Positions 1 through 64,000 of a stretch of 64,000 nt of DNA are shown here, one piece after another. Within the stretch, counting starts at the first letter, position 1. The number at the start of each line of letters is the position of its first letter. The notes beneath the pieces were generated by a model. It had not been told where the DNA came from. It did no database searches and saw nothing but the letters and a program-made list of their open reading frames with translations. The position numbers were made by a program, and so were the translations under genes. This DNA is from Rhodohalobacter sp. SW132. GTDB lineage: Bacteria; Bacteroidota; Rhodothermia; Balneolales; Balneolaceae. The stretch is from positions 62,001 to 126,000 of the forward strand of contig NZ_QUOK01000003.1 of assembly GCF_003390325.1 (NCBI RefSeq), written 5' to 3'.

Positions 1-985
1 GTCCGATCATCCCTGGAATTATGGAGCCGTCAACCTGACCACATATTCCGCGGATCAGTTTGCCGTCCAGATCTTCCGGCGGGGCGATCAGCATATCGCA
101 GGTGGATGTCCCCATCACTTTACTGAGGTAATACGGCTCAATTTCACCACCAACTGCTCCCATATGCGCGTCAAAAGCACCTACGCCTACAATTACTTCG
201 CTATGCAATCCGGTTCGTTCCGCCCATTCCGGCGAAAGAGTTCCGGCCGCATTATCTGAAGTTTCTGTCTGGTCATACAGTCTGCTCCGGAGCCCTGAAA
301 GCAGCGGATCAAGCTCTGAAAGAAAATTTTCTGAAGGCAGGCCATTAAATTCTTCGTGCCACATCGCTTTGTGGCCTGCAGCACACCGGCTTCGTTTCAT
401 CTCGGTCACGTCCTTACCGCCGGTGAGCTCAAACGTAATCCAGTCGCAATGCTCTGCCCATGAGTAGGCTTGCTCTCTCACATCTGAATCCACACGAAGG
501 ATGTGGAGCATTTTAGCCCAGAACCATTCAGATGAATAAATACCGCCCACATATTTTGTAAAATGTGGTCCATCCCAGGAATCTGCCAGACGATTGATCT
601 CTTCAGCCTCAGCTATTGCTGTGTGATCTTTCCACAGCACAAACATCGCGTTGGGATTCTCCTCAAATCCATCAGTAAGAGCAAGCGGGCGCCCTTCCCT
701 GTTTACAGCTACCGGTGTAGATCCGGTAGTATCCACCGATATTCCCTTCACATTTTTTTTCTCTTCATCAGAAAGACCGGAAACTACTCCTTTGATAACC
801 GCCTCCGCACCTTCAATGTAGTCGAGCGGGTGCTGACGAAATCGATTCTCTGCCGGATTACAATATTTACCGTCGGCCCAGCGGGTATATTCATGCACAG
901 CTTCAGCGATTTCATTGCCGTTTATATCGAGCAGAAGCGCCCGAACTGAATCCGAACCAAAATCAATTCCGATAACGAAGGCCAT
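1..985 (-). CDS. araB: Ribulokinase AraB, N-terminal 328 residues (cut by window edge)
   Basis: FGGY-family carbohydrate kinase that phosphorylates L-ribulose to L-ribulose 5-phosphate in L-arabinose catabolism. Translating the minus strand from the ATG at 985-983 gives an open frame to position 1. It opens with the nucleotide-binding motif GIDFGSDSVRALLLD (residues 5-19), has a DTTGSTP motif near residue 90, and carries blocks typical of ribulokinases: WAEHCDWITFELTGG, and KVMGTSTCDML near the cut edge. The C-terminal third lies outside the window. It is divergent from eboD, and a perfect palindrome (1068-1086) lies 83 bp upstream of its start, a good position for an operator. The FGGY family is certain; the ribulokinase subfamily is a recognition call from the sequence and is strong. 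Confidence 0.92.
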   Translation of the reverse strand, partial: MAFVIGIDFGSDSVRALLLDINGNEIAEAVHEYTRWADGKYCNPAENRFRQHPLDYIEGAEAVIKGVVSGLSDEEKKNVKGISVDTTGSTPVAVNREGRPLALTDGFEENPNAMFVLWKDHTAIAEAEEINRLADSWDGPHFTKYVGGIYSSEWFWAKMLHILRVDSDVREQAYSWAEHCDWITFELTGGKDVTEMKRSRCAAGHKAMWHEEFNGLPSENFLSELDPLLSGLRSRLYDQTETSDNAAGTLSPEWAERTGLHSEVIVGVGAFDAHMGAVGGEIEPYYLSKVMGTSTCDMLIAPPEDLDGKLIRGICGQVDGSIIPGMIG

Positions 986-1067
986 AATAAAATCCTCACT
1001 AATTTTTAACCGGCGTTAGTTTTATCCGGTGTTTCCCTGCCTATTGAATGTATAGTTATAGATGTTT

Positions 1068-1086
1068 AAGTGTTATTGTAACACTT
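1068..1086. promoter_or_regulatory. Palindromic operator AAGTGTTA-N3-TAACACTT, copy 1
   Basis: A perfect inverted repeat with 8-bp arms and spacer TTG lies between the divergent araB and eboD genes. The identical arms and spacing recur at 14310-14328 between the ThuA-dehydrogenase gene and eboA. The size and symmetry suit a dimeric sugar-responsive repressor. The neighbouring araB suggests an arabinose regulator, but no regulator gene lies in the window. The rest of 986-1352 shows no gene. Confidence 0.75.
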
Positions 1087-1352
1087 TTCATGTAATGCTA
1101 CAAATAAAATAGAAGCAATTCGCATGTATGCAAATAGAAATCTTATAGCTTTTCAAAACAGGTTGCACAGGATCCTTTCAAACGCTGAAGCTGTTCGGAA
1201 TGTTAAATTTATGAATCCGGTATAAATGTAAAAAGTGTTCCGTTTTCTTCATTTTTTGATCGCATTCATTGTATACTATCACGATATTGACAAGCTGAGA
1301 TTCAAATTTATCTCACGTCAACTATTTACCTCTAAAATTGCAGTTGCAGTTC

Positions 1353-2528
1353 ATGAATACCATCTCACAGAATTTTAGCGTCTCCTTTTCGTACAATGTT
1401 GAGTTCACGGAAGGGCTTTTTGAACCGGATAATATTCTCTTCAAAAATACACTAACCAAAAATCTGGGTGGTCCCCGGCCAAAAGTACTGTTTGTTCTGG
1501 ATGAGGGCATGGCGGCCAAACACCCCCATTTGAAGAAAAATATCCAGGCATATGCCAATCACTTCAGAGATGAATTCACTCTGGTTGATGATTTCGTCAC
1601 CATTCCGGGAGGTGAGGCCTCGAAGAATAATCCGGCTCATGTTCAAACCATTCTTGATGCAATTGAAAACGCTGATATCGACCGACACAGCTTTGTGACG
1701 GTAATTGGAGGCGGTGCCGTGATCGATACCACAGGTTATGCTGCAGCCATCGCACACCGGGGCATTCGCCTTGTTCGAATCCCAACCACGGTACTGGCTC
1801 AAAATGATGCCGCTGTGGGAGTTAAAAATGGGGTGAATGCCTATGGAAAGAAAAATTTCCTCGGCACGTTTGTCCCCCCTCATGCCGTCTTAAATGATTT
1901 CAATTTCCTGAAGACACTTGATAACCGCGACTGGCGGTCCGGTATTTCAGAAGCGATTAAAGTGGCGCTGATCAAAGATGAAAACTTCTTTGAGTTTCTT
2001 GAAGAAAACGCCAAGGCGCTCAACAATCGCGATATTGAATCGATGAAAAAGCTGATCCACCGTTGTGCAGAACTGCACCTGGAACATATCAGCACAGCGG
2101 GTGATCCATTTGAAATGGGCTCATCCCGCCCGCTCGATTTTGGCCACTGGGCCGCGCATAAACTGGAGCAGCTTACAAATTATGAACTACGCCACGGGGA
2201 AGCGGTTGCGATCGGAATATCCCTCGATACAGCCTACTCCCATCTTAAAGGTATGATCTCTGAACAGAGTATGAACCGGGTTCTGAATGTGTTTAAAGAT
2301 TGTGGTTTCTCTCTCTATGTGCCTGAACTGGAACACGAATTTGAGAATCCGGATAAAGCTGAGTCGGTTCTGCACGGTTTGCAGGAGTTTCGTGAACATC
2401 TTGGCGGGGAGCTTACTATTATGCTCCTCGAAAAAATCGGAAAAGGCACCGAAGTTCATGAGGTGGATACAGATCTCTACAAAAAAGCGATCCAGATTCT
2501 TGAAACGAATGAAAAAGAACTCGCCTGA
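1353..2528 (+). CDS. eboD: EboD, 3-dehydroquinate synthase-like sugar phosphate cyclase
   Basis: A 391-residue member of the dehydroquinate synthase / 2-epi-5-epi-valiolone synthase superfamily, which uses NAD and a divalent metal to cyclise sugar phosphates. The NAD-binding VIGGGAVIDTTGY lies near residue 117. The three metal-ligand regions are kept: SGISEAIKVALIKD near 196, DFGHWAAHKLE near 262, and LRHGEAVAIG near 278. The frame is open upstream to a TTG at 1338, but the ATG at 1353 gives the better N-terminus. There is no strong Shine-Dalgarno site. It is the first gene of eboD-eboE-eboF with only 8 bp to eboE. The EboD rather than aroB assignment rests on its neighbours and on sequence unlike housekeeping AroB. 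Its substrate is not known; sedoheptulose 7-phosphate is used by the valiolone branch of the superfamily. Confidence 0.9.
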   Translation: MNTISQNFSVSFSYNVEFTEGLFEPDNILFKNTLTKNLGGPRPKVLFVLDEGMAAKHPHLKKNIQAYANHFRDEFTLVDDFVTIPGGEASKNNPAHVQTILDAIENADIDRHSFVTVIGGGAVIDTTGYAAAIAHRGIRLVRIPTTVLAQNDAAVGVKNGVNAYGKKNFLGTFVPPHAVLNDFNFLKTLDNRDWRSGISEAIKVALIKDENFFEFLEENAKALNNRDIESMKKLIHRCAELHLEHISTAGDPFEMGSSRPLDFGHWAAHKLEQLTNYELRHGEAVAIGISLDTAYSHLKGMISEQSMNRVLNVFKDCGFSLYVPELEHEFENPDKAESVLHGLQEFREHLGGELTIMLLEKIGKGTEVHEVDTDLYKKAIQILETNEKELA

Positions 2529-2536
2529 TCCAACTT

Positions 2537-3754
2537 ATGAAACTCTCAAGCACTTCCGGCGCACATCTCACTTATTGCTCCAACATCCATCCCGGCGAAA
2601 CCTGGGATGCGCACTTCAACGAACTAAAAACCTATCTGCCTGAACTGAAACAGCGCCTCTCCCCTGACGCGCCTTTTGGAGTTGGACTTCGCCTCTCCGC
2701 CAAAGCAGCCGGGGAACTCAAAGATGAAAACACCCGAAATCGGTTTAAACAGTGGCTGGATGATGAAGGACTCTACCTGTTTACCATCAATGGGTTTCCA
2801 TACGGCAGTTTCCATGGTGAGAGAGTGAAGGATAACGTTTACAAACCGGACTGGAATCACCCCGAACGACTCGATTACACCCGGGATCTGATTTATATAC
2901 TTGCCGATTTGCTGCCCGATGGAATCGAAGGCGGAATTTCCACTTCCCCCATCTCCTACAAATACTGGAATCACGGCAACCGATCCGATGAACTTTTTAA
3001 GAATGCAACACAACGTCTTGCCGAAGCGGCTCACACCATGGCACAGGTTGAAGAAAACCGCGGAAAATTGATACATCTGGATATTGAACCGGAACCCGAC
3101 TGCACTCTTGAGAACGGCTCGGAGACCATCGATTTCTTCACAAACTGGCTCTTTCCTGTAGGCAGCGATTATCTTGCACAGCAATATAAATACGGCAGAG
3201 AAGAGGCCGAGCTGCTCATCAGGCGCCACATACGGGTCTGCTATGACACCTGTCATTTCGCCCTGGCATACGAAGATCCGAATCAGGCTGTTCAGGAATT
3301 GCACAACGCCGGAATTTTGATCGGAAAAACGCAGATCAGTGCCGCATTAAAAGTTTCTTTGGGAGACCCCGATCAGCGGAAAAAGATGGCTGAACGGCTC
3401 GAGCGGTTTGATGAACCCGTTTACCTTCACCAGGTCATCGCCCGAAAAGAAGATTCCACTTTTAAACAGTTCCGGGATCTGCCCGATGCGCTTAATTCCA
3501 TTCATGATGAAACTGTAAAAGAATGGCGAGTCCATTTTCACGTTCCGGTTTTTATTGACCGGTTTGATGAAATGAGCTCCACGCAGGATCACATCAAAAA
3601 AAGCCTGAAACCACTGCTTGATAAAGCAGTGTGTAAACATTTCGAAATTGAAACCTACACCTGGGATGTGCTGCCGGATCATCTGAAATCAGACCTCGCC
3701 GATTCAATCGAACGGGAGTATCGGTGGACTCTTGAGCAATTTGAGACTCTTTAA
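2537..3754 (+). CDS. eboE: EboE, TIM-barrel metabolite traffic protein
   Basis: A 405-residue protein of the EboE family, a xylose-isomerase-like TIM barrel with no proven reaction. The family's N-terminal signature is present, HLTYCSNIHPGETW near residues 10-23. Acidic and histidine-rich strand ends typical of metal-using TIM barrels follow: HLDIEPEPDC near 175 and CYDTCHFALAYEDP near 235. No signal peptide is seen, so it should be cytoplasmic. It starts 8 bp after eboD and eboF follows after 51 bp, consistent with one transcript. In Nostoc punctiforme the ebo genes are needed for a scytonemin precursor to reach the periplasm; whether the role is the same here is unknown. Confidence 0.9.
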   Translation: MKLSSTSGAHLTYCSNIHPGETWDAHFNELKTYLPELKQRLSPDAPFGVGLRLSAKAAGELKDENTRNRFKQWLDDEGLYLFTINGFPYGSFHGERVKDNVYKPDWNHPERLDYTRDLIYILADLLPDGIEGGISTSPISYKYWNHGNRSDELFKNATQRLAEAAHTMAQVEENRGKLIHLDIEPEPDCTLENGSETIDFFTNWLFPVGSDYLAQQYKYGREEAELLIRRHIRVCYDTCHFALAYEDPNQAVQELHNAGILIGKTQISAALKVSLGDPDQRKKMAERLERFDEPVYLHQVIARKEDSTFKQFRDLPDALNSIHDETVKEWRVHFHVPVFIDRFDEMSSTQDHIKKSLKPLLDKAVCKHFEIETYTWDVLPDHLKSDLADSIEREYRWTLEQFETL

Positions 3755-3805
3755 TCAAATCCCGCTCAACATCACAAATCTTTTTGAATTTTATATACAA
3801 CTGTT

Positions 3806-5182
3806 ATGAATAAGACAGCCGTCATTAATGTTGTGGGCCTCACTCCTGATCTCATCGGGGAACACACGCCGCGAATTTCTGAGTGGATTGAGAAAGGTAA
3901 AATGGCCCCGGTTGAATCGATGCTTCCTGCAGTCACCTGCTCCGTTCAGGCGACCTATCTGACCGGAGAGATGCCCGACAAGCACGGAATTGTTGCGAAC
4001 GGCTGGTATTTTCGTGAGATGGATATCATCAAATTCTGGCGGCAATCCAATAAACTTGTGCAATCGCAAAAAATCTGGGAAAAGCTGAAGGCGGAGAATC
4101 CCGATTTTACCTGCGCAAACCTTTTCTGGTGGTACAATATGAACTCCTCTGTGGATTACCTGATCACTCCGCGACCCATTTACAGGGCTGACGGCGTGAA
4201 GGTGCCGGACATCTATACCAAACCGATCAAAATGAGAGATGAGCTTCAAAACAAGCTCGGCCAGTTTCCGCTGTTCAATTTCTGGGGGCCAAATACGACG
4301 ATCTTCTCCAGTAAATGGATTGCCGATTCCGCCATTGAAATCGCCAAGGCTCACGATCCGACCCTCACACTAATTTACCTCCCCCACCTCGATTACAATC
4401 TTCAGCGAATCGGCCCCGATGATCCGGATATCAGCAAAGACCTCAACGAAATTGATTCCGTCTGCGGGGACCTGTTTGATTTTTACGAAGAGCAGGGAAT
4501 CCGCGTGATTCTGCTCTCTGAATATGGAATTGAACCTGTTAAGCGTCCGGTTTCCATCAACCGGGAGCTGAGAAAGCATGGCCATATCACCGTTCGTGAA
4601 GAGATGGGCGGGGAAATTTTGATACCCGATACCAGCTCAGCCTTTGCAGTGGCCGATCACCAGGTTGCCCACATCTACGTAAATGATCCCGACAATATCG
4701 AAAAGGTGAAGAAAATTGTTGAAGATATACCGGGAGTCGAAACGGTTCTGGATGAAGTGGGAAAAAAGGAACATCACCTGGATCACCCAAGATCTGGTGA
4801 GCTTGTAGCTATCGCCGAGACGGATTCCTGGTTTACATACTACTACTGGCTGGATGATGAGAAAGCACCCGATTTTGCTCCAACAGTGGATATACACACT
4901 AAACCGGGATATGATCCCGCTGAACTCCTGATCAATCCGGAAATCACGTTTCCAAAATTGAAAGCGGGATTTCGACTGCTCCAGAAAAAACTGGGATTTC
5001 GCTACAAAATGGACCTGATTCCAATTGAAGGTTCTGGAGTGAAAGGATCACATGGCCGAATTCCGGCAACACCCGCTGCGGGACCAATGGTGGCTACCCA
5101 ACAGACCGATCTGTTAAAAAGCGATTCGCTAAAACCAACGGATGTGTTCAACCTGATTTATAGTCATGTGACCGAATCGTGA
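3806..5182 (+). CDS. eboF: EboF, alkaline phosphatase / nucleotide pyrophosphatase family protein
   Basis: A 458-residue protein of the type I phosphodiesterase/nucleotide pyrophosphatase branch of the alkaline phosphatase superfamily. The N-terminus has the usual beta strand and the nucleophile region, MLPAVTCSVQATYLTGEMPDKHG near residues 34-56, where a Thr serves as nucleophile in this family. Later metal-ligand stretches include LPHLDYNLQRIGPDD near 193, LLSEYGIE near 232, and GSHGRIPA near 412. No signal peptide is visible. It is the last gene of the eboDEF half; eboA lies about 9.4 kb further on. In ebo clusters this enzyme is presumed to hydrolyse a phosphoester of the still unidentified metabolite. 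Confidence 0.88.
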   Translation: MNKTAVINVVGLTPDLIGEHTPRISEWIEKGKMAPVESMLPAVTCSVQATYLTGEMPDKHGIVANGWYFREMDIIKFWRQSNKLVQSQKIWEKLKAENPDFTCANLFWWYNMNSSVDYLITPRPIYRADGVKVPDIYTKPIKMRDELQNKLGQFPLFNFWGPNTTIFSSKWIADSAIEIAKAHDPTLTLIYLPHLDYNLQRIGPDDPDISKDLNEIDSVCGDLFDFYEEQGIRVILLSEYGIEPVKRPVSINRELRKHGHITVREEMGGEILIPDTSSAFAVADHQVAHIYVNDPDNIEKVKKIVEDIPGVETVLDEVGKKEHHLDHPRSGELVAIAETDSWFTYYYWLDDEKAPDFAPTVDIHTKPGYDPAELLINPEITFPKLKAGFRLLQKKLGFRYKMDLIPIEGSGVKGSHGRIPATPAAGPMVATQQTDLLKSDSLKPTDVFNLIYSHVTES

Positions 5183-5244
5183 TTGGGAACAATTCATGAG
5201 TAAATTGAGAATGGATGAAATGTATTTCTGCCAATAAATTTTAC

Positions 5245-5350
5245 ACGCAGAGTTTCGCTGATTCATCCGCTGATTTTCGCAGATGATTTTTATTCTGTTC
5301 AGTATTTATCAGCGCTACTCCGCGATATACACAGCGAAAATCTGCGAAAA
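5245..5350. repeat. Dispersed intergenic repeat, family R1 copy 1
   Basis: About 106 bp containing ACGCAGAGTTTCGCTGAT, GCTGATTTTCGCAGA, then ATCAGCGCTACTCCGCGAT and AGCGAAAATCTGCGAAAA, so the two ends are partly complementary and could fold. A full-length copy lies inverted at 56963-57070. It sits in the 477-bp gap after eboF, which otherwise holds only the promoter region of the toxin-antitoxin pair. Confidence 0.75.
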
Positions 5351-5466
5351 AACAGAACCAGGATTGATTATGTGAATGTCTATACACCTGTCCTTTTTCC
5401 CGGTTTTAATCACTCCATTCGATTGAATTGGTAAACTTTCAGGGTTTAAGAAAGCCATAATTTAAA

Positions 5467-5504
5467 CTTATGGTTTTTTATATGGCGAACTGCCTTTCCA
5501 TAAG
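5467..5504. promoter_or_regulatory. Possible operator upstream of the toxin-antitoxin pair
   Basis: Inverted repeat CTTATGG ... CCATAAG with a 24-bp spacer, overlapped by a direct repeat of GGCGAAC. It lies about 155 bp upstream of the antitoxin start. Antitoxins commonly repress their own promoter, but this site is only a candidate. Confidence 0.25.
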
Positions 5505-5659
5505 GCGAACATTTCTAATCTTTATTTTCTATTTTTTGTGTAAACCGGACGAACTCTTTTCGTTAATAGCTATCGGTCTCAGGCTTCAGACAAAACTTAA
5601 GTGTCTATTTTTGAGTTTATTTATTACTATTATAAGTGATTCACCAACAACATAAGCTT

Positions 5660-5869
5660 ATGAAAGAGATCATTCTTAAAGTACCCGATCAGAAAGTAGA
5701 TTTTGTCCTGGAGCTCATTGAACAATTAGGGCTGGAAGTTTCCTCTGAAATAATGGAAATCCCTGAAGAGCATAAAGCTATTGTCAGAGAGCGCATGCAA
5801 AAATCTAAAGAAAACCCCGAACGTCTGCTTGAATGGGATCAGGTGAAGGATAGTTTCAGACTTGATTAA
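5660..5869 (+). CDS. Antitoxin of a ParE/RelE-type module
   Basis: A 69-residue acidic, mostly helical protein (starts MKEIILKVPDQKVDFVLELI) directly upstream of a ParE-like toxin. Its TAA stop overlaps the toxin ATG by one base (TAATG), which suggests translational coupling. The frame is open further upstream, but the ATG at 5660 matches the usual start of this small antitoxin type. The C-terminal half (MQKSKENPERLLEWDQV) looks like the toxin-wrapping segment of such antitoxins. No clear DNA-binding fold can be assigned by eye. Identification depends mainly on the partner gene. Confidence 0.75.
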   Translation: MKEIILKVPDQKVDFVLELIEQLGLEVSSEIMEIPEEHKAIVRERMQKSKENPERLLEWDQVKDSFRLD

Positions 5870-6168
5870 TGGCATTTTCGATTAAAATCGAACCGGAGGC
5901 CAGGCGTGATATACAAGAAGGGATAGATTGGTATAATGAACAGCAAGCTGGATTAGGCCGGGAATTTCATTCGGCTGTAAAATTCCATTTCAAAAAGTTA
6001 CAGGCAAATCCATTTTACCAGGTGCGGTACGAAAAAGTTCATTGCCTGCCGTTGAAGAACTTTCCATATATGATTCATTTCACTATCAATGAAATAGAAC
6101 GGCATGTTATAATTCATGGAGTTTTCAATACCTTCAGAGACCCCGGCATATGGAGGGAGAGAATTTAA
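5869..6168 (+). CDS. ParE/RelE superfamily toxin
   Basis: A 99-residue protein with the compact alpha-beta fold pattern of the ParE/RelE toxins: an N-terminal SIKIEPEARRDIQEGIDWYNEQQ helix region, a central LGREFHSAVKFHFKKL helix, and C-terminal strands with YMIHFTINE and VIIHGVFNTFRDP. ParE members poison gyrase and RelE members cut mRNA on ribosomes; the sequence resembles ParE more, but the target cannot be decided by reading. It is coupled to the antitoxin by the one-base overlap. The pair sits just downstream of the truncated GH31 gene on the other strand, within the ebo-splitting island. Confidence 0.82.
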   Translation: MAFSIKIEPEARRDIQEGIDWYNEQQAGLGREFHSAVKFHFKKLQANPFYQVRYEKVHCLPLKNFPYMIHFTINEIERHVIIHGVFNTFRDPGIWRERI

Positions 6169-6347
6169 TAGATATAATATGTTACGCTCTGAAGAATCTT
6201 TCACCACTCTCGCTAAATTTTCCTATTGTTCGAATACGTAGCCTTTTTATTTAAATCGTTGTTTGGGTTCAAATACAAGATAATAAACATGCCTGTCAAC
6301 GAAGCCTTCAGCATCGTATATCCATAATGAAGACTGAGTAAATAAGA

Positions 6348-7130
6348 TCATTTACCGGACAAATTCTGAATAAACTCCGCAGCTGATTCAACCCGATTCA
6401 GCAGTTGATCTTCTGCAAATTGGTGGTACTCATCTTGTAACTGGTCGACATCATCCCAGATCGTCAGAAAGAGCTGTACCGGTGATACAAGATCATTGGG
6501 ATCGGGAGTCAAGACTCCATTTTCACCGTCGAAAGTAAGTCGGGTGCCGTTTTCGGGATGATGATAAAACAGCGCCCATCCTGCAGCCGGATCAATCAGC
6601 ATAGACAGGTCATCCCGTTGTATCTCTTCTGATAAATCACTTTCGGATTTCCCATTGGAAATTTCAATCCAGTCGCCGTTGTTTGTCGGGCCGAGGAGCG
6701 CATCACCCCGCATAAACTCAAGACGCCCGTCGCTGCTTTCGGGCCATGTGAGCTGCTGAATAATGTTGTTCTCTTCATCACGCAGAATGATTCGGAGGGG
6801 TGTTCGCAGAATTTCCAGGATATGGTCCCCGACTGACCCACGAACCGGATCCATAATCGTGCGGCTATTCCACAGTGAACGGCTGTCGTATTCTTTCAAA
6901 AATGGAGATGCGGGCAGATCTTCAGGTGTGCTGTGAATGGTTTCAAGCGGATAGAGCGTGATTTCAAACGTTCGGTCTGTAATGCTGGCTACGGATAGAA
7001 TCGCATGATTCCCTGCATACCGGATGACAGGATCGGTGATTTCACTGCCGATTGATTCAACAAGGCTATCAGCTAAAACAGGCAAAGACAGTAAAACTAA
7101 ACAGGTAAGGATCGAAAAATATTTAATCAA
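6348..7130 (-). CDS. Orphan GH31-type N-terminal (mutarotase-like) domain, secreted
   Basis: 260 residues with a cleavable signal peptide (MIKYFSILTCLVLLSLPVLA). The rest resembles the N-terminal beta-sandwich that precedes the catalytic barrel in family 31 alpha-glucosidases: RTPLRIILRDEENNIIQQL, then FMRGDALLGP, then AAGWALFYHHPENGTRLTF, and finally DDVDQLQDEYHQFAED, the point where the barrel would begin. The barrel and its catalytic Asp residues are missing, and no continuation is found downstream. It may be a broken gene or a stand-alone carbohydrate-binding module. The reading frame itself is intact. The GH31 assignment is by motif pattern and moderately secure. Confidence 0.6.
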   Translation of the reverse strand: MIKYFSILTCLVLLSLPVLADSLVESIGSEITDPVIRYAGNHAILSVASITDRTFEITLYPLETIHSTPEDLPASPFLKEYDSRSLWNSRTIMDPVRGSVGDHILEILRTPLRIILRDEENNIIQQLTWPESSDGRLEFMRGDALLGPTNNGDWIEISNGKSESDLSEEIQRDDLSMLIDPAAGWALFYHHPENGTRLTFDGENGVLTPDPNDLVSPVQLFLTIWDDVDQLQDEYHQFAEDQLLNRVESAAEFIQNLSGK

Positions 7131-7311
7131 TGGATTGTATTTTTTTTGCAGATAGATGACGGTGAAGTTAACCGCTTTTTAATCAAGATATTGCCATCCT
7201 GAAAGCAGATTGGAATTGGGCCGGAAACATCTCTAAATTTACGAAATTGATAATGATTCCTGAATTTGATTATTCGTGAATTGTCATAGATTATCAGTCC
7301 TGCAAGATTCA

Positions 7312-7388
7312 TCGGATGAGTCAACTATGAATCATAAATTGAATTTTAACACCTCGATTTTTCGAAAAACCTACCCGATGAGGTTGAC
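7312..7388. repeat. Dispersed intergenic repeat, family R2 copy 1
   Basis: Contains CGGATGAGTCA, then after a variable stretch CTCGATTTTTCGAAAAAC and ACCCGATGA. A second copy in the same order lies at 30459-30530. The outer arms (CATCGGATGAG / CTCATCGG) are roughly inverted. It lies just upstream of the HAD phosphatase gene. Confidence 0.7.
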
Positions 7389-7422
7389 AAAAAAAATCAT
7401 CTAACCACCTATAAATATTTAC

Positions 7423-8079
7423 ATGAAACACTTAATGGGTACCGTATTCGACATGGACGGCGTTATTGTACACAGCAACCCGGTTCATAAAGAGACGATC
7501 AAAGAATTTTGCATCAAACATAAACAAGACGTATCAGACACATTTCTGGAAGAAAGAGTATGGGGCCGAACAAACAAAGAGTGGATTCCAGAGGTTTTTG
7601 GTGATATCTCCGCTGAAGAGTGCGAAGTACTCGCGGATGAAAAAGAGCAGATGTTTCGAGATCGGTTTGATCCAAAATCTGCCGTGATTCCCGGAATAGT
7701 ATTTTTCCTTGAGAAACTCAGGAAGCAATCCATTCCGGCCGTGGTAGCAACATCAGCACCCGGTGAAAATGCAGATTTTATTCTGTCACAGCTAAACATA
7801 CGAGATTTTTTCAGCGATGTGCTCGACTCATCAGACGTTGATAAAGGTAAACCGGAACCACAGGTTTACCTGAAAGCTGCCGAGCGGATCGGCCTGCCCC
7901 CTTCGCAGTGTATTGTATTTGAAGACTCCCTCGCCGGTGTGGAAGCCGGAATACGGGCCGGTTCAAAAGTTGTGGGAATCTCCTCCACACATACGCCAGA
8001 GGAGTTATCCGACTGTGCGATGGTGATCAGCGATTTCAATAACCTTAAAGTTGATGACCTGAAAAGACTAATTGAATAG
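7423..8079 (+). CDS. HAD-superfamily phosphatase, beta-phosphoglucomutase-like
   Basis: 218 residues with all HAD motifs: motif I VFDMDGVIVHSN with the Asp nucleophile at residue 10 and general acid at 12, motif II VVATSAP near 107, motif III lysine in GKPEPQVYLKA near 143, and motif IV FEDSLAGVEAG near 166. The cap is the small helical type I cap. Relatives dephosphorylate sugar phosphates or interconvert hexose phosphates, but the substrate cannot be read from sequence. It lies in the sugar-related island between the ebo halves, alone on its strand, and ends at a bidirectional terminator shared with the convergent oxidoreductase gene. Confidence 0.88.
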   Translation: MKHLMGTVFDMDGVIVHSNPVHKETIKEFCIKHKQDVSDTFLEERVWGRTNKEWIPEVFGDISAEECEVLADEKEQMFRDRFDPKSAVIPGIVFFLEKLRKQSIPAVVATSAPGENADFILSQLNIRDFFSDVLDSSDVDKGKPEPQVYLKAAERIGLPPSQCIVFEDSLAGVEAGIRAGSKVVGISSTHTPEELSDCAMVISDFNNLKVDDLKRLIE

Positions 8080-8090
8080 TATGAAGGAAT

Positions 8091-8133
8091 AAAAAATCAG
8101 GCGGCAATTTTAACTGCCGCCTGGTGTTTTTCA
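8091..8133. terminator. Bidirectional terminator between HAD phosphatase and oxidoreductase genes
   Basis: Stem CAGGCGGCA (8098-8106) pairs with TGCCGCCTG (8115-8123) around an 8-base loop. An A-run lies on the left and a T-run on the right, so it can stop transcription from both convergent genes. Confidence 0.9.
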
Positions 8134-8139
8134 TATAGA

Positions 8140-9270
8140 TTATTTGGAGAGCGTAAACTCAGGGAGTTTTTTAATCTCACCGCCATTCATTGACGACTCG
8201 TGTGCGAGCAGTCCCACGCATGTCCAGTTTGCAGACTGAACTGCATTTGGATATGGATCACGATCCTCAACAATTGAAGATACGAATTCATGGGCAAGAT
8301 GCGGATGCGAACCACCGTGACCTGCACCCTGGATAAATGAAAGGTGTGCCTGGTCTTCTGCATCGTATACACCCTCCTGGGTGAACGACTGGATTTCTTT
8401 CGGCAAACGGTGTCCGTAATCAGGCACTTTCACACGCTCCGGAATTTCAGGTTCGGGCTTTTTCGCGGTGTGAATTACAGGCTCTTCACCTTCAATCAAT
8501 GCCCATTCGAATGATTTTTTCGATCCGTACGCATCAAAACTCTCACGATACTGACGCGCTGTATCAAACAGCGAACGATAAATATGAGCAGATACGTCAG
8601 AGTCAAGAAGCTTAATATGGGCGGACTGAACGGCAAACGGGCACCCGGATTTCTCAATCAGGTCATCGCTTATTTTTCCGGATCCAAAGCAGGATACATA
8701 TTCAGCAGACTTATTCATCAGGCCGAGAACCGGGCTCACAACGTGCGTTGCGTAATGCATCGGTTTCATCCGCTCCCAGTATTCAGGCCATCCTTCCATA
8801 TCCTGTGGGTGGCTTGCCTGCAGGTACTGAATATCTCCCAGTTCGCCTTTCTCATAAAGCTCTTTTACAAAAAGGAATTCGCGGCTGTAAACAACTGTCT
8901 CTGCCATAGTGTACTTCAGGCCGGTTTCTTTAACCGTTTTTACAATCTCTTCGCAATCTTCAATGGTGGTCGCCATTGGAACCGTACAGGCCACGTGCTT
9001 GCCTGCCCGAAGTGCCATCAGGGTATGCTCGGCATGCATTTGGATTGGAGTGTTGATGTGAACCGCATCCACTTCCGGATCCTTCAGCATCTCTTCGTAT
9101 GATGTGTAACGGGTATCAATACCAAATTCATCCCCGATCTCTTTCAGCTTGGATTCCGTACGCTGGCAGATTGCGTACATATTCGCGTTTGGATGTTTTT
9201 GGTAGATAGGAATAAATTCAGCTCCGAATCCTAATCCTAATAAAGCAACGTTTACCTTTTTGTTCGCCAT
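8140..9270 (-). CDS. Gfo/Idh/MocA family oxidoreductase
   Basis: A 376-residue NAD(P)-dependent dehydrogenase. The Rossmann motif LLGLGFGAEFIP is at residues 10-21, and the family's catalytic-lysine region appears as AGKHVACTVPMATTIEDC near 89. Here the usual EKP triplet is replaced by TVP, so the active site may differ from classical members or work without that lysine. The C-terminal half is the alpha-beta domain that binds substrate (HATHVVSP-like AYHATHVV block near 172). No signal peptide. It is the last gene of a leftward run with the epimerase-like gene and copper protein. Family members often act on sugars, inositols or 3-keto sugars. Confidence 0.88.
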   Translation of the reverse strand: MANKKVNVALLGLGFGAEFIPIYQKHPNANMYAICQRTESKLKEIGDEFGIDTRYTSYEEMLKDPEVDAVHINTPIQMHAEHTLMALRAGKHVACTVPMATTIEDCEEIVKTVKETGLKYTMAETVVYSREFLFVKELYEKGELGDIQYLQASHPQDMEGWPEYWERMKPMHYATHVVSPVLGLMNKSAEYVSCFGSGKISDDLIEKSGCPFAVQSAHIKLLDSDVSAHIYRSLFDTARQYRESFDAYGSKKSFEWALIEGEEPVIHTAKKPEPEIPERVKVPDYGHRLPKEIQSFTQEGVYDAEDQAHLSFIQGAGHGGSHPHLAHEFVSSIVEDRDPYPNAVQSANWTCVGLLAHESSMNGGEIKKLPEFTLSK

Positions 9271-9305
9271 AATTTTTTTCGTTTAGTTAGAGTTTACAGG
9301 TTTAG

Positions 9306-9379
9306 AGATCTGATCAGATGAACAGATCTGTTTGTATATTTGCGATGTACCACGTTGCGAAGCATAAATTGTGCAACGT
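9306..9379. promoter_or_regulatory. Palindromes upstream of the oxidoreductase gene
   Basis: The 12-bp perfect palindrome ATCTGATCAGAT (9308-9319) is flanked by two direct copies of AGATCTG (9306 and 9324). A second inverted repeat ACGTTGC-N14-GCAACGT follows at 9352-9379. They lie 36-110 bp upstream of the oxidoreductase start and could be operators or a hairpin. No regulator can be named. Confidence 0.35.
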
Positions 9380-9491
9380 AGTTCTGCAGGATCAAAAAGT
9401 AGCACTGATCCTTAATTTTACAAGCTTTTGACAGCCTGCCTGTTTATCGGATAATCAACATATTCTAAAATCTTCAACACTCCGCAGAAGA

Positions 9492-10340
9492 TTATCCAAG
9501 CAGTTTTTTTATGAAAGCGAGTCCGTCTTTTGCAAGCTTATCCGGGCTCTCGGCAAGAGGACGCCAGATGGCAGCAGCTTTTGCCAGGAGCTCATTATCC
9601 GGTGAGAATGTTTCGATAATCACGTGTTTATCGTACCCAATCTCGTTAAGAGCTGATGCGATTCCGTCCCAGTCAAACTGACCAGTTCCGGGTGTTCCCC
9701 TGTCATTTTCAGCTACCTGCAGATGGTAGAGATGTTCACCTGCGGTTCGTATGGCGTCACCGAGATCTTTCTCTTCAATACCTGCGTGAAACAGGTCGAT
9801 CATCACTTTGCATGATGGGTGATCTACACGTTTAACCACATCAGTAACCTGGCTTGTCAGATTCAAAAAACTGGTTTCAAACCGGTTAAGCGCTTCCAGA
9901 CAGATTACAATATTTTTTTTCTCCGCATATTCGGCAACTTCGCGCAGCTGTGAGACAAGAAGTTTGGTCTCTTCTTCCCGTTGTTTATCATCTGATTGCC
10001 ATAGGCGTCCCACTTCAGAAGCGAGGGGTCCAACAAATAGTGTTGATCCGAGTTTTTCTGCTGCATCCAGTGAATCTTTCATATACTGTATGCCGTCATC
10101 CCGTACGGATTTATCAGGATGAATCAGATCTCTTCCACCGCCCATTGCGGCACAGGTTGTGATCGATAAACCACTATCTTCAATCGCCTTCCTGGCTCTT
10201 TCGCAATCCAGCGATGCGGGATCTTCAATCGGTAGTTCAACCGTATCAAATCCGAGTTCAGCGATTTTAGGTGCGTAGTTTTCAATTACTTCATTTGTTA
10301 CAGGAGACGTCCAAAGCCAAAGGCTGACACCAAATTTCAT
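9492..10340 (-). CDS. Sugar epimerase/isomerase of the tagatose/psicose 3-epimerase family
   Basis: A 282-residue xylose-isomerase-like TIM barrel. The four metal/catalytic positions of D-tagatose/D-psicose/L-ribulose 3-epimerases appear in order: Glu in ICLEALNRFE near residue 145, Asp in MIDLFHAGIEE near 178, His in HLQVAENDRGTPGTG near 205, and Glu in VIIETF near 239. Epimerisation at C3 of a ketose is therefore likely, although relatives also process 3-keto sugars. No signal peptide. It is co-oriented with the copper protein and oxidoreductase genes, giving a plausible sugar-processing run near araB. Confidence 0.87.
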   Translation of the reverse strand: MKFGVSLWLWTSPVTNEVIENYAPKIAELGFDTVELPIEDPASLDCERARKAIEDSGLSITTCAAMGGGRDLIHPDKSVRDDGIQYMKDSLDAAEKLGSTLFVGPLASEVGRLWQSDDKQREEETKLLVSQLREVAEYAEKKNIVICLEALNRFETSFLNLTSQVTDVVKRVDHPSCKVMIDLFHAGIEEKDLGDAIRTAGEHLYHLQVAENDRGTPGTGQFDWDGIASALNEIGYDKHVIIETFSPDNELLAKAAAIWRPLAESPDKLAKDGLAFIKKLLG

Positions 10341-10388
10341 ATTTATTTTTTTGATTGATTAAATTTTTAATTCAATTCGTGCGTGTAA

Positions 10389-10943
10389 TTACCGGGAGAT
10401 CAATCGTCCCTGCATCTGTGTAAAGTGTCCGGGATAAGTACAGATGTATGGATATGAACCGGGTTCTTCAGGAACAGTAATCTTTACATCAACCGTGTCA
10501 CCCGGAACGGCGAGGGATGTATAACCGAAAATTCTATCCATTTTATCTTCAGGAACATATTCATTTTGGTAAGCCTGAAGAGCTGCAACACCAACGGGAC
10601 GAATATCATCTTCTGTGTAAACAAACAGAATATTATGAGGCATCGTGCTTGAATTTATATAGCGGATGGTAAGTTCAGAACCCGCTTCGGCACGGATTTC
10701 AGTGATATCATAACTCAAATCACTTCCTTCTGATCTTACTTCAAGAGTATCCCCCGGTTCAACCGTAACGGTTTTTCCATCATTAATAAAAGTCTCCGCC
10801 TCAGCAGATGCATTCATCTCATGAGAAGAATGTGCATTTGTTTTGCTATTCGAATTATGATCGTTCATAACATATCCGGTAGCCGCAACTGCGAATACCA
10901 TAACGATGATACTTGTTGTGAAGGTAATTATTGACTGCTTCAT
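10389..10943 (-). CDS. Secreted type 1 copper protein (plastocyanin/azurin-like)
   Basis: 184 residues with an N-terminal hydrophobic segment (residues 5-27) that is either a signal peptide or an anchor, then a spacer and a cupredoxin fold. The copper ligands can be read: His in SSTMPHNILFVY near residue 104, then Cys, His and Met in ICTYPGHFTQMQG at the C-terminus. Such proteins carry single electrons in the periplasm. It is directly downstream of the ThuA-dehydrogenase gene and could be its electron acceptor, since that protein has no haem motif; this is inference. A terminator separates the two genes, so it may have its own promoter. Confidence 0.87.
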   Translation of the reverse strand: MKQSIITFTTSIIVMVFAVAATGYVMNDHNSNSKTNAHSSHEMNASAEAETFINDGKTVTVEPGDTLEVRSEGSDLSYDITEIRAEAGSELTIRYINSSTMPHNILFVYTEDDIRPVGVAALQAYQNEYVPEDKMDRIFGYTSLAVPGDTVDVKITVPEEPGSYPYICTYPGHFTQMQGRLISR

Positions 10944-11010
10944 TTGATTCTATATTTGGCAGTTTGCCGGCCGTACACTTCCGGATTCTGCTATGATTAT
11001 TATTTGATTT

Positions 11011-11049
11011 AAAATAAACCGGGAAGATTCAGATTTGTTGTCTTCCCGG
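11011..11049 (-). terminator. Terminator after the ThuA-dehydrogenase gene
   Basis: Nine-base-pair stem CCGGGAAGA (11019-11027) with TCTTCCCGG (11041-11049). On the minus strand it is followed by a T-rich stretch, TTTATTTT. Confidence 0.8.
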
Positions 11050-11087
11050 CTACTAAATCATTTACTACTGTGTACTTTATGATGTTA

Positions 11088-14045
11088 CTATCTGTTCCCA
11101 AATATATCGGACGACTCCCATTTCTCAGCAAGTGCATCCAGGTGTTCGTCGTATTCTTCCGGAAGATTTGCTCTCAATGAACTGAGTGAATTCCGTTCGC
11201 TATCGCTGAATTGCGGAGCTTCTCCTTCCGGCCATCCTTCAGCCAGTCCTCCAACAAACGCCGCTCCAAGTGTGGGGTCGGCATCAGGCAGACCTGACAA
11301 ATATTTGCTTACATCTCCGTTGTATTCACCAAGTGCATAATGGCCCCCAACGCGTTCCATTGCAGTTGCAACATTTTCTTTATACGTGCTGTCTGCAGAT
11401 TCCGGGAGATGTTTTGTAAATACGTGATCCAGAAAGCTCACTTCATTTTTTGCAGCCGCCGCGGATGCTGCATCACGCAGCCAGCGATCGTTAGCATTCT
11501 CAGACATCACAATCATTTCAGCAACGGCCTGTCCGGCTTTATCAGATGCTGGCATTTCAGCGAGAGCAAGAAGTGCAGCCAGACGCACATGCAGACTGGA
11601 TGACATCATTGTAGTTGCCGGCATAGTATAACCCATATCACCCGGAGCTTCTGGGTTCGGCACAAAATCAGCGGCCAGCACAAGATCACGTGCTGTTTCA
11701 TTTCTTGGGAGTGTCATCAGTGCAGCACGGCGTACAGCATTGGCTGGATGATGGAGTGCGCCCGCAGCAACATCAAATGCTTCAGCGTTATTTCCATCAA
11801 GTGCTCCAAGGCCATGCATGGTCCAGAGCGCATGAAGTGCTCCGGGATTGAGCCCAAGCTGATCGACCGAACGGTCATTGACCATTTCGTAAAGATCCGG
11901 CAGAACATTCGCATTGCCATTTTCTACCAGCAGACGCTGTGCAGTGAGTCTCCAGAACATATTAGTATGTGTAAGAGCATCAACAAGGTCCGCTTCTGTT
12001 GCATTTTCAAGCGAGAAATTTTCATCAGCGTTTTCATCACCTTTATATACGATACGGTAAATTCGTGCATGCTCAACATCACGGAGATCGGTTACATATG
12101 CGTTTCCTTCACCCCGCTCCCATCCGTTTGGAAATGGGTTGTGCTGAATAATGATGTTATACCAGTCAACCATCCAGAGCGCTCCGTCAGGCCCAACTTT
12201 AGTTTGTGTTGGAGAAAACCATTCATCCAGGCTGGACAGGAAATTCCATGCATTGTGCGCATGATAATGGCTTCCTTCTTCTTCCAGGATAAACTCACCC
12301 AAAAGTTGCCCGGTAGGCTCACCAACAAATGCCCGGCTATTCCAGTATGACTCGGGATAGTTTCTCGCAGTATAGATATGGAAACCAGACCCGGCTGTGT
12401 AATGCCCATGCTGGTCAACCTGGCGGATTTCTTCCATAATTGGATAAATTTCAGATGTATTCGCAATCATCGGTAAAGTAGGAGTACTTCCAACACCGCG
12501 AATTCCACGGTAAAACCGGTTAGGCACCGCACTTTGAACTGCGGGATTACGGTTCGCTGTTGAGCCAAATACAAAGCCTTCTTCGTTAAATCCAAGTCCC
12601 CAGGTGTTATTCGAGGTATTTGAGATATACTCCAGGGAGTCTGCGTTTGGTGTGAAACGGTAAAATCCACTGCTAAAACGATGCCTTTCATTTCCTACCG
12701 TTCCATCAAATGCGGAATATCCTACAGCTCCCCAAATATGGTTATCAATTCCGTATTGCAAGTTACTTGGGCCGGCATGCGTGTCAAAATCACCCCAGCC
12801 GGTCATAATCACTTCTTTATGATCTGCTTTTCCATCTCCATTTGTATCCTGCAGGAAGAAAAAGTCTGGCGCCTGGGCTACAATTACCCCACCATTTGCA
12901 AGTACGAGACTGGTTGCAATATTTAAACCTTCAGCAAATACGGTAATCTCATCTGCTTTGCCGTCGCCGGTAGTATCTTCCAGAATTTTAATACGGTCAT
13001 TCCCTTCCCGTTCATCTTTAAAATCGTTGGGATAGTCAACTGTCTCAAGAACCCAAAGACGACCTCTTTCATCCCATGTCATATCAATGGGGTTTACGAT
13101 ATCGGGCTCAGATGCAAAAAGTACAACTTCAAAATCGGGATCTACAACGATATGCTCCCGCGACTCTTCGGGTGAAAGTGGTAGCTGCACCTGTGTGATC
13201 GGATCATCAACTGTTCCCCAGCTTTCTCCTGCGGGATAATTCGGGAGCTCTCCGTCGCCAAATGCCAGTTCAGGCTTAGAAAAATCGGCATCCAGTGCCC
13301 AGTCGCCGGCTGTCCAGCGAAGACTATTTTGCAAAAGCTGCTTAAATCCATCATTCGACCACGTTCGCTCATCATGGCCCCAGGCGGTATAAAAAACCCT
13401 GCCATCTCCATGATTGCGAACCCATGTCCACGGCTCTTCGTGATCCCCTTCAACCCGAACAGAAAGTACGGTTCGATCCGGATTATGCTTCATATGAACA
13501 TATGTTTCATCCCAGCTCTCAATTTCAGGAACTCCTTCCAGAACAGGATGATCAGAAACCACCTGGCGTGTTGAAAAAGTGCCGGCACCATGAGCTTTAA
13601 AAGCTCCGCCAACCAAATTTACAAATGCGTCTGAATCGTTAAACGAAGCGGACGCGGAGTGGAGAGCAACAAATCCACCGCCATCAGCAATATAGGAAAG
13701 AAGAGAATGCTCCTGCTCCCTGGTGAGTCCCGACCGGTTTCCATAAAGCATAAAAACATCATACTTATCGAGTGTTTTTCGATTCAGGTCTGATTGCCTG
13801 TCGGTGTAGTGAACATGAATTCCATGTTCTGCAAGGTAGGGAATAACCGTTTGAATTCTTGTTTTTGGATTGTGATGGCCATCATCACCCAAAAACAATA
13901 CCTCAAGAGATTTTCGTGGTTCTTCCTGTTCTGCAGTTTCAGGAGCGGACTCCTGCTGTTGCGTGGACGTCGTTTCCTGTGTTGCACAAGCCGCTATCAG
14001 CAGCAAGGCAAAGATAGTACTGAATTGTAGTAGGTAGTTCTTCAT
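11088..14045 (-). CDS. ThuA domain plus PVC-type membrane dehydrogenase lipoprotein
   Basis: 985 residues starting with a lipoprotein signal whose lipobox is LLIAACA (Cys 20). Residues 45-250 form a ThuA-like flavodoxin-fold domain (VLFLGDDGHHNPKTR, GGGFVALHSASASF, VFYTAWGHDERTW). Residues 300-640 form the beta-propeller dehydrogenase domain seen in planctomycete-type sugar dehydrogenases (NPIDMTWDERGRLWVLET, DTTGDGKADEITVF, DTNGDGKADH). The C-terminal third is helical, HEAT-like. Unlike the related gene at 57122-60556 it lacks a CxxCH haem site. ThuA relatives act on 3-keto disaccharides. The role is likely periplasmic sugar oxidation. Its upstream region contains the shared palindrome at 14310. 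Confidence 0.83.
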   Translation of the reverse strand: MKNYLLQFSTIFALLLIAACATQETTSTQQQESAPETAEQEEPRKSLEVLFLGDDGHHNPKTRIQTVIPYLAEHGIHVHYTDRQSDLNRKTLDKYDVFMLYGNRSGLTREQEHSLLSYIADGGGFVALHSASASFNDSDAFVNLVGGAFKAHGAGTFSTRQVVSDHPVLEGVPEIESWDETYVHMKHNPDRTVLSVRVEGDHEEPWTWVRNHGDGRVFYTAWGHDERTWSNDGFKQLLQNSLRWTAGDWALDADFSKPELAFGDGELPNYPAGESWGTVDDPITQVQLPLSPEESREHIVVDPDFEVVLFASEPDIVNPIDMTWDERGRLWVLETVDYPNDFKDEREGNDRIKILEDTTGDGKADEITVFAEGLNIATSLVLANGGVIVAQAPDFFFLQDTNGDGKADHKEVIMTGWGDFDTHAGPSNLQYGIDNHIWGAVGYSAFDGTVGNERHRFSSGFYRFTPNADSLEYISNTSNNTWGLGFNEEGFVFGSTANRNPAVQSAVPNRFYRGIRGVGSTPTLPMIANTSEIYPIMEEIRQVDQHGHYTAGSGFHIYTARNYPESYWNSRAFVGEPTGQLLGEFILEEEGSHYHAHNAWNFLSSLDEWFSPTQTKVGPDGALWMVDWYNIIIQHNPFPNGWERGEGNAYVTDLRDVEHARIYRIVYKGDENADENFSLENATEADLVDALTHTNMFWRLTAQRLLVENGNANVLPDLYEMVNDRSVDQLGLNPGALHALWTMHGLGALDGNNAEAFDVAAGALHHPANAVRRAALMTLPRNETARDLVLAADFVPNPEAPGDMGYTMPATTMMSSSLHVRLAALLALAEMPASDKAGQAVAEMIVMSENANDRWLRDAASAAAAKNEVSFLDHVFTKHLPESADSTYKENVATAMERVGGHYALGEYNGDVSKYLSGLPDADPTLGAAFVGGLAEGWPEGEAPQFSDSERNSLSSLRANLPEEYDEHLDALAEKWESSDIFGNR

Positions 14046-14309
14046 GTTTATATGGTAGGATTATCCGAGTTGTTGTATTTACTAAAACTTGTTCAAATAA
14101 GCGTAAAACAGCTTTTTCACGCAATGGATGTGATGATTAACATACTAATATCTGTTGTGATTATTTGAGATTGCTTAAAATCTGAGAAGACATAAATAAT
14201 ATATCATTACTCAGAGTTTTAACTTCAATTTAATTCCTGACTATAAGGCGAAGTTACCAATCCAAAAACTGCTTTGTCGTGATTCGAAACGGTTTATTGA
14301 TCTCGATTA

Positions 14310-14328
14310 AAGTGTTACATTAACACTT
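14310..14328. promoter_or_regulatory. Palindromic operator AAGTGTTA-N3-TAACACTT, copy 2
   Basis: Same arms and spacing as 1068-1086, with spacer CAT. It lies 265 bp upstream of the ThuA-dehydrogenase start and 234 bp upstream of eboA, in a 516-bp divergent intergenic region that shows no other gene. Confidence 0.75.
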
Positions 14329-14561
14329 CAAGTAAATACCTATTTCGGTGAATATATGCAAGCGGTTTCAATAGCCATTACATACTTTAAACAGCCTGTT
14401 TTCTTAGAATCCTGGTTTCGCAAATGTTTGACTTCAGTAACCGCTAATCGGTTATTCTTTTTAACAATCTGATCGCCGGGTGCGGTTGTTTGTTCTTTAT
14501 ATTAAATGCATATTTGCCCCTTATATTCTCTCCGGGTATAATATTAAATCAATTACACGAA

Positions 14562-15467
14562 ATGAGCACTGATCATCAGAATCTCGATTTAAAAAAGCTT
14601 CGGAACAGTATCCTACAATGGCTTAAGGAACGTTTGAGTGATGAATCTTATGATAAAATTTCAACTATGTCCGAAGCACTTGCAGGAGACGCCGAAGACT
14701 GGGAAGTGTATTCATCCCTTAGTGCCGTACCCCGGTATACCGGTAAAAGCCCTCTTGAGTTAACGGATGATGAACTGAAAGAAGCCCGCAATATCCGGAC
14801 CGGGTGGGATCCATCTCAGTGGAGCGTTGACCAGCTGGCCAGAACCCTGCTCCTGCTTTCGATTGCCGAACGGGATAAAGATGAATTTTTTGATAAACTT
14901 GAAAAACTTTTCATTTCCAGTGATATGGGTGAAGCGGAAGCGCTTTATCAAAGCTTACCGGTTCTTCCATATCCGGATGAGTTGAAAGATCGTGCCGCTG
15001 AGGGAATCCGAAGCAACATCACCTCAGTTTTCACAGCTGTAGCGCAACGAAATCCCTACCCTGCCGATTTTCTTGATGAAGATGCCTGGAACCAGGTGGT
15101 TCTGAAATCCCTGTTCGTACAAACGCCGCTCTATCTCATCGTCGGAATCGATCGCAGGGCCAACGATAAACTGGCAGACATCCTCGTAGAATACGCACAT
15201 GAACGATGGTCAGCCGGCCGGGAAGTCTCCCCCGAACTTTGGCGTCCCGTAGGCCCGTTTATCGATGAAGCCAACCTGGAAGAGATTGAAAAAGTATTGA
15301 ACCACGAGGATACACTTCACCGTCAGGCAGCAATTCTGGCACTCAGCGCATCAGAATCCAAAGCAGCCAGCAATCTCATCAAAAAGTACCAGGATGTACT
15401 GCATAACGTGCATAAGCAGGAAATTAACTGGCATCGAATCGGTGAACAATACGATGCAGCCAGGTAA
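14562..15467 (+). CDS. eboA: EboA domain protein
   Basis: 301 residues, mainly helical, matching the EboA family in size and in its place before a TatD-like and a UbiA-like gene. The frame is open back to a TTG at 14490, but those 24 extra residues look like chance sequence; the ATG at 14562 opens MSTDHQNLDLKKLRNS. Features include LYQSLPVLPYPDELKDRAAEGIRSN near residue 135 and DEDAWNQVVLKSLFVQ near 175, then an AILALSASESKAA stretch near 270 with HEAT-like spacing. No enzymatic residues are known for EboA. It is the first gene of eboA-eboB-eboC, with 58 bp to eboB. Confidence 0.88.
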   Translation: MSTDHQNLDLKKLRNSILQWLKERLSDESYDKISTMSEALAGDAEDWEVYSSLSAVPRYTGKSPLELTDDELKEARNIRTGWDPSQWSVDQLARTLLLLSIAERDKDEFFDKLEKLFISSDMGEAEALYQSLPVLPYPDELKDRAAEGIRSNITSVFTAVAQRNPYPADFLDEDAWNQVVLKSLFVQTPLYLIVGIDRRANDKLADILVEYAHERWSAGREVSPELWRPVGPFIDEANLEEIEKVLNHEDTLHRQAAILALSASESKAASNLIKKYQDVLHNVHKQEINWHRIGEQYDAAR

Positions 15468-15525
15468 AACTTTTTTTTGATGCCATTTTTTTCGAACTGA
15501 ATATTTCAGCCAAACCTTTTTCATT

Positions 15526-16461
15526 ATGAGTATCGACAATATGATGTTTATCGACCCCCACATTCACATGATCTCCAGAACAACCGACGATTACAAAGCG
15601 ATGTATGAAGCGGGTGTTGTGGCCGTCATTGAACCCGCTTTCTGGCTTGGCCAGCCCAGAACAAATCCCGGTTCCATGCTTGATTATTTTAGTATGATCG
15701 TTGGCTGGGAGCGTTTCAGGGCCAGTCAGTTTGGCATTCAGCATTACTGCACAATTGGGTTAAACTCTAAAGAGGCCAACAACGAAAAACTTGCCGAAGA
15801 GACCATGGAGCTGCTCCCCCGGTATGCGAGTAAGGAAGGCGTGGTGGCGATTGGAGAAATCGGGTATGATGACATGACCGACCTGGAAGATCGATATTTC
15901 CGAAAACAGGTAGAACTCGCCAAAAAGATGGATATGCTGGTTTTGATACATACTCCCCATCGAAATAAGAAACAAGGGACACTTAAAAGCATGGATGTTT
16001 GTGAAGAGCACGGACTGGATCCCTCAAAAGTGATTATTGATCACAATAACGAGGAGACCATAAAAGATGTGCTGGAACGCGGATACTGGACGGCATTCAC
16101 CATTTATCCCGGCACAAAAATGGGTAACGAACGTATGGTGGAAATTGTGAAGGAGTACGGCACAGAGCGTATTTTTATCGATAGTGCGGCGGACTGGGGC
16201 CACAGCGATCCGCTTGGAGTTCCTAAAACTGCAAAATTAATGCTGCAGCGAGGAATTTCAGAGGATGACGTGAAAAAAGTATGCTATCAAAATGCACTTG
16301 ATGCCTATAGCCAGAGCGGACAAATGAATGAGAACGACTGGCTGAACCGTTCAAAAATTGATCAGCGGAAAACGTTTAGCGGCAATACGGTTCTTCGCGG
16401 CGGTTATAAGCCATATATTGAAGATGAAGATGACGCTAAAAATGATATTATCATTGAATAA
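15526..16461 (+). CDS. eboB: EboB, TatD-family metal-dependent hydrolase
   Basis: A 311-residue amidohydrolase-type TIM barrel of the TatD group. The metal site can be followed: HxH-type FIDPHIHM at residues 8-15, Glu in VVAIGEIGYDD near 110, His in LVLIHTPH near 145, His in VIIDHNNEET near 170, and Asp in FIDSAADWGHSDPLGVPK near 220. TatD proteins cut phosphodiester or related bonds; EboB's substrate is unknown. It lies between eboA and eboC with short gaps (58 and 28 bp), consistent with one transcript. An alternative reading as housekeeping TatD is unlikely given this setting and the divergent DWGHSDPL block. Confidence 0.9.
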   Translation: MSIDNMMFIDPHIHMISRTTDDYKAMYEAGVVAVIEPAFWLGQPRTNPGSMLDYFSMIVGWERFRASQFGIQHYCTIGLNSKEANNEKLAEETMELLPRYASKEGVVAIGEIGYDDMTDLEDRYFRKQVELAKKMDMLVLIHTPHRNKKQGTLKSMDVCEEHGLDPSKVIIDHNNEETIKDVLERGYWTAFTIYPGTKMGNERMVEIVKEYGTERIFIDSAADWGHSDPLGVPKTAKLMLQRGISEDDVKKVCYQNALDAYSQSGQMNENDWLNRSKIDQRKTFSGNTVLRGGYKPYIEDEDDAKNDIIIE

Positions 16462-16489
16462 ACCGCATTTTAACGAATAATACTTCTCA

Positions 16490-17425
16490 TTGAACCGATC
16501 AAATAAAACGGCTCAGAGCCCATTTTCAGTTAAACTACGTGCATCGCTTGAGCTGATGCGTCCGCCCAACATCGTCACAGCTTTTGCGGATATCCTCGCC
16601 GGGGCAGCGGCGGCGGCGGGTGTTTCGATGGTTTTCACCGGAGGAGAACTATTTCAGCAGAGTGAACTGCTCTGGCTGCTGCTTTCAACATTTGGTCTTT
16701 ATGGTGGCGGGGTTGTATTTAATGATGTTTTTGATGCCCGCCTGGATGCAGATGAACGACCCGAGCGGCCCATCCCAAGTGGAAGAGTATCCAAATCAAT
16801 TGCTTCCATACTTGGCGCATCACTAATTATACTTGGAATTCTTTCCGCATTTATGGTCAACCAACCGGCCGGAATGCTTGCACTTCTGATCGCCGCCTGC
16901 GCACTCTATTACGATGCCCGGGCAAAACATTCTGTACTTTTCGGCCCTCTTTACATGGGACTGTGCCGGGGAGGAAATTTGATGCTTGGAGCCGCCATTT
17001 TACCGGGTACACTCACGATTTTGTGGCCGCTTATATTCATTCCTGTTGCATACATTGGAGCGATCACTCTGATTAGTCAGGGCGAAGTGAAGGGTGGCAG
17101 TAAAACTGCAGGATATCTTGCTGCAATAGTGGTGACGCTTATTTTTAGCACTCTGCTTCTGCTCGCAATCTATTTTCCATATAACTGGCTTACCGCCCTC
17201 CCCTTTGCAGTTCTTTTTGCCGGTGTGGTGATTCCGCCATTCTTTCTGGCGGCAAAGAATCCGAAGCCCGGAACCATCAAAAAAGCGGTTAAACGGGGTG
17301 TTTTATCGCTGATCATTTTAAACAGTGCCCTTGCAGCGGGATTTTCAGGTATATGGTTTGGATTGGGGATTCTGTTGCTGCTGCCAATTTCAATTGCATG
17401 TGCAAAGCTATTCGCAGTAACCTGA
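16490..17425 (+). CDS. eboC: EboC, UbiA-family prenyltransferase
   Basis: 311 residues with about eight or nine membrane segments. The UbiA hallmark NDVFDARLDADERPERPIPS near residue 80 supplies the first Asp-rich metal/diphosphate motif, and YDARAKHS near 142 lies at the second. It should attach a prenyl chain to a soluble acceptor at the inner membrane. The start is a TTG at 16490; the first ATG (MRPPNIVTAF) would cut into the first conserved helix, so the TTG or a nearby alternative is preferred. Third gene of eboABC. A prenyl donor-acceptor step with EboD-type cyclitol chemistry is an attractive idea but unproven. Confidence 0.9.
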   Translation: MNRSNKTAQSPFSVKLRASLELMRPPNIVTAFADILAGAAAAAGVSMVFTGGELFQQSELLWLLLSTFGLYGGGVVFNDVFDARLDADERPERPIPSGRVSKSIASILGASLIILGILSAFMVNQPAGMLALLIAACALYYDARAKHSVLFGPLYMGLCRGGNLMLGAAILPGTLTILWPLIFIPVAYIGAITLISQGEVKGGSKTAGYLAAIVVTLIFSTLLLLAIYFPYNWLTALPFAVLFAGVVIPPFFLAAKNPKPGTIKKAVKRGVLSLIILNSALAAGFSGIWFGLGILLLLPISIACAKLFAVT

Positions 17426-17580
17426 GATTTTTCAATCAACCTATGGTTGAAAGCCCGGGTTCGATTTGAAGGCTTGAAATACACATCTGCAGTGATGGGT
17501 GTCCATAATCGTTAGCCCGCAAAGACTGGCGGTAATGCATAGACTTCGTATAATGATCTTATCCATCATAAAACCCGGTT

Positions 17581-18642
17581 TTATTGACCGGCGTTTTCCG
17601 CTTCTTCCCGTTCCCTTGCTATCCGGTACTGTTCGCGTATCCATCGCCTCCACCGCTCACTTGAGGTTCGGTGCTCTTCAAAAGTTCGGTTAAACTCGTG
17701 TGTTCCCTCCGGCGTCGCCACCATAAACAGGTAATCATGCTCTTCAGGGTTGAGCACTGCGCGGATAGAAGCTTCATCCGGGTTGGTAATTGGTCCCGGC
17801 GGCAGTCCCGCGTGAATGTAGGTGTTGTAGGGGTGATCAAAACGGTAATCTTCAAACAAGATTCGTCTTCTCTCACCCAACGCATACAATACAGTTGGAT
17901 CTGCCTGAAGCAGCATATTCCGGTTCAGTCGATTTATATATAACCCGCTGATTTTTGGTTTTTCATCGCTGTGTCTCGCTTCCCACTCCACAATTGAAGC
18001 CATAATCACGATTTCATTCAGATCAAAATCACTCTCGGCAATCTGTTGATCCAGCTGGTTTTCAATTCGCTGACTGAACTCCCTGTATATTCTCCTGACT
18101 ACATTCTCGGGGTTACTGGTCCAGTACATTTGATACGTATTTGGCAGCATCCTTGCGAAAAGTTCTTCCCCGGTAAGGCCCAGTTCAAGGGCAATATCGG
18201 AGGTATCAGCAAACTGAGCTGCAATGGAAGCAGAATCTGCAAACAGCTGTCGTGATAATCTCTGTGAAAAGATGGGGATATCGATCCCGCTGTGCACAAT
18301 TACATTGCCCGGATCCTGAATTCCTCTTGCGAGATTGGACAAAAATGTGTCATATGAAAGTTCATAGCCAATTTCGTATCGCCCCGGCCTGAAATTTCTC
18401 CATCCAAGAATTGATCCCGCCCAAAGAAGCTCTTCACGATCGATTTCAACACCGAGGGAATCAAATTTCGCGTGGAGTTGATCAAGGCCAATTCGTTCGT
18501 GGATATGCAGCACAACGGATTGCTCGGTATCAAGTGTTTGAGGTGAGTAGAGCCGGTTGTAGCGGGATGCGAAAACAAGTGCAAGAACGGTAATAAAAAG
18601 CAACAGCGCGAACAAAAATTCGCGCAGTGATGGATAACTCAT
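17581..18642 (-). CDS. mltG: Endolytic transglycosylase MltG
   Basis: 353 residues of the YceG/MltG family, which cuts nascent glycan strands of peptidoglycan and sets their length. One N-terminal transmembrane helix (residues 8-26) anchors it in the inner membrane, followed by a LysM-like region and the catalytic domain. The catalytic Glu is in IMASIVEWEAR near residue 218. Other hallmarks are LLQADPTVLYALG near 246 and PYNTYIHAGLPPGPITNP near 273. It is convergent with eboC, from which 155 bp separate it; that gap holds only a weak 6-bp hairpin and no gene. Confidence 0.93.
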   Translation of the reverse strand: MSYPSLREFLFALLLFITVLALVFASRYNRLYSPQTLDTEQSVVLHIHERIGLDQLHAKFDSLGVEIDREELLWAGSILGWRNFRPGRYEIGYELSYDTFLSNLARGIQDPGNVIVHSGIDIPIFSQRLSRQLFADSASIAAQFADTSDIALELGLTGEELFARMLPNTYQMYWTSNPENVVRRIYREFSQRIENQLDQQIAESDFDLNEIVIMASIVEWEARHSDEKPKISGLYINRLNRNMLLQADPTVLYALGERRRILFEDYRFDHPYNTYIHAGLPPGPITNPDEASIRAVLNPEEHDYLFMVATPEGTHEFNRTFEEHRTSSERWRRWIREQYRIAREREEAENAGQ

Positions 18643-18753
18643 AAATCAAATTTCAGCTTAAAAATAGATCCTTAAGATACGGCATATTCTTTTGTTGAAA
18701 CAACAAGACCTTGCTGATTTAAACCGCATAATAGTTTCTTCTTTAGCATCCAC

Positions 18754-20157
18754 TTAAAAGGTAGGGTTAAACCGGATCCAAAAGTAGGGTTCGGATTCAA
18801 AGTTATTCAGCGGCCACGCCACCTCCAGGCGAAGCACTCCGTTCCCGATTCCCACACCTGCATCGTGCTGAAAACGATTCAGGGTCGCTTCGCCAAAGCC
18901 GTTGAAAAGCCCCCCGTTGTTTTCAAGGTTTTCATTCTGCTGTACCCAACCGGAATCTAAAAACGCGAGAAAGTGCATGTTATAAGTTCTCAGCCAGCGA
19001 CCTGTTGTAAGTCCAGGCGTACCAATTTTCAGCTCCATGTTGCTCAGAATAGATTGATTTCCTTTATAAAATTTATACGGTGTACCACGCAAACTTCCGA
19101 TTCCGCCCAGGTAAGCCGCTTTAAAATCCGGAGCCGTTCCCGTAATCGATTCCGCCCGCAATCTCCAGTTCAAAACCGACCCTTCATCTATATTAAAATA
19201 GAGTTCAGTGCCGGCCCAGTATTTTGAATACCTGTAATCTGAGTCAGTTCGCCCGTTATCGGCCAGTTCAACACCCACAAATCCAGAAATGGTAAACTCT
19301 TCAGTCAGCAGAACATTTCTCGGATTAATCGAAAGGCTGAAGCTGTAGCTGTCGATATCAATTTCATCCGCATTGGCATCTATAGGCGGGTTTGGCCGGT
19401 ATGTACTGGAATACCCGAAAAGAGAAAAGCTTGTCTCCTGCTCAAGGGACGAAAAACTATCTGCATTATAGGAAAATGCCGCTTCAAGGAGTCTGTTTGT
19501 CCTGTAAACCGCGTAGATTCCAAATCCGTCGGACCGGTAATAATCCAGATAATCGTAGGAGGCAAAAAGAGAAGTTATTGTATTTTCAATCAAACCTGTA
19601 CGCCAGTAATCCTCAGTTCCGGTTGCCCGGTGAAATTCAGCTCCAAGCATAAACCGTTCGCTCTCACCGAACAGCCGTTCAAGGCCAAAAGCGTATTCTA
19701 CATTACCTGATGCGGTTCCTATTCCAAGAAATCCATGCGGCTGAATTTCAGGGATGGTCAAAAATGAACTGCGCCGATACCACTGCATCCGTTCTTTTTT
19801 GATTGAAATAAAAAGCCCGTTCACCCGGTTAAAATGAACCGCCGGCAGATTGGGATACTGGCTGTAAAGCGAATTACTGTAGTATGGACCCGCTTCAAAT
19901 CCGCCTCCAAGATCAAGACCGGTCGATGCCAGGTACCTTGCATTTCGTTCAATCTCTGTTTCATCAAATTCAAATGCCGGGTCTTCCAGCAGTTCTTCGA
20001 TTGACGGGCCAAATATTACGGAACGGCGAAATGGTTCCTCGGCCTCTTCTTCTCCTGTTTCTTCCCCGGTTTGCTGTGCATATACGTTTTGCGTGATCGG
20101 TACAAAGAGGATGAACAGTAAAAGGAATATCCAGAAACTGTTGTAATTGTATCTCAT
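18754..20157 (-). CDS. Outer-membrane beta-barrel, Omp85/surface-antigen-like without POTRA
   Basis: 467 residues with a signal peptide (cleavage after VYAQ near residue 27), then an acidic linker and alternating hydrophobic strands to the end. The stretch YLGGIGSLRGTPYKFYKGNQ near 355 matches the loop-6 LRG motif of Omp85 barrels, and the C-terminus ends in aromatic FNPTF as expected for a barrel. No POTRA domain precedes the barrel, so it is not BamA. Its start codon overlaps the HD-domain gene's stop by one base. Function unknown; export or surface display of a lipid-linked partner is possible. Confidence 0.78.
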   Translation of the reverse strand: MRYNYNSFWIFLLLFILFVPITQNVYAQQTGEETGEEEAEEPFRRSVIFGPSIEELLEDPAFEFDETEIERNARYLASTGLDLGGGFEAGPYYSNSLYSQYPNLPAVHFNRVNGLFISIKKERMQWYRRSSFLTIPEIQPHGFLGIGTASGNVEYAFGLERLFGESERFMLGAEFHRATGTEDYWRTGLIENTITSLFASYDYLDYYRSDGFGIYAVYRTNRLLEAAFSYNADSFSSLEQETSFSLFGYSSTYRPNPPIDANADEIDIDSYSFSLSINPRNVLLTEEFTISGFVGVELADNGRTDSDYRYSKYWAGTELYFNIDEGSVLNWRLRAESITGTAPDFKAAYLGGIGSLRGTPYKFYKGNQSILSNMELKIGTPGLTTGRWLRTYNMHFLAFLDSGWVQQNENLENNGGLFNGFGEATLNRFQHDAGVGIGNGVLRLEVAWPLNNFESEPYFWIRFNPTF

Positions 20158-20705
20158 CAGTATTTTGTCTTAAAAATTTCGATCAAATTTTGGATGTGAT
20201 CATGTAACGATACTCCAATCAGATTCGCGCCTTTTTCAATGTCCTTTCTTGGAACATTCTCGGCAAACCGCCTGTCTTTAAGTTTTTTAGTTACAGAACG
20301 AACTTTCATATCCGAAAATTTATTGGGCCGCATCAGGGAAACGGCATGCATAAAGCCACTGAGTTCATCACAAGCAAACAGATACCGTTCCATTTCTGTT
20401 TCTGGTTCCCGGCCTGTTCGTTCCGGCGCATGTGATTCAATAGCTTCAATAATTTCGGTGGAATATCCATTTTCTGGAAGGATATTTTCAGTGGCTTTCT
20501 TCGGGTGCTCATTTGGAAATTTTTCCCAGTCAAGATCATGCAAAAGCCCTGCCGTCCACCAGATGTCTCTAACATTAGCTGGCTTTTCAAGTTTTTGAGC
20601 ATACCCCTCCATGGCATCAGCAACCATGTGGCAGTGCAATCGAAGGCTATCGGATACTACCCATTGATTCAACAGATTCTCGGATTTTTGCCTCGTGTTC
20701 ACCAT
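20157..20705 (-). CDS. HD-domain phosphohydrolase-like protein
   Basis: 182 residues. The HD metal site is readable: His in LRLHCHMVADAM near 24, the HD pair in AGLLHDLDW near 56, His in IEAIESHAPERTG near 90, and Asp in FACDELSGF near 110. Proteins of this type hydrolyse phosphate esters such as nucleotides, though small HDIG members are often uncharacterised. It sits between a TM2 gene and the barrel gene with no gap or a one-base overlap, so the four leftward genes at 18.7-21.4 kb look like a translationally coupled unit. Confidence 0.82.
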   Translation of the reverse strand: MVNTRQKSENLLNQWVVSDSLRLHCHMVADAMEGYAQKLEKPANVRDIWWTAGLLHDLDWEKFPNEHPKKATENILPENGYSTEIIEAIESHAPERTGREPETEMERYLFACDELSGFMHAVSLMRPNKFSDMKVRSVTKKLKDRRFAENVPRKDIEKGANLIGVSLHDHIQNLIEIFKTKY

Positions 20706-21050
20706 CTATTCTATATCCTGCAAAATTTGCAATGCCTGTTTTCGATTGTATTCAAAACTAAACGTTTTATAATTGATCATGTCCACGATTGTTCCAACCC
20801 CGCAAAAGCCAATTGTAACTATATAAAGCAGTCCAATACCGATATGACCAACAAAAAACCTGTGTATGCCGGCAATACCGAAAAACCCTAGCATAGCAAG
20901 GATCAAAAACAACAGCGGGTCTTTTCTCCTGGCACGATAACTCGCCTTAAACACCTCAAACTGCTCTTCGTCTAAATCTTTAACAGAGTTATACACATAC
21001 TGTAATTCTTCTCCTTCCAGTTCGGGAAAGTGTTTCAATGCGTTTTTCAT
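20706..21050 (-). CDS. TM2-domain membrane protein
   Basis: 114 residues. After a soluble helical N-terminus come two membrane helices (about 48-67 and 73-92) with the TM2 hallmark FFGIAGIHRFFVGHIGIGLLYI. TM2 proteins are small inner-membrane proteins of unknown function. The gene directly abuts the HD gene and overlaps the DUF2752 gene by one base, the usual company for this domain pair in Bacteroidota-like genomes. Confidence 0.87.
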   Translation of the reverse strand: MKNALKHFPELEGEELQYVYNSVKDLDEEQFEVFKASYRARRKDPLLFLILAMLGFFGIAGIHRFFVGHIGIGLLYIVTIGFCGVGTIVDMINYKTFSFEYNRKQALQILQDIE

Positions 21051-21382
21051 CAGCAGTTAAATAAAGTGCGGTTTCTGTTATGGATTGATATGATTCGATA
21101 TAGTATAATCGCCACTGCGGGAATTCCGGCCGGGTGCATTTTGAATGATGATATGATTTCACCCCGAAAGAACAGTGAAACGGACCGGCCAAATCCTTCC
21201 CCGGGACAGAACGAAATTCCCAGGTAATTGTATACACATAGAGACGTGCCGTCTGCTGCAGGATTGATAGCCGCCATTAGTATCAAGCCGGTCAGCAGTG
21301 CAACCCATTCAAAATGTAAAAAAAAGATTCGTTGGAATGATATGGTGAAACTCATAGTATAGATGATATCAAGATCACACAA
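21050..21382 (-). CDS. DUF2752-like membrane protein
   Basis: 110 residues with two or three hydrophobic helices. The DUF2752 signature CPGCGxTR is present in altered form, FCPGEGFGRSVSLFFRGE near residues 61-78, where the second Cys is a Glu, followed by the conserved HPAGI near 85. The frame offers an internal ATG at 21355; the upstream start is kept because no better signal decides. It leads the four-gene leftward unit and is divergent from the TonB receptor. Function unknown. Confidence 0.65.
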   Translation of the reverse strand: MCDLDIIYTMSFTISFQRIFFLHFEWVALLTGLILMAAINPAADGTSLCVYNYLGISFCPGEGFGRSVSLFFRGEIISSFKMHPAGIPAVAIILYRIISIHNRNRTLFNC

Positions 21383-21483
21383 TTATTAATGTACACTATC
21401 AAACGTTACGAAGGATGTACAGAATGTTACATTTTGTAATAAGAAAATTCCAAATCACGGTGAATCGGATACATAATTTACGC

Positions 21484-23511
21484 ATGCAGAAGATAAAAGT
21501 TCTATTTCTACTCCTACCTCTTTTTCTATTCATAAGCGCAGGAGAAGCTTTCACACAAGTCGTTTCTGATACACTCCGGGCTGACCTGGAAGAAATCAAA
21601 ATTGAAGCAACGTACTCCCCTATTTCTATCGGCAGTGCGCCAATGGCATTGAGCTACCGGCTGCGTAACCTTGATGATATCACAGCCAGGCCCGGTGCCA
21701 CTATGGACGAGCTTACGTTCAGTATGCCCGGGATCGTGATCCAGAATCGCGAAAATTACGCTCTGGGTGAACGGATGACAATACGCGGACTCGGTTGGCG
21801 ATCGCCCTTCGGTGTGCGTGGAGTGCAGGTTTTGATGGATGATCTTCCGCTTACGGTCGCTGACGGGCAAACCATTATGAACATGATCGACCCGGCCATG
21901 GTGCAGCGGGTTGAACTTCTGCGCGGCCCATCAGCTACATTCTGGGGAAATTCAAGCGGCGGAGTGCTCTACCTTTCTACAGTTCCGCCAACAGATGCCC
22001 CCATGCTTCAGTACCGGGGATATGCAGGCAGCCACGAAACAGTGAAGCAGGAGTTAAGATTCAATTACAGTGAGAACGGCACGCAGCTGTACGGATATGC
22101 AACTTACTTCGACACAGATGGATACCGGGATCACAGTGCAGCCCGCTTATTCCGGGGAAGTATTGGAGCTCAACATCAAATCAGCAACAGCGGGCGATTA
22201 TCATTTAGCGCCAATTACACCTCCATGCCGAAAGCGCAGCATCCCGGGGCACTAACGGATGAAATGCTTGAAGAGAGTCCGCAGGCAGCGCGCGAAAATT
22301 TTGTAAACAGCAGTGCGGGTAAGCAATTTGACCAAGCCATGGCCGGAACATCTTATCTGCATGATTTCAATACGGGCGTGATGGAATTATCGGTTCATGG
22401 CACCTACAGAGATCTGCAAAATCCGCTCCCCTTTGGATATATCGGCCTTGAACGCTACGCTGGTGGTGCAAGGGGAACCTATTCGTTCAATAATCTTCCC
22501 TTTGAACTCGACAGTGGTTTTGAATGGAAGATACAGCAAGATGACAGGTTCGAAACAGATAACATCAATGGAGAACGCGGTGATGAAATCAGCGTTGAAC
22601 AGACTGAAACTGTATCAAACCAGGCGCTGTTTCTTCGTTCCTCTGTGCCCCTTACTTCATCATTAACATTCAGTGCTGGAATTCGTGCAGACTGGATCCG
22701 GTTTGAAGGGGAAGACGGTCTTGGCGATGATCTTGAAGGCGAACGGGATTTCTTTGCGCTGAATCCCAGCGCCGGGCTGATCTACCGTTTTGGAAATTCC
22801 CAGCTTTTTGCAAATTTCAGCACCTCATTTGAGTCCCCTACCACAACTGAACTGGTCAACCGACCCGAAGGCGGCAACGGATTTAATCAAAACGTCGATC
22901 CCGAACGCGCAATCAGCCTCGAAACCGGGTTTAGAGGCTCCATTCCGGCAATCAACGCCGATTATGATGTAACGGCTTACCGCATGCAGGTCAGAGATCT
23001 GCTGCTTGGATTTCAGACAGAAACGGATGGTCCCGTATTTTTCAGAAATGAAGGTAAAACCGATCACTACGGCATTGAAACATCTATCCGTTTTTCAACA
23101 CATCCGATCTATTCTCTGGAATTGATGGCGAATGTTCTTCGTGCCGTTTTTAATGGCGGAGAGTACGACGGCAATGATCTTCCCGGTGTTCCCACATTCC
23201 GAAGCGGTGCAATTCTTACCCTTCGACCCGGATCGCAAATTTTCACTATCGATTCGCGCTATACCGACCGCTATGCGGCTAACAGCGTGAACAGCAGCCT
23301 GACCGACAGCTACCTGGTCACGGATCTTAGATGGACTATAACTCCGATATCGCTCGGATCAAATGCATCTGTCAAACCATTTCTGAATGTGATGAATATC
23401 ACCAACTCACGGTATGCTTCTTCCGTGAACATTGATGCATTCGGCGGCTTCTTTTTCGAACCGGGCATTGCACGCTCTTTTAATGCCGGAATTCAGATCA
23501 ACTTTATGTAA
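21484..23511 (+). CDS. TonB-dependent receptor
   Basis: 675 residues from the ATG at 21484, chosen because MQKIKVLFLLLPLFLFISAGEAF is a clear signal peptide; the frame itself opens at 21415. A plug domain follows (MTIRGLGWRSPFGVRGVQVLMDD near residue 98, VELLRGPSATFWGNSSGGV near 145), then a 22-stranded barrel ending in SFNAGIQINFM. Plug and barrel order and the RGPS/GNSSGG block are typical of siderophore or small-molecule receptors. No carboxypeptidase-like N-terminal domain is present, so it is not a SusC type. The substrate is not predictable. It is monocistronic as far as can be seen. Confidence 0.92.
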   Translation: MQKIKVLFLLLPLFLFISAGEAFTQVVSDTLRADLEEIKIEATYSPISIGSAPMALSYRLRNLDDITARPGATMDELTFSMPGIVIQNRENYALGERMTIRGLGWRSPFGVRGVQVLMDDLPLTVADGQTIMNMIDPAMVQRVELLRGPSATFWGNSSGGVLYLSTVPPTDAPMLQYRGYAGSHETVKQELRFNYSENGTQLYGYATYFDTDGYRDHSAARLFRGSIGAQHQISNSGRLSFSANYTSMPKAQHPGALTDEMLEESPQAARENFVNSSAGKQFDQAMAGTSYLHDFNTGVMELSVHGTYRDLQNPLPFGYIGLERYAGGARGTYSFNNLPFELDSGFEWKIQQDDRFETDNINGERGDEISVEQTETVSNQALFLRSSVPLTSSLTFSAGIRADWIRFEGEDGLGDDLEGERDFFALNPSAGLIYRFGNSQLFANFSTSFESPTTTELVNRPEGGNGFNQNVDPERAISLETGFRGSIPAINADYDVTAYRMQVRDLLLGFQTETDGPVFFRNEGKTDHYGIETSIRFSTHPIYSLELMANVLRAVFNGGEYDGNDLPGVPTFRSGAILTLRPGSQIFTIDSRYTDRYAANSVNSSLTDSYLVTDLRWTITPISLGSNASVKPFLNVMNITNSRYASSVNIDAFGGFFFEPGIARSFNAGIQINFM

Positions 23512-23798
23512 ATCAAATCATAACAAATTCCGGTTCTGTTTTGATATATGTGGATTAACATGCCGTTTAATGAATCCTATCTCCCTACCGATAATACATT
23601 GATCGCTGATAGGTAAAATTGAGTTTAAGACATCAGATTGTGCCTTTTACTTGAAAATATTTGTAACAAAAGGGTGCCGGAATACTCTTGTATACAAGGG
23701 GATCTGGGTGTTGCTCAAACGTTTTTAAATTCAGCAGATTCCAGTTAAAACCTGAACTTTGAACCGGTAAAAGGTCTGCCTATCAGACACAATCACAC

Positions 23799-24398
23799 AT
23801 GTTGAAGCATATCTTCTTAATTATTGTATTGATTTGCTGTTACTTTCTCTGGGAGCAGCGGCCTGTTCGTTACGGGGGTGGCATAATTGTGGAATCGAAG
23901 CCGATGGTGACCCACATTGCATTTCCAAATTCCATCGAGACTGATAATTACATCATTACACCTCGTTACCAGATAGAAGGTAAAGTTCGGGTTATTGCAA
24001 ACAAACGTTACTGGTTTGACGATATGCGCCATGTATCTTCCGTAGATCTTCTACTTGCCTGGGACCGCATGTCTGATGAAGATCTTCTCAGGCGAATGCT
24101 TGTAAAAATTGATGACCGCTCCTATCACGTTCAGATGACCAAACCTCCGTTTCAGCGCGGCAATATCCATGATAACCTGATAATGGCGCACACCATACCT
24201 GCAACCGAACGAATCCAGGACAAACTGAAATCGATCCGGCGCGGACAGTTGATTCACTTCACCGGATATATTGTTGATATAGAAAACCGAATTGGAAATG
24301 AGTGGATTTCTCCTGTGCGTGATCACTGGCCACAGCAGCGTTCATCTCAATGGGTATGGTTTGAAGATCTTGAAATTATTGAAGATCCTGTAAAATGA
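23799..24398 (+). CDS. Conserved-looking membrane-anchored protein of unknown function
   Basis: 199 residues. An N-terminal helix (residues 3-18, IFLIIVLICCYFLWEQ) looks like an uncleaved anchor. The rest is a soluble beta-rich domain with many charged and aromatic residues (VSSVDLLLAWDRMSDEDLLRRM near 85, HFTGYIVDIENRIGNEW near 150, WVWFEDLEII at the end). It was not recognised as a named family with confidence. The preceding 287-bp gap shows nothing clear, and a cold-shock gene follows after 205 bp. Confidence 0.7.
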   Translation: MLKHIFLIIVLICCYFLWEQRPVRYGGGIIVESKPMVTHIAFPNSIETDNYIITPRYQIEGKVRVIANKRYWFDDMRHVSSVDLLLAWDRMSDEDLLRRMLVKIDDRSYHVQMTKPPFQRGNIHDNLIMAHTIPATERIQDKLKSIRRGQLIHFTGYIVDIENRIGNEWISPVRDHWPQQRSSQWVWFEDLEIIEDPVK

Positions 24399-24603
24399 TC
24401 CCTGCGTTCTCTTTGCTAAAAATTCCTGTTTTACTCGCAAATAATAACCCTGATAAAAACACCTACGCAATAAGTCTTATCAATTTTTGCATTGTTTATT
24501 GCTAAAAAGTTTTTTACAAACTATTTTAGGCGCGATGGTTTTGATATAATTTATTATAATCAAGCTGTTGTAAACTATCACTGGGAACTAAGATGGGAAT
24601 AAA

Positions 24604-24819
24604 ATGGAAGAAGTTAGAGAAATAGGAACAGTCAAATGGTTTCATAATGGGAAAGGATACGGCTTTATCACTCGGGAAGATGGTGAAGATGTATTTGTAC
24701 ACTATTCAGAAATTCAATCCGACGGTTTTAGAAAACTGGCAGAAGGTCAAAAAGTTGAGTTCACAATTGCAGAGGGTGATAAAGGCCTACAGGCCAGAGA
24801 AGTCATTGAACTGCAGTAA
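24604..24819 (+). CDS. Cold-shock domain protein
   Basis: 71 residues forming one cold-shock domain with both RNA-binding motifs: RNP1-like [11 protein letters not shown] and RNP2-like DVFVHYSEI. It binds single-stranded nucleic acid and acts as an RNA chaperone. The 205-bp AT-rich upstream region could hold a long 5' leader, as is usual for such genes. A perfect hairpin follows the stop. The next gene's ATG comes four bases after that hairpin. Confidence 0.95.
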
Positions 24820-24833
24820 TTCTCACCTATAAA

Positions 24834-24858
24834 AGGGAACACCTTTTAGGTGTTCCCT
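24834..24858. terminator. Hairpin between the cold-shock gene and the next start codon
   Basis: Stem AGGGAACACC (24834-24843) and GGTGTTCCCT (24849-24858) with loop TTTTA. No T-run follows on the plus strand, so it may slow or control rather than end transcription; on the minus strand TTTTAT follows. The ATG of the next gene is at 24862. Confidence 0.6.
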
Positions 24859-24861
24859 ATA

Positions 24862-25191
24862 ATGAAGTTTATGCAGTGGCTAAAACAAATTGTTATTGAT
24901 CTGTTTGCAATTATAGTCATTGCATTAGCAGTATTTTACGAGTCTAATTATCTCGCCTACGTTGTATATACGTATACAGTCCTGATGGTCATTGCCAGAT
25001 TTTTATCCCTGGTAAGCGAGAATTTCAGTGCAATCACCAAAAAGAAAGTTTCAGAAGCCCCCCGGATTGTCTATCACATAATCTACTGTATCAATGTTCT
25101 GATATTGGGGATTGGCGGCTGGTATGTCACTGCAGGTGGCTGGATTTTTATCTGGGCTGCCGCTGCTATTGTAGACAAACGGTCATTTTGA
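24862..25191 (+). CDS. Small membrane protein of unknown function
   Basis: 109 residues with about three or four hydrophobic helices (residues 9-25, 30-48, 72-88, 90-104). No motif beyond this was recognised. The frame opens at a GTG inside the upstream hairpin; the ATG at 24862 is the sensible start. Its TGA overlaps the TTG start of the PagL-like gene by four bases, so the two are probably cotranslated, and an envelope role is likely. Confidence 0.7.
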   Translation: MKFMQWLKQIVIDLFAIIVIALAVFYESNYLAYVVYTYTVLMVIARFLSLVSENFSAITKKKVSEAPRIVYHIIYCINVLILGIGGWYVTAGGWIFIWAAAAIVDKRSF

Positions 25192-25823
25192 AAAGCTTCG
25201 AAAGATCAACATATCGCCATATTTCGAACGCTCTTATCTTAGTTTTTCTCCTGTTGGGATGCGGCTCTTCACTCCTCTATGCCCAATCTGAAACGATCTC
25301 TGACACTGCAGATCACAATTCTTCAAAAATTGGTGTATCGGCTGTTTATTCACCTAACAGTTTTGCGGCATGGGGGAAAATCAAAAATAGCCAGTCATAT
25401 TCTATTAAGGGACAAGTTTGGTTTACCGAGTATGAATTTCGAAACTTCAGAACAAGGTTTGGCAGTGAAATCATTATTACCCAGCACCTGGAATATCCGC
25501 TGAACGGGATTGACGGTCCGCGGGATCAGCGGCTCGGTTTTGGTTTGATACCAGTCAAATTTATGATACCAATGGGTACCTCCACCGTTCGGCCAATTAC
25601 ATTCTTTTCTGCCGGTTTGCTGTTTCTTAATGAAAAACTTCCCGCTGCCGACGGTGCATCATTAAACTATCTCCTCAATCTGGGTACCGGTTTGGAAATT
25701 ACACTGACAGAGCGGCTCGACGTTCAAATCGGGTACAGTCTACAACATCTATCCAACGCAAACTCAGCAGGAGTTAATCCCGGAATCGATTACCACAATT
25801 TCTTTTTTACTGTCGTACTCTGA
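25188..25823 (+). CDS. PagL-like lipid A deacylase / acyloxyacyl hydrolase family barrel
   Basis: 211 residues with a signal peptide (about 30 residues, cleavage after LLYAQ) and an eight-stranded-barrel pattern. The catalytic block of PagL, His-x-Ser-Asn-Ala, is seen as GYSLQHLSNANSAGVNPGID near the C-terminus, followed by the last strand FFFTVVL. PagL removes the 3-O acyl chain from lipid A in the outer membrane. The start is a TTG overlapping the previous gene. Activity is inferred from the motif; family members of Bacteroidota type are mostly untested. Confidence 0.8.
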   Translation: MKSFERSTYRHISNALILVFLLLGCGSSLLYAQSETISDTADHNSSKIGVSAVYSPNSFAAWGKIKNSQSYSIKGQVWFTEYEFRNFRTRFGSEIIITQHLEYPLNGIDGPRDQRLGFGLIPVKFMIPMGTSTVRPITFFSAGLLFLNEKLPAADGASLNYLLNLGTGLEITLTERLDVQIGYSLQHLSNANSAGVNPGIDYHNFFFTVVL

Positions 25824-25833
25824 TCTGGCTTTT

Positions 25834-26104
25834 AATCATAAGTGGTTTAATTCCCCGACCCTCTTCTGGGTCGGAAAAGATAAAAGTCCCCCTTTGAAGG
25901 GGGAAGCGAACGGAGTGAGCTGGGGGATGATCCAGTAGGCGTTGATCCAAGCAAATTAACAATTTTTATGGGCTCAAAACTCTACAAGTCATCCCCCATT
26001 GCCCCCTTCGAAGGGGGACACTCCAAAAGTAAGCTTTGTATTGACCAAAAAGTTAAGGGTTCTTAGTTGATACCTCGCGGGCTCTGCCCGAGGTAGTTCA
26101 TTTA
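25834..26104. repeat. Dispersed intergenic repeat, family R3 copy 1
   Basis: Left end AATCATAAGTGGTTT and a GACCC...GGGTC hairpin, then two self-complementary CCCCCTTTGAAGGGGG-type palindromes, and a right end TTGTATTGACCAAAAAG ... CTCTGCCCGAGGTAGTTCATTT. Both ends recur at 60769-61267 with a different middle. It fills the gap between the PagL-like gene and the convergent permease gene. No gene is seen. Confidence 0.8.
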
Positions 26105-26111
26105 CACAAGG

Positions 26112-26915
26112 CTATAAAATGGTATAGATCATGATCAGGGCAATAATAATGGCCAGGACAGAGAAAGCCACCTGCCTGCGATCCTGGGTCATTTTCTCTC
26201 CTAATTTTACTCCGAAAAACCCGCCGATGAATGCCCCGATAATCAAAGGGAACCCCGTACCAAAATCAACGAACCCAAGAGTAAAACCGGTTGCCCCGGC
26301 TACCTGCCCGGAAAGAAGTGCAAATTGAAGCCAGCCGGAGAGTGAAATCACGAGAACCGCAAGTGATGAAACACTGACCGCTTTTGAAATATTTATTTTA
26401 TAAATCAGATTCAAAACCGGAACGACCACAACCCCGCCTCCTACTCCGGCCAGTGCCGCCACAAAACCGCCTCCTAAACCAGTTACTGCCGTTTTCTTAG
26501 TCCCAATCGCTGATGTTCGTTCGGTTACAATTTTTTCCGACTTACCCCTCCTGTAAAACATCCAGGCCACAAGAATCAAAAGACATGCAAAAAAGGTGAC
26601 GAATATCTGTTCTGTATAGATCGCTGAGGTGGAAATCTGTTTACCAATAAAGACTCCTGCTGCCCCAAAAAGTCCCACTTTTATTCCCTCTCTGCCGAAC
26701 ATATTTTTCTGCTTAAGCTGCTGAATGGAACTGCTGGATGCTGCCGTAAATGTACAGAAAAGCGAGGTGCCAATTGTCCACGCTACGGGCTGCTCTACCC
26801 CAAGCGAAGTAAACAAAATAAAGAGCACGGGAGTAAAAAGTGTTCCGCCCCCAATGCCAAATACACCGGCGAGTATTCCGGTAAAAATTCCAATAACGAT
26901 AAGAAGAAGGATCAT
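26112..26915 (-). CDS. TauE/SafE (TSUP) family permease
   Basis: 267 residues with about eight membrane helices and the twin glycine-rich repeats of the family: GIFTGILAGVFGIGGGTLFTP near residue 8 and TGLGGGFVAALAGVGGGVVVVP near 145. Members move sulfite, organosulfonates or similar anions. It overlaps the PhzF-like gene by four bases (ATGA), so the two are cotranscribed. The substrate is not decidable. Confidence 0.9.
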   Translation of the reverse strand: MILLLIVIGIFTGILAGVFGIGGGTLFTPVLFILFTSLGVEQPVAWTIGTSLFCTFTAASSSSIQQLKQKNMFGREGIKVGLFGAAGVFIGKQISTSAIYTEQIFVTFFACLLILVAWMFYRRGKSEKIVTERTSAIGTKKTAVTGLGGGFVAALAGVGGGVVVVPVLNLIYKINISKAVSVSSLAVLVISLSGWLQFALLSGQVAGATGFTLGFVDFGTGFPLIIGAFIGGFFGVKLGEKMTQDRRQVAFSVLAIIIALIMIYTIL

Positions 26916-27700
26916 TCGGAAATTTCGATTTTCCCGGTCATATATGTTACCGCCGGTCCGCCAATCCAGACTCTGTCATCCTTCAAAATCGTATCGAGTG
27001 TACCTCCGCGTTTCGATAGTTGTTTCGCTTTGAATTCCGTTTTTCCAAGTTTTTTACTCCAAAACGGCGTTAAAACCGTGTGGGCAGAACCTGTTACCGG
27101 ATCTTCCGGAACTCCAACAGCCGGAGCAAAAAAACGGGAAACGAAATCGATGCCGCTCTCTTCGGCCTCAGCAGTAACAATCACCCCACGGACGTCCATC
27201 CGTTTTAAAATTTCAAGGTCGGGCTTCATTTTTTGAACCGTCTTCTCACTATCCACAAGAATCAAAAGGTCTACGTTCGTTCCGGTGTAGATGGGAATGC
27301 AGCCGATCGCTTCAGGCAGAAGTTTTGGAACAGATACCGGGCTGGGCGGCTGCGAGGGAAAATCGAGCCAGTAGAGGTTATCCTTCTTTTGAACATTTAA
27401 CTCACCGCTGTGAGAATCAAAACGGATCTTTTCGCCGGAAAACCCAAGATGTTCAAACAGAACATGTGCCGAAGCCAGTGTTGCGTGCCCGCACAAATCA
27501 ACCTCCGTTTCCGGTGTAAACCATCGAATTCCGTACCGATCTTCACTTTTTTTTACCAAAAAGGCTGTTTCAGACAGGTTATTTTCAGCCGCAATATGTT
27601 GCATATCCTCGCTATTCATCCACTTTTTTAGCGGAATAATTGCAGCCGGATTACCTTTGAAAAGCGTCTCTGTAAATGCATCAACCTGGTAAATGTCCAT
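26912..27700 (-). CDS. PhzF-family isomerase-like protein
   Basis: 262 residues of the PhzF / diaminopimelate-epimerase fold. The N-terminus has QVDAFTETLFKGNPAAI with the GNP motif, then the family's conserved Glu in LSETAFLV near 43, the block VDLCGHATLASAHVLFE near 68, and the second-half GVPEDPVTGSAHTVLTPFW near 195. PhzF itself isomerises a phenazine precursor, but most homologues have unknown substrates and no phenazine genes are present. It is the first gene of a pair with the permease. Confidence 0.9.
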   Translation of the reverse strand: MDIYQVDAFTETLFKGNPAAIIPLKKWMNSEDMQHIAAENNLSETAFLVKKSEDRYGIRWFTPETEVDLCGHATLASAHVLFEHLGFSGEKIRFDSHSGELNVQKKDNLYWLDFPSQPPSPVSVPKLLPEAIGCIPIYTGTNVDLLILVDSEKTVQKMKPDLEILKRMDVRGVIVTAEAEESGIDFVSRFFAPAVGVPEDPVTGSAHTVLTPFWSKKLGKTEFKAKQLSKRGGTLDTILKDDRVWIGGPAVTYMTGKIEISE

Positions 27701-27924
27701 AGATGTCTTTGAAATTATGTGATTACTATCGGTTATTTATAAATGAAAATGATCCGTTTCGGAATAGAATATCCCGGTATTTGGTTTCCATTCACACTCG
27801 CAGAAGATACAAAACCTGAACCTTCCGAATCATACTTTTGCCTGCTTCATTGCAATTGCAGATGAATCCATAAATTCAGGTGAACACATTTCACATTATA
27901 TCAAAAGATCCCGAACTTAGGGGA

Positions 27925-30324
27925 ATGAGTCATATAATGCAGCTGCACCCATCCACAATTTCTAAAAAAATCGGGCTCGACCTGATTCTCGAACAGGCAA
28001 AATCACGTTCATACACCCCGTATGGACGTGAACGTCTTGATAAGCAGAAACCCTCCGGTGATACCGGCGAGATTAAACATCTGAACGAACTTGCATCCAA
28101 CTGGATGGAAATTCTTCAGCGTGAGGGAAATCAGCCGCTCTTTCGGGTCAAAGATGTACGCCCCATTCTTGACGATAGCTATGCTGATGGCTCCATGTTG
28201 CCGCTTGATGCATTCGACATTGTGTATGATAATGCACGTCTTGCGCGAATCATCAAACAGTTTTTTAAAAATGATGAAATCCAGGCCCCGGCTGTTGATA
28301 AATACGTAAAACAGCTATTGACGCTCAAGTCTTTGGAAGATGAAATTCGCCGGGTGATTAGTGAAAATGGTGTGATGAGAGATGATGCCAGCCCGAAACT
28401 TCGGTCCATTCGCACGAAGATTAACCGAAGAAAAAGCCAGCTCAGGAAAACCATCAACCGCGTGATGAAAATTGCCCGCGAAAAAGGAATGAGTTCCGAT
28501 GAAGGGCCAACCATTCGAAACGGACGGATGGTTATTCCGATACAGGCGGAGTACAAACGAAAAGTAGACGGTTTTGTTCACGATCTCTCCTCCTCCGGAC
28601 AGACCGTATATGTTGAACCGGTTGAAGCGCTGCAGATCAACAACGATATCAGGGAATTTGAATCGGAAGAGAAACGCGAAATAGAGCGGATCATTCGTGA
28701 CCTCACCACATCGGTACGCCAGAGTTCCGATGCGCTTCGGGCCAACATCCGTTATATCGGTCAGCTTGATGCACTTCACAGCAAAGTGGAGCTCGGCCTG
28801 AAATTAGACGGGGCGATCCCGCAGCTTTCTGATGACGGGGAACTGAACCTGATCAGCGCAAGAAACCCAAATCTTGTGTTGAAGAACAGCCTGACGGAAG
28901 AGTCGGAGCCGATCGTACCGCTCAATTTATCGCTGGAGTCAAACGAACTCGGGTTGATCATAACCGGACCCAACGCCGGGGGTAAATCAGTTGCAATGAA
29001 AACGGCCGGACTCCTCACATGCATGCATCAGATGGGATATCCAATTCCCGTTCAGCCCGACTCCACACTGCCGGTCTGTTCCGGCTTGTTTGTTGATGTG
29101 GGCGATGATCAGTCTATTGAAAATGACCTGAGTACGTTCTCTTCAAGGTTGCAGTGGATGCGTCATACGCTGGATCACGCCAAAGAAGGAGCATTGATAC
29201 TGATTGATGAAGCCGGTACCGGAACCGATCCCGATGAAGGGGGCGCTCTTTTCCAGGCTTTTATTGAGCGGATGATTGAAAATGGAGCGCGGGTCATCGG
29301 CACCACTCATCACGGTTCTCTGAAAGTGTTTGCCCATGAACACCCCAATCTAATTAATGGTGCTATGGAATTTGACCAGAGTACCCTTTCCCCAACCTAT
29401 CGCTTTCGCAAAGGTGTTCCCGGCAGCAGTTATGCATTTGAGATTGCCGACCGGATGAACCTTCACAAAAATGTGATGAAGCGGGCACGTGAACTGCTTG
29501 GAGATCAAAAAAACCGAATGGGTGAAATGCTTCTTTCACTCGAAAAACAGATCCAGGAAAATCAATCCGAGCATGATGAACTCCGTAATTTAAAAATTGA
29601 GGCGGAAATACGGGATGAAAAACTCAGCAAAAAACAACAGGAGTTCGACCGGGAAAAGAAAAAGATTCTGAATGATGCCTACAAAGAGGCGGACAGAATC
29701 ATGCAGACTGCCAATCAACGAATTGAGGCAGCGGTTGAAAAAATTATTGCAGCCGGGAATGAGGATCGTGAGACGATCCGTGAGGCGAGGCGGGAGATCC
29801 AGGATACAAAAAAAGCTGTTCGGCGCGGTAAAGCGGATCTTGAAATTTCCATGGAAAGCAGTAAATCGTCAAAAATTCCGGAAGTGGGCGATTATGTAAC
29901 TGTTGGAGAAGGCGGAACATCCGGCGAAGTTGTGGAGATATCCGGCAAACAAGTCACTATTCTTGTGAACGGGATGAAGATTAAATCAAAACTAAACAAA
30001 ATCACACCTGCATCTCCACCCAAAAAGAAGAAAAAGCAGAGTACCCGAAGTTATGGCGGATCTGATAAAATTGACCTGAATGTAAAACCCCGCCTCGATA
30101 TACGCGGCTATCGCGGAGATGCAGCCGTTAAAGAACTTATGCACTATATCGATAACGCCGTTGCCCGCGGAATGCAGCAGGTGGAAATCGTCCATGGAAA
30201 AGGTGACGGTATCCTGAAAAAACTCGTGCATGAACACCTCGAAAAGAGAAAAGAGATCAAAAAGTACAACCTCGCCCCATGGGAACAAGGTGGACCGGGA
30301 TGCACGCTTGTGGAGCTGAAGTAG
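27925..30324 (+). CDS. mutS2: MutS2, ATPase/endonuclease
   Basis: About 800 residues. The MutS core has the Walker A motif GPNAGGKSVAMKT near residue 350, a Walker B-like ALILIDEAGTGTDPDEGG near 423, and the conserved GTTHHGSLK near 463. A coiled-coil region (570-650) and a C-terminal Smr domain (LDIRGYRGDAAVKELM, VEIVHGKGDGILKKLVHEHL) follow. Without MutS mismatch domains, this is the MutS2 type that suppresses recombination or rescues collided ribosomes. The frame opens at a GTG (27880); ATGs at 27925 or 27937 fit family N-termini better. Confidence 0.93.
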   Translation: MSHIMQLHPSTISKKIGLDLILEQAKSRSYTPYGRERLDKQKPSGDTGEIKHLNELASNWMEILQREGNQPLFRVKDVRPILDDSYADGSMLPLDAFDIVYDNARLARIIKQFFKNDEIQAPAVDKYVKQLLTLKSLEDEIRRVISENGVMRDDASPKLRSIRTKINRRKSQLRKTINRVMKIAREKGMSSDEGPTIRNGRMVIPIQAEYKRKVDGFVHDLSSSGQTVYVEPVEALQINNDIREFESEEKREIERIIRDLTTSVRQSSDALRANIRYIGQLDALHSKVELGLKLDGAIPQLSDDGELNLISARNPNLVLKNSLTEESEPIVPLNLSLESNELGLIITGPNAGGKSVAMKTAGLLTCMHQMGYPIPVQPDSTLPVCSGLFVDVGDDQSIENDLSTFSSRLQWMRHTLDHAKEGALILIDEAGTGTDPDEGGALFQAFIERMIENGARVIGTTHHGSLKVFAHEHPNLINGAMEFDQSTLSPTYRFRKGVPGSSYAFEIADRMNLHKNVMKRARELLGDQKNRMGEMLLSLEKQIQENQSEHDELRNLKIEAEIRDEKLSKKQQEFDREKKKILNDAYKEADRIMQTANQRIEAAVEKIIAAGNEDRETIREARREIQDTKKAVRRGKADLEISMESSKSSKIPEVGDYVTVGEGGTSGEVVEISGKQVTILVNGMKIKSKLNKITPASPPKKKKKQSTRSYGGSDKIDLNVKPRLDIRGYRGDAAVKELMHYIDNAVARGMQQVEIVHGKGDGILKKLVHEHLEKRKEIKKYNLAPWEQGGPGCTLVELK

Positions 30325-30368
30325 ATTTCCTTTTTTGAATTAGTGCCGTGTGATCGATAATGTTGGTT

Positions 30369-30387
30369 AAAACCTGTCAGGTTTTTT
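30369..30387 (+). terminator. Possible terminator after mutS2
   Basis: AAAACCTG-T-CAGGTTTT followed by a T-run. A related AAACCTGACAGG block lies at 30422, so it may belong to a dispersed element rather than be a dedicated terminator. Confidence 0.5.
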
Positions 30388-30458
30388 GGGTTTATACTTC
30401 TTATCAAGGCTTTCATTCTTCAAACCTGACAGGATTAGGGTTGACATGACATAAGTAT

Positions 30459-30530
30459 TCGGATGAGTCATCCATGAGTCAATTGATTGACCCAATGTGA
30501 CTCGATTTTTCGAAAAACTCACCCGATGAC
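30459..30530. repeat. Dispersed intergenic repeat, family R2 copy 2
   Basis: CGGATGAGTCA ... ACTCGATTTTTCGAAAAACTCACCCGATGA in the same order as 7312-7388. It lies between mutS2 and the convergent uroporphyrinogen-III synthase gene. Confidence 0.7.
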
Positions 30531-30587
30531 GTGCCAGATTTTATTGAAGGCATTACACTAAAGCCACAGGTTTTCTTCAGTGTACGA

Positions 30588-31337
30588 CTAACTCAAGATC
30601 TCTTTTTGGATCAGTTCCCCTATCGATGGCCAGCTCCCTTCCGCCTCAAAACCCGGCTCAATGGCCTTATCTACCAGCATTTGGGTAACACCGGCACTTC
30701 CTGAAATAATTACTTTTTCAGACAGGTTCAGGTTTGGGAAAGCCGTAACCGAACGGGTGACAGATGAGCGGTTATGAAATAAAATCACTTTTGGATCCTC
30801 ATCCGAAAATTTCAGCCGATGCGATTTCAGCGTACCGGATTGCAGTTCCTTCTCGCGGCTAACGGTAAATTCTGCAACGGGCATTTGAAGTTCATGAAGC
30901 AAACCGGGCATCTCTTCAGCCTTTTCCTTGGACTTTGGATACAGAGTTTTCCCCTCTTTTGAAACCCTCAGCATAAACTCCATGATATCAATCGGGCGGG
31001 CATTCTCCCGGGGCATAATTGCAGGCACTCCGTTTTTTTCTAAGAATTGGGCAGCCGGTTTATCCATCACAAAATGGACGAGATTTTGTATGACATCCAT
31101 CTGCTCATGTTCTTTCACCCATCGGATAAAATACTTCGCATTTCCGAGGCTTCCATACACAACGAATGTAAATGTATGGAGCAGTGCTTTCAGCGCGTCT
31201 GACTCCTCTCGCTGAATGAACGGTTCATATTGTTCGAGCGGTGTATGGGTGAAGAAATCCGGATTCTGATCTATCAACAGTTTTAGGTTTCCGCACATTT
31301 CAGATGGAGCTGTCACAAGAATATTTTTACTGCTCAT
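30588..31337 (-). CDS. hemD: Uroporphyrinogen-III synthase-like protein (HemD)
   Basis: 249 residues from the ATG at 31337 (MSSKNILVTAPSEMCGN), chosen over an upstream ATG at 31364. The two-lobe layout of HemD is visible: a first lobe with FVVYGSLGNAKYFIRWVKE, a hinge with GVPAIMPRENARPIDIM, a second lobe with VAEFTVSREKEL, and the conserved end VIISGSAGVTQMLVDKA ... GSWPSIGELIQKEI. HemD closes the tetrapyrrole ring, so it would belong to haem or sirohaem synthesis with the protoporphyrinogen oxidase at 35.5 kb. HemD sequences diverge widely, so some doubt remains. Confidence 0.72.
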   Translation of the reverse strand: MSSKNILVTAPSEMCGNLKLLIDQNPDFFTHTPLEQYEPFIQREESDALKALLHTFTFVVYGSLGNAKYFIRWVKEHEQMDVIQNLVHFVMDKPAAQFLEKNGVPAIMPRENARPIDIMEFMLRVSKEGKTLYPKSKEKAEEMPGLLHELQMPVAEFTVSREKELQSGTLKSHRLKFSDEDPKVILFHNRSSVTRSVTAFPNLNLSEKVIISGSAGVTQMLVDKAIEPGFEAEGSWPSIGELIQKEILS

Positions 31338-31509
31338 AAAAAAGTTTAATTGTTTGTCCTGCATTTTTTTTGAAATGGAAAGAGGTTACAAACTCTCAAT
31401 CAAAAGTTTTTCAGCATTGATTGGAGTTAGTAGTGTACGGTTATGAGTACGTTTTTGAATTAATGGGCTGCGTGGTAATTCCCGGTTCATTCAAATTTCA
31501 ATGACTGAT

Positions 31510-32655
31510 TTAAAAAGCGTACCCCACTCCCGCATAAATCCTGTAATCTTCCCCGGAAAAGCCGACTTCACCGCGGAAGATAAGATCGGGGCTAAATAGT
31601 GTCATTGCACCACCAACTCCCCACGTTCTTTTCCATTCGTCAAATAGTTCGTTTGAATCAAATTCAGAAAAAACGCGGCCGGTATCAAAAAACAGATGTG
31701 CACCTAACCGGATTTCATCGTCAAGAAAAGAAACGAGCCACTGCCGGAGTTCAGCCATGTAGAGCACGGAGCTGTCGCCCATAAAACGGTCCAGTGCAAA
31801 CCCACGTAAGCCACGACTGCTTCCGAGTGCAGGAAGTTCCCAGAAGGGTGTATCACCAATGTTATGGCGTGCTGTAAAACGCTGCGCCAGAACGGTGTTT
31901 TCCAGCGGTGAAAGATAATAACTCAAATCAGCAAAAAGTTCATAAAACGAATAAGAACTGCCAAACAGTGAACTGCTTATATCAATACCGATTTCGTGTC
32001 GCTGACCGGATTTTGGGGCAAACTCATTTTCCCGGCTGTCAAAGAGCAGTCCGGCTCCCAGTGTATTTACCCATCCTGCATCAAAATGAGATGGCGGATC
32101 TGTATAAAAGCGAGTCTCTTCGCCATCTTCTGTAGCCGATGTGTACGATGTCTTAAGGCGCAGAGCGCCGTCAAGTGCCGATTCACCTGTAATATCAAAC
32201 AGAGGTGTCCTGGCTTCAAAAGTAACAAGAGCATGCTGTTGATTTAAGTAGTAGAGCCCGTCATCCAAATCCTCTCGAGTGTAGAGTGTATTGTTTCCAA
32301 TACCAAAATAACTGCGGATGGGGTTCAATTCCAGATCAACAATTGTTCGGTTCCGGATCGGGCGGCTGAACATTTCGATACGTTCATAATCAACCCGGGC
32401 GGCCCATTTTCCTTTTGTAGAACCCGTAACATCAACCATCATATTGGATAAAAAAGGACGTCTTGAATCTGCATAGTTGATTCGCTGGTAAACCCCGCCG
32501 CCGAAAAGTCCATAATCGGTCGTATAACCGACCAACGGAAAAATCGAATGCTGACTCCCCTGCCGATCGGTATCATCCATCAATTGTGCGGAAACCGGAC
32601 TAAATAGGACAAATCCAATTAAAAAAACTGAAATACAGAGAATCAATCTCTTCAA
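31510..32655 (-). CDS. Outer-membrane Omp85-like barrel, POTRA-less
   Basis: 381 residues with a signal peptide (residues 1-23, cleavage after PVSAQ) and many amphipathic strands. The Omp85 loop motif appears as ALGSSRGLRGFALDRFMGD near 283, followed by LYMAELRQWL and the terminal strand YRIYAGVGYAF. As with the barrel at 18754-20157, no POTRA domain precedes it. Its start overlaps the AhpD-like gene by four bases, so they are coexpressed, although the functional link is unclear. Confidence 0.8.
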   Translation of the reverse strand: MKRLILCISVFLIGFVLFSPVSAQLMDDTDRQGSQHSIFPLVGYTTDYGLFGGGVYQRINYADSRRPFLSNMMVDVTGSTKGKWAARVDYERIEMFSRPIRNRTIVDLELNPIRSYFGIGNNTLYTREDLDDGLYYLNQQHALVTFEARTPLFDITGESALDGALRLKTSYTSATEDGEETRFYTDPPSHFDAGWVNTLGAGLLFDSRENEFAPKSGQRHEIGIDISSSLFGSSYSFYELFADLSYYLSPLENTVLAQRFTARHNIGDTPFWELPALGSSRGLRGFALDRFMGDSSVLYMAELRQWLVSFLDDEIRLGAHLFFDTGRVFSEFDSNELFDEWKRTWGVGGAMTLFSPDLIFRGEVGFSGEDYRIYAGVGYAF

Positions 32656-33014
32656 AGGGCTCCTTCATTTTCAAGTGTTTCTATGGTTTGAACCGCGTGG
32701 CGTAAGTGGGGGATCACAATACTACCTCCCACTACCAGGGCAACGTTCATTGCATCGATAATTTCCTCTTTCGTTGAGCCGGAGGCAGCGCACTGCTCCA
32801 GGTGGTAATCGATACAGTCGTTGCAGCGCAAAACGGCTGATGCCACAAGCCCGAGAAGTTCTTTCGTTTGTGACGGGAGAGCACCATCGCGATATGTATT
32901 TGTATCCAAATTGAAAAACCGCTTAATTCCAAGGTGATCCAGGTCGAGAATTTTTTCATTCATTATCTGACGGGATTCTCTGAAATTTTGAAGATCACTT
33001 GACGGATTGGACAT
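32652..33014 (-). CDS. Carboxymuconolactone decarboxylase / AhpD-like protein
   Basis: 120 residues. A CxxC redox pair with downstream His, SAVLRCNDCIDYHLEQC near residues 60-76, is the AhpD-type active site; the SGSTKEEIIDAMNVALVVGG stretch is typical of the family fold. Such proteins act as thiol peroxidase partners. It is the upstream partner of the barrel gene (ATGA overlap). The 286-bp region before it shows no gene. Confidence 0.87.
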   Translation of the reverse strand: MSNPSSDLQNFRESRQIMNEKILDLDHLGIKRFFNLDTNTYRDGALPSQTKELLGLVASAVLRCNDCIDYHLEQCAASGSTKEEIIDAMNVALVVGGSIVIPHLRHAVQTIETLENEGAL

Positions 33015-33300
33015 AATTTTAATCTCGTTTAATACTTAAGTTTATATCTTTGTAGATGCATCATCGTTAATGACTATTATTGCGTTGGCAACTGAGCAGT
33101 AAATCACTGCAAAACCAATGGTTTATTAGAAAGCTTTGAAATACCCATCAGTCCGCTCATACAGCGTGGAGACGGGTAGTATTGCAAAGCCCCCTATTTA
33201 TGCAAAATAGAAAATGAATCAGGCACAATTGTGTTCCATTAAGTACAGTCAATTGTACACATGAAACAGAATTAGTTCCATAAGATAACAATTTCATCTC

Positions 33301-34809
33301 GTGTTTAGCAGACGGACTTCTTACAAACATCGGCTTGTCGCTATCGGGGATAGTATGGCACAGGGATTTAAAAACGGGGGAATCTATCGTACAGATCTCA
33401 GTTTTCCGGCCCTTCTTGCGCGAGCTTTTAAACCAAAAGTTGAATTCGAACGTCCCTCCTTCACAGCTCACACCGGTATTCCCATCAACATAGAAATGCT
33501 GGTTCGGGAAATGTCTGAAGAGTTCGGAGATGAAATTTCGTGGAATCAATACCTCAGTGCCGGAACGCATCTTTTTAAAACCCTGCGCAGAATAAAAAAT
33601 CACTGGGAAGGTCAAAACAGATCCCTTCGAGTGGAACGAAATGCACCCTATCACAACCTGTCGGTGTGGGGATTTTCACTGAGTGATACCTGGCTGATAA
33701 ATGAATCATACAGCCGGCAATTCATCGAAAATAACGCTCCCCGGTATACGGTATTCAGTGTTCTGCCGGATCATGCCATGCATATAACCGCGCGAATGGT
33801 TCTAAATCCTTCCTTTTCAGAAAAGTTTGAAGGTTATTCGATGATTGACAACGTAGAATGGCTCCAGAAAGATGGCGGAATTGAAAACCTGATCTGCTGT
33901 GTGGGACACAACAATATTGTGGGGGCAGTTACAAACCTGGAGCTCATTTACTCTGAAGAGCATGATCTGAATGCTCCGCATAATGAACGCACATGTACAG
34001 TTTTCCGTCCGGAACATTTTGAAGATGAACTTCGGATTCTGTATCAGAAAATCAGTAGAATTGGTGTAAATCGCGTGTTTTTACCCACACTTCCTTATTT
34101 GACAATCCCCCCTGCCATTCGTGGAGTAAATTCGGATAAAACGAAACCGAGAACCGGCTACTTTGACTACTACTCAAGGTTTTGGATCTGGGATGAGGAT
34201 TTTGATCCCGACAAGCATCCGCATCTTACAAAAGAGCAAGCTATTACCCTGGATCAGCATATCGATCAGTATAACGCTATCATCCTGGAACTTGCGGATG
34301 AGTTTGGATTTCATGTAGTGCCCGTTGGGCGATATGTTCAGGCAGCGGCACGCCGGCGTATGGGTGCTGAAAATGTTCGCCCGTTTCCAGAACCATTCAT
34401 TGAAGCTCTCAAAAAAAACCGTTCGACCTCCTACCTGGTTGACGAAGATGGACAACCCCGGATTTCCACCGATTACCTCAGGCTTGCGGATTCCTCAGGG
34501 AAGATTGACAGAGGTGGAATTTTTAGCCTCGACGGGCTGCATCCGTCCACTATCGGGTATGGGTTAATTGCGAATATATATAAGCAGTTTATGGAGAAAG
34601 AGGGTGTTCAATTTGATGGAAAAATAGACTGGGATTTTATCATTGAAAATGAAACCCTGGTAACCAACCCTCCACTACTGATGAATAACCTGAGACTTAT
34701 GCTTCGGTTTTTAGCATTGAGCAGAGGAGAACGATTTACAAAAATCGGGCAAAATGTACTTCAGGAGGTTCTGGAGATGTTTTCATCCAGACCCACATTA
34801 GAAAAATAG
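33301..34809 (+). CDS. SGNH/GDSL-type hydrolase
   Basis: 502 residues. Block I AIGDSMAQGF (residues 14-23) supplies the Ser nucleophile; a GHNN block near 202 may be block III; and block V FSLDGLHPSTIGYGLIAN near 410 supplies Asp and His. The large insert between blocks is unlike small GDSL lipases. No signal peptide is seen. The start is a GTG at 33301 because the next ATG lies within block I. Substrate unknown, probably an ester. A hairpin array follows 17 bp after the stop. Confidence 0.78.
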   Translation: MFSRRTSYKHRLVAIGDSMAQGFKNGGIYRTDLSFPALLARAFKPKVEFERPSFTAHTGIPINIEMLVREMSEEFGDEISWNQYLSAGTHLFKTLRRIKNHWEGQNRSLRVERNAPYHNLSVWGFSLSDTWLINESYSRQFIENNAPRYTVFSVLPDHAMHITARMVLNPSFSEKFEGYSMIDNVEWLQKDGGIENLICCVGHNNIVGAVTNLELIYSEEHDLNAPHNERTCTVFRPEHFEDELRILYQKISRIGVNRVFLPTLPYLTIPPAIRGVNSDKTKPRTGYFDYYSRFWIWDEDFDPDKHPHLTKEQAITLDQHIDQYNAIILELADEFGFHVVPVGRYVQAAARRRMGAENVRPFPEPFIEALKKNRSTSYLVDEDGQPRISTDYLRLADSSGKIDRGGIFSLDGLHPSTIGYGLIANIYKQFMEKEGVQFDGKIDWDFIIENETLVTNPPLLMNNLRLMLRFLALSRGERFTKIGQNVLQEVLEMFSSRPTLEK

Positions 34810-34825
34810 GTCACTTTGGTTGGGC

Positions 34826-35432
34826 AGTTATGGTAATTCTGAAGATCTTGAGTCTTGCAAAACGAATCATCCATTGCGACATCAAATTTTTGGGCTGGAT
34901 TAATAAGCACGAGAAATAGCATATCTTTCCCTTTCATAACTCACGGCTTCTTAGATATGGTATTTCTGAGGATCTTGAGTCTTGCAAAACAAAACACCCA
35001 TTACGACATCAATTTTTGAACTGGATTCGTTGGCATGAGAAATACCATATCTTTCCTTTACACAACTAACAGCCTCTTAGATATGGTATTTCTGAAGATC
35101 TTGAGCCTTGCAAAACGAATCATCCATTGCGACATCTGGTTTTTGAACTGGATTCATTGGCATGAGAAATACCATATCTTTCCTTTTCATAACTCATAGC
35201 CTCTTAGATATGGTATTTCTGAAGGTCTTGAGTCTTGCAAAACGAATCATCCATTGTGACATCTGATTTTTGAACTGAATTAATTAGCATGAGAAATACC
35301 ATATCTTTCCCTTTCATAACTCATAGCCTCTTAGATATGGTATTTCTGAAATCTTGAGCCTTGCAAAACGAATCATCCATTGCGACATCAAATTTTTGGG
35401 CTGGATTAATAAGCACGAGAAATACCATATCT
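34826..35432. repeat. Five-unit tandem array of long-hairpin repeats
   Basis: Units start at 34826, 34953, 35080, 35206 and 35333, spaced 126-127 bp. Each unit begins with AGATATGGTATTTCT and ends its 100-bp core with the exact complement AGAAATACCATATCT, so it can fold on itself. A 25-bp linker (ACTCATAGCCTCTT-like) separates cores. The loop is well conserved (CTTGAGTCTTGCAAAACGAATCATCC). Unit 1 is diverged at both arms; unit 5 lacks the linker. The array lies between convergent genes and has no convincing reading frame. It is not CRISPR: no short spacers and no cas genes. Confidence 0.9.
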
Positions 35433-35452
35433 CCAATTCCAGACACCTCCAC

Positions 35453-36790
35453 TCAGCGTAGAGATTCCGCCAGCTGTAGTCCGTTTTTGATGCAGTCAGG
35501 TACCGAAATTCCGCCCCGATAGTTACCGGCCAGGTGGAGTCCCTCGTGCTTTTCCTCAAGCTCATCAAACATCTGTAACACCTCTCCATATCCAACCTGA
35601 TACTGTGGTATAGCCTTGGGCCAGTAGATGTGATCTTTAAAAACAGCTTCGCCGCTGAGCCCTATCAGATCTTTTAAATCAGTCTCCGCCAGTTTTACCA
35701 GTTTTTCACTGCTCAGATTCGCTAATTTCGGCTGCCTTACCCCGCCAATAAAAACAGTTAAAAGATGGCATCCCTCAGGAGCCCGATTTTCAAACAGTGT
35801 GGATGTGAACAGTGCTCCTAAAACAGATCGATTTTCAATTTCGGGAACCAGGAAACCAAATCCATTTAACGGATGCCTTATTTGTTCTTTTTTATAACCG
35901 AGCAATAGTACTGAAATAGGCGGGTGATATACATTACGTGCCGTTTCAATCTCCAGCTTTGTAAAGGGAAAAAGTTCATCAGACCATTTATGCAGCGGGA
36001 TAGTTGAAATGATATCTGAGTAGGGTCCGAAATCTCCATTTTGGGTATGAAGATTCCAACCTTGGTCCGTTTTTCTGATACTCTTGATTTCGCAATTCAT
36101 AAAAGTGGTATCAAGGCGGGAAAAAAGGGTATCAGGCAGTTGCTGCATACCGTTTTTAAATGAGATCAATCGTCTTTTAACGGACGCTGTTTTGTTACGA
36201 TTCATCATCCGGCGAACGGCGCCCATCAGAACAGAACCAGAAGACTGTTCAAGTTCATGTAGCAGCGGAAAACTATGTTTCAATGAAAGAACGGACGGAT
36301 CACCCGCATGGATTCCGGCCACAAACGGATTTACGGCGTAATTTAGAATTTCGGTTCCAAATCGGCGCTCCACAAAATCAGCCAGCGATTCGTCATCCGG
36401 ACCGCGTGAGGGAAAAGGCTCCCCGAGCAGGCGAAATTTTGCTTTTCCTGAAAATATCGGGGTTTTGATAAATGATTTAAGTGATGTCGGCAGCGGATGC
36501 ATTTTGCCATTCCGTACTATAAATCGACGGGAAGCTTCCGGATTTGCCACACTGATTTCGTCAGTCAGTCCAAGCTCCATCAGGAACTCTTCAACTTCAG
36601 CATCTTTCAGCAAAAGAGTATTAGGTCCATATTCAAATTGCCATCCCTCCTCTTTTTGTGTCCGGATCGCTCCGCCGGCTACAGGTTTGCGATCAAATAG
36701 CTCAACTGTTTTTCCAATTATATTGAGTTTATATGCGGCAACCAGGCCTGTTATACCGGCTCCTAATACTGCTATCTTATTGTTGGCCAT
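35453..36790 (-). CDS. hemY: Protoporphyrinogen oxidase, FAD-dependent
   Basis: 445 residues. FAD is bound at the N-terminal Rossmann motif AVLGAGITGLVAAYKL followed by PVAGGAIRT. Family blocks are WQFEYGPNTLLL near 50, FGTEILNYAVNPFVAGIHAGDP near 143, and the C-terminal LAGNYRGGISVPDCIKNG. It oxidises protoporphyrinogen IX to protoporphyrin IX in haem synthesis. The enzyme is also named hemG in some annotations. It is divergent from the FecA-like receptor, sharing a region with two TTAGA-N5-TCTAA palindromes, which suggests iron-linked control. Confidence 0.93.
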   Translation of the reverse strand: MANNKIAVLGAGITGLVAAYKLNIIGKTVELFDRKPVAGGAIRTQKEEGWQFEYGPNTLLLKDAEVEEFLMELGLTDEISVANPEASRRFIVRNGKMHPLPTSLKSFIKTPIFSGKAKFRLLGEPFPSRGPDDESLADFVERRFGTEILNYAVNPFVAGIHAGDPSVLSLKHSFPLLHELEQSSGSVLMGAVRRMMNRNKTASVKRRLISFKNGMQQLPDTLFSRLDTTFMNCEIKSIRKTDQGWNLHTQNGDFGPYSDIISTIPLHKWSDELFPFTKLEIETARNVYHPPISVLLLGYKKEQIRHPLNGFGFLVPEIENRSVLGALFTSTLFENRAPEGCHLLTVFIGGVRQPKLANLSSEKLVKLAETDLKDLIGLSGEAVFKDHIYWPKAIPQYQVGYGEVLQMFDELEEKHEGLHLAGNYRGGISVPDCIKNGLQLAESLR

Positions 36791-36835
36791 GATGATATTA
36801 CGTTCTAAAGATCGGGTCAGCGACCTGCTATATTA

Positions 36836-36902
36836 ATTTAGATTTATTCTAAATAACGTTGAACCTTAATGAATCCCGCCTTAAATTAGACTCGTTCTAA
36901 AT
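36836..36902. promoter_or_regulatory. Pair of TTAGA-N5-TCTAA palindromes between hemY and a TonB receptor
   Basis: Site 1 is ATTTAGA-N5-TCTAAAT (36836-36854) and site 2 is TTAGA-N5-TCTAA (36886-36900). Both are followed by ATAAC, centre spacing 48 bp. The form resembles DtxR/IdeR-type iron boxes, and a DtxR-family gene lies at 40183-40875. Regulator assignment is inference. Confidence 0.65.
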
Positions 36903-36942
36903 AACTAACCCTGTTAAATTACATAATTGGTAAAAAGATACT

Positions 36943-39180
36943 ATGAATCTGAATAAACAACTGAAAGTGATCCTGATTTTATGTTCGCTTTGTCTCACAG
37001 TTACAACTCTTTCAGCACAGGACAGAACCACGGCTGACCGTGATACTACAAACCATCTCGACAAAGTGGTGATGGATCGCGTTACTATTGTCGGTGCGCC
37101 GGTTTGGATGAATAAAATTCCGGGTGCAGCCACATATATCACAGCGGAACAGCTTCAGAAACAGAGCTATACTGATATCCACCGTGTTCTGCGGAATATC
37201 AGCGGAATTAACATTCAGGATGAAGATGGATACGGCCTTCGTCCCAATATCGGACTTCGTGGAGCCGGTGTGGAGCGAAGTTCAAAAGTGAATCTTATGG
37301 AAGATGGGGTATTGATTGCTCCTGCACCCTATTCTGCTCCGGCGGCGTATTATTTTCCTATGGTTCGCCGCATGAATACTGTGGAAGTTCGTAAAGGTTC
37401 GGCGCAGATCAAATATGGCCCCAACACCACCGGTGGTGCAATTAACCTGATTTCAACCCCAATTCCATCTGAATTTGGCGGTAATGCTGAAATGAGCATC
37501 GGTGAGAATAGTTCCAACAATCTGTATGCCAATGTTGGAGATTCATTCCAAAATTTCGGGTATATGATTGAGGGCATGCAGATTGGAACCGATGGTTTTA
37601 AAAATCTGGATGGCGGTGATAATACGGGTTTCGATATTCGCAACTTTGTAGGAAAGTTTATGGTCCGAACCAGTCCGGATGCGAGATATTATCAGCGGGC
37701 TGATTTCAAAGTGGGTTATTACGACGAGGTATCAAATGAAACGTATCTTGGACTTACCCGGGCTGATTTTGAAGAATCTCCATTTCGCCGTTATGCCGCT
37801 TCGCAAGCGGACCGCATGGATGCCGAACACCTGCAGTTTATGGCGCGACATTTCATACAGTTCTCAGAAAGACTGGATCTCACTACTACACTCTACAGAA
37901 ATAATTTTTCGAGAGACTGGTATAAGCTGCAGACAATAAATGGATCATCCCCTGCAGGCGTTCTGCGTAACCCGGCACAAAACGAGGCTGCTTTGGATAT
38001 CTTGCGCGGTGCAAACAGTGCTGATGATGCGCTTTCAGTACGCTCCAACAATCGCGAATATTTCTCTCAGGGTGTTGAAACTGTACTTTCCATGACTGCA
38101 GATATCGGAACGTTTCAAAATGATATTCAGCTTGGCGTGAGACTGCACCAGGATGAAGAAGACCGGTTCCAGTATGAAGATGGATACCGAATGGAGGAAG
38201 GAACTATGATTCTTACTTCACAGGGAACACCCGGAACTCAAGCGAACAGAGTAGGATCTGCAACCGCTCTTTCCGTTTTTCTGCAAGATAGAATAACGTT
38301 TAACCAATTTACCTTTACACCGGGTATTCGATACGAAAACATTCAGTTTGAAAATCGGAATTATGGATCTGCGGATCTCGACCGAACCGGAAGTGACCTA
38401 TCCGTCAATGAATATTCGATCAATGTATTTGTCCCCGGAATTGGAGTTACCTACGATCTGTTAGACAACCTGACCCTCATCTCCGGAATTCATAAAGGAT
38501 TTTCTCCACCGAGCCCGGGTTCATCAGCGGATACGCGTTCAGAGGAGAGTATTAACTATGAACTTGGATTTCGTTTCGCAGATGAGCGATACAACCTCGA
38601 AGTAATCGGATTCTTTAACGATTACAGCAACCTTCTTGGTTCAGATCTCGCAGCCGGAGGCGGTACAGGAACCACTGCCCAGTTCAATGCAGGTAAAGTA
38701 GAAGTTTCTGGCCTTGAAGTAGCCGCAGGCACCAACCTGATTCGTACCAACGACTCTGCGTTTTCCATTCCTGTAAACGTAAACTATACCTTTACAAACG
38801 CTACATTTAAAAATTCATTCGACAGTGATTTCAGCCCGTGGGGATCGGTAAACAGTGGTGATGAACTTCCATTCATTCCCTCCCATCAGTTCAATGCTTC
38901 AGCAGGACTGGATTACCGCCAATACAGCTTAAACCTGAATACCACCACCACAAGCCAGATGCGAACGGTTGCCGGACAGGGTACGATTCCAAACGATCAA
39001 CGAACAGACAGATATTTCCTCGTAGATCTGAATACATCATACCAGGCATCAAACAATATCAATGTATTTGTAAATGTACGTAACCTGCTCGATGATACAT
39101 ATATCGTATCTGACAGGCCACACGGAGTTCGTCCCGGACTCCCAAGAATGTTTATGGGTGGATTGAAAATCACATTGTAA
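36943..39180 (+). CDS. FecA-like TonB-dependent receptor
   Basis: 745 residues with a signal peptide (cleavage after TLSAQ). The plug has SGINIQDEDGYGLRPNIGLRGAG and VEVRKGSAQIKYGPNTTGGAINL, the FecA-type spacing and wording, and the barrel closes with PRMFMGGLKITL. It likely brings in ferric citrate or another iron chelate using TonB energy. No N-terminal signalling domain is present, so regulation should be by a repressor at the two upstream palindromes rather than by an ECF sigma system. A strong terminator follows. Confidence 0.92.
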   Translation: MNLNKQLKVILILCSLCLTVTTLSAQDRTTADRDTTNHLDKVVMDRVTIVGAPVWMNKIPGAATYITAEQLQKQSYTDIHRVLRNISGINIQDEDGYGLRPNIGLRGAGVERSSKVNLMEDGVLIAPAPYSAPAAYYFPMVRRMNTVEVRKGSAQIKYGPNTTGGAINLISTPIPSEFGGNAEMSIGENSSNNLYANVGDSFQNFGYMIEGMQIGTDGFKNLDGGDNTGFDIRNFVGKFMVRTSPDARYYQRADFKVGYYDEVSNETYLGLTRADFEESPFRRYAASQADRMDAEHLQFMARHFIQFSERLDLTTTLYRNNFSRDWYKLQTINGSSPAGVLRNPAQNEAALDILRGANSADDALSVRSNNREYFSQGVETVLSMTADIGTFQNDIQLGVRLHQDEEDRFQYEDGYRMEEGTMILTSQGTPGTQANRVGSATALSVFLQDRITFNQFTFTPGIRYENIQFENRNYGSADLDRTGSDLSVNEYSINVFVPGIGVTYDLLDNLTLISGIHKGFSPPSPGSSADTRSEESINYELGFRFADERYNLEVIGFFNDYSNLLGSDLAAGGGTGTTAQFNAGKVEVSGLEVAAGTNLIRTNDSAFSIPVNVNYTFTNATFKNSFDSDFSPWGSVNSGDELPFIPSHQFNASAGLDYRQYSLNLNTTTTSQMRTVAGQGTIPNDQRTDRYFLVDLNTSYQASNNINVFVNVRNLLDDTYIVSDRPHGVRPGLPRMFMGGLKITL

Positions 39181-39266
39181 GATTATCTGATTCGTGTGAT
39201 ACGTCACTTTTTGTAGTATCGTGCCCAAGAATCAATGTAGGACAGTGGCTAAAATTCACTAAACAC

Positions 39267-39300
39267 AAAAAGGGCGCGGCATTAGCAGCGCCCTTTTTTT
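39267..39300 (+). terminator. Terminator after the FecA-like receptor
   Basis: Stem AAGGGCGC / GCGCCCTT with a loop of about ten bases and a T-run of seven; intrinsic terminator. Confidence 0.95.
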
Positions 39301-39361
39301 ATTTCTTTTTTTAATTACATGCAGCAGTGATTACCTTCTACTGAATCAATCAAATGTAGTA

Positions 39362-40195
39362 ATGCAAATATCAATTTTGGGTTGCGGATGGCTTGGCTTT
39401 CCGCTTGCACAAGAGTTACTTGAAAGCGGATATAATGTAAAAGGATCAACCCGCTCAGATGAAAAATTCAGACTTCTTGAAGAAAATGGAGTTGAGGCGC
39501 ATCGCCTGACCTTGCCAGAAGACCTGTCGGATTGCGGATCATCATCATCATCATTCTGGAAATCCAATACATTATTTTTGAACATCCCTCCCGGGAGAGG
39601 CACGGAAAATGTCGTGCAATCTTATACTGAAAAAATCGAATCCGTACGATCCGTTCTGGAATCCAAAAATTCTGATATTCAGCAGGTAATTTTTGCCAGC
39701 AGCACCTCAGTTTACCCTATGGAGGAAGGCTCCTTTACAGAAGAGATGACAGATATAAACAATACGAGCCGGCCTTCCGGAAAAGCTGTTCTCCGTGCGG
39801 AAGAGATCATTTGCAGTTCGGATCAGTTTGAAACCATTGTCCTCCGTTTTGGAGGATTATATGGCTACAGCCGCCATCCGGTTAAACAACTGTCTGGTCG
39901 TACCGGCATAAAATCTCCTTACAAACCGGTGAATCTTATTCATCAGCGGGACTGCATTCGAATCGTTCAGACGCTGTTGAAGAGTGAGATTAGCAGTGGA
40001 ATCTATAACGCAGTTTCTGACGGCCACCCACCCCGAAAGACACTCTATCAGTCGGCTGCACGCCATTATGATGTTCCTGAACCCCAATTTGATGAGGAGA
40101 GTGATTCAATAAACCGGATTATTTTGAACGAAAAACTTAAAGAAGAGTTCGATTTCTCCTTCAACTATCCCAACCCGATGGATCACACTGCCTGA
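39362..40195 (+). CDS. NAD-dependent epimerase/dehydratase-like protein (YeeZ type)
   Basis: 277 residues of the extended short-chain dehydrogenase fold. The glycine-rich motif is ILGCGWLGFPLAQELLESGY at the N-terminus, and later blocks are FASSTSVYP (120s) and VLRFGGLYGYSRHP (170s). The Tyr-x3-Lys catalytic pair is absent, as SGKAVLRAEE takes its place, in keeping with the YeeZ/YbjS branch whose activity is unknown. Its end overlaps the convergent DtxR-family gene by 13 bp. Confidence 0.82.
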   Translation: MQISILGCGWLGFPLAQELLESGYNVKGSTRSDEKFRLLEENGVEAHRLTLPEDLSDCGSSSSSFWKSNTLFLNIPPGRGTENVVQSYTEKIESVRSVLESKNSDIQQVIFASSTSVYPMEEGSFTEEMTDINNTSRPSGKAVLRAEEIICSSDQFETIVLRFGGLYGYSRHPVKQLSGRTGIKSPYKPVNLIHQRDCIRIVQTLLKSEISSGIYNAVSDGHPPRKTLYQSAARHYDVPEPQFDEESDSINRIILNEKLKEEFDFSFNYPNPMDHTA

Positions 40196-40875
40196 GGTTG
40201 ATTTTTACTTTCGCCGGGGTATACAACAAGTATATCTTCTGCAATATTATGACCAAGTGTAACCGTTTTCCCATCCACAAGTAATTCAAGAGGACCATCG
40301 AACGGCTCTTTTTTTATTACCTTGACGTTTGATCCCGGGGTCAGGCCGTACGTATGAAGATAACGGAGCAGTTCAGGATCCTGATTTTTCACCCTTTTGA
40401 CGATAATTTTTGTACTCTCATTAATTTCGGACAGCGGTTTGAGTCCAAGCCTCGGAATTTTTCCATCTTTAGAAGGGATAGGATCACCGTGCGGGTCAAA
40501 CTTCGGGTCGTCCAGAAGTTCAGAAATTCTATCCTCGAACTGTTCCGAGATGTGATGCTCCAGTTTTTCAGCCTCGTCATGCACCTGATCCCAGGAGTAA
40601 CCAAGCATCTCTGCAAGGTAAAGCTCAAGCAGGCGGTGATGCCGAATCATTTCGAGAGCGATTTTTTTACCTGATTCGGTTAGCTTGGTGCCGTAATAGG
40701 ATTGATGCGTTGCCATTCCAAGTTCTGACAATCGCTTTACCATATTGGTTACCGAGGCATTGGCCACACCCATCTCACGGGCAAGTTCAGACGTGGGTAC
40801 GCCCTTGCCATCGAGGTTTAGTTCAAGTTTGTAAATCGCTTTGAGGTAGTCTTCTACGGACTGACTTCTGCTCAT
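40183..40875 (-). CDS. DtxR/MntR-family metal-dependent regulator
   Basis: 230 residues. An N-terminal winged helix (VEDYLKAIYKLE ... ANASVTNMVKRLSELG) is followed by the metal-binding dimerisation domain (RHHRLLELYLAEMLGYSWDQVHDEAEKLEHH near 75-108 and DPHGDPIPS near 125). The C-terminus is an SH3-like FeoA domain (LTPGSNVKVIKKEPFDGP). It should bind Fe(II) or Mn(II) and repress uptake genes. The TTAGA-N5-TCTAA pair upstream of hemY and the receptor is a good candidate target. It lies 26 bp after a thioredoxin-like gene. Confidence 0.93.
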   Translation of the reverse strand: MSRSQSVEDYLKAIYKLELNLDGKGVPTSELAREMGVANASVTNMVKRLSELGMATHQSYYGTKLTESGKKIALEMIRHHRLLELYLAEMLGYSWDQVHDEAEKLEHHISEQFEDRISELLDDPKFDPHGDPIPSKDGKIPRLGLKPLSEINESTKIIVKRVKNQDPELLRYLHTYGLTPGSNVKVIKKEPFDGPLELLVDGKTVTLGHNIAEDILVVYPGESKNQPQAV

Positions 40876-40901
40876 GGAGGTAAATTTCGGGCTCGGTTTA
40901 A

Positions 40902-41387
40902 CTAATTCCGGTTTCTGTACTCCTCGAAAGTATTCGATTCAAATGCATTTGTTCCAACGAAATACAGCAGATCTTCGAAAACATCGGCAGGAAGTAACCC
41001 CGGCTGCATTCCGAGCAGATCCCCATCCGGATTCATGAAGAATGTAGTTGGCAGACTTGAGCTGTTCAGCATAGCTGAAAATTCCCGCTCAGACATTTCA
41101 TTGCCGAGATAGTTTACCAATTCTTCCGATTCGATATTGATCTTCACTAAGTAGTAGTGTTCGTTCACCGCTTCAATTACACCTGATTCTGTGTAAACTT
41201 CGTTGTGCATTCGTTCACAGTAGGGACACCATTCGGCATAGACATCGATCAGAACTTTTTTGTCATTCTGCCCCGCATATTCGAGAGCTCTGTCGAGTTC
41301 GGTGGGGTTCAGGGATTGGGCAGATGCCGAAACTGAATACAGCAGAAAGCCTGCAACTGCAATCAAAAAGATAATTTTATGTTTCAT
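40902..41387 (-). CDS. Secreted thioredoxin-like protein
   Basis: 161 residues with a signal peptide (cleavage after ASAQ) and a thioredoxin fold. The redox site is VYAEWCPYCERMH near residue 53, and the cis-proline region is SSLPTTFFMNPDG near 111. It should act as a periplasmic disulfide reductase or cytochrome maturation aid. It lies between the SpoIIE phosphatase gene (32 bp) and the DtxR-family gene (26 bp), all leftward, possibly one transcript. Confidence 0.9.
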   Translation of the reverse strand: MKHKIIFLIAVAGFLLYSVSASAQSLNPTELDRALEYAGQNDKKVLIDVYAEWCPYCERMHNEVYTESGVIEAVNEHYYLVKINIESEELVNYLGNEMSEREFSAMLNSSSLPTTFFMNPDGDLLGMQPGLLPADVFEDLLYFVGTNAFESNTFEEYRNRN

Positions 41388-41419
41388 AGAAAATAAGATA
41401 ATGAACTTCTTAAAAAATT

Positions 41420-43981
41420 TTACTGCTTCTTTATAACGATCGCCGTCATATCATCGTGTGGATCGGAACCCTCGGCAAATTTATACAGATCAGCGGCAAT
41501 TGCGTTAAGAATTTCCTCAGCACTTCGCCTGGAGTGACGTTTAATCACACCATGCAGCCGTTTATCACCGTAGAACTTTCCGCGGGCATTGGTAGCCTCC
41601 ACCACTCCATCGGTGAACAGCACAATGAGATCCCCCGATTTCAGAGAGATTTCTGTTTCTTGCATGTTTTTCCTGAAAATGCCGTCCGGTGCCATTCCAA
41701 GTCCGATTCCCGGCGGACGATGCTCCTTCAGAACGCCTTCCTCAGCAGAAAAGTGCAGAATGGGATTATGCCCCCCTCTCGAAAAACGAAAGGTGTTGCG
41801 GGTTGTATCGATCACACCAAATATGAGTGAGATAAACGTTCCCTTCCTTGCATTCTTCAGGAAGAGCTCATTAATTTTTGCAAGGATATCTACTGTTGAG
41901 CCGGAGCTGCTACAGAGTGCATGGAGCACACCTTTGGTAAAGGTCATATAAAAAGCTGCTTCGATTCCCTTGCCGCTCACATCCCCGATAGTAATCGCGT
42001 GTTTATCATCATCAATACCGATAAAATCGTAATAATCACCCCCGGTTTCGTATGCAGGTTTACAGATCGCGGCAAACTCCATTCCGTTTCCTACAGGCAT
42101 TGTTTCAGGCAGGAACGACTGTTGTACTTTTCTGGCAATTTGAAGCTCCTGCTTTACCCGTTCATCTTTCTTTAAATCATTGATGTAATCGGGGACATAC
42201 TCCGGCAGCTGATCGATTGGCTGTCCTCTGTAGAGGCCATATGCACCAATGCCGATCAGTATTACTGTAAACAATAGCGATACATAAAAAACCGAGCTGT
42301 CAGGTGAAGTTGCCATAACCCACCCCGAGGCACTCATCAGGTGCATACCAAGTAAAATGAGTGCAAGTAAAATGGTGAGATAATCTTCTTTTAAATAGAT
42401 CCACCCGATCGCCAGGCCGACCAGCCCCCCAACCGTCATATCTACATACCACGGACCGATATTTACCGGCAGAAATCCGATCACAGCAGAAACAGTACCA
42501 ACCAGCAGCACAATCCAGATGCCTTTTTTTGTGAACGCGCGGAGTTTCCCCACAAGAATCAGAAGCAGAGCCTGGGTGATAAACAGGAAAAGAAGAAGAT
42601 TGATAATCAGTACTGAAACGGACGGCAGTATGGTACGATCTGATCGAAACTGTTCGGACACATTTAAATATCCATCCGGCATCATGTAAAAAATGAAACC
42701 GAATAGAATGATCATAATGTACGACCACGCTACTCCCCGAATGACCATTAATCCTACCGGGCGGTTGTATACTTTACCAAGCCGGATCAGGTCAAAAGTT
42801 CTCAATTTTTCCAGCCAGTTATCCCGCGTGATGGAATCGCCAACAGCAGTTGTTGTGAAAAAGAAAAGTGAACCGAGTGAAGCAAGGAAACCAAATTGGA
42901 AAAGATCCCAGAAAATAGTTTGCAGAGTAAACTCATCAAAAGTAAAAAAGATACTATAAATCCACTCCAGCAGCCCCACGAGCGGAAGTAAAAAACCTGC
43001 AAGTACAGCAATAAGCACGGCAAGTTTCGTATCAATAAGCCTCAGGCGAATACGCACAAAAAGAAGTACGAGAACCCAGATAGCAAAAAGAAGCGCGACT
43101 GTTGTTACAGTTCCGATCCGGATGTCGGAAATTGCGCTCTCATTTTCATCCGTTGTGAAATTGTAGCTCAAACTGAGCAGCGCTCCGGTTGGCAGCATCT
43201 CCATCGCGAGCACAATCTGATCAGAATCTCCACCTGTATATTCAACACGCGCAAGATCCACACCGTGATACACAATCGATTCGATATCGCTTAACGAAAA
43301 ATAGTCAAGCGGCCATACCGTTTCATCAAGATGATACTCAGCAAGCCGGATGACATCCTCCCGTGAGAGTACAAATTGATTCTCACTTGTTCCCAATCCA
43401 TTTCTTGAGCTGTTTATTTGAAAATGGAACTGATCAAATATGTTGCTATCTGTTCGATAAGACTGCAGCTGTCCGGCGTGTTCAGGAAATATTTCTTCCA
43501 GAAATGGAAGCTCCATCACTCTTGATGGAAATATGGCTTCGCTGTTATAAAGAGCTATAAATTCCCCAGATTCAGAAAGCACAACTTCAACTGTGCTGTC
43601 AACTGCATCACCCCCCATTAAAGCGCGAGACCGCTCATCTGCGGTTAAAACCTGCTGAGAGTGCCAATAGAAAGCCGGAGCTACAAAATAAGATTGTCTA
43701 TCTTGTAATCGCACAATAATACTGTCATCTGCAGGATTTCGCTGCCGGGCCTCAAGAACCGAATTATTAGTTCTGAATGTTGTAAGTGCATCAGACGCCG
43801 TTGCGTAACCAAGCCTTGTAAGTTCTTGTGAAGAGATCGATTGAGCAGTATCCTCCCCCAGCGAGCCGTCAGCCGTCCCAAGCGGGTGAACAGAGCCGTA
43901 AAACCAATAAAAAAAACCGGCAGCCAGAAGCCCGATCACCACAAGGGTGATATCTCTTTTTGCCGTGTCCGTTTCCAGCAT
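41420..43981 (-). CDS. Membrane-bound SpoIIE/PP2C-type protein phosphatase
   Basis: 853 residues. A first transmembrane helix (13-27) is followed by an extracytoplasmic region of about 250 residues, then about ten helices (roughly 285-600). The C-terminal 230 residues are a SpoIIE domain: QIARKVQQSFLPETMPVG near 620, GGDYYDFI near 650 with a metal-binding Asp, and IGDVSGKGIEAAF near 668, and LFTDGVVEATN near 793. Such phosphatases control anti-sigma-antagonist pairs. No partner genes lie nearby. The signal sensed is not known. Confidence 0.9.
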   Translation of the reverse strand: MLETDTAKRDITLVVIGLLAAGFFYWFYGSVHPLGTADGSLGEDTAQSISSQELTRLGYATASDALTTFRTNNSVLEARQRNPADDSIIVRLQDRQSYFVAPAFYWHSQQVLTADERSRALMGGDAVDSTVEVVLSESGEFIALYNSEAIFPSRVMELPFLEEIFPEHAGQLQSYRTDSNIFDQFHFQINSSRNGLGTSENQFVLSREDVIRLAEYHLDETVWPLDYFSLSDIESIVYHGVDLARVEYTGGDSDQIVLAMEMLPTGALLSLSYNFTTDENESAISDIRIGTVTTVALLFAIWVLVLLFVRIRLRLIDTKLAVLIAVLAGFLLPLVGLLEWIYSIFFTFDEFTLQTIFWDLFQFGFLASLGSLFFFTTTAVGDSITRDNWLEKLRTFDLIRLGKVYNRPVGLMVIRGVAWSYIMIILFGFIFYMMPDGYLNVSEQFRSDRTILPSVSVLIINLLLFLFITQALLLILVGKLRAFTKKGIWIVLLVGTVSAVIGFLPVNIGPWYVDMTVGGLVGLAIGWIYLKEDYLTILLALILLGMHLMSASGWVMATSPDSSVFYVSLLFTVILIGIGAYGLYRGQPIDQLPEYVPDYINDLKKDERVKQELQIARKVQQSFLPETMPVGNGMEFAAICKPAYETGGDYYDFIGIDDDKHAITIGDVSGKGIEAAFYMTFTKGVLHALCSSSGSTVDILAKINELFLKNARKGTFISLIFGVIDTTRNTFRFSRGGHNPILHFSAEEGVLKEHRPPGIGLGMAPDGIFRKNMQETEISLKSGDLIVLFTDGVVEATNARGKFYGDKRLHGVIKRHSRRSAEEILNAIAADLYKFAEGSDPHDDMTAIVIKKQ

Positions 43982-44163
43982 GAATGAGTGAATCTATCGT
44001 AGTGTTTCGTTTACATCCGGTAACAGTTCAGAACAATTTTTAACCAGACCTAAATTAGTTCGTAATAATGAGCTAAAATGTTGCAAAAAATTTACCATCT
44101 TCTTTTTTACTTCAGCCTGCAATTTAATCTTAATAGCATAGTATTCACAGAAAAATTTACGCC

Positions 44164-44940
44164 ATGTGCCTGATTGTTTTTAGTTATAAAAATCATCCCA
44201 GATACCCCTTAATTTTAGCGGGAAACCGTGATGAATTTTACGAAAGACCCACTCAAAAAGCTCATTTCTGGGAGAATGAGCCAACTATCCTTGCAGGTAA
44301 AGATCTGAAAGCAGGCGGAACCTGGCTGGGACTATCAAAACGCGGAACACTTGCGGCGTTGACAAACTACAGAGATTTTAAAACTGCGCGGGAAAGCCAT
44401 CAGTCCAGGGGGATTTTAATTCCCAGATTTTTGACAAATGATGAAAATCCGGAATCAACACTTCAGCGATTCCTTCAGCAAAGAGAGGATTTTGACGGAT
44501 ACAACCTGCTTGCCGGTTCTGTCAGCCGCCTCTATTACCTAACCAACATCCGCGGCATTTATCATCCTATAGAACCGGGAATTCACGGGCTGAGCAATGC
44601 ATTCCTGGATACGCCCTGGCCTAAAGTAGAACATGCTAAGGCGATGTTCCGCGAGAGTATAAGCAGCGAAGAACCGGACAAAGAAGCGATCTTTAGAATG
44701 TTGAAAAATGATAAAAAATATCCTGCTGCTCACCTTCCGGATACAGGACTTTCGCCCGAAATGGAGAGAGCGGTATCCCCTCTATTTATTCGAACAAGTG
44801 ATTACGGAACACGCTGTTCTACACTTCTTATGGTGGATACCAACCACAATGTCACTTTTATTGAGCGGACCTATCCTTCTGGCAGAGAAGAAAACATGTC
44901 TGAGGTAAGGTATGAGTTCAAAGCTGAACCCGGTGAATGA
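44164..44940 (+). CDS. NRDE/TANGO2-family protein
   Basis: 258 residues starting with MCLIVFSYKNHPRYPLILAGNRDEFYERPT, containing the NRDE motif. In bacteria these proteins are of unknown reaction; the N-terminal Cys may become exposed as a catalytic residue as in N-terminal nucleophile hydrolases. The RGTLAALTNYRD block near 58 also fits. In animals TANGO2 relatives influence lipid and haem handling; that role is not assumed here. It is convergent with the next gene, 23 bp away. Confidence 0.9.
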   Translation: MCLIVFSYKNHPRYPLILAGNRDEFYERPTQKAHFWENEPTILAGKDLKAGGTWLGLSKRGTLAALTNYRDFKTARESHQSRGILIPRFLTNDENPESTLQRFLQQREDFDGYNLLAGSVSRLYYLTNIRGIYHPIEPGIHGLSNAFLDTPWPKVEHAKAMFRESISSEEPDKEAIFRMLKNDKKYPAAHLPDTGLSPEMERAVSPLFIRTSDYGTRCSTLLMVDTNHNVTFIERTYPSGREENMSEVRYEFKAEPGE

Positions 44941-44963
44941 TTCTTTTACGTAATCGTTCCTGA

Positions 44964-46124
44964 TTATAATTCACGAAGACGTTCTCTGGCCCTCGACTTA
45001 AAATTGCCCTCAACATTTTGATCAACCGTAACGGTATAGTAGCTGCGCGCGTTATCGCGCTGCTGAAGGGCTTCTGATGTGAGGCCGGCGTAGTAGTTGG
45101 CAACACTGTAGTAAAGCCTCTCGGATCGATTTGGAAGGTTGTAGCCGTATTCTATAGATTTATTGAACGCTTCGAGCGCCTCTTCGAACCGATTCATCCT
45201 GTAAAGCGCCCTTCCTTCCCAGAACCGAAGTTCTTCGAGCAGAATATCTTCCCGCGGGTTATTCTTTTCTTTCCATTCGCTGATCGCACTCTCTACGGCT
45301 TCAAGCACCTCATTATTCCGGTTTTGATTGGCAAGCGTTCGCACGTAGAGCCTCCGGTAATAGCTATTATTCGGATAATCCTCAACCAGCCTGCTGAGGT
45401 AAATCATGGCAGCAGCGTAACGCTTCTCATAATTCAGTAAAATATTACCCATAAAATAAGAAGCCTCCGGTCGCGAAAAGATTCCGTCTGATGCTGCTAT
45501 ATCGATTTTATTTAACCCCTCTTTCCGGTCACCATCCGGTAAAAACCACGATACCGCCCGTACCACCGGGTATTCATCAGGAATGTAGGCTGCATAATAC
45601 AACACCATCCCGCGAACAAATTCATTATCGATAAAATCGGGCTCAACCTCCATAAGCTGTTCGTAGGATACATAGGCTCTCCGGGCTGTTCGTACACTCG
45701 TAATCCAGCTGTCCCGGTTTGCATAATGTCGGGCGATGTAACCGTTGGCAAGCGCCCGGATTATCAGCGCATCGGGATGATTTCGTTCACGATTGAGCAG
45801 CCGCCCGGCTTCATACTCGCTTCTCTGCATCATCTCCATTAACTGGTCATCCAGCGAGTGGTCGTAAAGATCTTCGAGTACCTGCCACCACAGCTCCATG
45901 GCTTCCCACATTGACCAGATCGGGTGATCAGGATGCCTGTCTCTCCACGGCTGCATGATTTGGTGTGCCGCCTCGGTGTTCCGGTTGTACAGCGAGTCTA
46001 TTGCTTCCACTGCACCGTTCTGGAATGATTCATCGTGTATCAGCACGGGAGTCTGGGACTGTGACTTTTCCGAAAGAGTCAGCAGCAGAACTACGGTAAT
46101 CAGAATGGAGTACAAACGGTTCAT
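44964..46124 (-). CDS. Secreted TPR-like protein
   Basis: 386 residues from the ATG at 46124 (MNRLYSILITVVLLL), picked because it starts a signal peptide; the frame is open 13 codons further up. The mature part is all helical. Later repeats fit TPR spacing, for example RFWEGRALYRMNRFEEALEAFNKSIEYG near 325 and AVANYYAGLTSEALQQRDNARSYY-like helices after it. No catalytic motif. Role unknown. Confidence 0.8.
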   Translation of the reverse strand: MNRLYSILITVVLLLTLSEKSQSQTPVLIHDESFQNGAVEAIDSLYNRNTEAAHQIMQPWRDRHPDHPIWSMWEAMELWWQVLEDLYDHSLDDQLMEMMQRSEYEAGRLLNRERNHPDALIIRALANGYIARHYANRDSWITSVRTARRAYVSYEQLMEVEPDFIDNEFVRGMVLYYAAYIPDEYPVVRAVSWFLPDGDRKEGLNKIDIAASDGIFSRPEASYFMGNILLNYEKRYAAAMIYLSRLVEDYPNNSYYRRLYVRTLANQNRNNEVLEAVESAISEWKEKNNPREDILLEELRFWEGRALYRMNRFEEALEAFNKSIEYGYNLPNRSERLYYSVANYYAGLTSEALQQRDNARSYYTVTVDQNVEGNFKSRARERLREL

Positions 46125-46203
46125 ACAGTATGTGCGTGAATTGTTCGTGTTGAGTTGAGTCATTCAGAACCCATCAGTGAACCGGCTATAAGCAAATCTG
46201 CGG

Positions 46204-47079
46204 CTACCTAAGGTGCTGAATGAACCATGTTTCAGTGGATTCAAGCAGATCCTCAAACGGTTCTGGTAAATTCTCATCTTCGAACGGATGAGAAACGCCA
46301 AACGTATGTCCGGTATTTTCAATTATCAGTAACTCTTTATCATCGGAAGGACAAGCCCGGAAAAGTTTTTTTGAATCTTTAACCGGTACAGATTCATCAT
46401 CCTTGCCTGCAGCAAAAAGTACCGGAATATGAAGTTCTTTTACGCGCTTAATAGCCATTAATCTGTCGCTGTTTTCACGGGCATCATCATAAACAATCTT
46501 GTCAACCGGAAAGGTCTGTCCGGTTCTGCCGTTAACGATATCCGTGAATCCCTGGCTTTCCCAGTCACTGATCATCTCATCACTCCATCGTTTGTTATAG
46601 TCCGCAACTGCAGACCAGGTAACCAGGCATTGCACTTCGGTAAATTCAGCTGCTGCGGCAACTGCAGTATGTCCACCCCGGGAATGTCCGATCAACCCGA
46701 TTTTGTCAGTATTCATCGTCACCTGCTCACTTTTCAACTGCCCCTTTTTCAGATGCTTGATTACGCTGCCAACATCCTCCAGGTCTGAAGTGAGAGTTTG
46801 TTTTCGAAAGAGTTCCGGCTCATCAAACTCAAGCATATTCTCGCCGACACCATTCTTAGACAAATTAAAGGAAACTACGCAAAATCCTTGTCTTGCAATA
46901 GTTTCGCATGCATCGGGAAAGGCTCCCCAGTCTTTAAATCCTTTGAACCCATGAAGGAATAAAATTACAGGAAATGATCGGCTTTGGGTGGTTACCGGTG
47001 AATAGAGGTCATAATGGATCGGAAGATTTTCTACAGAAGGTACAGATCCGGATTCTTTTTTTACGCTGCTATATTGCAT
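46204..47079 (-). CDS. Alpha/beta hydrolase (dienelactone hydrolase-like)
   Basis: 291 residues. The oxyanion-hole region is VILFLHGFKGFKDWG near 40, the nucleophile elbow IGLIGHSRGGHTAVAAA near 130 (Ser in GHSRG), the acid in FAAGKDDESVP near 224, and His in IENTGHTFGVSHP near 255. No signal peptide. Its ATG overlaps the rluB-type gene's TAA by one base (TAATG). Substrate unknown. Confidence 0.9.
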   Translation of the reverse strand: MQYSSVKKESGSVPSVENLPIHYDLYSPVTTQSRSFPVILFLHGFKGFKDWGAFPDACETIARQGFCVVSFNLSKNGVGENMLEFDEPELFRKQTLTSDLEDVGSVIKHLKKGQLKSEQVTMNTDKIGLIGHSRGGHTAVAAAAEFTEVQCLVTWSAVADYNKRWSDEMISDWESQGFTDIVNGRTGQTFPVDKIVYDDARENSDRLMAIKRVKELHIPVLFAAGKDDESVPVKDSKKLFRACPSDDKELLIIENTGHTFGVSHPFEDENLPEPFEDLLESTETWFIQHLR

Positions 47080-47999
47080 TATTCAGGTTGGTTAAAGTCG
47101 AGTGTATCCAGTTTGACGAGTTTTCTCAGGTTGTTGATTTCATCTTTACGAAGGTAGCGCCAGCGTCCAACGTTGAGATCTTTTTCCTGGAGTCCGGCGT
47201 ACTCAATCCGTTTCAGATTTTTAACATCTGCCCCGATATAGTCTACCATTCTTCGGATCAGGTGATTTCGCCCCTCAAAAACAGTTATGATGATAGAATC
47301 ACCCCGAATTTTATCCCGAACTACGGAATCCGGTTTGGCAAACCCATCCTCCAGGTCCACTCCTTCCCGCAGCCTGATAATTTCCTCTTCTGTGAGTACG
47401 CGGTTTGGCTGAACGAGGTAGATTTTCCGCACCTTGTAACTGGGGTGCATCAGGCGATGGGCAAGATCACCATCATTTGTGAGCAGCAGCAGCCCCATAG
47501 TCTTTCTATCGAGCCGGCCAACAGGATACACCCGATGACCAGTGGCATCTTCAATGGTATCCATCACCGTGTTTCTGTCGCGCTCATCATCGGTAGTGGT
47601 AATGGTTCCGGAATTTTTATTAAGCAGAATGTAGGTAAACGGCTCAAGGGTTAATGTTTGACCGTCGACTACAATTGAATCGGTTTTCTTAACTTTTGTA
47701 CCCAGCTCTGTCACCGTTTTTCCATTCACTTTTACCTTTCCGGCCGATACGTATTCATCCGCATCCCTGCGTGAACACAACCCCGCGTGAGCAATATATT
47801 TATTGATTCTCATCTCCTCTGCAATGTTTTGTTTTTGAGGAGCGGTTTTAGGAGCCTTCATCGAGCCTTCAGAACGGCGGGACTGGCGGCTTACTCCGGA
47901 TTTCTTTTTACCCGATGGACGACGTTTCTTTTTAGAAAACGAATCTTCTTTTTCGCTGGAAGATGAAGGTCGGCTTGGTCTTTTTTTCTTATCGGTCAT
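47079..47999 (-). CDS. rluB: Pseudouridine synthase, RluB/RsuA family
   Basis: 306 residues. The first 60 residues are Lys/Ser/Arg-rich and probably disordered. An S4 RNA-binding domain follows (INKYIAHAGLCSRRDADEYV), then the catalytic domain with the Asp in YPVGRLDRKTMGLLLLTNDG near 167. The end GRNHLIRRMVDYIG is conserved in large-subunit enzymes of this group. It modifies uridine in 23S rRNA; RluB is the most likely assignment, though RsuA/RluE/RluF types are related. Coupled to the hydrolase gene downstream. Confidence 0.9.
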   Translation of the reverse strand: MTDKKKRPSRPSSSSEKEDSFSKKKRRPSGKKKSGVSRQSRRSEGSMKAPKTAPQKQNIAEEMRINKYIAHAGLCSRRDADEYVSAGKVKVNGKTVTELGTKVKKTDSIVVDGQTLTLEPFTYILLNKNSGTITTTDDERDRNTVMDTIEDATGHRVYPVGRLDRKTMGLLLLTNDGDLAHRLMHPSYKVRKIYLVQPNRVLTEEEIIRLREGVDLEDGFAKPDSVVRDKIRGDSIIITVFEGRNHLIRRMVDYIGADVKNLKRIEYAGLQEKDLNVGRWRYLRKDEINNLRKLVKLDTLDFNQPE

Positions 48000-48032
48000 A
48001 CTTCTGAATCTATAAAATCTGTTTAATAGTAT

Positions 48033-48725
48033 TTAAAACGAGTGGACTTCGAAATTGCGTTCATCGAACCAATCATCTTTACCGTAGTCGGTATTAATAA
48101 TTATACCACCCAACAGTGCTACGCGGACTCCTTTAAAGTGATCCCGGCTTTTTTCGAGTAATTTTTTTATCCTGCCGTCGATCTTCTCAAACATTCGGTC
48201 AGTTGCGGCGATGAGCGGATCATCACTCTCTGTAATTTCATCTGTATGTCTGCTCAGCTGATCCGTTAACAGCCATTGTTGATAATCTAATTCTTTATCG
48301 GGTTTCGGACTTTCGGCATTCTTTAAGGCACCCACAGCGCCAACAAGAGCCCCGCAGCAACTGGTTTCGATCCTCTGCCCTGTCCGAATTACTTTACCCG
48401 TATGATTCGACTCTGAAACCCCGATATGCGGACCGTAAATAATTATGGCTCCACCATCATCGGGAATATGCCCCGCAAATGCGTGGAATCCGGTCAGGCC
48501 TGCAAATGGAAATCCGGCAAGCCCTCCTATTTGAAACGGGTTGTCCAGGGCAACGTGGTCCCGGAAGTTGGTGGCGGATTGTATGATTTCATCACTGCAA
48601 ACAGATGTAGCCAGTATGGTTTTTTTTAAATCAAATCCATGATCCTGCTGAAGAGTTTCGATCCGTATTTGAGTATACTTGTTTCCATTTTCTGCTTTCG
48701 GGTAGATGGATTGAATATCAGGCAT
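48033..48725 (-). CDS. LCIB/C-type carbonic anhydrase candidate
   Basis: 230 residues that match the limiting-CO2-inducible protein B/C domain, a beta-like zinc carbonic anhydrase fold. Readable blocks are ATSVCSDEI near 40 (Cys plus Asp), QIGGLAGFPFAGLTGFHAFAGHIPDDGGAIIIYGPHIG near 66-103 (His in GPHIG), and ETSCCGALVGA near 122 (Cys). These supply the Cys-His-Cys zinc set reported for algal LCIB-type enzymes. Whether this bacterial version is active is not known. It stands alone, downstream of a gap of about 290 bp without visible signals. Confidence 0.72.
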   Translation of the reverse strand: MPDIQSIYPKAENGNKYTQIRIETLQQDHGFDLKKTILATSVCSDEIIQSATNFRDHVALDNPFQIGGLAGFPFAGLTGFHAFAGHIPDDGGAIIIYGPHIGVSESNHTGKVIRTGQRIETSCCGALVGAVGALKNAESPKPDKELDYQQWLLTDQLSRHTDEITESDDPLIAATDRMFEKIDGRIKKLLEKSRDHFKGVRVALLGGIIINTDYGKDDWFDERNFEVHSF

Positions 48726-49019
48726 TGTTACGATGCTTTTGTTCTTTGATTACTATTTAAAGTACCGGATAAGACGGTCAATTCTAAATATTGTAACTCC
48801 AATCAATTCAGGGAATTTCCCGGCTGATCTGTGAAAGTAAGATAGAATCTGCTACAGCACAACTCCATCAGTTTATGTGGATATACAGCAAATTTAATTG
48901 TCATTAGGTCTGCCATACAACTTGTCATTTCAGTGTTTCATCAACTTAAAATTATTATTGTTTGTGATACTTAAATAATTGAACTGCAGTATTTTAAATA
49001 TTCATATTTGCAATCTATT

Positions 49020-49469
49020 TTATGCACCGTAAACTTCATCCGGATCGAAAGCCCGATCCTCAATCACGTATTCGAGTTCATCATTGCTGCCGTTTTTTAC
49101 GGCCCTGTAAAAACAGCTCCTGTACCCGTTATGGCATGTGCCCTCGCCCTGTACTTGCACACGTAACTGAATTACATCCTGGTCGCAATCAACCAGCAGC
49201 TGCACTACTTTCTGTTCCCGTCCGGAGCTCTCTCCTTTCACCCACAATTTCTTCCGGCTTCGGCTGTAGTACGTTGCTTTGCCGGTCTTCAATGTCAGGC
49301 TCAGAGCCTCTTCATTCATCCAGGCAAACATTAAAACTTCCCGGGATGAAGCATCAGTTGTAATACACGGTATGAGTCCGTCTTCATTGAATTTTGGCAG
49401 AAGCCGGCTGCCAAGTTCAATCTCTTTTTTTGATTTGGTTTTCGGGCTATCAAAACGTTTTGATTTCAT
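49020..49469 (-). CDS. hisI: Phosphoribosyl-AMP cyclohydrolase
   Basis: 149 residues. HisI signature blocks are [26 protein letters not shown] near 47-72, [13 protein letters not shown] near 76, and the Zn/Mg ligands in [27 protein letters not shown] near 94-120. It opens the ring of phosphoribosyl-AMP in histidine synthesis. There is no fused HisE domain. No other his genes lie nearby. It overlaps yidD by four bases. Confidence 0.95.
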
Positions 49470-49777
49470 TGTTCTTCACTTTTGTTTCTGTCTGATGTTC
49501 GTTTCGGCACAGGATCATATCCCGAGGTTCCCCAGGGATGGCATTTACCGATGCGCCGCAACCCTAACCACACACCTTTGACCGCTCCCCACTCTTCAAC
49601 GGCTTCGATCATATAATTGGAACATGTTGGGGTATGGAGGCAGTTCGACCCAAGCCATGGTGAAATGATAAGCTGATATGCTCGGACAAATTTAATTACA
49701 ATCCACCGAATCGCCTGCCCGATAAATTCAATTACGGATTTTCGATCACCTGTTCTATTTGATTCGGATGTGTTCAA
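49466..49777 (-). CDS. yidD: Membrane protein insertion efficiency factor YidD
   Basis: 103 residues. The amphipathic start helix leads to the hallmark [27 protein letters not shown], then [20 protein letters not shown]. It supports YidC-dependent membrane protein insertion. Usually found beside yidC/rnpA, here it is next to hisI (ATGA overlap). The C-terminal end is charged and longer than typical. Confidence 0.95.
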
Positions 49778-49891
49778 AACAACAGTTCAGTTGCCGGGGA
49801 TACCATATTACGCACTTATAAGATCAGTTCGGCTTATAAATAATTCATTTATTTGGTATAAAGCCTCCCCTAAGATGGGAGGATACAGAGA

Positions 49892-49930
49892 GGTGTTTAT
49901 CGTTTTTTTAAATTTCGATAAACATCCCCC
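49892..49930. repeat. Hairpin GTGTTTATCG / CGATAAACATC
   Basis: Arms flank a T-rich loop upstream of the nested palindrome; part of the repeat-filled gap 49778-50188, which has no gene. Confidence 0.65.
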
Positions 49931-49948
49931 CTCACCTCCCTTTTCGAG

Positions 49949-50137
49949 AGGCTGTGAGCAAATACTTAATCAAAGATATCGGCCCATTATTTTTACCACG
50001 AAGACGCAAAGTCACGAGGGTACACGAAGTATAACAAAATCAAATTACTAACCTTCGTGATTCTTCGTGTCATCGTGATTTCGTGGCCAAATAGAAGGAA
50101 TTTTTTTAATGCTTGTTGATTTATTTTCTCACAGCCT
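49949..50137. repeat. Nested palindromic repeat, family R4
   Basis: Outer arms AGGCTGTGAG (49949-49958) and CTCACAGCCT (50128-50137) are exact complements. Inside, CCACGAAGACGCAAAGTCACGA (in part, 49996-50029) pairs with an arm ending TCATCGTGATTTCGTGG (50053-50086). Related outer arms (GAGAGACTGTGA, TTTTCTCACACCC) appear in the R3 copy at 60.8 kb around a different inner palindrome. Confidence 0.85.
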
Positions 50138-50188
50138 ATCCAAGGAAACTTTTATATTCATGATTTTATAATCGAACTCAGGTCGATA

Positions 50189-51703
50189 TTATTCAATTTC
50201 ATAGGTTGTTTTCCCGGTTTTCTCATCCTTTAGTGTGATACCGATCTCTTTCAGGTCGTCGCGGATTTTATCTGACAGTTTGAAATCTTTATTCACGCGC
50301 GCCTCAGCTCTTACCTCAATCAGCAGCTTCAGTAGATCGTCGGTTTTGCTGTTCTGTTGATCCGCTTCTGGTTCAAGTCCAAGCACATCGCTCACAAATG
50401 TGATAAACGTGGCTTTCATTCTCTGGAAAACCTCTTGCGAAATCGACTTATCATCAAGCTGACGATGATGTATGGCGTTAATTTTATTTACCATCTCAAA
50501 AAGCACAGCGAGTACCTGGGCAGTATTAAAATCATCACTCATTTTTTCATAACAGCCGTCGCAAAGCGTGTTGATTTCATCATCCAGCTCCCCTTTTTCG
50601 TCAGCACCTGTAAACGACAATTCCTGTATAAGCGAAAATGCTTTCATCATTTTGTGATATCCCTTCTCAGCCGCCTCCAGTGCTTCGTTTGAGAAATCAA
50701 TTTTGCTTCTGTAGTGCGATTGCAGCATCAGAAAACGAGCCGCCATCGGGCTGTACTTACGGTTCAGGTACTCATGATCTCCCGAAAAGAGCTGATCCAG
50801 CGTAATAAAATTTCCGGCTGATTTACTCATCTTAGCGCCGTCGATCGTCACCATATTGTTATGGATCCAGTAGTTGGCCGGGTCGGTGCCGTGGGCACCG
50901 CGGCATTGCGCAATTTCTGCTTCGTGATGCGGAAATTGTAGGTCGAGCCCTCCCCCGTGGATGTCGAACTGTTCTCCAAGATATTTGGTGCTCATGGTCG
51001 TACACTCGATATGCCAGCCGGGAAATCCTTCGCCCCAGGGTGAATCCCATCTCATAATGTGTTCAGGAGATGCATTCTTCCAAAGCGCAAAATCATGCGG
51101 GCTTTTTTTATCCTCCATTCCTTCGGTATCGCGGCTTCCGGCCTGAAGGTCTTCCAGCACTTTACCCGATAGTTCTCCGTAGTTGTTTCCTTTGCGATAC
51201 GCTTCGAGATCAAAATAGACGTTCCCATTCACTTCGTAGGCGAGGCCATTCTTTAGAATCTTCTCCACCAGCCTGATCTGCTCCGGAATATGTCCCGATG
51301 CTGTTGGCTCAATACTCGGCCGCAAGCAGTTCAGCGCATCAAGCCCTTTGTGGTACTGAATGGTGTAGTGCTGAACCACTTCCATCGGTTCCAGCTCTTC
51401 AAGGCGGGCTTTCTTTGCAATTTTATCCTCGCCGGTTCCCGCCTCTTCATTTTCGAGGTGACCCACATCCGTAATATTTCTCACATAACGGACTTTGTAT
51501 CCCATCTGCCGCAGGTAGCGGTAAATCAGATCGAAAGTTATTCCGGCACGCGCGTGTCCCAGGTGGGGATCACCATATACCGTTGGCCCGCATACGTAGA
51601 GACCCACATGTGGAGGATTAATTGGTTTGAATGTCTCTTTCTTTCTGCTAAGTGAATTAAATAACCGGATAGGAAAGCGATCCTGTTCCTGCATGTTCAT
51701 CAT
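50189..51703 (-). CDS. cysS: Cysteinyl-tRNA synthetase
   Basis: 504 residues of a class I synthetase. HIGH-type motif in CGPTVYGDPHLGHAR near 33 with a zinc Cys, FPHHEAEIAQ near 234 for zinc ligands, and the KMSKS loop in GAKMSKSAGNF near 268. The C-terminal domain is helical. It charges tRNA-Cys. The start codon choice (first ATG of MMNMQ) is uncertain by two codons. folE lies upstream with 10 bp between, so they are likely cotranscribed. Confidence 0.96.
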   Translation of the reverse strand: MMNMQEQDRFPIRLFNSLSRKKETFKPINPPHVGLYVCGPTVYGDPHLGHARAGITFDLIYRYLRQMGYKVRYVRNITDVGHLENEEAGTGEDKIAKKARLEELEPMEVVQHYTIQYHKGLDALNCLRPSIEPTASGHIPEQIRLVEKILKNGLAYEVNGNVYFDLEAYRKGNNYGELSGKVLEDLQAGSRDTEGMEDKKSPHDFALWKNASPEHIMRWDSPWGEGFPGWHIECTTMSTKYLGEQFDIHGGGLDLQFPHHEAEIAQCRGAHGTDPANYWIHNNMVTIDGAKMSKSAGNFITLDQLFSGDHEYLNRKYSPMAARFLMLQSHYRSKIDFSNEALEAAEKGYHKMMKAFSLIQELSFTGADEKGELDDEINTLCDGCYEKMSDDFNTAQVLAVLFEMVNKINAIHHRQLDDKSISQEVFQRMKATFITFVSDVLGLEPEADQQNSKTDDLLKLLIEVRAEARVNKDFKLSDKIRDDLKEIGITLKDEKTGKTTYEIE

Positions 51704-51713
51704 TTCTTTTGGC

Positions 51714-52421
51714 TTACATCTCTGTGTCTGTGCTGATGTAATCGATAAAACGTTGTTGTGTATCCTTTTCTTTGAAAGCTCCGCGATACTCCGTGGTTAC
51801 CGTGCTGCTTGCACGGTCCTGGATACCGCGTGTAGACACGCAAAGGTGTTTACTTTCAATAAAAACTGCAACATCACCCGTTTCAAGAGAGGTTTCCAGT
51901 TCATCGGCAATCTGAAGGGTCAGTCGTTCCTGAACCTGCGGACGACGGGAGTAGTAATCAACCAGCCGATTGATTTTTGAGAGACCTATCACACTGCCGC
52001 TGCTTTTGTATGCCACGTGTGCTTTACCGAGAAACGGCAGAAAATGGTGTTCACAAAATGACGTTACGTTGATGTTCTTTACAACTACAAGGTCGCCATA
52101 TTCGTATTTATTTCCGAATTTTTTGGCATCCGGGCGGTTTTTTGGATTCAATCCCTGGAAAATTTCCTTCACATACATTTTGGCTACCCTGCGGGGTGTG
52201 CCGCTCAGGCTTTCATCGGTAAGATCGAGTCCAAGAATCTGCATAATTTCACCAAAATGATTTTCAATTTTGGCGATTTTTTCATCATCACTCAGCAGGA
52301 ATGCATCCTTGCGAAGTGGCGTCTGTACCGATGTTGCAATATGATCTTCACCTATATCGTCAATATCCTGAACAGAGTGGTTGTTTCCTGTTGAATCCAG
52401 TGTCTGCTTATCTTTATTCAT
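51714..52421 (-). CDS. folE: GTP cyclohydrolase I
   Basis: 235 residues, with an N-terminal extension of about 50 residues. Zinc ligands are the Cys and His of VTSFCEHHFLPFLGK near 121 and the Cys of KHLCVSTRGIQ near 192; the SKINRLVDYYSRRPQVQERLT block near 150 is typical. It converts GTP to dihydroneopterin triphosphate, the first step of folate or related pterin synthesis. It is upstream of cysS in the same direction. Confidence 0.95.
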   Translation of the reverse strand: MNKDKQTLDSTGNNHSVQDIDDIGEDHIATSVQTPLRKDAFLLSDDEKIAKIENHFGEIMQILGLDLTDESLSGTPRRVAKMYVKEIFQGLNPKNRPDAKKFGNKYEYGDLVVVKNINVTSFCEHHFLPFLGKAHVAYKSSGSVIGLSKINRLVDYYSRRPQVQERLTLQIADELETSLETGDVAVFIESKHLCVSTRGIQDRASSTVTTEYRGAFKEKDTQQRFIDYISTDTEM

Positions 52422-52540
52422 CTACTTTTGTACTGCATTGCGTGTAGTTTTCAAACTGTAAAATTACGGCTTCCAACCGCCATTTCATAATCAGAGGAGT
52501 GATGCGATGTATGCGTTGGGTCATAACAGAGAACGGAGAA

Positions 52541-52571
52541 TTCACCGGATGAAGCGGATTCATCCGGTGAA
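52541..52571. terminator. Strong hairpin after aconitase gene
   Basis: Perfect 13-bp stem TTCACCGGATGAA / TTCATCCGGTGAA with loop GCGGA. A T-run follows on the plus strand only, although the neighbouring genes are on the minus strand, so its role as the aconitase terminator is uncertain. Confidence 0.6.
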
Positions 52572-52686
52572 GATTTTTATCAAAAATACCTGTCAGCCAT
52601 TAATGGCACGATCTTGATCAGCATTGCAATAAAAAAATCAGGTATCCAACTCCGAATTCGCCTAACACTTCATTCTGATTCACATT

Positions 52687-54642
52687 TCAGTGTCGTTTTT
52701 TAAATGTGTTGATTATACCACCGTCCAGCAAAGCAATTAGCTGACGATCGCTAAGTGTATGACCCGCCTTAAATTCAAAGCCTTTCGTTAAATTTGTGAC
52801 GGTAACTTCATGTCCGCTTTTCATTTGATCGCGGATTCCTTCGACTTTCAGAGTATCTCCTTGTTCAATTTTATCATAGTCATCAGGGTTTTTGAACTCG
52901 AGGGGGGCAATCCCGAAGTTAATCAGGTTTTGCCAGCCGATCCGGGCATAGCTCTTTGCAATGACAGCACGCTGCCCGAGATATCTTGGCGCGATTGCCG
53001 CATGTTCACGGCTGGATCCCTGCGCATAATTATCCCCTGCAACAACAACGTGGCCGCCGTTTGTCTTTTTGGTTTCCATCGCGCGATCGTAAAATGACTC
53101 ATCAATCACAGAGAAAGAGAATTTGCTGATTTCGGGGATGTTGCTTCTGAATGGCAGCACATCAGCCCCGGCGCGCAGAATTTCATCGGTCGAGACGTTA
53201 TCCCCCATCTTAAGCAGAACAGATACCTCAAAATCACTGAATTCGCTAAAATCCGGCAGTGTAGAGATATTTGGTCCTTTTACGAGGTCTTTCTGCTCAC
53301 CGTTTTTCGGCGGGGCGATCAGCATATCACGGTTGATGATCACTTCTTCCGGCTCAGAAAATTTCGGGTACTTCATATCATATAACTTCTCAAGATCTCT
53401 CGGATCGGTAATTTCGCCCGTCAGCGCCGAAGCGGCGGCTGTTTCCGGGCTGCAGAGATACACGGAATCCTCCTTTGTACCGGATCGATCAGGGAAATTA
53501 CGCGGCACAGTCCGCAGGCTGTTACGTCCGGAAGCCGGGGCTTGCCCCATTCCAATACAGCCGTTACAGCCGGCCTGGTGGATTCGGGCTCCCGACTGCA
53601 CAAGATGTAGCATAACGCCGTTCTTCACCATATTCTCGATAATCTGACGCGATGTGGGGTTAATATCAAAGCTCACCTCATCGCTGATGCGTTTCCCCTT
53701 CACAATTTCTGATGTCATCCAGAAATCGCGGTAGCTGGGATTTGCCGAGGACCCGATATAGGACTGATAAATTTCCCGGCCTTCCACTTCCCGTACAGGC
53801 ACCACATTTCCGGGACTGCTCGGCAACGCGATTAGCGGTTCAACTTCATCCAGAACAATCTCTTCGTGCTCATCGTACGACGCGCCTTCATCCGGGAGAA
53901 GTTCCGTCCAGTCTTCTTCGCGCCCCTGCTCTTTCAGGAATCGCTTTACTTCACCATCCGATGGAAAAACCGTTGTCGTTGCACCCATTTCGGTGCCCAT
54001 GTTCGCAATCACATGCCGGTCCATCGTGGAGAGCTGATCGAGACCCGGACCGTAGTATTCAATCACAAATCCGCGTGCGCCCTTAACGTCATATCTCCGG
54101 AGCATTTCGAGGACAACATCTTTGGCACTCACCCAGTCGGGCAGTTTGCCGGTCAGCTTCACCCCCAATACTTTCGGCATCTTCAGGTACATCGGTTCTC
54201 CGGCAATCGCAAAAGCCACGTCGAGGCCGCCAGCACCAAGAGCAAACATCCCCATGCATCCGGATGCGGGCGTGTGGCTGTCAGATCCGGCAAGAGTTTT
54301 TCCCGGCTTTGCAAAGTGTTCCGTATGAACAGGATGGCTAACCCCGTTCCCCGGCCGGCTATACCAGAGGCCGAATCGCTCTGCTGCAGATTTCAGAAAA
54401 AGATGATCATCCGGATTTTTGAAATCTGTTTGCAGCAGGTTGTGATCTACATACTGGCAGGATACATCCGTTTTAGCTTTGTCAAGATCCATCGCCTCAA
54501 GTTCGAGCATCACCAGTGTGCCGGTTGCATCCTGTGTAAGCGTCTGATCAATTTTTATCCCGATCTCTTCCCCTGCTTTCAGTTCACCATCCACAAGGTG
54601 AGATTCGATAAGCTTTTCAGTAACATTTAGCGGACGTCCCAT
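52687..54642 (-). CDS. acn: Aconitate hydratase
   Basis: 651 residues of the monofunctional aconitase type. Iron-sulfur cysteines lie in HQAGCNGCIGMGQAPASG near 358 (two Cys) and in VYLCSPETAAASALTG near 397; substrate residues appear in LAGSDSHTPASGCMGMFALG near 117 and in DNYAQGSSREHAAIAPRYLG near 538. It interconverts citrate and isocitrate in the citric acid cycle. Shorter than AcnA (about 890), it fits the compact bacterial aconitase subfamily. Not fused or split. Confidence 0.93.
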   Translation of the reverse strand: MGRPLNVTEKLIESHLVDGELKAGEEIGIKIDQTLTQDATGTLVMLELEAMDLDKAKTDVSCQYVDHNLLQTDFKNPDDHLFLKSAAERFGLWYSRPGNGVSHPVHTEHFAKPGKTLAGSDSHTPASGCMGMFALGAGGLDVAFAIAGEPMYLKMPKVLGVKLTGKLPDWVSAKDVVLEMLRRYDVKGARGFVIEYYGPGLDQLSTMDRHVIANMGTEMGATTTVFPSDGEVKRFLKEQGREEDWTELLPDEGASYDEHEEIVLDEVEPLIALPSSPGNVVPVREVEGREIYQSYIGSSANPSYRDFWMTSEIVKGKRISDEVSFDINPTSRQIIENMVKNGVMLHLVQSGARIHQAGCNGCIGMGQAPASGRNSLRTVPRNFPDRSGTKEDSVYLCSPETAAASALTGEITDPRDLEKLYDMKYPKFSEPEEVIINRDMLIAPPKNGEQKDLVKGPNISTLPDFSEFSDFEVSVLLKMGDNVSTDEILRAGADVLPFRSNIPEISKFSFSVIDESFYDRAMETKKTNGGHVVVAGDNYAQGSSREHAAIAPRYLGQRAVIAKSYARIGWQNLINFGIAPLEFKNPDDYDKIEQGDTLKVEGIRDQMKSGHEVTVTNLTKGFEFKAGHTLSDRQLIALLDGGIINTFKKRH

Positions 54643-54951
54643 AAAGTAAAGATTTGGTTAACTGTTTGCGTGTTATAGTAATAAGGTTATTTTTTTTCAA
54701 ATAGTTCAGAACATTTTTAAATGACAGAGATTCTTTTAAAATGGACGAAACTGCCACCGGATTCCAGAACAAAGCAGGATACTTTTAGTGAGACTTGTAA
54801 TGACCTTCTATATCAGTAAATGTAATCCAGCTATCATTTAACCCACATCTAAATGGAGTCTTGCGCCTTGCGGGTTAGGAATTTTCAACTATTTTTGCGT
54901 TTATAGGGTAATAGTAGATTTTAAAATATAATCTGCGACTATACTTAAATC

Positions 54952-55245
54952 ATGACATACCGAGAACTTATAGATACTGTTGCCGATTCCAGGGATATCT
55001 CTAAAAAAGAGGCAAAAGAGATTATTGAAGGGATATTCGGAACTCTCACCGATGAGCTGGGCAATGGCCGGGGTGTATCTATTCCAGGACTTGGTACCTT
55101 TTCTGTTAATACACGAGACGCCCGAAAATCGTACAGTCCGCATCATGAAAAATATATGATGCTTCCTCCAAAACGGGTTGTGAATTTCTCCCCCTCGGCG
55201 GGCCTCAAGGAAACCGTAAAATTCCCGGAGCCCGACGATGAGTGA
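54952..55245 (+). CDS. HU-like DNA-binding protein
   Basis: 97 residues. It has the HU fold order: helix MTYRELIDTVADSRDISKKEAKEII, then GVSIPGLGTFSVNTRDARKS, and a C-terminal strand-helix. The DNA-binding arm differs from classic HU: it lacks the RNP block and is rich in His/Tyr (SYSPHHEKYMM). It binds DNA as a dimer in the family. Its last 8 bases overlap the HU-LysM gene start, so the two are translated together and could form heterodimers. Confidence 0.88.
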   Translation: MTYRELIDTVADSRDISKKEAKEIIEGIFGTLTDELGNGRGVSIPGLGTFSVNTRDARKSYSPHHEKYMMLPPKRVVNFSPSAGLKETVKFPEPDDE

Positions 55246-56473
55246 GAAGATCACTTTTAAGGAGCTCGTTGAAAAAATTTCAAAAAATACCCAACTAAGC
55301 GAGCAAAGAACCGACAGCTTTATTCATGAGCTGGTTGGGATCATTGAATCCGGTCTCGAAAAAGGGGAAAAGATTACGATCTCTGGATTTGGCAAGTTTG
55401 AACTACGGTTCATGGAGGAGCGAAAAGGCCGGAATCCGCAGACCGGGGACGAAATTACAATTCCGGCTCAGAATAAGGTTGTCTTTAAACCGTACAAAGC
55501 GCTCCGTGAGCATGTGAATCTTCCATTTAAAAACCTTCAGCCTCAGATTTTAGATTCACCTGATAAGCAGGAAAAAGAATCGGATCATACCGCACCTGTT
55601 GCCGCTGCATTATCTACTGTATCTGCAACTCAAAGCAAGAAAACCAAAGATGACCCGGCTGAAGCTGAGGAAAGTATTGAGGATCTCGTTCGGGAACGTC
55701 CTAGTCCTGTAAAGGGGAAAATCCCTAACCAATCCGTCCCGCCGAAACCTGTGCCTGAAAAAGTTTTAATAGAACAATCTTCAGATCAAAAAAAGGAACA
55801 ACCGAAAAAACTCCCGCCGCCTGCTGCAAGCCCCAAAGAGCCTGACCGCGCTGTTCAGGAGTCAGGAAGGTTTCATTGGTCGTATGCAGCAGCATCCATT
55901 CTAATTCTTTTGGCCGTTTTTTTGATACTGTTCCTGATTTTTTCAAGACAGGAAACCACAACTCAAACCGAGCCCGAAATTGCAGGCCAGACGCCGCTTG
56001 AGCAGATTGAACAACCCGCTCCGCTCTCACCTGCTCCATCAGCAGTGGCGGATGAACCTGAAACTCCCGCAGTTGAAGAGGAATCGGCAGAGGCTGAACC
56101 CGCTGCCGACCACCGGGAATATTCCATTCAGGCTGGTGAATCACTCTGGTCAATCGCGGAGCAAACCTATGGAGATCCCTATCTCTGGCCGCTTATTTAC
56201 GGTGAGAACCGGGATCAGCTATCAAATCCGAATCAGATCAGCAGCGGAAACAGCCTGTTAATACCTGAAATCGGAGATCCTGAAAATTTATCTGAAAACG
56301 AGGCAGTTTCAGTTGCAAGAGGATATCTCTCTGTGTATGATTGGGTAAGAGCCAACCAACCCGAGTCTGCCAGATATTATCTCTGGGCTGCCGGTTCCTA
56401 CTCTCCTGAAGAGTTAGAGAGAGTATCAGACAGAGTAGATCAGCAAGACCTGACCTTCGCAACGCAACGATAA
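55238..56473 (+). CDS. HU domain - transmembrane - LysM fusion protein
   Basis: 411 residues. Residues 1-92 form a full HU domain (TISGFGKFELRFMEERKGRNPQTGDEITI, with the canonical RNPQTG arm). A Pro/Glu/Lys-rich linker reaches one transmembrane helix (about 213-235, AAASILILLAVFLILFLIF). A second acidic linker leads to a LysM domain (about 293-343, EYSIQAGESLWSIAEQTYGD ... LIPEI). The topology implies DNA binding inside and peptidoglycan binding outside. Cotranslated with the small HU gene. Confidence 0.9.
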   Translation: MSEKITFKELVEKISKNTQLSEQRTDSFIHELVGIIESGLEKGEKITISGFGKFELRFMEERKGRNPQTGDEITIPAQNKVVFKPYKALREHVNLPFKNLQPQILDSPDKQEKESDHTAPVAAALSTVSATQSKKTKDDPAEAEESIEDLVRERPSPVKGKIPNQSVPPKPVPEKVLIEQSSDQKKEQPKKLPPPAASPKEPDRAVQESGRFHWSYAAASILILLAVFLILFLIFSRQETTTQTEPEIAGQTPLEQIEQPAPLSPAPSAVADEPETPAVEEESAEAEPAADHREYSIQAGESLWSIAEQTYGDPYLWPLIYGENRDQLSNPNQISSGNSLLIPEIGDPENLSENEAVSVARGYLSVYDWVRANQPESARYYLWAAGSYSPEELERVSDRVDQQDLTFATQR

Positions 56474-56502
56474 TCAACATTAACTAACGCAGAGGTAAAG
56501 CT

Positions 56503-56814
56503 ATGATTCGCCATATTGTAATGTGGAAACTGAAAGATGAAGCCGAGGGCGCACCAAAAGAGAAAAATGCCCAGAAATTAAAACTTATTCTCGAAGGGCT
56601 TCGAACCAATATTGATGAAATCAAGGCTGTTGAGGTTGGAATCCAAACCAATCCTGATGCGGAAGAAGCCCTTGATGTTGTGCTGATTTGTGACTTCGAA
56701 ACCCTACTCGATTTTCAGATGTACACACGTAATCCTCATCACCAGAAAGCGGTGAATTTTATAGAATCCGTTGCAGAAAAACGGTATTTCGTTGATTATA
56801 AAATGGATTTATAA
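56503..56814 (+). CDS. Dabb-family (stress-responsive alpha/beta barrel) protein
   Basis: 103 residues, starting MIRHIVMWKLKDEAEG, with the family's final block YTRNPHHQKAVNFIESV ... RYFVDYKM. Dabb proteins form small dimeric ferredoxin-like folds with varied or unknown functions. It lies 29 bp after the HU-LysM gene in the same direction and ends before a strong terminator, so it is probably the last gene of that unit. Confidence 0.92.
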   Translation: MIRHIVMWKLKDEAEGAPKEKNAQKLKLILEGLRTNIDEIKAVEVGIQTNPDAEEALDVVLICDFETLLDFQMYTRNPHHQKAVNFIESVAEKRYFVDYKMDL

Positions 56815-56881
56815 TAAACGATTGACGGATGTAAAGTCTCAGCGAATTGTAAAAATGAATTGCTGCTCGATTTGAAAATAC

Positions 56882-56917
56882 AAAAGGCGTCCTGATCTGA
56901 TCAGGACGCCTTTTTTT
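56882..56917 (+). terminator. Terminator after the HU/LysM/Dabb unit
   Basis: AAAAGGCGTCCTGATC pairs with GATCAGGACGCCTTTT almost without loop, followed by a T-run. Confidence 0.95.
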
Positions 56918-56962
56918 GTATAGAAAGAGATGTATTTACATTGTCGAAATCAACCCTGCCCG

Positions 56963-57070
56963 GTTTTTCGCAGATTATGCTGAGTATACACTCGGAGTAT
57001 CGCTTATATGTTCTCATTGGAGAGAATATTATCAGCGAAAATCAGCGAATCATCAGCGCAACTCTGCGTG
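56963..57070. repeat. Dispersed intergenic repeat, family R1 copy 2 (inverted)
   Basis: Read on the minus strand it matches 5245-5350 along its whole length: ACGCAGAGTTGCGCTGAT, CGCTGATTTTCGCTGA, ... GCGATACTCCG, and AATCTGCGAAAAAC. It lies between the Dabb gene's terminator and the convergent cytochrome gene. Confidence 0.75.
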
Positions 57071-57121
57071 AGTAAAGTATGGCAGACGTTTAATTCATCA
57101 TACAATCATTCAATACCCGAT

Positions 57122-60100
57122 TTACTCCTCTCCATCGAGTGTGGTCATAAATTCTACAAGGTCACGAAGCTGGTTCCGGGTCAGCAGATCGCCCATTGGA
57201 GGCATGGAAGACGGTGAGTTTGTACGCTCTTCAATTTGATTTTTGTCAATTGAACGTTGTTCACCGCTAACCAGGAGCACAATGGTTTCGTCTGTTTCTT
57301 CTTCAAGTGCACCACGTACGGTTTCGCCATCCTGAAGAGTTAACGTTACAACACCATACCCTGGTGCTACACTCGCAGAGGGGTTGACCAGGGATTGCAG
57401 CAGAAATTCACGGTTAAACCGGTTTCCAACATCGCTCAAGTCGGGCCCTACTTCAGCGCCGCTACCCGCCACAGCGTGACAGCGGATGCATTGCGCGGCA
57501 GCATCCTGGTAAAAAACCTGCCGCCCGGATTCAGCATCTCCGCCATAAAGGGTTTCAGTGAATCCGGCGATTGGATCATCCGCTGCCCTGATCGCGCGAT
57601 ACTCCAGTATTTTGTCGTTAAAGTCTTCTGTGCTGATTTCTTCAGCTGCCTGAATCAGTTCAAGATGTACTTCAGGCTCCAGTTCACCGGCTATAAGATC
57701 ATCAAGCTGTTCATGGATAAAGGCACGGGTATCTTCATGATCCAGCGTTTCAAGTGTTCTTAAGGCTGTCTGTTTCTCATCCACAGATCCGTCATGGAAT
57801 GCGGATATAAGCAGCGATACTTTCACGTCATCGGAAATATCGAGTGCGGGAATCATGGTGAGTGCATTCATACGGACGCGGCTTTCCTGATCCGTTAGGG
57901 CAATCCGGATCGCCTCATCAATTTCATTATACTCAAGATCACGAAGTCCGCGAACGGCTGCGATTCGAACATCAACCGAATCATCCCCTTCCAGCAGAGC
58001 GTAGATAGAAGGAGTAGCATCCGTATAGCGGAGCTCAGAGGCTGCTTCGATAGCAGCAATTCGGATATCGGATGAATCATCTGAAAGCAATCTTTCAGCT
58101 ACAGATGCCAGGGCATTTCGCGCATCGTCGCCGCTGTTTGAAATTTGCCCGCGGTGCCGGCCGGTAACCCTGTCAAAGATAGAGGGCTCCTCCCAGTACT
58201 GTAGCGTATTTAATGCTTCAACGCGGAGATGCTCCGGATTGGATGATTCGGTTGCAAAGTCCGTCAGCCTTTCAGCATCCTCGGAACTGCCGCTGTAAAG
58301 CGATGCATTAATTGTCCGGCGAATGAGCGGCTCGTTATCAAACTGCCCGTCAGTGAGCAGCCGGGCCAGTTCGGGAATCGCATCTTCGATATAGTGATCA
58401 TCACTGATCGCGCGTGCCGCATTGGTTACAATATATTCATCTTCATCTTCCAGAAAACGGACTATGCCGGAGCCCTGCAGTCGTTTCATTGCAATGACGG
58501 CTGCCACACGGACAGCACGTGATGAATGATCGGCCAGATCGGCCACTGAATCGGCATCATCAAAACGTGAAAGCGCGATTGCGCCAGCGTGACGCAGGTA
58601 AATATCTTCATCATCGTTATCAGCCAGCATAGCCACTATATCATCAAAAGATTCAGCAGCCTCCATCCGTCCGAGCGCTTCGGCTGCAAAAAACCGAACG
58701 CGGGGGTGCTCATCCTGCAGAAGTGGTGTCACCGCATCGGCGGCAGGTGAGTAACGCACATCACCCAGCCAGCGAGCCGCCTGGGCACGGATTTCGTAAT
58801 CGTCATCTTTCAACAATTGAATAAGCGGCTCAACGGCGTCAGAACTACTTCGGCCGATCTGAGCCAGTCCCCAAATTCCGTGAATTCGTGCCAGCTGTTC
58901 ACTGCTTGTTTCAATTGCTTGCAAAAGTGAATCTTCATCGCCTCTGTTAGCCAGTTCAAACTGCGCTTTTTGACGCACTCGCATATCCTGGTGACCCATC
59001 AGTTCAATCAGCCGGTCGGCGTTGTGATCGGAGAAATTTTCTCCTAAAAGATTTTTAGTTTCAACCCTGATCTCTGATTCAGCATCTTCGGGGGAGTCGA
59101 GTTTCCAGATTCTGCCTTCATCATTGATCGTCCAACCCTGAACCCAGTCCGTCATATAGAGCGCGCCATCCGGACCAAAATCGAGTCCAACGGCAAGGAT
59201 TCCGCGGAGGGCTTCTTTTTCTTCATCCAGTTCAAACGAAGCTCCATTCTCTTTCAGGGTAAAAGAATAGATCGGAGAGTTCGCAACCGATCCGCGAAAG
59301 GACATCACAAAAAAGTGATCTTCATAGCTTTCGTTAAGCGCCGTTCCGGGATTGTAAGCCATCCCGGCAGGACCCGTATAAGACTCGGCAAGCGGGGGCA
59401 GAACGTGTGCCGCCTGATCATCCCAGTGCGGTATATAGTAGTCCTCATCCATCCATACTTTATATGAATTATTTTTTGGATCGGTGTATTTTCCAAACTG
59501 CCAGTTGATCCTCCAGCCGCTGTCCGATCCGTTTACCAGGTAAACGAGCCGCTCAAATTCCCCCGCATGATCGCCGTCATTATCGATCGTAATCAGGTTG
59601 CCGTATTTATCAAAAACAAATTCGTGAGTATTTCTAACTCCGGCTGCGAACACCTCAAAGTTGCTTCCGTCGGGATCAGAACGCAAAATCGCTCCCTGGT
59701 TGGGATAGTGCCACTCTTTGCCATCCTGGTCCTTCACACTGAATCCCATATCTCCGACTCCCCAGTAAACCCTGCCATCGGGACCGGTCGTCAGGCCCGA
59801 CATTCCGTGCCCGCTAAACCCGATATGCACGTTATAACCATGACTGATGGATTCTTTCCAGTCACTCATTCCGTCATTATTTGTATCCCGAAGTCTCCAC
59901 ATATCGGGCCCAACGCCTACAAATACTTCATCGTTGAAGTGCAGAACGGCACCAGCCACATCGGTTACTTCATCGTGGAAATCACGGATAAATAGCTGCG
60001 CCTGGTCCGCCATGCCATCTCCATTGAGATCTTCCAATCTCCAGATCTCCTCCTTCATCACCGTAAGATCACGCCAGTCGTGTGATCCATCTTCGTTTCG

Positions 60101-60556
60101 GTCCGGCAGCCATGTGTTTTCATCACTGCGTTCAGGAGCCAGTTCGCTATGGAGAAATTCGCGGCGATCTTCAACGGTTTCCCATTTCATCGATTCGATG
60201 AGCCAGCTGCTGTCTACGTCCCGGATATCAAATTCTGAATTCCGGCTCCGTTTAGTGACCGTAACCCACGCTTTGCCCTCATCATCCATATGGATAGCTA
60301 TGGGGTCACCCAGCAAATCTTTCGTAGCCCATAGTGAAATTTCAAGATCATCCGGAAGGTCCACTGAAATTTCTTCAAGACTTTCACGTGCCTCCGCTTG
60401 TGCTTCCTCCGCAGAAACGGTTCTGATTTCCGGTTCGGGGGGTTCTTCGCCGCAACCGCTTAAAAAAAGCAATGGTAGCGTTATCATTACGATTGAAAAA
60501 GATAGGGACTTAACGGAGATTCCTTTATTACAAAATGGTAGAGTATAACGAGCCAA
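57122..60556 (-). CDS. PVC-type dehydrogenase with HEAT repeats and C-terminal cytochrome c
   Basis: 1144 residues with a lipoprotein signal whose lipobox is LLFLSGC (Cys near 35). A beta-propeller dehydrogenase domain (about 50-490; MHDEGKAWVTVTKR-type strands, DLNGDGMADQAQLF, GVGDMGFSVKDQDG, GPAGMAYNPG) is followed by a long HEAT-repeat solenoid (about 510-1000). A C-terminal haem domain has the CxxCH site AAQCIRCHAVAGSG near 1020 and a later Met in SSMPPMGDLLT. It should oxidise a sugar or similar substrate outside the membrane and pass electrons through its own haem. Substrate unknown. Confidence 0.87.
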   Translation of the reverse strand: MARYTLPFCNKGISVKSLSFSIVMITLPLLFLSGCGEEPPEPEIRTVSAEEAQAEARESLEEISVDLPDDLEISLWATKDLLGDPIAIHMDDEGKAWVTVTKRSRNSEFDIRDVDSSWLIESMKWETVEDRREFLHSELAPERSDENTWLPDRNEDGSHDWRDLTVMKEEIWRLEDLNGDGMADQAQLFIRDFHDEVTDVAGAVLHFNDEVFVGVGPDMWRLRDTNNDGMSDWKESISHGYNVHIGFSGHGMSGLTTGPDGRVYWGVGDMGFSVKDQDGKEWHYPNQGAILRSDPDGSNFEVFAAGVRNTHEFVFDKYGNLITIDNDGDHAGEFERLVYLVNGSDSGWRINWQFGKYTDPKNNSYKVWMDEDYYIPHWDDQAAHVLPPLAESYTGPAGMAYNPGTALNESYEDHFFVMSFRGSVANSPIYSFTLKENGASFELDEEKEALRGILAVGLDFGPDGALYMTDWVQGWTINDEGRIWKLDSPEDAESEIRVETKNLLGENFSDHNADRLIELMGHQDMRVRQKAQFELANRGDEDSLLQAIETSSEQLARIHGIWGLAQIGRSSSDAVEPLIQLLKDDDYEIRAQAARWLGDVRYSPAADAVTPLLQDEHPRVRFFAAEALGRMEAAESFDDIVAMLADNDDEDIYLRHAGAIALSRFDDADSVADLADHSSRAVRVAAVIAMKRLQGSGIVRFLEDEDEYIVTNAARAISDDHYIEDAIPELARLLTDGQFDNEPLIRRTINASLYSGSSEDAERLTDFATESSNPEHLRVEALNTLQYWEEPSIFDRVTGRHRGQISNSGDDARNALASVAERLLSDDSSDIRIAAIEAASELRYTDATPSIYALLEGDDSVDVRIAAVRGLRDLEYNEIDEAIRIALTDQESRVRMNALTMIPALDISDDVKVSLLISAFHDGSVDEKQTALRTLETLDHEDTRAFIHEQLDDLIAGELEPEVHLELIQAAEEISTEDFNDKILEYRAIRAADDPIAGFTETLYGGDAESGRQVFYQDAAAQCIRCHAVAGSGAEVGPDLSDVGNRFNREFLLQSLVNPSASVAPGYGVVTLTLQDGETVRGALEEETDETIVLLVSGEQRSIDKNQIEERTNSPSSMPPMGDLLTRNQLRDLVEFMTTLDGEE

Positions 60557-60768
60557 TATTCCGGTATTTTTGTTGAGTTGCTGATTGAATGCTAACTGCC
60601 GTGTGATGATAAATCTGAGCAGCCTGAAAGGTTAATTCATTGAAACACAGTTTAATGATATAACCAAATCAATATATTAAAAATATATATGAATCCTGCA
60701 GTTTCTATCCAACCGGGAACTTGCAAAATGATGTATAAGTTCTAGGGTGAAAAACTGTGCTCGTATTC

Positions 60769-61267
60769 AATCATAAGTGGTTTTATTCCCTGACCCTCAG
60801 GGCCGGAAAAAGATAAAAGTCCCCCTTTGAGAGACTGTGATAAAATACCTTGTCAAAAAATTGGTGTCTTTAGTTTTTTAACCGCAAGGGGCGCAAGCAG
60901 CCGCAGAGGTTATTTATTCGTATTCTTTACGCACTTCGCGCAACCTTGGCGGTTTATTTTTTATGTTATTATAAATCATTTTCTCACACCCTTTCATTCG
61001 TAGGCATTCATTATTTTTTAAGGTATGAAAGCCTGTATTGAAGCTCCCCTCCCTATCAAGTCCCGTTAGGGCGCGATAGGGAGGGGACGGGGGTGGGTCA
61101 GAAAGTCTGGGAGCTGAGAAAATGGCAGAAATCTTAGTTTTTTAAGTGCAATTTCTTTGAAAAACAATTTTCTCACACCCTCTCGAAGGGGGTAGCTTTG
61201 TATTGACCAAAAAGGTATGAGGTCCAAGTTGTTACCTCGTGGACTCTGCCCCGAGGTAGTTCATTTG
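60769..61267. repeat. Dispersed intergenic repeat, family R3 copy 2 with nested insert
   Basis: Ends match 25834-26104 (AATCATAAGTGGTTT... and TTGTATTGACCAAAAAG ... CCGAGGTAGTTCATTT). The middle holds a second palindrome AACCGCAAGGGGCGCAAG ... CCTTGGCGGTT (60880-60954), flanked by GAGAGACTGTGA and TTTTCTCACACCC. With its flanks it fills the 764-bp gap 60557-61320, where no gene is seen. Confidence 0.8.
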
Positions 61268-61320
61268 ACTACCCTGACAAAGTATTTTGGTATTAAGACC
61301 TCATCAGCCCATAATTTACT

Positions 61321-61983
61321 CTAATTACCGTATGCCTCAACCGATTCCCTCAAAATCTCCCAGGCTCGATCCACATCACGTATACCAATAATTTCCACGT
61401 TGAAATCCGAACCTTTATAATTTTCAAACCATGTTTCTATGATTGTTGAAACTCCCCGGAAATGTAGGTCCAGTTCCTCCATGTTGTTCACACGATTAAA
61501 ATGAGAGTCTGTCGTAACTGCGATCAGTTTATCATCCTGCTCATCGTCGTCGATCATTTCAAGGACGCCGATAATTCGGGTTTCGACGATCTCTCCTCTT
61601 TCAATTGGCGCTCCCAGTACCAGCACGTCAATTGTATCTCCGTCACCAGCCAGGGTTCGGGGCACCATCCCATAATTGCCGGGGTATCCGATGTATTGAA
61701 CCACCCGTGGTTCCCCATCCCGGTATTCCCATGCGATGTGACCACTCTCTTTCTCCACCTCCCATTTGGCATCAGTCCCCGCCGGAATTTCGATCACCAC
61801 ATTAACAAGTGAATCATTCGTGATCGGTTCGTAGCCCGAGATAAAATGATGTTCGCCCGCTACAGGATCAACTGAATGTGAGCTGCTTGTCTGTTCCTGT
61901 TCCTGCTGCTGTTGATTACACGAAAAAAAGAAGAGTAGATTTGTCAGTACAAATATTGTTTTCAGGGATGGGCGCGTAATCAT
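61321..61983 (-). CDS. Family I inorganic pyrophosphatase predicted to be a lipoprotein
   Basis: 220 residues from the ATG at 61983 (MITRPSLKTIFVLTNLLFFF), which begins a lipoprotein signal with lipobox FFFSC; the frame is open 75 codons further up but that stretch looks like noise and covers a terminator. The catalytic domain has the pyrophosphatase signature Tyr-Gly-Met block GYPGNYGMVPRTLAGDGDTIDVLVLG near 113-138. It hydrolyses pyrophosphate using Mg ions. Soluble family I enzymes are normally cytoplasmic, so an exported, membrane-linked form is unusual. Confidence 0.85.
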   Translation of the reverse strand: MITRPSLKTIFVLTNLLFFFSCNQQQQEQEQTSSSHSVDPVAGEHHFISGYEPITNDSLVNVVIEIPAGTDAKWEVEKESGHIAWEYRDGEPRVVQYIGYPGNYGMVPRTLAGDGDTIDVLVLGAPIERGEIVETRIIGVLEMIDDDEQDDKLIAVTTDSHFNRVNNMEELDLHFRGVSTIIETWFENYKGSDFNVEIIGIRDVDRAWEILRESVEAYGN

Positions 61984-62025
61984 AAATTTGTATTGGTGTT
62001 GAGTTTGAAATGTTGGCTGATCCAT

Positions 62026-62070
62026 AAAAGGCTGAGTTTCCGTATTTCCAGTTCCGGGACTCAGCCTTTT
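62026..62070 (-). terminator. Terminator between LRR and pyrophosphatase genes
   Basis: Stem AAAAGGCTGAGT (62026-62037) and ACTCAGCCTTTT (62059-62070); on the minus strand the T-run ends the LRR gene's transcript. Confidence 0.9.
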
Positions 62071-62101
62071 TAATGAATTAATAACAGATTTTTGATGAAG
62101 C

Positions 62102-62905
62102 TCAATCTCCGGGATACCCGTCGAGATTGCTGATTTGATCGAGGTATGGCTCGATAGGTGACCAATCCTCAATATCAAGTTGACGAAGATCGAGATCTGC
62201 TCCGCCATTTTCTTCGGCTCCGGGTGTGGAATCGAGCAATGCTCCTTCGGCCATCAGTTCACCGAGAACGGTGATATCCGTAACGCCGGTATTCCGCATG
62301 TTGATTCTGTGGAGGGATGTCAGCTCGCGAATGGTTGTCATTCCTTCATTCCCAAACGGCACATTTCTCAGAATTGCGGTCTGCAGATTCTCATTTCCGG
62401 CAAGCGGACTGATATCCTCGAGGCCGGTCACCGTATTTGCGTTAAAATATGTCAGTGAAGTGTATCCTGAAATTGGTGAGATATCGGTGATTGCGGTATT
62501 GTTAAATCGAAGATACTCGATATTTTCAAGATCACTGATCGGCGACAAGTCCGTCACACTGGTGTAGCTAAGTCGAAGAAACGTGAGATTTTCTGCATAC
62601 TGCAATCCTGTGAGGTTTGAAATATCACTAAGTTCACCTGAAAAGTCATCGCTTGCATCGATGTTCAGCTCTTCGAGAGTCAGCATCAGCTCTGGCGTGA
62701 TATCTTCATCACTATCAATATCGAGGGCCAGCCGGATTTGAGCTTCAAGAAGCCCATCAGGAAACTCCACTAATTCAACTTCATCCGGATCATCGTCATC
62801 TGTTGGATCTACGAATACAGGATCATCACTTCCACAGCCTGTAAGAAGGATTGCCAGCATTAACATCAGAAGGCTTAACGTTTTGTAAGTATTTTGTTTC
62901 ATCAT
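62102..62905 (-). CDS. Leucine-rich-repeat lipoprotein
   Basis: 267 residues with a lipoprotein signal (lipobox ILLTGC, Cys 24), an acidic Asp-rich linker (DPTDDDDPDEVEL), then an internalin-type LRR array of about six 20-22-residue repeats of the form LTxLRLSYTSVTDLSPISDL (residues 100-220). Such repeats bind proteins. It overlaps the upstream gene by four bases (ATGA). Function unknown; surface display is likely. Confidence 0.88.
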   Translation of the reverse strand: MMKQNTYKTLSLLMLMLAILLTGCGSDDPVFVDPTDDDDPDEVELVEFPDGLLEAQIRLALDIDSDEDITPELMLTLEELNIDASDDFSGELSDISNLTGLQYAENLTFLRLSYTSVTDLSPISDLENIEYLRFNNTAITDISPISGYTSLTYFNANTVTGLEDISPLAGNENLQTAILRNVPFGNEGMTTIRELTSLHRINMRNTGVTDITVLGELMAEGALLDSTPGAEENGGADLDLRQLDIEDWSPIEPYLDQISNLDGYPGD

Positions 62906-63882
62906 TCGTTGATTAGATTATATTTGTAAAGGTTTGGTTGTGTGGTGGAATTCAACGCTTCGCTCAGCGTATAGTAGTTGTAGTCAAGATCAAAGCTGAT
63001 CGCTTCGCCCTGCGGTTCTCCGGCATATGGTGCCTTTACCGGTGTTCGGGAGAGCATCTCGGTCATCGTTTCACCGGGAAGCCGTTCCCAGTAAAAAATC
63101 TCCACCCGGTTTTTAATCAGCACCCTTGATCCATCCCATGCGGATGTGCCTGCGGATGCCTGCCGAAAGGAGAATTCCCCGGCTTTGTAAATCGTATAGG
63201 TTTCATCAATCGGCTGAGGATAGGGAAGCGCATAAAGAACTGAGACAGCTCCTCTTTTTGTGACCAGAAAAATATCATTGGTGTACGGATCTACCAGCAG
63301 GCTCTCTGTATCTTTACTTCCATCGGGATATTGAAACCGGATTCGATCCACATCGATATCTGTCAGATGGATATTCTGGCCGCGGTGAGCTTCTTCGAAC
63401 ACGGGCTCCGGAAATCTGTAAATGCTGTATTCCGGACGCTTTTGATCGTTATCACCCACATCACCAACATAAATGTAGCTTTCACCCTCAACCGGACCGC
63501 CGGATACTTCCATATCTTCCCAGTCGAGATTTATAGTTCCGCCAATTTTGTATCGCGCAACGATTTCACCGGTGGATGCATCAAGCAGAAACAGGGTGTT
63601 TGTATGACCTGAATCATTGTGAGACCAAATCATACCGGGATTTTTCATACTCCATCCCAGACCTGAGGCTTCCGACATAGCAACGGTTCCCATTGTGTCC
63701 GGATACGGATCGTACAGATCGGTGACAGACATGCTGAATGTGCTGTAGTTTGTCGTGAACGGAGTGTGATTTTCCCAGTCGTAATTGTAGGGGAAATCAT
63801 CGGTATCACTAATCAGATCATCACTGCTGCATCCAATAACAAGCAGAATTGTGATGCTTAAGAATGAGGTGAGATATTTCAA
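62902..63882 (-). CDS. Secreted beta-propeller-like lipoprotein (phytase/esterase-like)
   Basis: 326 residues from a TTG at 63882, preceded by AAAGGA five bases before; the frame opens at 63918, but that TTG lies inside a terminator. The signal ends in LLVIGC. The mature part has repeated strand blocks: SGLGWSMKNPGMIWSHNDSGHTNTLFLLD, INLDWEDMEVSGGP, YIYVGDVGDNDQ, DTESLLVDPYTNDIFLVTKR, which resemble phytase-like esterase propellers of unknown substrate. Cotranslated with the LRR gene. Confidence 0.72.
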   Translation of the reverse strand: MKYLTSFLSITILLVIGCSSDDLISDTDDFPYNYDWENHTPFTTNYSTFSMSVTDLYDPYPDTMGTVAMSEASGLGWSMKNPGMIWSHNDSGHTNTLFLLDASTGEIVARYKIGGTINLDWEDMEVSGGPVEGESYIYVGDVGDNDQKRPEYSIYRFPEPVFEEAHRGQNIHLTDIDVDRIRFQYPDGSKDTESLLVDPYTNDIFLVTKRGAVSVLYALPYPQPIDETYTIYKAGEFSFRQASAGTSAWDGSRVLIKNRVEIFYWERLPGETMTEMLSRTPVKAPYAGEPQGEAISFDLDYNYYTLSEALNSTTQPNLYKYNLINE

Positions 63883-63902
63883 ATTGTCCTTTTTAGAAAG
63901 AA

Positions 63903-63928
63903 AAAGCGGGCCTTTCAACGCCCGCTTT
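63903..63928 (-). terminator. Terminator after the edge gene
   Basis: Stem AAAGCGGGC / GCCCGCTTT with a T-rich tail on the minus strand. Confidence 0.9.
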
Positions 63929-63942
63929 ACGGTTAGATTAAA

Positions 63943-64000
63943 TTAGTTGCTCCCGAATGCGCCGAAAAATTCAGACGGTGCAGGCGGATTGAAAGTCATT
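63943..64000 (-). CDS. C-terminal end of an unknown protein (cut by window edge)
   Basis: The minus strand is open from position 64000 to a TAA at 63943-63945, ending in MTFNPPAPSEFFGAFGSN. A strong terminator follows 14 bp later, which supports a real gene end. Too short to identify. It lies upstream of the lipoprotein pair in the same direction. Confidence 0.6.
   Translation of the reverse strand, partial: MTFNPPAPSEFFGAFGSN

Follow-up and report, generated by a model that had tools for sequence, protein, structure and literature searches.

A tandem array of long-loop hairpin units in Rhodohalobacter sp. SW132 is very likely an expanded REPIN-like mobile element of an atypical RAYT

The window analysed here is a stretch of 64,000 nucleotides from Rhodohalobacter sp. 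SW132 (G000:C3:62001-126000, G000 being the genome under study). Between two convergent genes, coding for a GDSL-like lipase/acylhydrolase and a protoporphyrinogen oxidase, it carries an array of five tandem units at positions 34826-35432 (Table 1). The units are spaced by 126-127 bp and TRF returned a period of 127 with 4.8 copies and 88% matches, confirming the five tandem hairpins of about 126 bp described in the original prediction. Each unit consists of a 15-bp arm, a loop of 70-71 nt and the inverted arm, and is followed by a spacer of 26 bp. Units 2-5 carry exact copies of the arms AGATATGGTATTTCT/AGAAATACCATATCT, as had been claimed, and the arms of unit 1 are degenerate on both sides (AGTTATGGTAATTCT/AGAAATAGCATATCT, 12/15 pairs). 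The loop wording said to be common to units 1 and 5 corresponds to an identity of 97%, the remaining unit pairs of the array showing 79-90%, and the spacers are also conserved among themselves. Elsewhere in the window, a weak 33-bp tandem repeat of two copies (26426-26491) lies within a predicted membrane-protein ORF.

Table 1. Coordinates of the array and its flanking genes in the window.
Feature	Position	Strand	Description
Flanking gene, GDSL-like lipase/acylhydrolase	33301..34809	+	stops 16 bp short of the array; outside the element
Unit 1	34826..34926	+	degenerate arms, 34826-34840 and 34912-34926; loop 71 nt
Spacer 1	34927..34952	.	26 bp
Unit 2	34953..35052	+	arms exact, 15 bp; loop 70 nt
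Spacer 2	35053..35078	.	26 bp
Unit 3	35079..35179	+	arms exact; loop 71 nt
Spacer 3	35180..35205	.	26 bp
Unit 4	35206..35306	+	arms exact; loop 71 nt; RNA fold -25.3 kcal/mol, z -2.6
Spacer 4	35307..35332	.	26 bp
Unit 5	35333..35432	+	arms exact; loop 70 nt, 97% identical to that of unit 1
Flanking gene, protoporphyrinogen oxidase (HemG/HemY type)	35453..36790	-	convergent; 3' end 20 bp past the array; outside the element

Several known classes of sequence were considered and rejected. A CRISPR would show one constant repeat separated by unique spacers, whereas the units are inverted pairs, and cas genes are lacking nearby. Against a coding role, the ORFs over the units are mechanical calls that change from array to array. 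No matches to an Rfam family or to tRNA/tmRNA were obtained, and the RYYYAAC/GTTRRRY core of integron attC sites was absent from the arms on inspection by eye.

A BLAST search of two units against their own genome returned more arrays on contigs C2, C3, C4, C5, C6 and C15, and the arms were finally located at 17 loci comprising about 60 elements, with 1 to 11 units per locus. The 15-mer arm, allowing at most one mismatch, occurred 46 times per strand genome-wide, while the reversed control occurred 0 times on one strand and once on the other, and the paired-arm pattern 46 times against 0 for the control. The 57 elements extracted showed a tight geometry, with 15-bp arms, a loop of 68-72 nt and a spacer mostly of 25-26 bp, and singletons and irregular unit spacing were common in the family. 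Loop identity averaged 79% within an array and 49% between arrays of this genome, as compared with 46% for shuffled loops. The loop being near-random between arrays, what is conserved is the arms and the length, and the conservation within the array of the window is attributed to recent tandem duplication. The strong loop conservation originally reported thus holds inside an array and is lost between arrays, and the proposal of a function residing in the loop sequence was not borne out. On contig C15 (locus L032), a unit pair with its flanks is repeated 433 bp apart (9276-9504 and 9709-9937), indicating that arrays grow by larger duplications too.

The family extends to relatives within this group of salt-lake bacteria, many of them represented by fragmented MAGs in which repeats break the contigs. 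The two-arm pattern was present in 20 of the 128 genomes of the order, confined to two genera, and the reversed control gave 0 in every genome. When the exact pattern was compared with 84,980 named species genomes, 55 stretches were recovered, all in Balneolaceae records (one bearing another family name), including Rhodohalobacter halophilus, R. sulfatireducens and many MAGs. The record with the other name is a brine MAG labelled Chitinophagaceae (LKNA01000174.1, 7017-7107), whose label is probably wrong. Across the family, loop length is kept at 64-72 nt and the loop sequence diverges between arrays and species, while the arms are conserved in sequence across the two genera. The search for related units elsewhere that had been suggested was therefore productive, and the lack of such units, originally named among the observations that would favour a simple local duplication, is contradicted by the many units recovered and by the RAYT embedded in one array (see below).

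The two arms of a unit change together. The outer four positions occur as AGAT, AGAC or AAAC, and they are the same in both arms at 67 of 75 loci, against 27 expected from a global permutation and 48 from a within-genome permutation; none of 5000 permutations reached 67. As many of the 75 loci had been found by patterns demanding that the inner eleven bases pair, positions 1-4 alone provide the fair test, and agreement there was retained at 34 of the 38 loci not selected on these positions. The next four nucleotides outside the arms agree at chance level (59/300). In the C15 array, adjacent units alternate between AGAC/AGAC and AGAT/AGAT, so that the matching belongs to the unit and not merely to the array. 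Part of the variation is shared by descent. Selection for stem pairing and copying of one arm from the other would each explain the matching; the arms would also match if both were merely copies of one repeat, a point against the mobile-element reading given below.

The original prediction stated that no transposase accompanies the array. This is correct for the vicinity; about 74 kb away, one is encoded inside another array of the same element (locus G000:C3:170353-172319). The 192-aa ORF, designated P0001 (G000:C3:171128-171703), lies between six upstream and five downstream units. It matched the NCBIfam model NF047646 (REP-associated tyrosine transposase) with an E value of 1e-13 and 51 bits, the curated cut-off being 80, and Pfam PF01797 (Y1_Tnp) weakly, with 20 bits against a cut-off of 23. 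The protein shows the motifs NHFH, WS and YIHRNP, and neither the HxH pair nor YIHxNP varies among 19 aligned relatives. An AlphaFold model (pLDDT 93) was submitted to Foldseek, and the top PDB match was 4ER8, the structure of a RAYT in complex with a REP hairpin (E 3.5e-8), IS200/IS605 transposases coming next. A profile hmmsearch of PDB sequences gave 4ER8 as sole match (E 1.6e-6), whereas phmmer with the RAYT sequence alone gave no match among them. P0001 is therefore a divergent RAYT, an assignment based on fold, motifs and linkage, with family scores under the curated cut-offs; it has the HUH motif, the catalytic tyrosine and, in the predicted structure, the Y1 fold that characterise a RAYT (TnpA_REP).

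The association of the repeat with this enzyme recurs in other species. The nearest P0001 orthologues, sharing about 50-54% identity, occur in G048, G059, G069 and G047, and in all four the RAYT gene has the element on either side, with arms AGACATGGTATTTCT in G048, AAACATGGTATTTCT in G059, AGACATGGTATTTTT in G069 and AAACATGGTATTTCT plus AAACATGGTATGTTT in G047. In G060 a truncated orthologue at a contig edge has one element adjoining. The five RAYTs of G000, G048, G059, G047 and G069 form one clade (support 99/96), and these arms were found at none of the 25 other RAYT-like loci in the set, several of which have their own palindromes on both sides. The linkage of the arms to the clade gave a Fisher value of 1.2e-5, computed with 22 others and hence conservative. 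A full RAYT of the P0001 clade was not found in several element-bearing genomes (e.g. G042, G062, G065), an absence that weighs little because most of them are fragmented MAGs.

Individual loci differ in detail. At the RAYT locus of G047 (G047:C289:1-2061) the arms fall into two subfamilies, AAACATGGTATTTCT and AAACATGGTATGTTT, the latter being a perfect palindrome present in three tandem units. In G035 (locus G035:C4:96522-100112), a RAYT is preceded by arms GTTTAGTAAAGCT with a 68-nt loop (1338-1431 of the locus) and followed by identical arms whose loop is very short (about 2114-2145). In G055 (locus L113 on contig C17, 467-527 and 1188-1321), another RAYT-like gene is placed between several copies of AAAGACTTCCGAAGTCTTT, a nearly perfect palindrome that seems to form a family of its own.

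These data bear on two alternative explanations of the conserved ends. A protein-binding array, with the arms as operator half-sites for instance of a nucleoid or partition protein, would account for the constant spacing and for an arm sequence conserved over two genera. However, irregular spacing and singletons are common in the family, the arm letters vary with the resident RAYT (AGACATGGTATTTTT in G069, AAACATGGTATGTTT in G047), and the RAYT suffices as partner with no need for a further gene, so that we consider such an array highly improbable. A MITE sharing its 15-bp inverted ends with an insertion sequence of the double-strand (DDE) type would fit in size and in its terminal inverted repeats. 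Nevertheless, at the 17 loci, whose neighbours were searched in part against family libraries, we noticed no DDE element bearing these ends, and the sole transposase seen flanked by these ends, in five species, is the Y1 RAYT; this origin is hardly credible.

The genomic position of the arrays was then compared with that of other gene intervals. Arrays often begin 15-100 bp downstream of stop codons, and about half of 16 loci fall between convergent genes, as compared with 19% among pairs of adjacent ORFs (binomial p 0.005), a background drawn from mechanical ORFs in the fetched regions with the array pairs themselves included. The convergent pair of the window, 643 bp apart in G000 with the array between, is array-free in three relatives of the genus, where the genes abut or nearly so (G076, G077) or lie ~20 bp apart (G078). 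A second site, that of the C15:86366 array, where a gene which we take by eye to be apolipoprotein N-acyltransferase-like converges with a large gene, is empty in the same three genomes, with 0-45 bp between the genes. For a third array (L037) and for the neighbours of the RAYT locus, no usable syntenic relative was found. Gain of the arrays in this lineage would be simpler than three losses, and mobility is indicated by presence and absence at two loci in three relatives, the flanks being too diverged for a target-site signature.

The location between convergent genes raises a further role, secondary to mobility and not competing with it, namely that the units were co-opted as a bidirectional terminator or as a protector of mRNA 3' ends. 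Besides the position of about half the loci, this would agree with REPs being reported as transcription terminators and mRNA stabilisers (PMC6006769). However, two such sites are array-free in relatives, an AT-rich stem with a 70-nt loop is not terminator-like, and mere tolerance of insertions also predicts a convergent position. We regard this co-option as rather unlikely.

The array might also yield a structured small RNA family or a tandem 3'-UTR structure, the hairpin being selected as RNA. The long stem, the matched changes in both arms, the plus-strand RNA fold (z -2.6) and the frequent location shortly after stop codons agree with this possibility. On the other hand, the Rfam search gave no match, the minus strand folds only weakly better than shuffles (z -1.7), and from one array to another almost nothing is kept of the loop, the sole part in which a specific RNA function could reside. 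Moreover, an RNA role leaves the RAYT linkage and the empty sites unaccounted for, and we judge it improbable. Neither a small-RNA nor a binding-array role is needed for the units; among the functions originally proposed, a template for amplification came nearest to the outcome.

The whole of the evidence strongly favours the view that the units represent a non-autonomous mobile element, REPIN-like and of the atypical kind (subclass 2.6-like) that goes with Bacteroidetes RAYTs, tandemly expanded at this locus. It would be an unusual extension of the REPIN class of bacterial mini-transposons. The element, which carries no gene and measures about 100 nt in all, is very probably copied around by the single-strand transposase encoded within another array of the same repeat. 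A unit would consist of two inverted copies of a short imperfect palindrome, AGAAATACCATRTCT, with a linker between them that is constant in length and free in sequence, and its ends may pair when the DNA becomes single-stranded. The RAYT (HUH/Y1 transposase), encoded elsewhere, would bind these ends, cleave and re-join them, thereby seeding copies into intergenic DNA, often between convergent genes where little harm would result. A seeded element with about 26 bp of flank might then be multiplied in tandem, presumably by recombination or slippage, to give the five-unit array.

It can also be proposed, tentatively and with some doubt, that a change of repeat form took place in a single RAYT lineage, in which one hairpin with a short loop (G018, G010, G075) gave way to a doublet lacking the guide and having a fixed linker of 64-72 nt. 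The doublet side of this putative switch comprises the genus studied here and Rhodohalobacter, and in G035 a single arm sequence occurs in both forms next to the RAYT. If the switch occurred, these RAYTs would do without a GTAG guide in recognising a pair of 15-bp ends, and arm identity may be maintained by copying through the hairpin.

The REPIN described by Bertels and Rainey is an inverted REP doublet with conserved ends and a diverse spacer whose length matters; REPINs also form tandem clusters that include their flanks, and clusters occur beside the cognate RAYT (PMC3116915; also PMC8049555). Features by which a REPIN is recognised were found here: an inverted doublet with diverse spacer and the capacity to fold into a hairpin, a dispersed intergenic multi-copy family, a RAYT flanked by the repeat and, as presence or absence at two loci, a gain of copies between related genomes. 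As in Pseudomonas fluorescens SBW25 (PMC3116915), the ends are inverted and conserved, the length is fixed, the spacer is diverse, the location is intergenic, changes are compensatory, and ordered tandem clusters with flanks occur, one of them adjoining the cognate RAYT. Unlike the SBW25 REPIN, the ends are 15-bp arms that lack GT[AG]G and are only weakly palindromic in themselves, there are about 60 copies instead of hundreds, and a larger share lies in tandem arrays. Arm self-complementarity extends to 10/15 positions in the two main arm types, 12/15 in one variant and 8/15 in two. The guide GT[AG]G, which in a canonical REP stands at the 5' foot of the hairpin, occurred at one of the 292 outer sites and at none of the 292 inner ones, and the element is therefore called a REPIN-like variant and not a canonical REP.

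The array resembles the E. coli BIME in its tandem alternating inverted repeats, with long and short linkers in alternation (here about 70 and 26 bp). E. coli REPs, however, form strong hairpins that bear a GTAG tag and fall into y and z types (PMC8266576), whereas here both arms have one sequence. TIRYT/TIR repeats (PMC3733652) likewise comprise a Y1 transposase between inverted repeats and a moderately abundant genomic family with dimers or clusters, but the TIRs flank the transposase gene itself, belong mostly to subclass 2.1 and bear a GGGGWSAS motif, whereas here complete doublets lie on both sides of the gene.

Among the open-licence texts searched, no paper linked REP repeats with Balneola, and those mentioning Balneolaceae and transposase were unrelated; an earlier description elsewhere is possible. 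According to Quentin et al. (PMC6006769), the TnpA_REP of subclass 2.6 (Bertels group 5) are mostly from Bacteroidetes, are without the GT[AG]G guide, carry the motifs NH[LIV]H, WQ and YIH[QN]NP and are flanked by weaker 'atypical secondary structures' with copies elsewhere in the genome. The main text gives neither sequence nor anatomy for the 2.6 repeats, and in it neither 'Balneol' nor the long-loop form occurs. The system described here shares with subclass 2.6, as presented there, a RAYT with NH-x-H and YIH-x-NP and guide-less repeats. The NHFH, WS and YIHRNP of P0001 are close but not identical to the motifs printed for the subclass, and for this reason the protein is filed as no more than 2.6-like. 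For guide-less repeats of a kind previously recorded only as 'atypical' beside Bacteroidetes-type RAYTs, the present data supply the anatomy, a probable cognate enzyme, the host range and empty sites, and the naturally differing RAYT/repeat pairs offer a direct test bed for recognition without the GTAG guide.

Follow-up and report, generated by a model that had tools for sequence, protein, structure and literature searches.

We analyzed a 64,000-nucleotide window of the Rhodohalobacter sp. SW132 genome, the whole stretch of DNA considered here, in which the first-pass annotation had described a second HU-like gene overlapping a gene for an HU-transmembrane-LysM protein by 8 bp. Both open reading frames (ORFs) are present as claimed on the plus strand, with 8 bp shared between the two reading frames. 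The features of the locus are as follows.

54952..55245, plus strand: partner HU gene, 97 amino acids (aa), a PPK-type HU with a full-length arm (TRDARKSYSPHHEKYMMLPPKRVVNF); from the ORF, Pfam profile, and tree clade (100/97)
55238..56473, plus strand: HU-TM-LysM gene (TM, transmembrane), 411 aa; from the ORF, Pfam and NCBIfam profiles, and genome survey
55238..55245, plus strand: 8-bp overlap of the partner and HU-TM-LysM reading frames (ATGAGTGA); from the sequence and relatives
55256..55528, plus strand: HU domain, residues 7 to 97, predicted cytoplasmic, with an IHF-like arm (ERKGRNPQTGDEITIPA); from Pfam, structure model, Foldseek, and alignment
55529..55876, plus strand: disordered cytoplasmic linker, residues 98 to 213 (family median, about 119 residues); from the structure model and relatives
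55877..55948, plus strand: transmembrane helix, residues 214 to 237; from hydrophobicity, flanking charge, and structure model
55949..56110, plus strand: disordered Pro/Glu-rich periplasmic linker, residues 238 to 291; from the structure model
56111..56266, plus strand: LysM domain, residues 292 to 343, beta-alpha-alpha-beta; from NCBIfam, family profile, and fold matches
56294..56467, plus strand: C-terminal helical tail, residues 353 to 410; from the alignment and structure model

A promoter and terminator scan gave no signal above chance. Elsewhere in the window, the minus strand at 57122-60556 encodes an 1144-aa protein in which HEAT-like repeats and, at the C terminus, a CxxCH cytochrome motif were read by eye.

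Both window proteins matched the Pfam Bac_DNA_binding model (81 and 96 bits versus a cut-off of 22.4), and the HU fold was modeled confidently, with Foldseek matches to HU/IHF structures at an E value of 1e-7. This combination of an HU fold and a profile score over the curated cut-off places both proteins in the HU/IHF (DNABII) superfamily, and both have the two-stranded arm with an intercalating proline expected of its members. The 411-aa protein contains one hydrophobic segment, which was modeled as a helix at residues 214 to 237. Its C-terminal domain scored 17.4 bits against Pfam LysM, under the cut-off of 20.9, and only 6 of 27 relatives matched that model; the NCBIfam Kbp/LysM model gave 44 bits, below that equivalog's own cut-off of 134. 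When the C-terminal part was modeled alone, the mean pLDDT was 94 and the best fold matches were almost all LysM proteins. The comparison of the family profile with solved LysM proteins (E value of 6e-10) settles the assignment of the predicted domain, which combines a beta-alpha-alpha-beta fold with a profile match despite the sub-cut-off Pfam score. The previously proposed architecture of HU, a single membrane helix, and LysM is therefore borne out by Pfam, NCBIfam, the family profile, and the structure model, but that description had missed the conserved helical tail at residues 353 to 410. The tail following LysM is conserved in Balneolaceae and TPR-like in part of the family. In the alignment it comes in two flavors, one longer and ending in DLxFAxxR and one shorter and TPR-like.

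No signal sequence precedes the HU domain in the 411-aa protein. The flank before the helix had more lysine and arginine residues than the flank after it in 37 of 38 Balneolaceae proteins and in 16 of 20 distant relatives, and the mean net charge of the flanks in Balneolaceae was +0.47 before the helix and −2.71 after it. Based on the missing signal sequence and this bias in flanking charge, we predict that HU is cytoplasmic and LysM periplasmic, which supports, as a prediction, the earlier placement of HU inside and LysM outside.

The partner gene lay immediately upstream of the LysM-HU gene in all Balneolaceae loci examined, with spacing from −11 to +2 bp across the relatives measured and the 8-bp overlap most frequent. 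Among 39 loci measured from the conserved start, some of them from the same genome, 36 overlapped by 1 to 11 bp (25 by exactly 8 bp) and 3 had the genes 2 bp apart. This prevalence of overlap suggests that the two genes are translationally coupled. The flanking genes encode aconitase and Dabb proteins (as in the window), a HemW-type radical SAM protein and a hexapeptide protein, or are rimO and moxR, and the pair is the sole element that stays constant across the three contexts. A conserved operon larger than the pair is ruled out because the neighbors differ among them.

We surveyed the architecture, as the first-pass annotation had proposed, and found it to be common in Balneolaceae and to recur in a distant order beyond Balneolota. 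Both genes were present in 56 of 67 near-complete Balneolaceae genomes and neither in the other 11. The partner profile gave the identical 56/11 split; the 11 genomes showed ordinary HU scores only, and a check with the HU family found no HU-LysM in them. The full layout in 56 of 67 genomes, always with the partner gene, excludes a chance architecture. Presence and absence are mixed within each of four genera (g5, g6, g7, and g18), indicating that the pair changed state jointly several times. MreB was found in all 67 genomes, which rules out MreB loss as the cause of the pair's absence. All named matches in the genome scan were Balneolaceae, including the cultured Rhodohalobacter sulfatireducens, and the window's order yielded the pair in no other family. 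Outside Balneolaceae, two phylum-wide samples (296 and 394 genomes) were positive in families f46 and f134 only. Within the order to which the f46 and f134 genomes belong, as many as 53 of 296 genomes, spread over about 15 families, were positive, a few of them matching in the C-terminal part only; the gene context of ftsY, rimO, and a MoxR/Bat cluster points to Bacteroidales. A small HU gene was directly upstream in 20 of 20 distant-order loci examined, the two genes were adjacent or overlapping, and the pair adjoined rimO and moxR/Bat. These matches rule out a restriction of the module to Balneolota. Judged by sequence comparison, the two overlapping HU genes are a conserved two-gene module.

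We determined the relationships of these proteins with a maximum-likelihood tree of 110 HU domains, in which the deeper order is not readable from an alignment of only 101 columns. The partners of Balneolaceae and the distant order formed one clade (100/97), the LysM-bearing HUs of both groups formed another (99/94), and all 23 ordinary HUs fell outside both. The tree thus gives the module of the two groups a common origin. The history of the pair would be vertical descent with loss or transfer, two courses that the tree does not separate. Another conserved HU, IHF-like and 108 aa long, adjoins a YqgF-type gene in Balneolaceae (L004:1462-1788) and had a long branch in the tree.

The first-pass annotation noted that HU fusions to SPOR-like wall-binding domains are known in Bacteroidota, and this kinship proved closer than thought, since the same genome has such a protein with its own small HU partner. 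The Rhodohalobacter genome encodes an HU-TM-SPOR protein beside an ExbB/TolQ-type gene, and a 69-aa truncated mini-HU with the motif MPPKDSIEF precedes the HU-TM-SPOR gene with an 11-bp overlap:

L005:1293-1502 and 1492-2616 (own genome, contig C1 near 471,900): mini-HU and HU-TM-SPOR genes, with the ExbB/TolQ-like gene next

The arrangement is repeated in relatives. Elsewhere in the phylum, a single chain carries HU1 (PPK)-HU2, and most of these chains continue with a hydrophobic segment and a SPOR-like C terminus (L181-L188; second HU and SPOR part read by eye). From this domain order, the predicted mini-HU plus HU-TM-SPOR pair amounts to a one-chain HU-CCDC81-SPOR protein divided between two genes. 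Replacement of HU-LysM by HU-SPOR is unsupported, as most HU-LysM genomes also match the HU-SPOR query. The prokaryotic HU-CCDC81/HU-TM-SPOR type (Pfam PF18174 and PF18175) was reportedly described by Burroughs, Kaur, Zhang and Aravind in 2017 (Cell Cycle 16:1093). PMC8195603 cites Burroughs et al. 2017 for the HU-CCDC81 type. The plan of that type, two HU units with a membrane helix and a wall domain, is supplied here by two genes. The partner scored 18.6 and 26.8 bits against PF18174 and PF18175, below both cut-offs (26 and 35), and the 411-aa protein scored 15.1 bits against PF18175, under the cut-off of 35; no SPOR match was found in the 411-aa protein, whose C-terminal wall domain is LysM. 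The two-gene system shares the HU-SPOR plan but fails the cut-offs and lacks SPOR, and we therefore take it to work like that type without being a member of it.

Fusion of two HU units in one lineage and their strict adjacency in another make a heterodimer of partner and LysM-HU the most economical reading, and the one-chain HU1-HU2-TM-SPOR proteins elsewhere in the phylum make it likely that this heterodimer is obligate. A paired heterodimer had been suggested from the overlap of the two genes; as far as sequence can speak to it, the pairing is strongly supported by co-occurrence, overlap, reciprocal clades, and fused counterparts.

We compared the arm residues of both subunits. In Balneolaceae, the arm proline was present in 22 of 23 LysM-HUs and in 22 of 23 partners, and the LysM-HUs kept arm Arg58 (21/23) and Lys83 (23/23), with Arg55 lost from most. 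In the distant order, all 20 partners had the proline and none of the 20 LysM-HUs did (L072, L073, and L094-L111), the residue being replaced mostly by Val or Ile. The distant-order pair would be an asymmetric heterodimer in which the partner alone keeps the proline, and the DNA-bending role is possibly carried by the partner. The HU domains of the window have net charges of +2 and −2 and so are not strongly basic; ordinary HUs of the same family range from −4 to +4. The HU of the SPOR protein in the same genome has no DNA-binding arm. Since full arms are kept in the LysM module and the arm is missing in its sister, the LysM module is the likelier of the two to bind DNA.

From these features we infer dimerization, DNA binding, peptidoglycan binding, and nucleoid tethering. 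We favor, with a probability of about 0.6, the reading that the pair is a split, arm-bearing, LysM-ended counterpart of HU-SPOR whose heterodimer passively links the nucleoid, the inner membrane, and the cell wall. The two genes would be translated together and their products would pair as an HU heterodimer, one half being the 97-aa partner and the other the N-terminal domain of the 411-aa protein, which a flexible stretch of about 115 residues would tether to the inner membrane. Binding of this heterodimer to chromosomal DNA would be nonspecific, as it is for HU and IHF. LysM would be carried by a flexible periplasmic linker whose roughly 55 residues could span the gap to the murein, and peptidoglycan binding by LysM would complete the passive link. 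The lengths of the cytoplasmic tether and the periplasmic linker would make such a link geometrically easy. Joint retention or loss of the two genes across the family, together with their recurrence in a distant order, makes it probable that the pair anchors the chromosome to the wall. Weighing against a tether, 11 near-complete Balneolaceae genomes live without the pair, the HU domains carry little net charge, most Balneolaceae LysM-HUs lack Arg55, the distant-order LysM-HUs lack the arm proline, and the nearest solved LysM is that of Kbp. More tentatively, and at slightly less than even odds, the obligate heterodimer may form a dedicated, direct, single-complex link of DNA, inner membrane, and peptidoglycan that positions or segregates the nucleoid alongside the HU-SPOR sister in Bacteroidota.

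The HU domains could instead have turned into protein-binding dimerization modules, with the complex acting as a scaffold that organizes the envelope or the division apparatus without DNA. A protein-binding dimerization role has been proposed for the HU-CCDC81 proteins of eukaryotic centrosomes, and the low net charge of the HU domains, the loss of the DNA-binding arm from the sister HU-SPOR protein, and the partial matches to HU-CCDC81 and HU-HIG models are consistent with it. We consider a scaffold unlikely, since both HUs of the LysM module have full-length, strongly conserved arms and the proline is kept nearly throughout Balneolaceae. Signaling from envelope to DNA, with LysM plus the helical tail as a sensor of the wall and the HU dimer as a regulator of specific genes, would fit two conserved domains on opposite sides of the membrane. 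However, the two linkers, disordered and about 115 and 55 residues long, are poor transmitters of conformation, and the gene neighbors are not conserved, which leaves no obvious target genes, making signaling improbable. The closest solved relative of the LysM domain, Kbp, binds potassium; peptidoglycan binding does not follow from the fold by itself, and the domain might bind a ligand as Kbp does while the protein merely places the HU dimer at the membrane. Against this, HubP depends for its placement on a periplasmic LysM that is reported to bind peptidoglycan (PMC8789113). The LysM domain here is likewise predicted on the periplasmic side of the helix, and the C-terminal domain of the sister module, SPOR, binds glycan; we regard a Kbp-like role as very improbable. 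An inverted protein, with HU outside binding extracellular DNA, recalls the HU-family proteins known from biofilm matrices but is barely credible given that no signal sequence precedes HU and that the flanking charge points to HU inside in 37 of 38 Balneolaceae proteins.

If the pair is a passive tether of nucleoid to wall, it bears on the long-standing question of how the nucleoid is attached to the envelope, for which the known attachments are mostly indirect or specialized. As a candidate direct link, the HU-LysM pair is small, widespread, and simple in its genetics. It is present in Rhodohalobacter, a genus in culture, and apparently also in Bacteroidales, and the partner gene and the pattern of co-loss make the tether idea testable. 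We found no paper describing the HU-LysM architecture in the literature covered, to which Burroughs et al. 2017, where it could be mentioned, does not belong. The HU-TM-LysM pair is real and conserved and holds more interest than its first description suggested, but its design varies a known architectural theme.

The pair resembles HU-CCDC81/HU-TM-SPOR proteins in combining a PPK-type first HU unit with a second HU, a single membrane helix, and a wall-binding domain at the C terminus, and both systems occur in Bacteroidota. Unlike them, its HU units are separate overlapping genes, both full armed, with LysM instead of SPOR, whereas in the SPOR system of the Rhodohalobacter genome a shortened mini-HU accompanies a SPOR protein whose HU is armless. 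HubP offers a working parallel to the proposed tether: its periplasmic LysM guides the placement of this inner-membrane protein, which in turn positions a chromosome origin (PMC8789113). HubP/FimV of Vibrio shares with the 411-aa protein a periplasmic LysM, one membrane helix, a long acidic cytoplasmic part, and the holding of a chromosome region at the envelope, but HubP acts via ParA1 and has acidic repeats and TPRs and no HU (PMC8789113). The domain order is opposite, no match to the cytoplasmic acidic repeats or C-terminal TPR/FimV region was found in the 411-aa protein, and HubP/FimV is not a relative. As in HU/IHF (DNABII) heterodimers, two paralogous HU subunits are inherited together and the 411-aa protein has an IHF-like arm; unlike in those heterodimers, one subunit here is membrane anchored with a periplasmic LysM.
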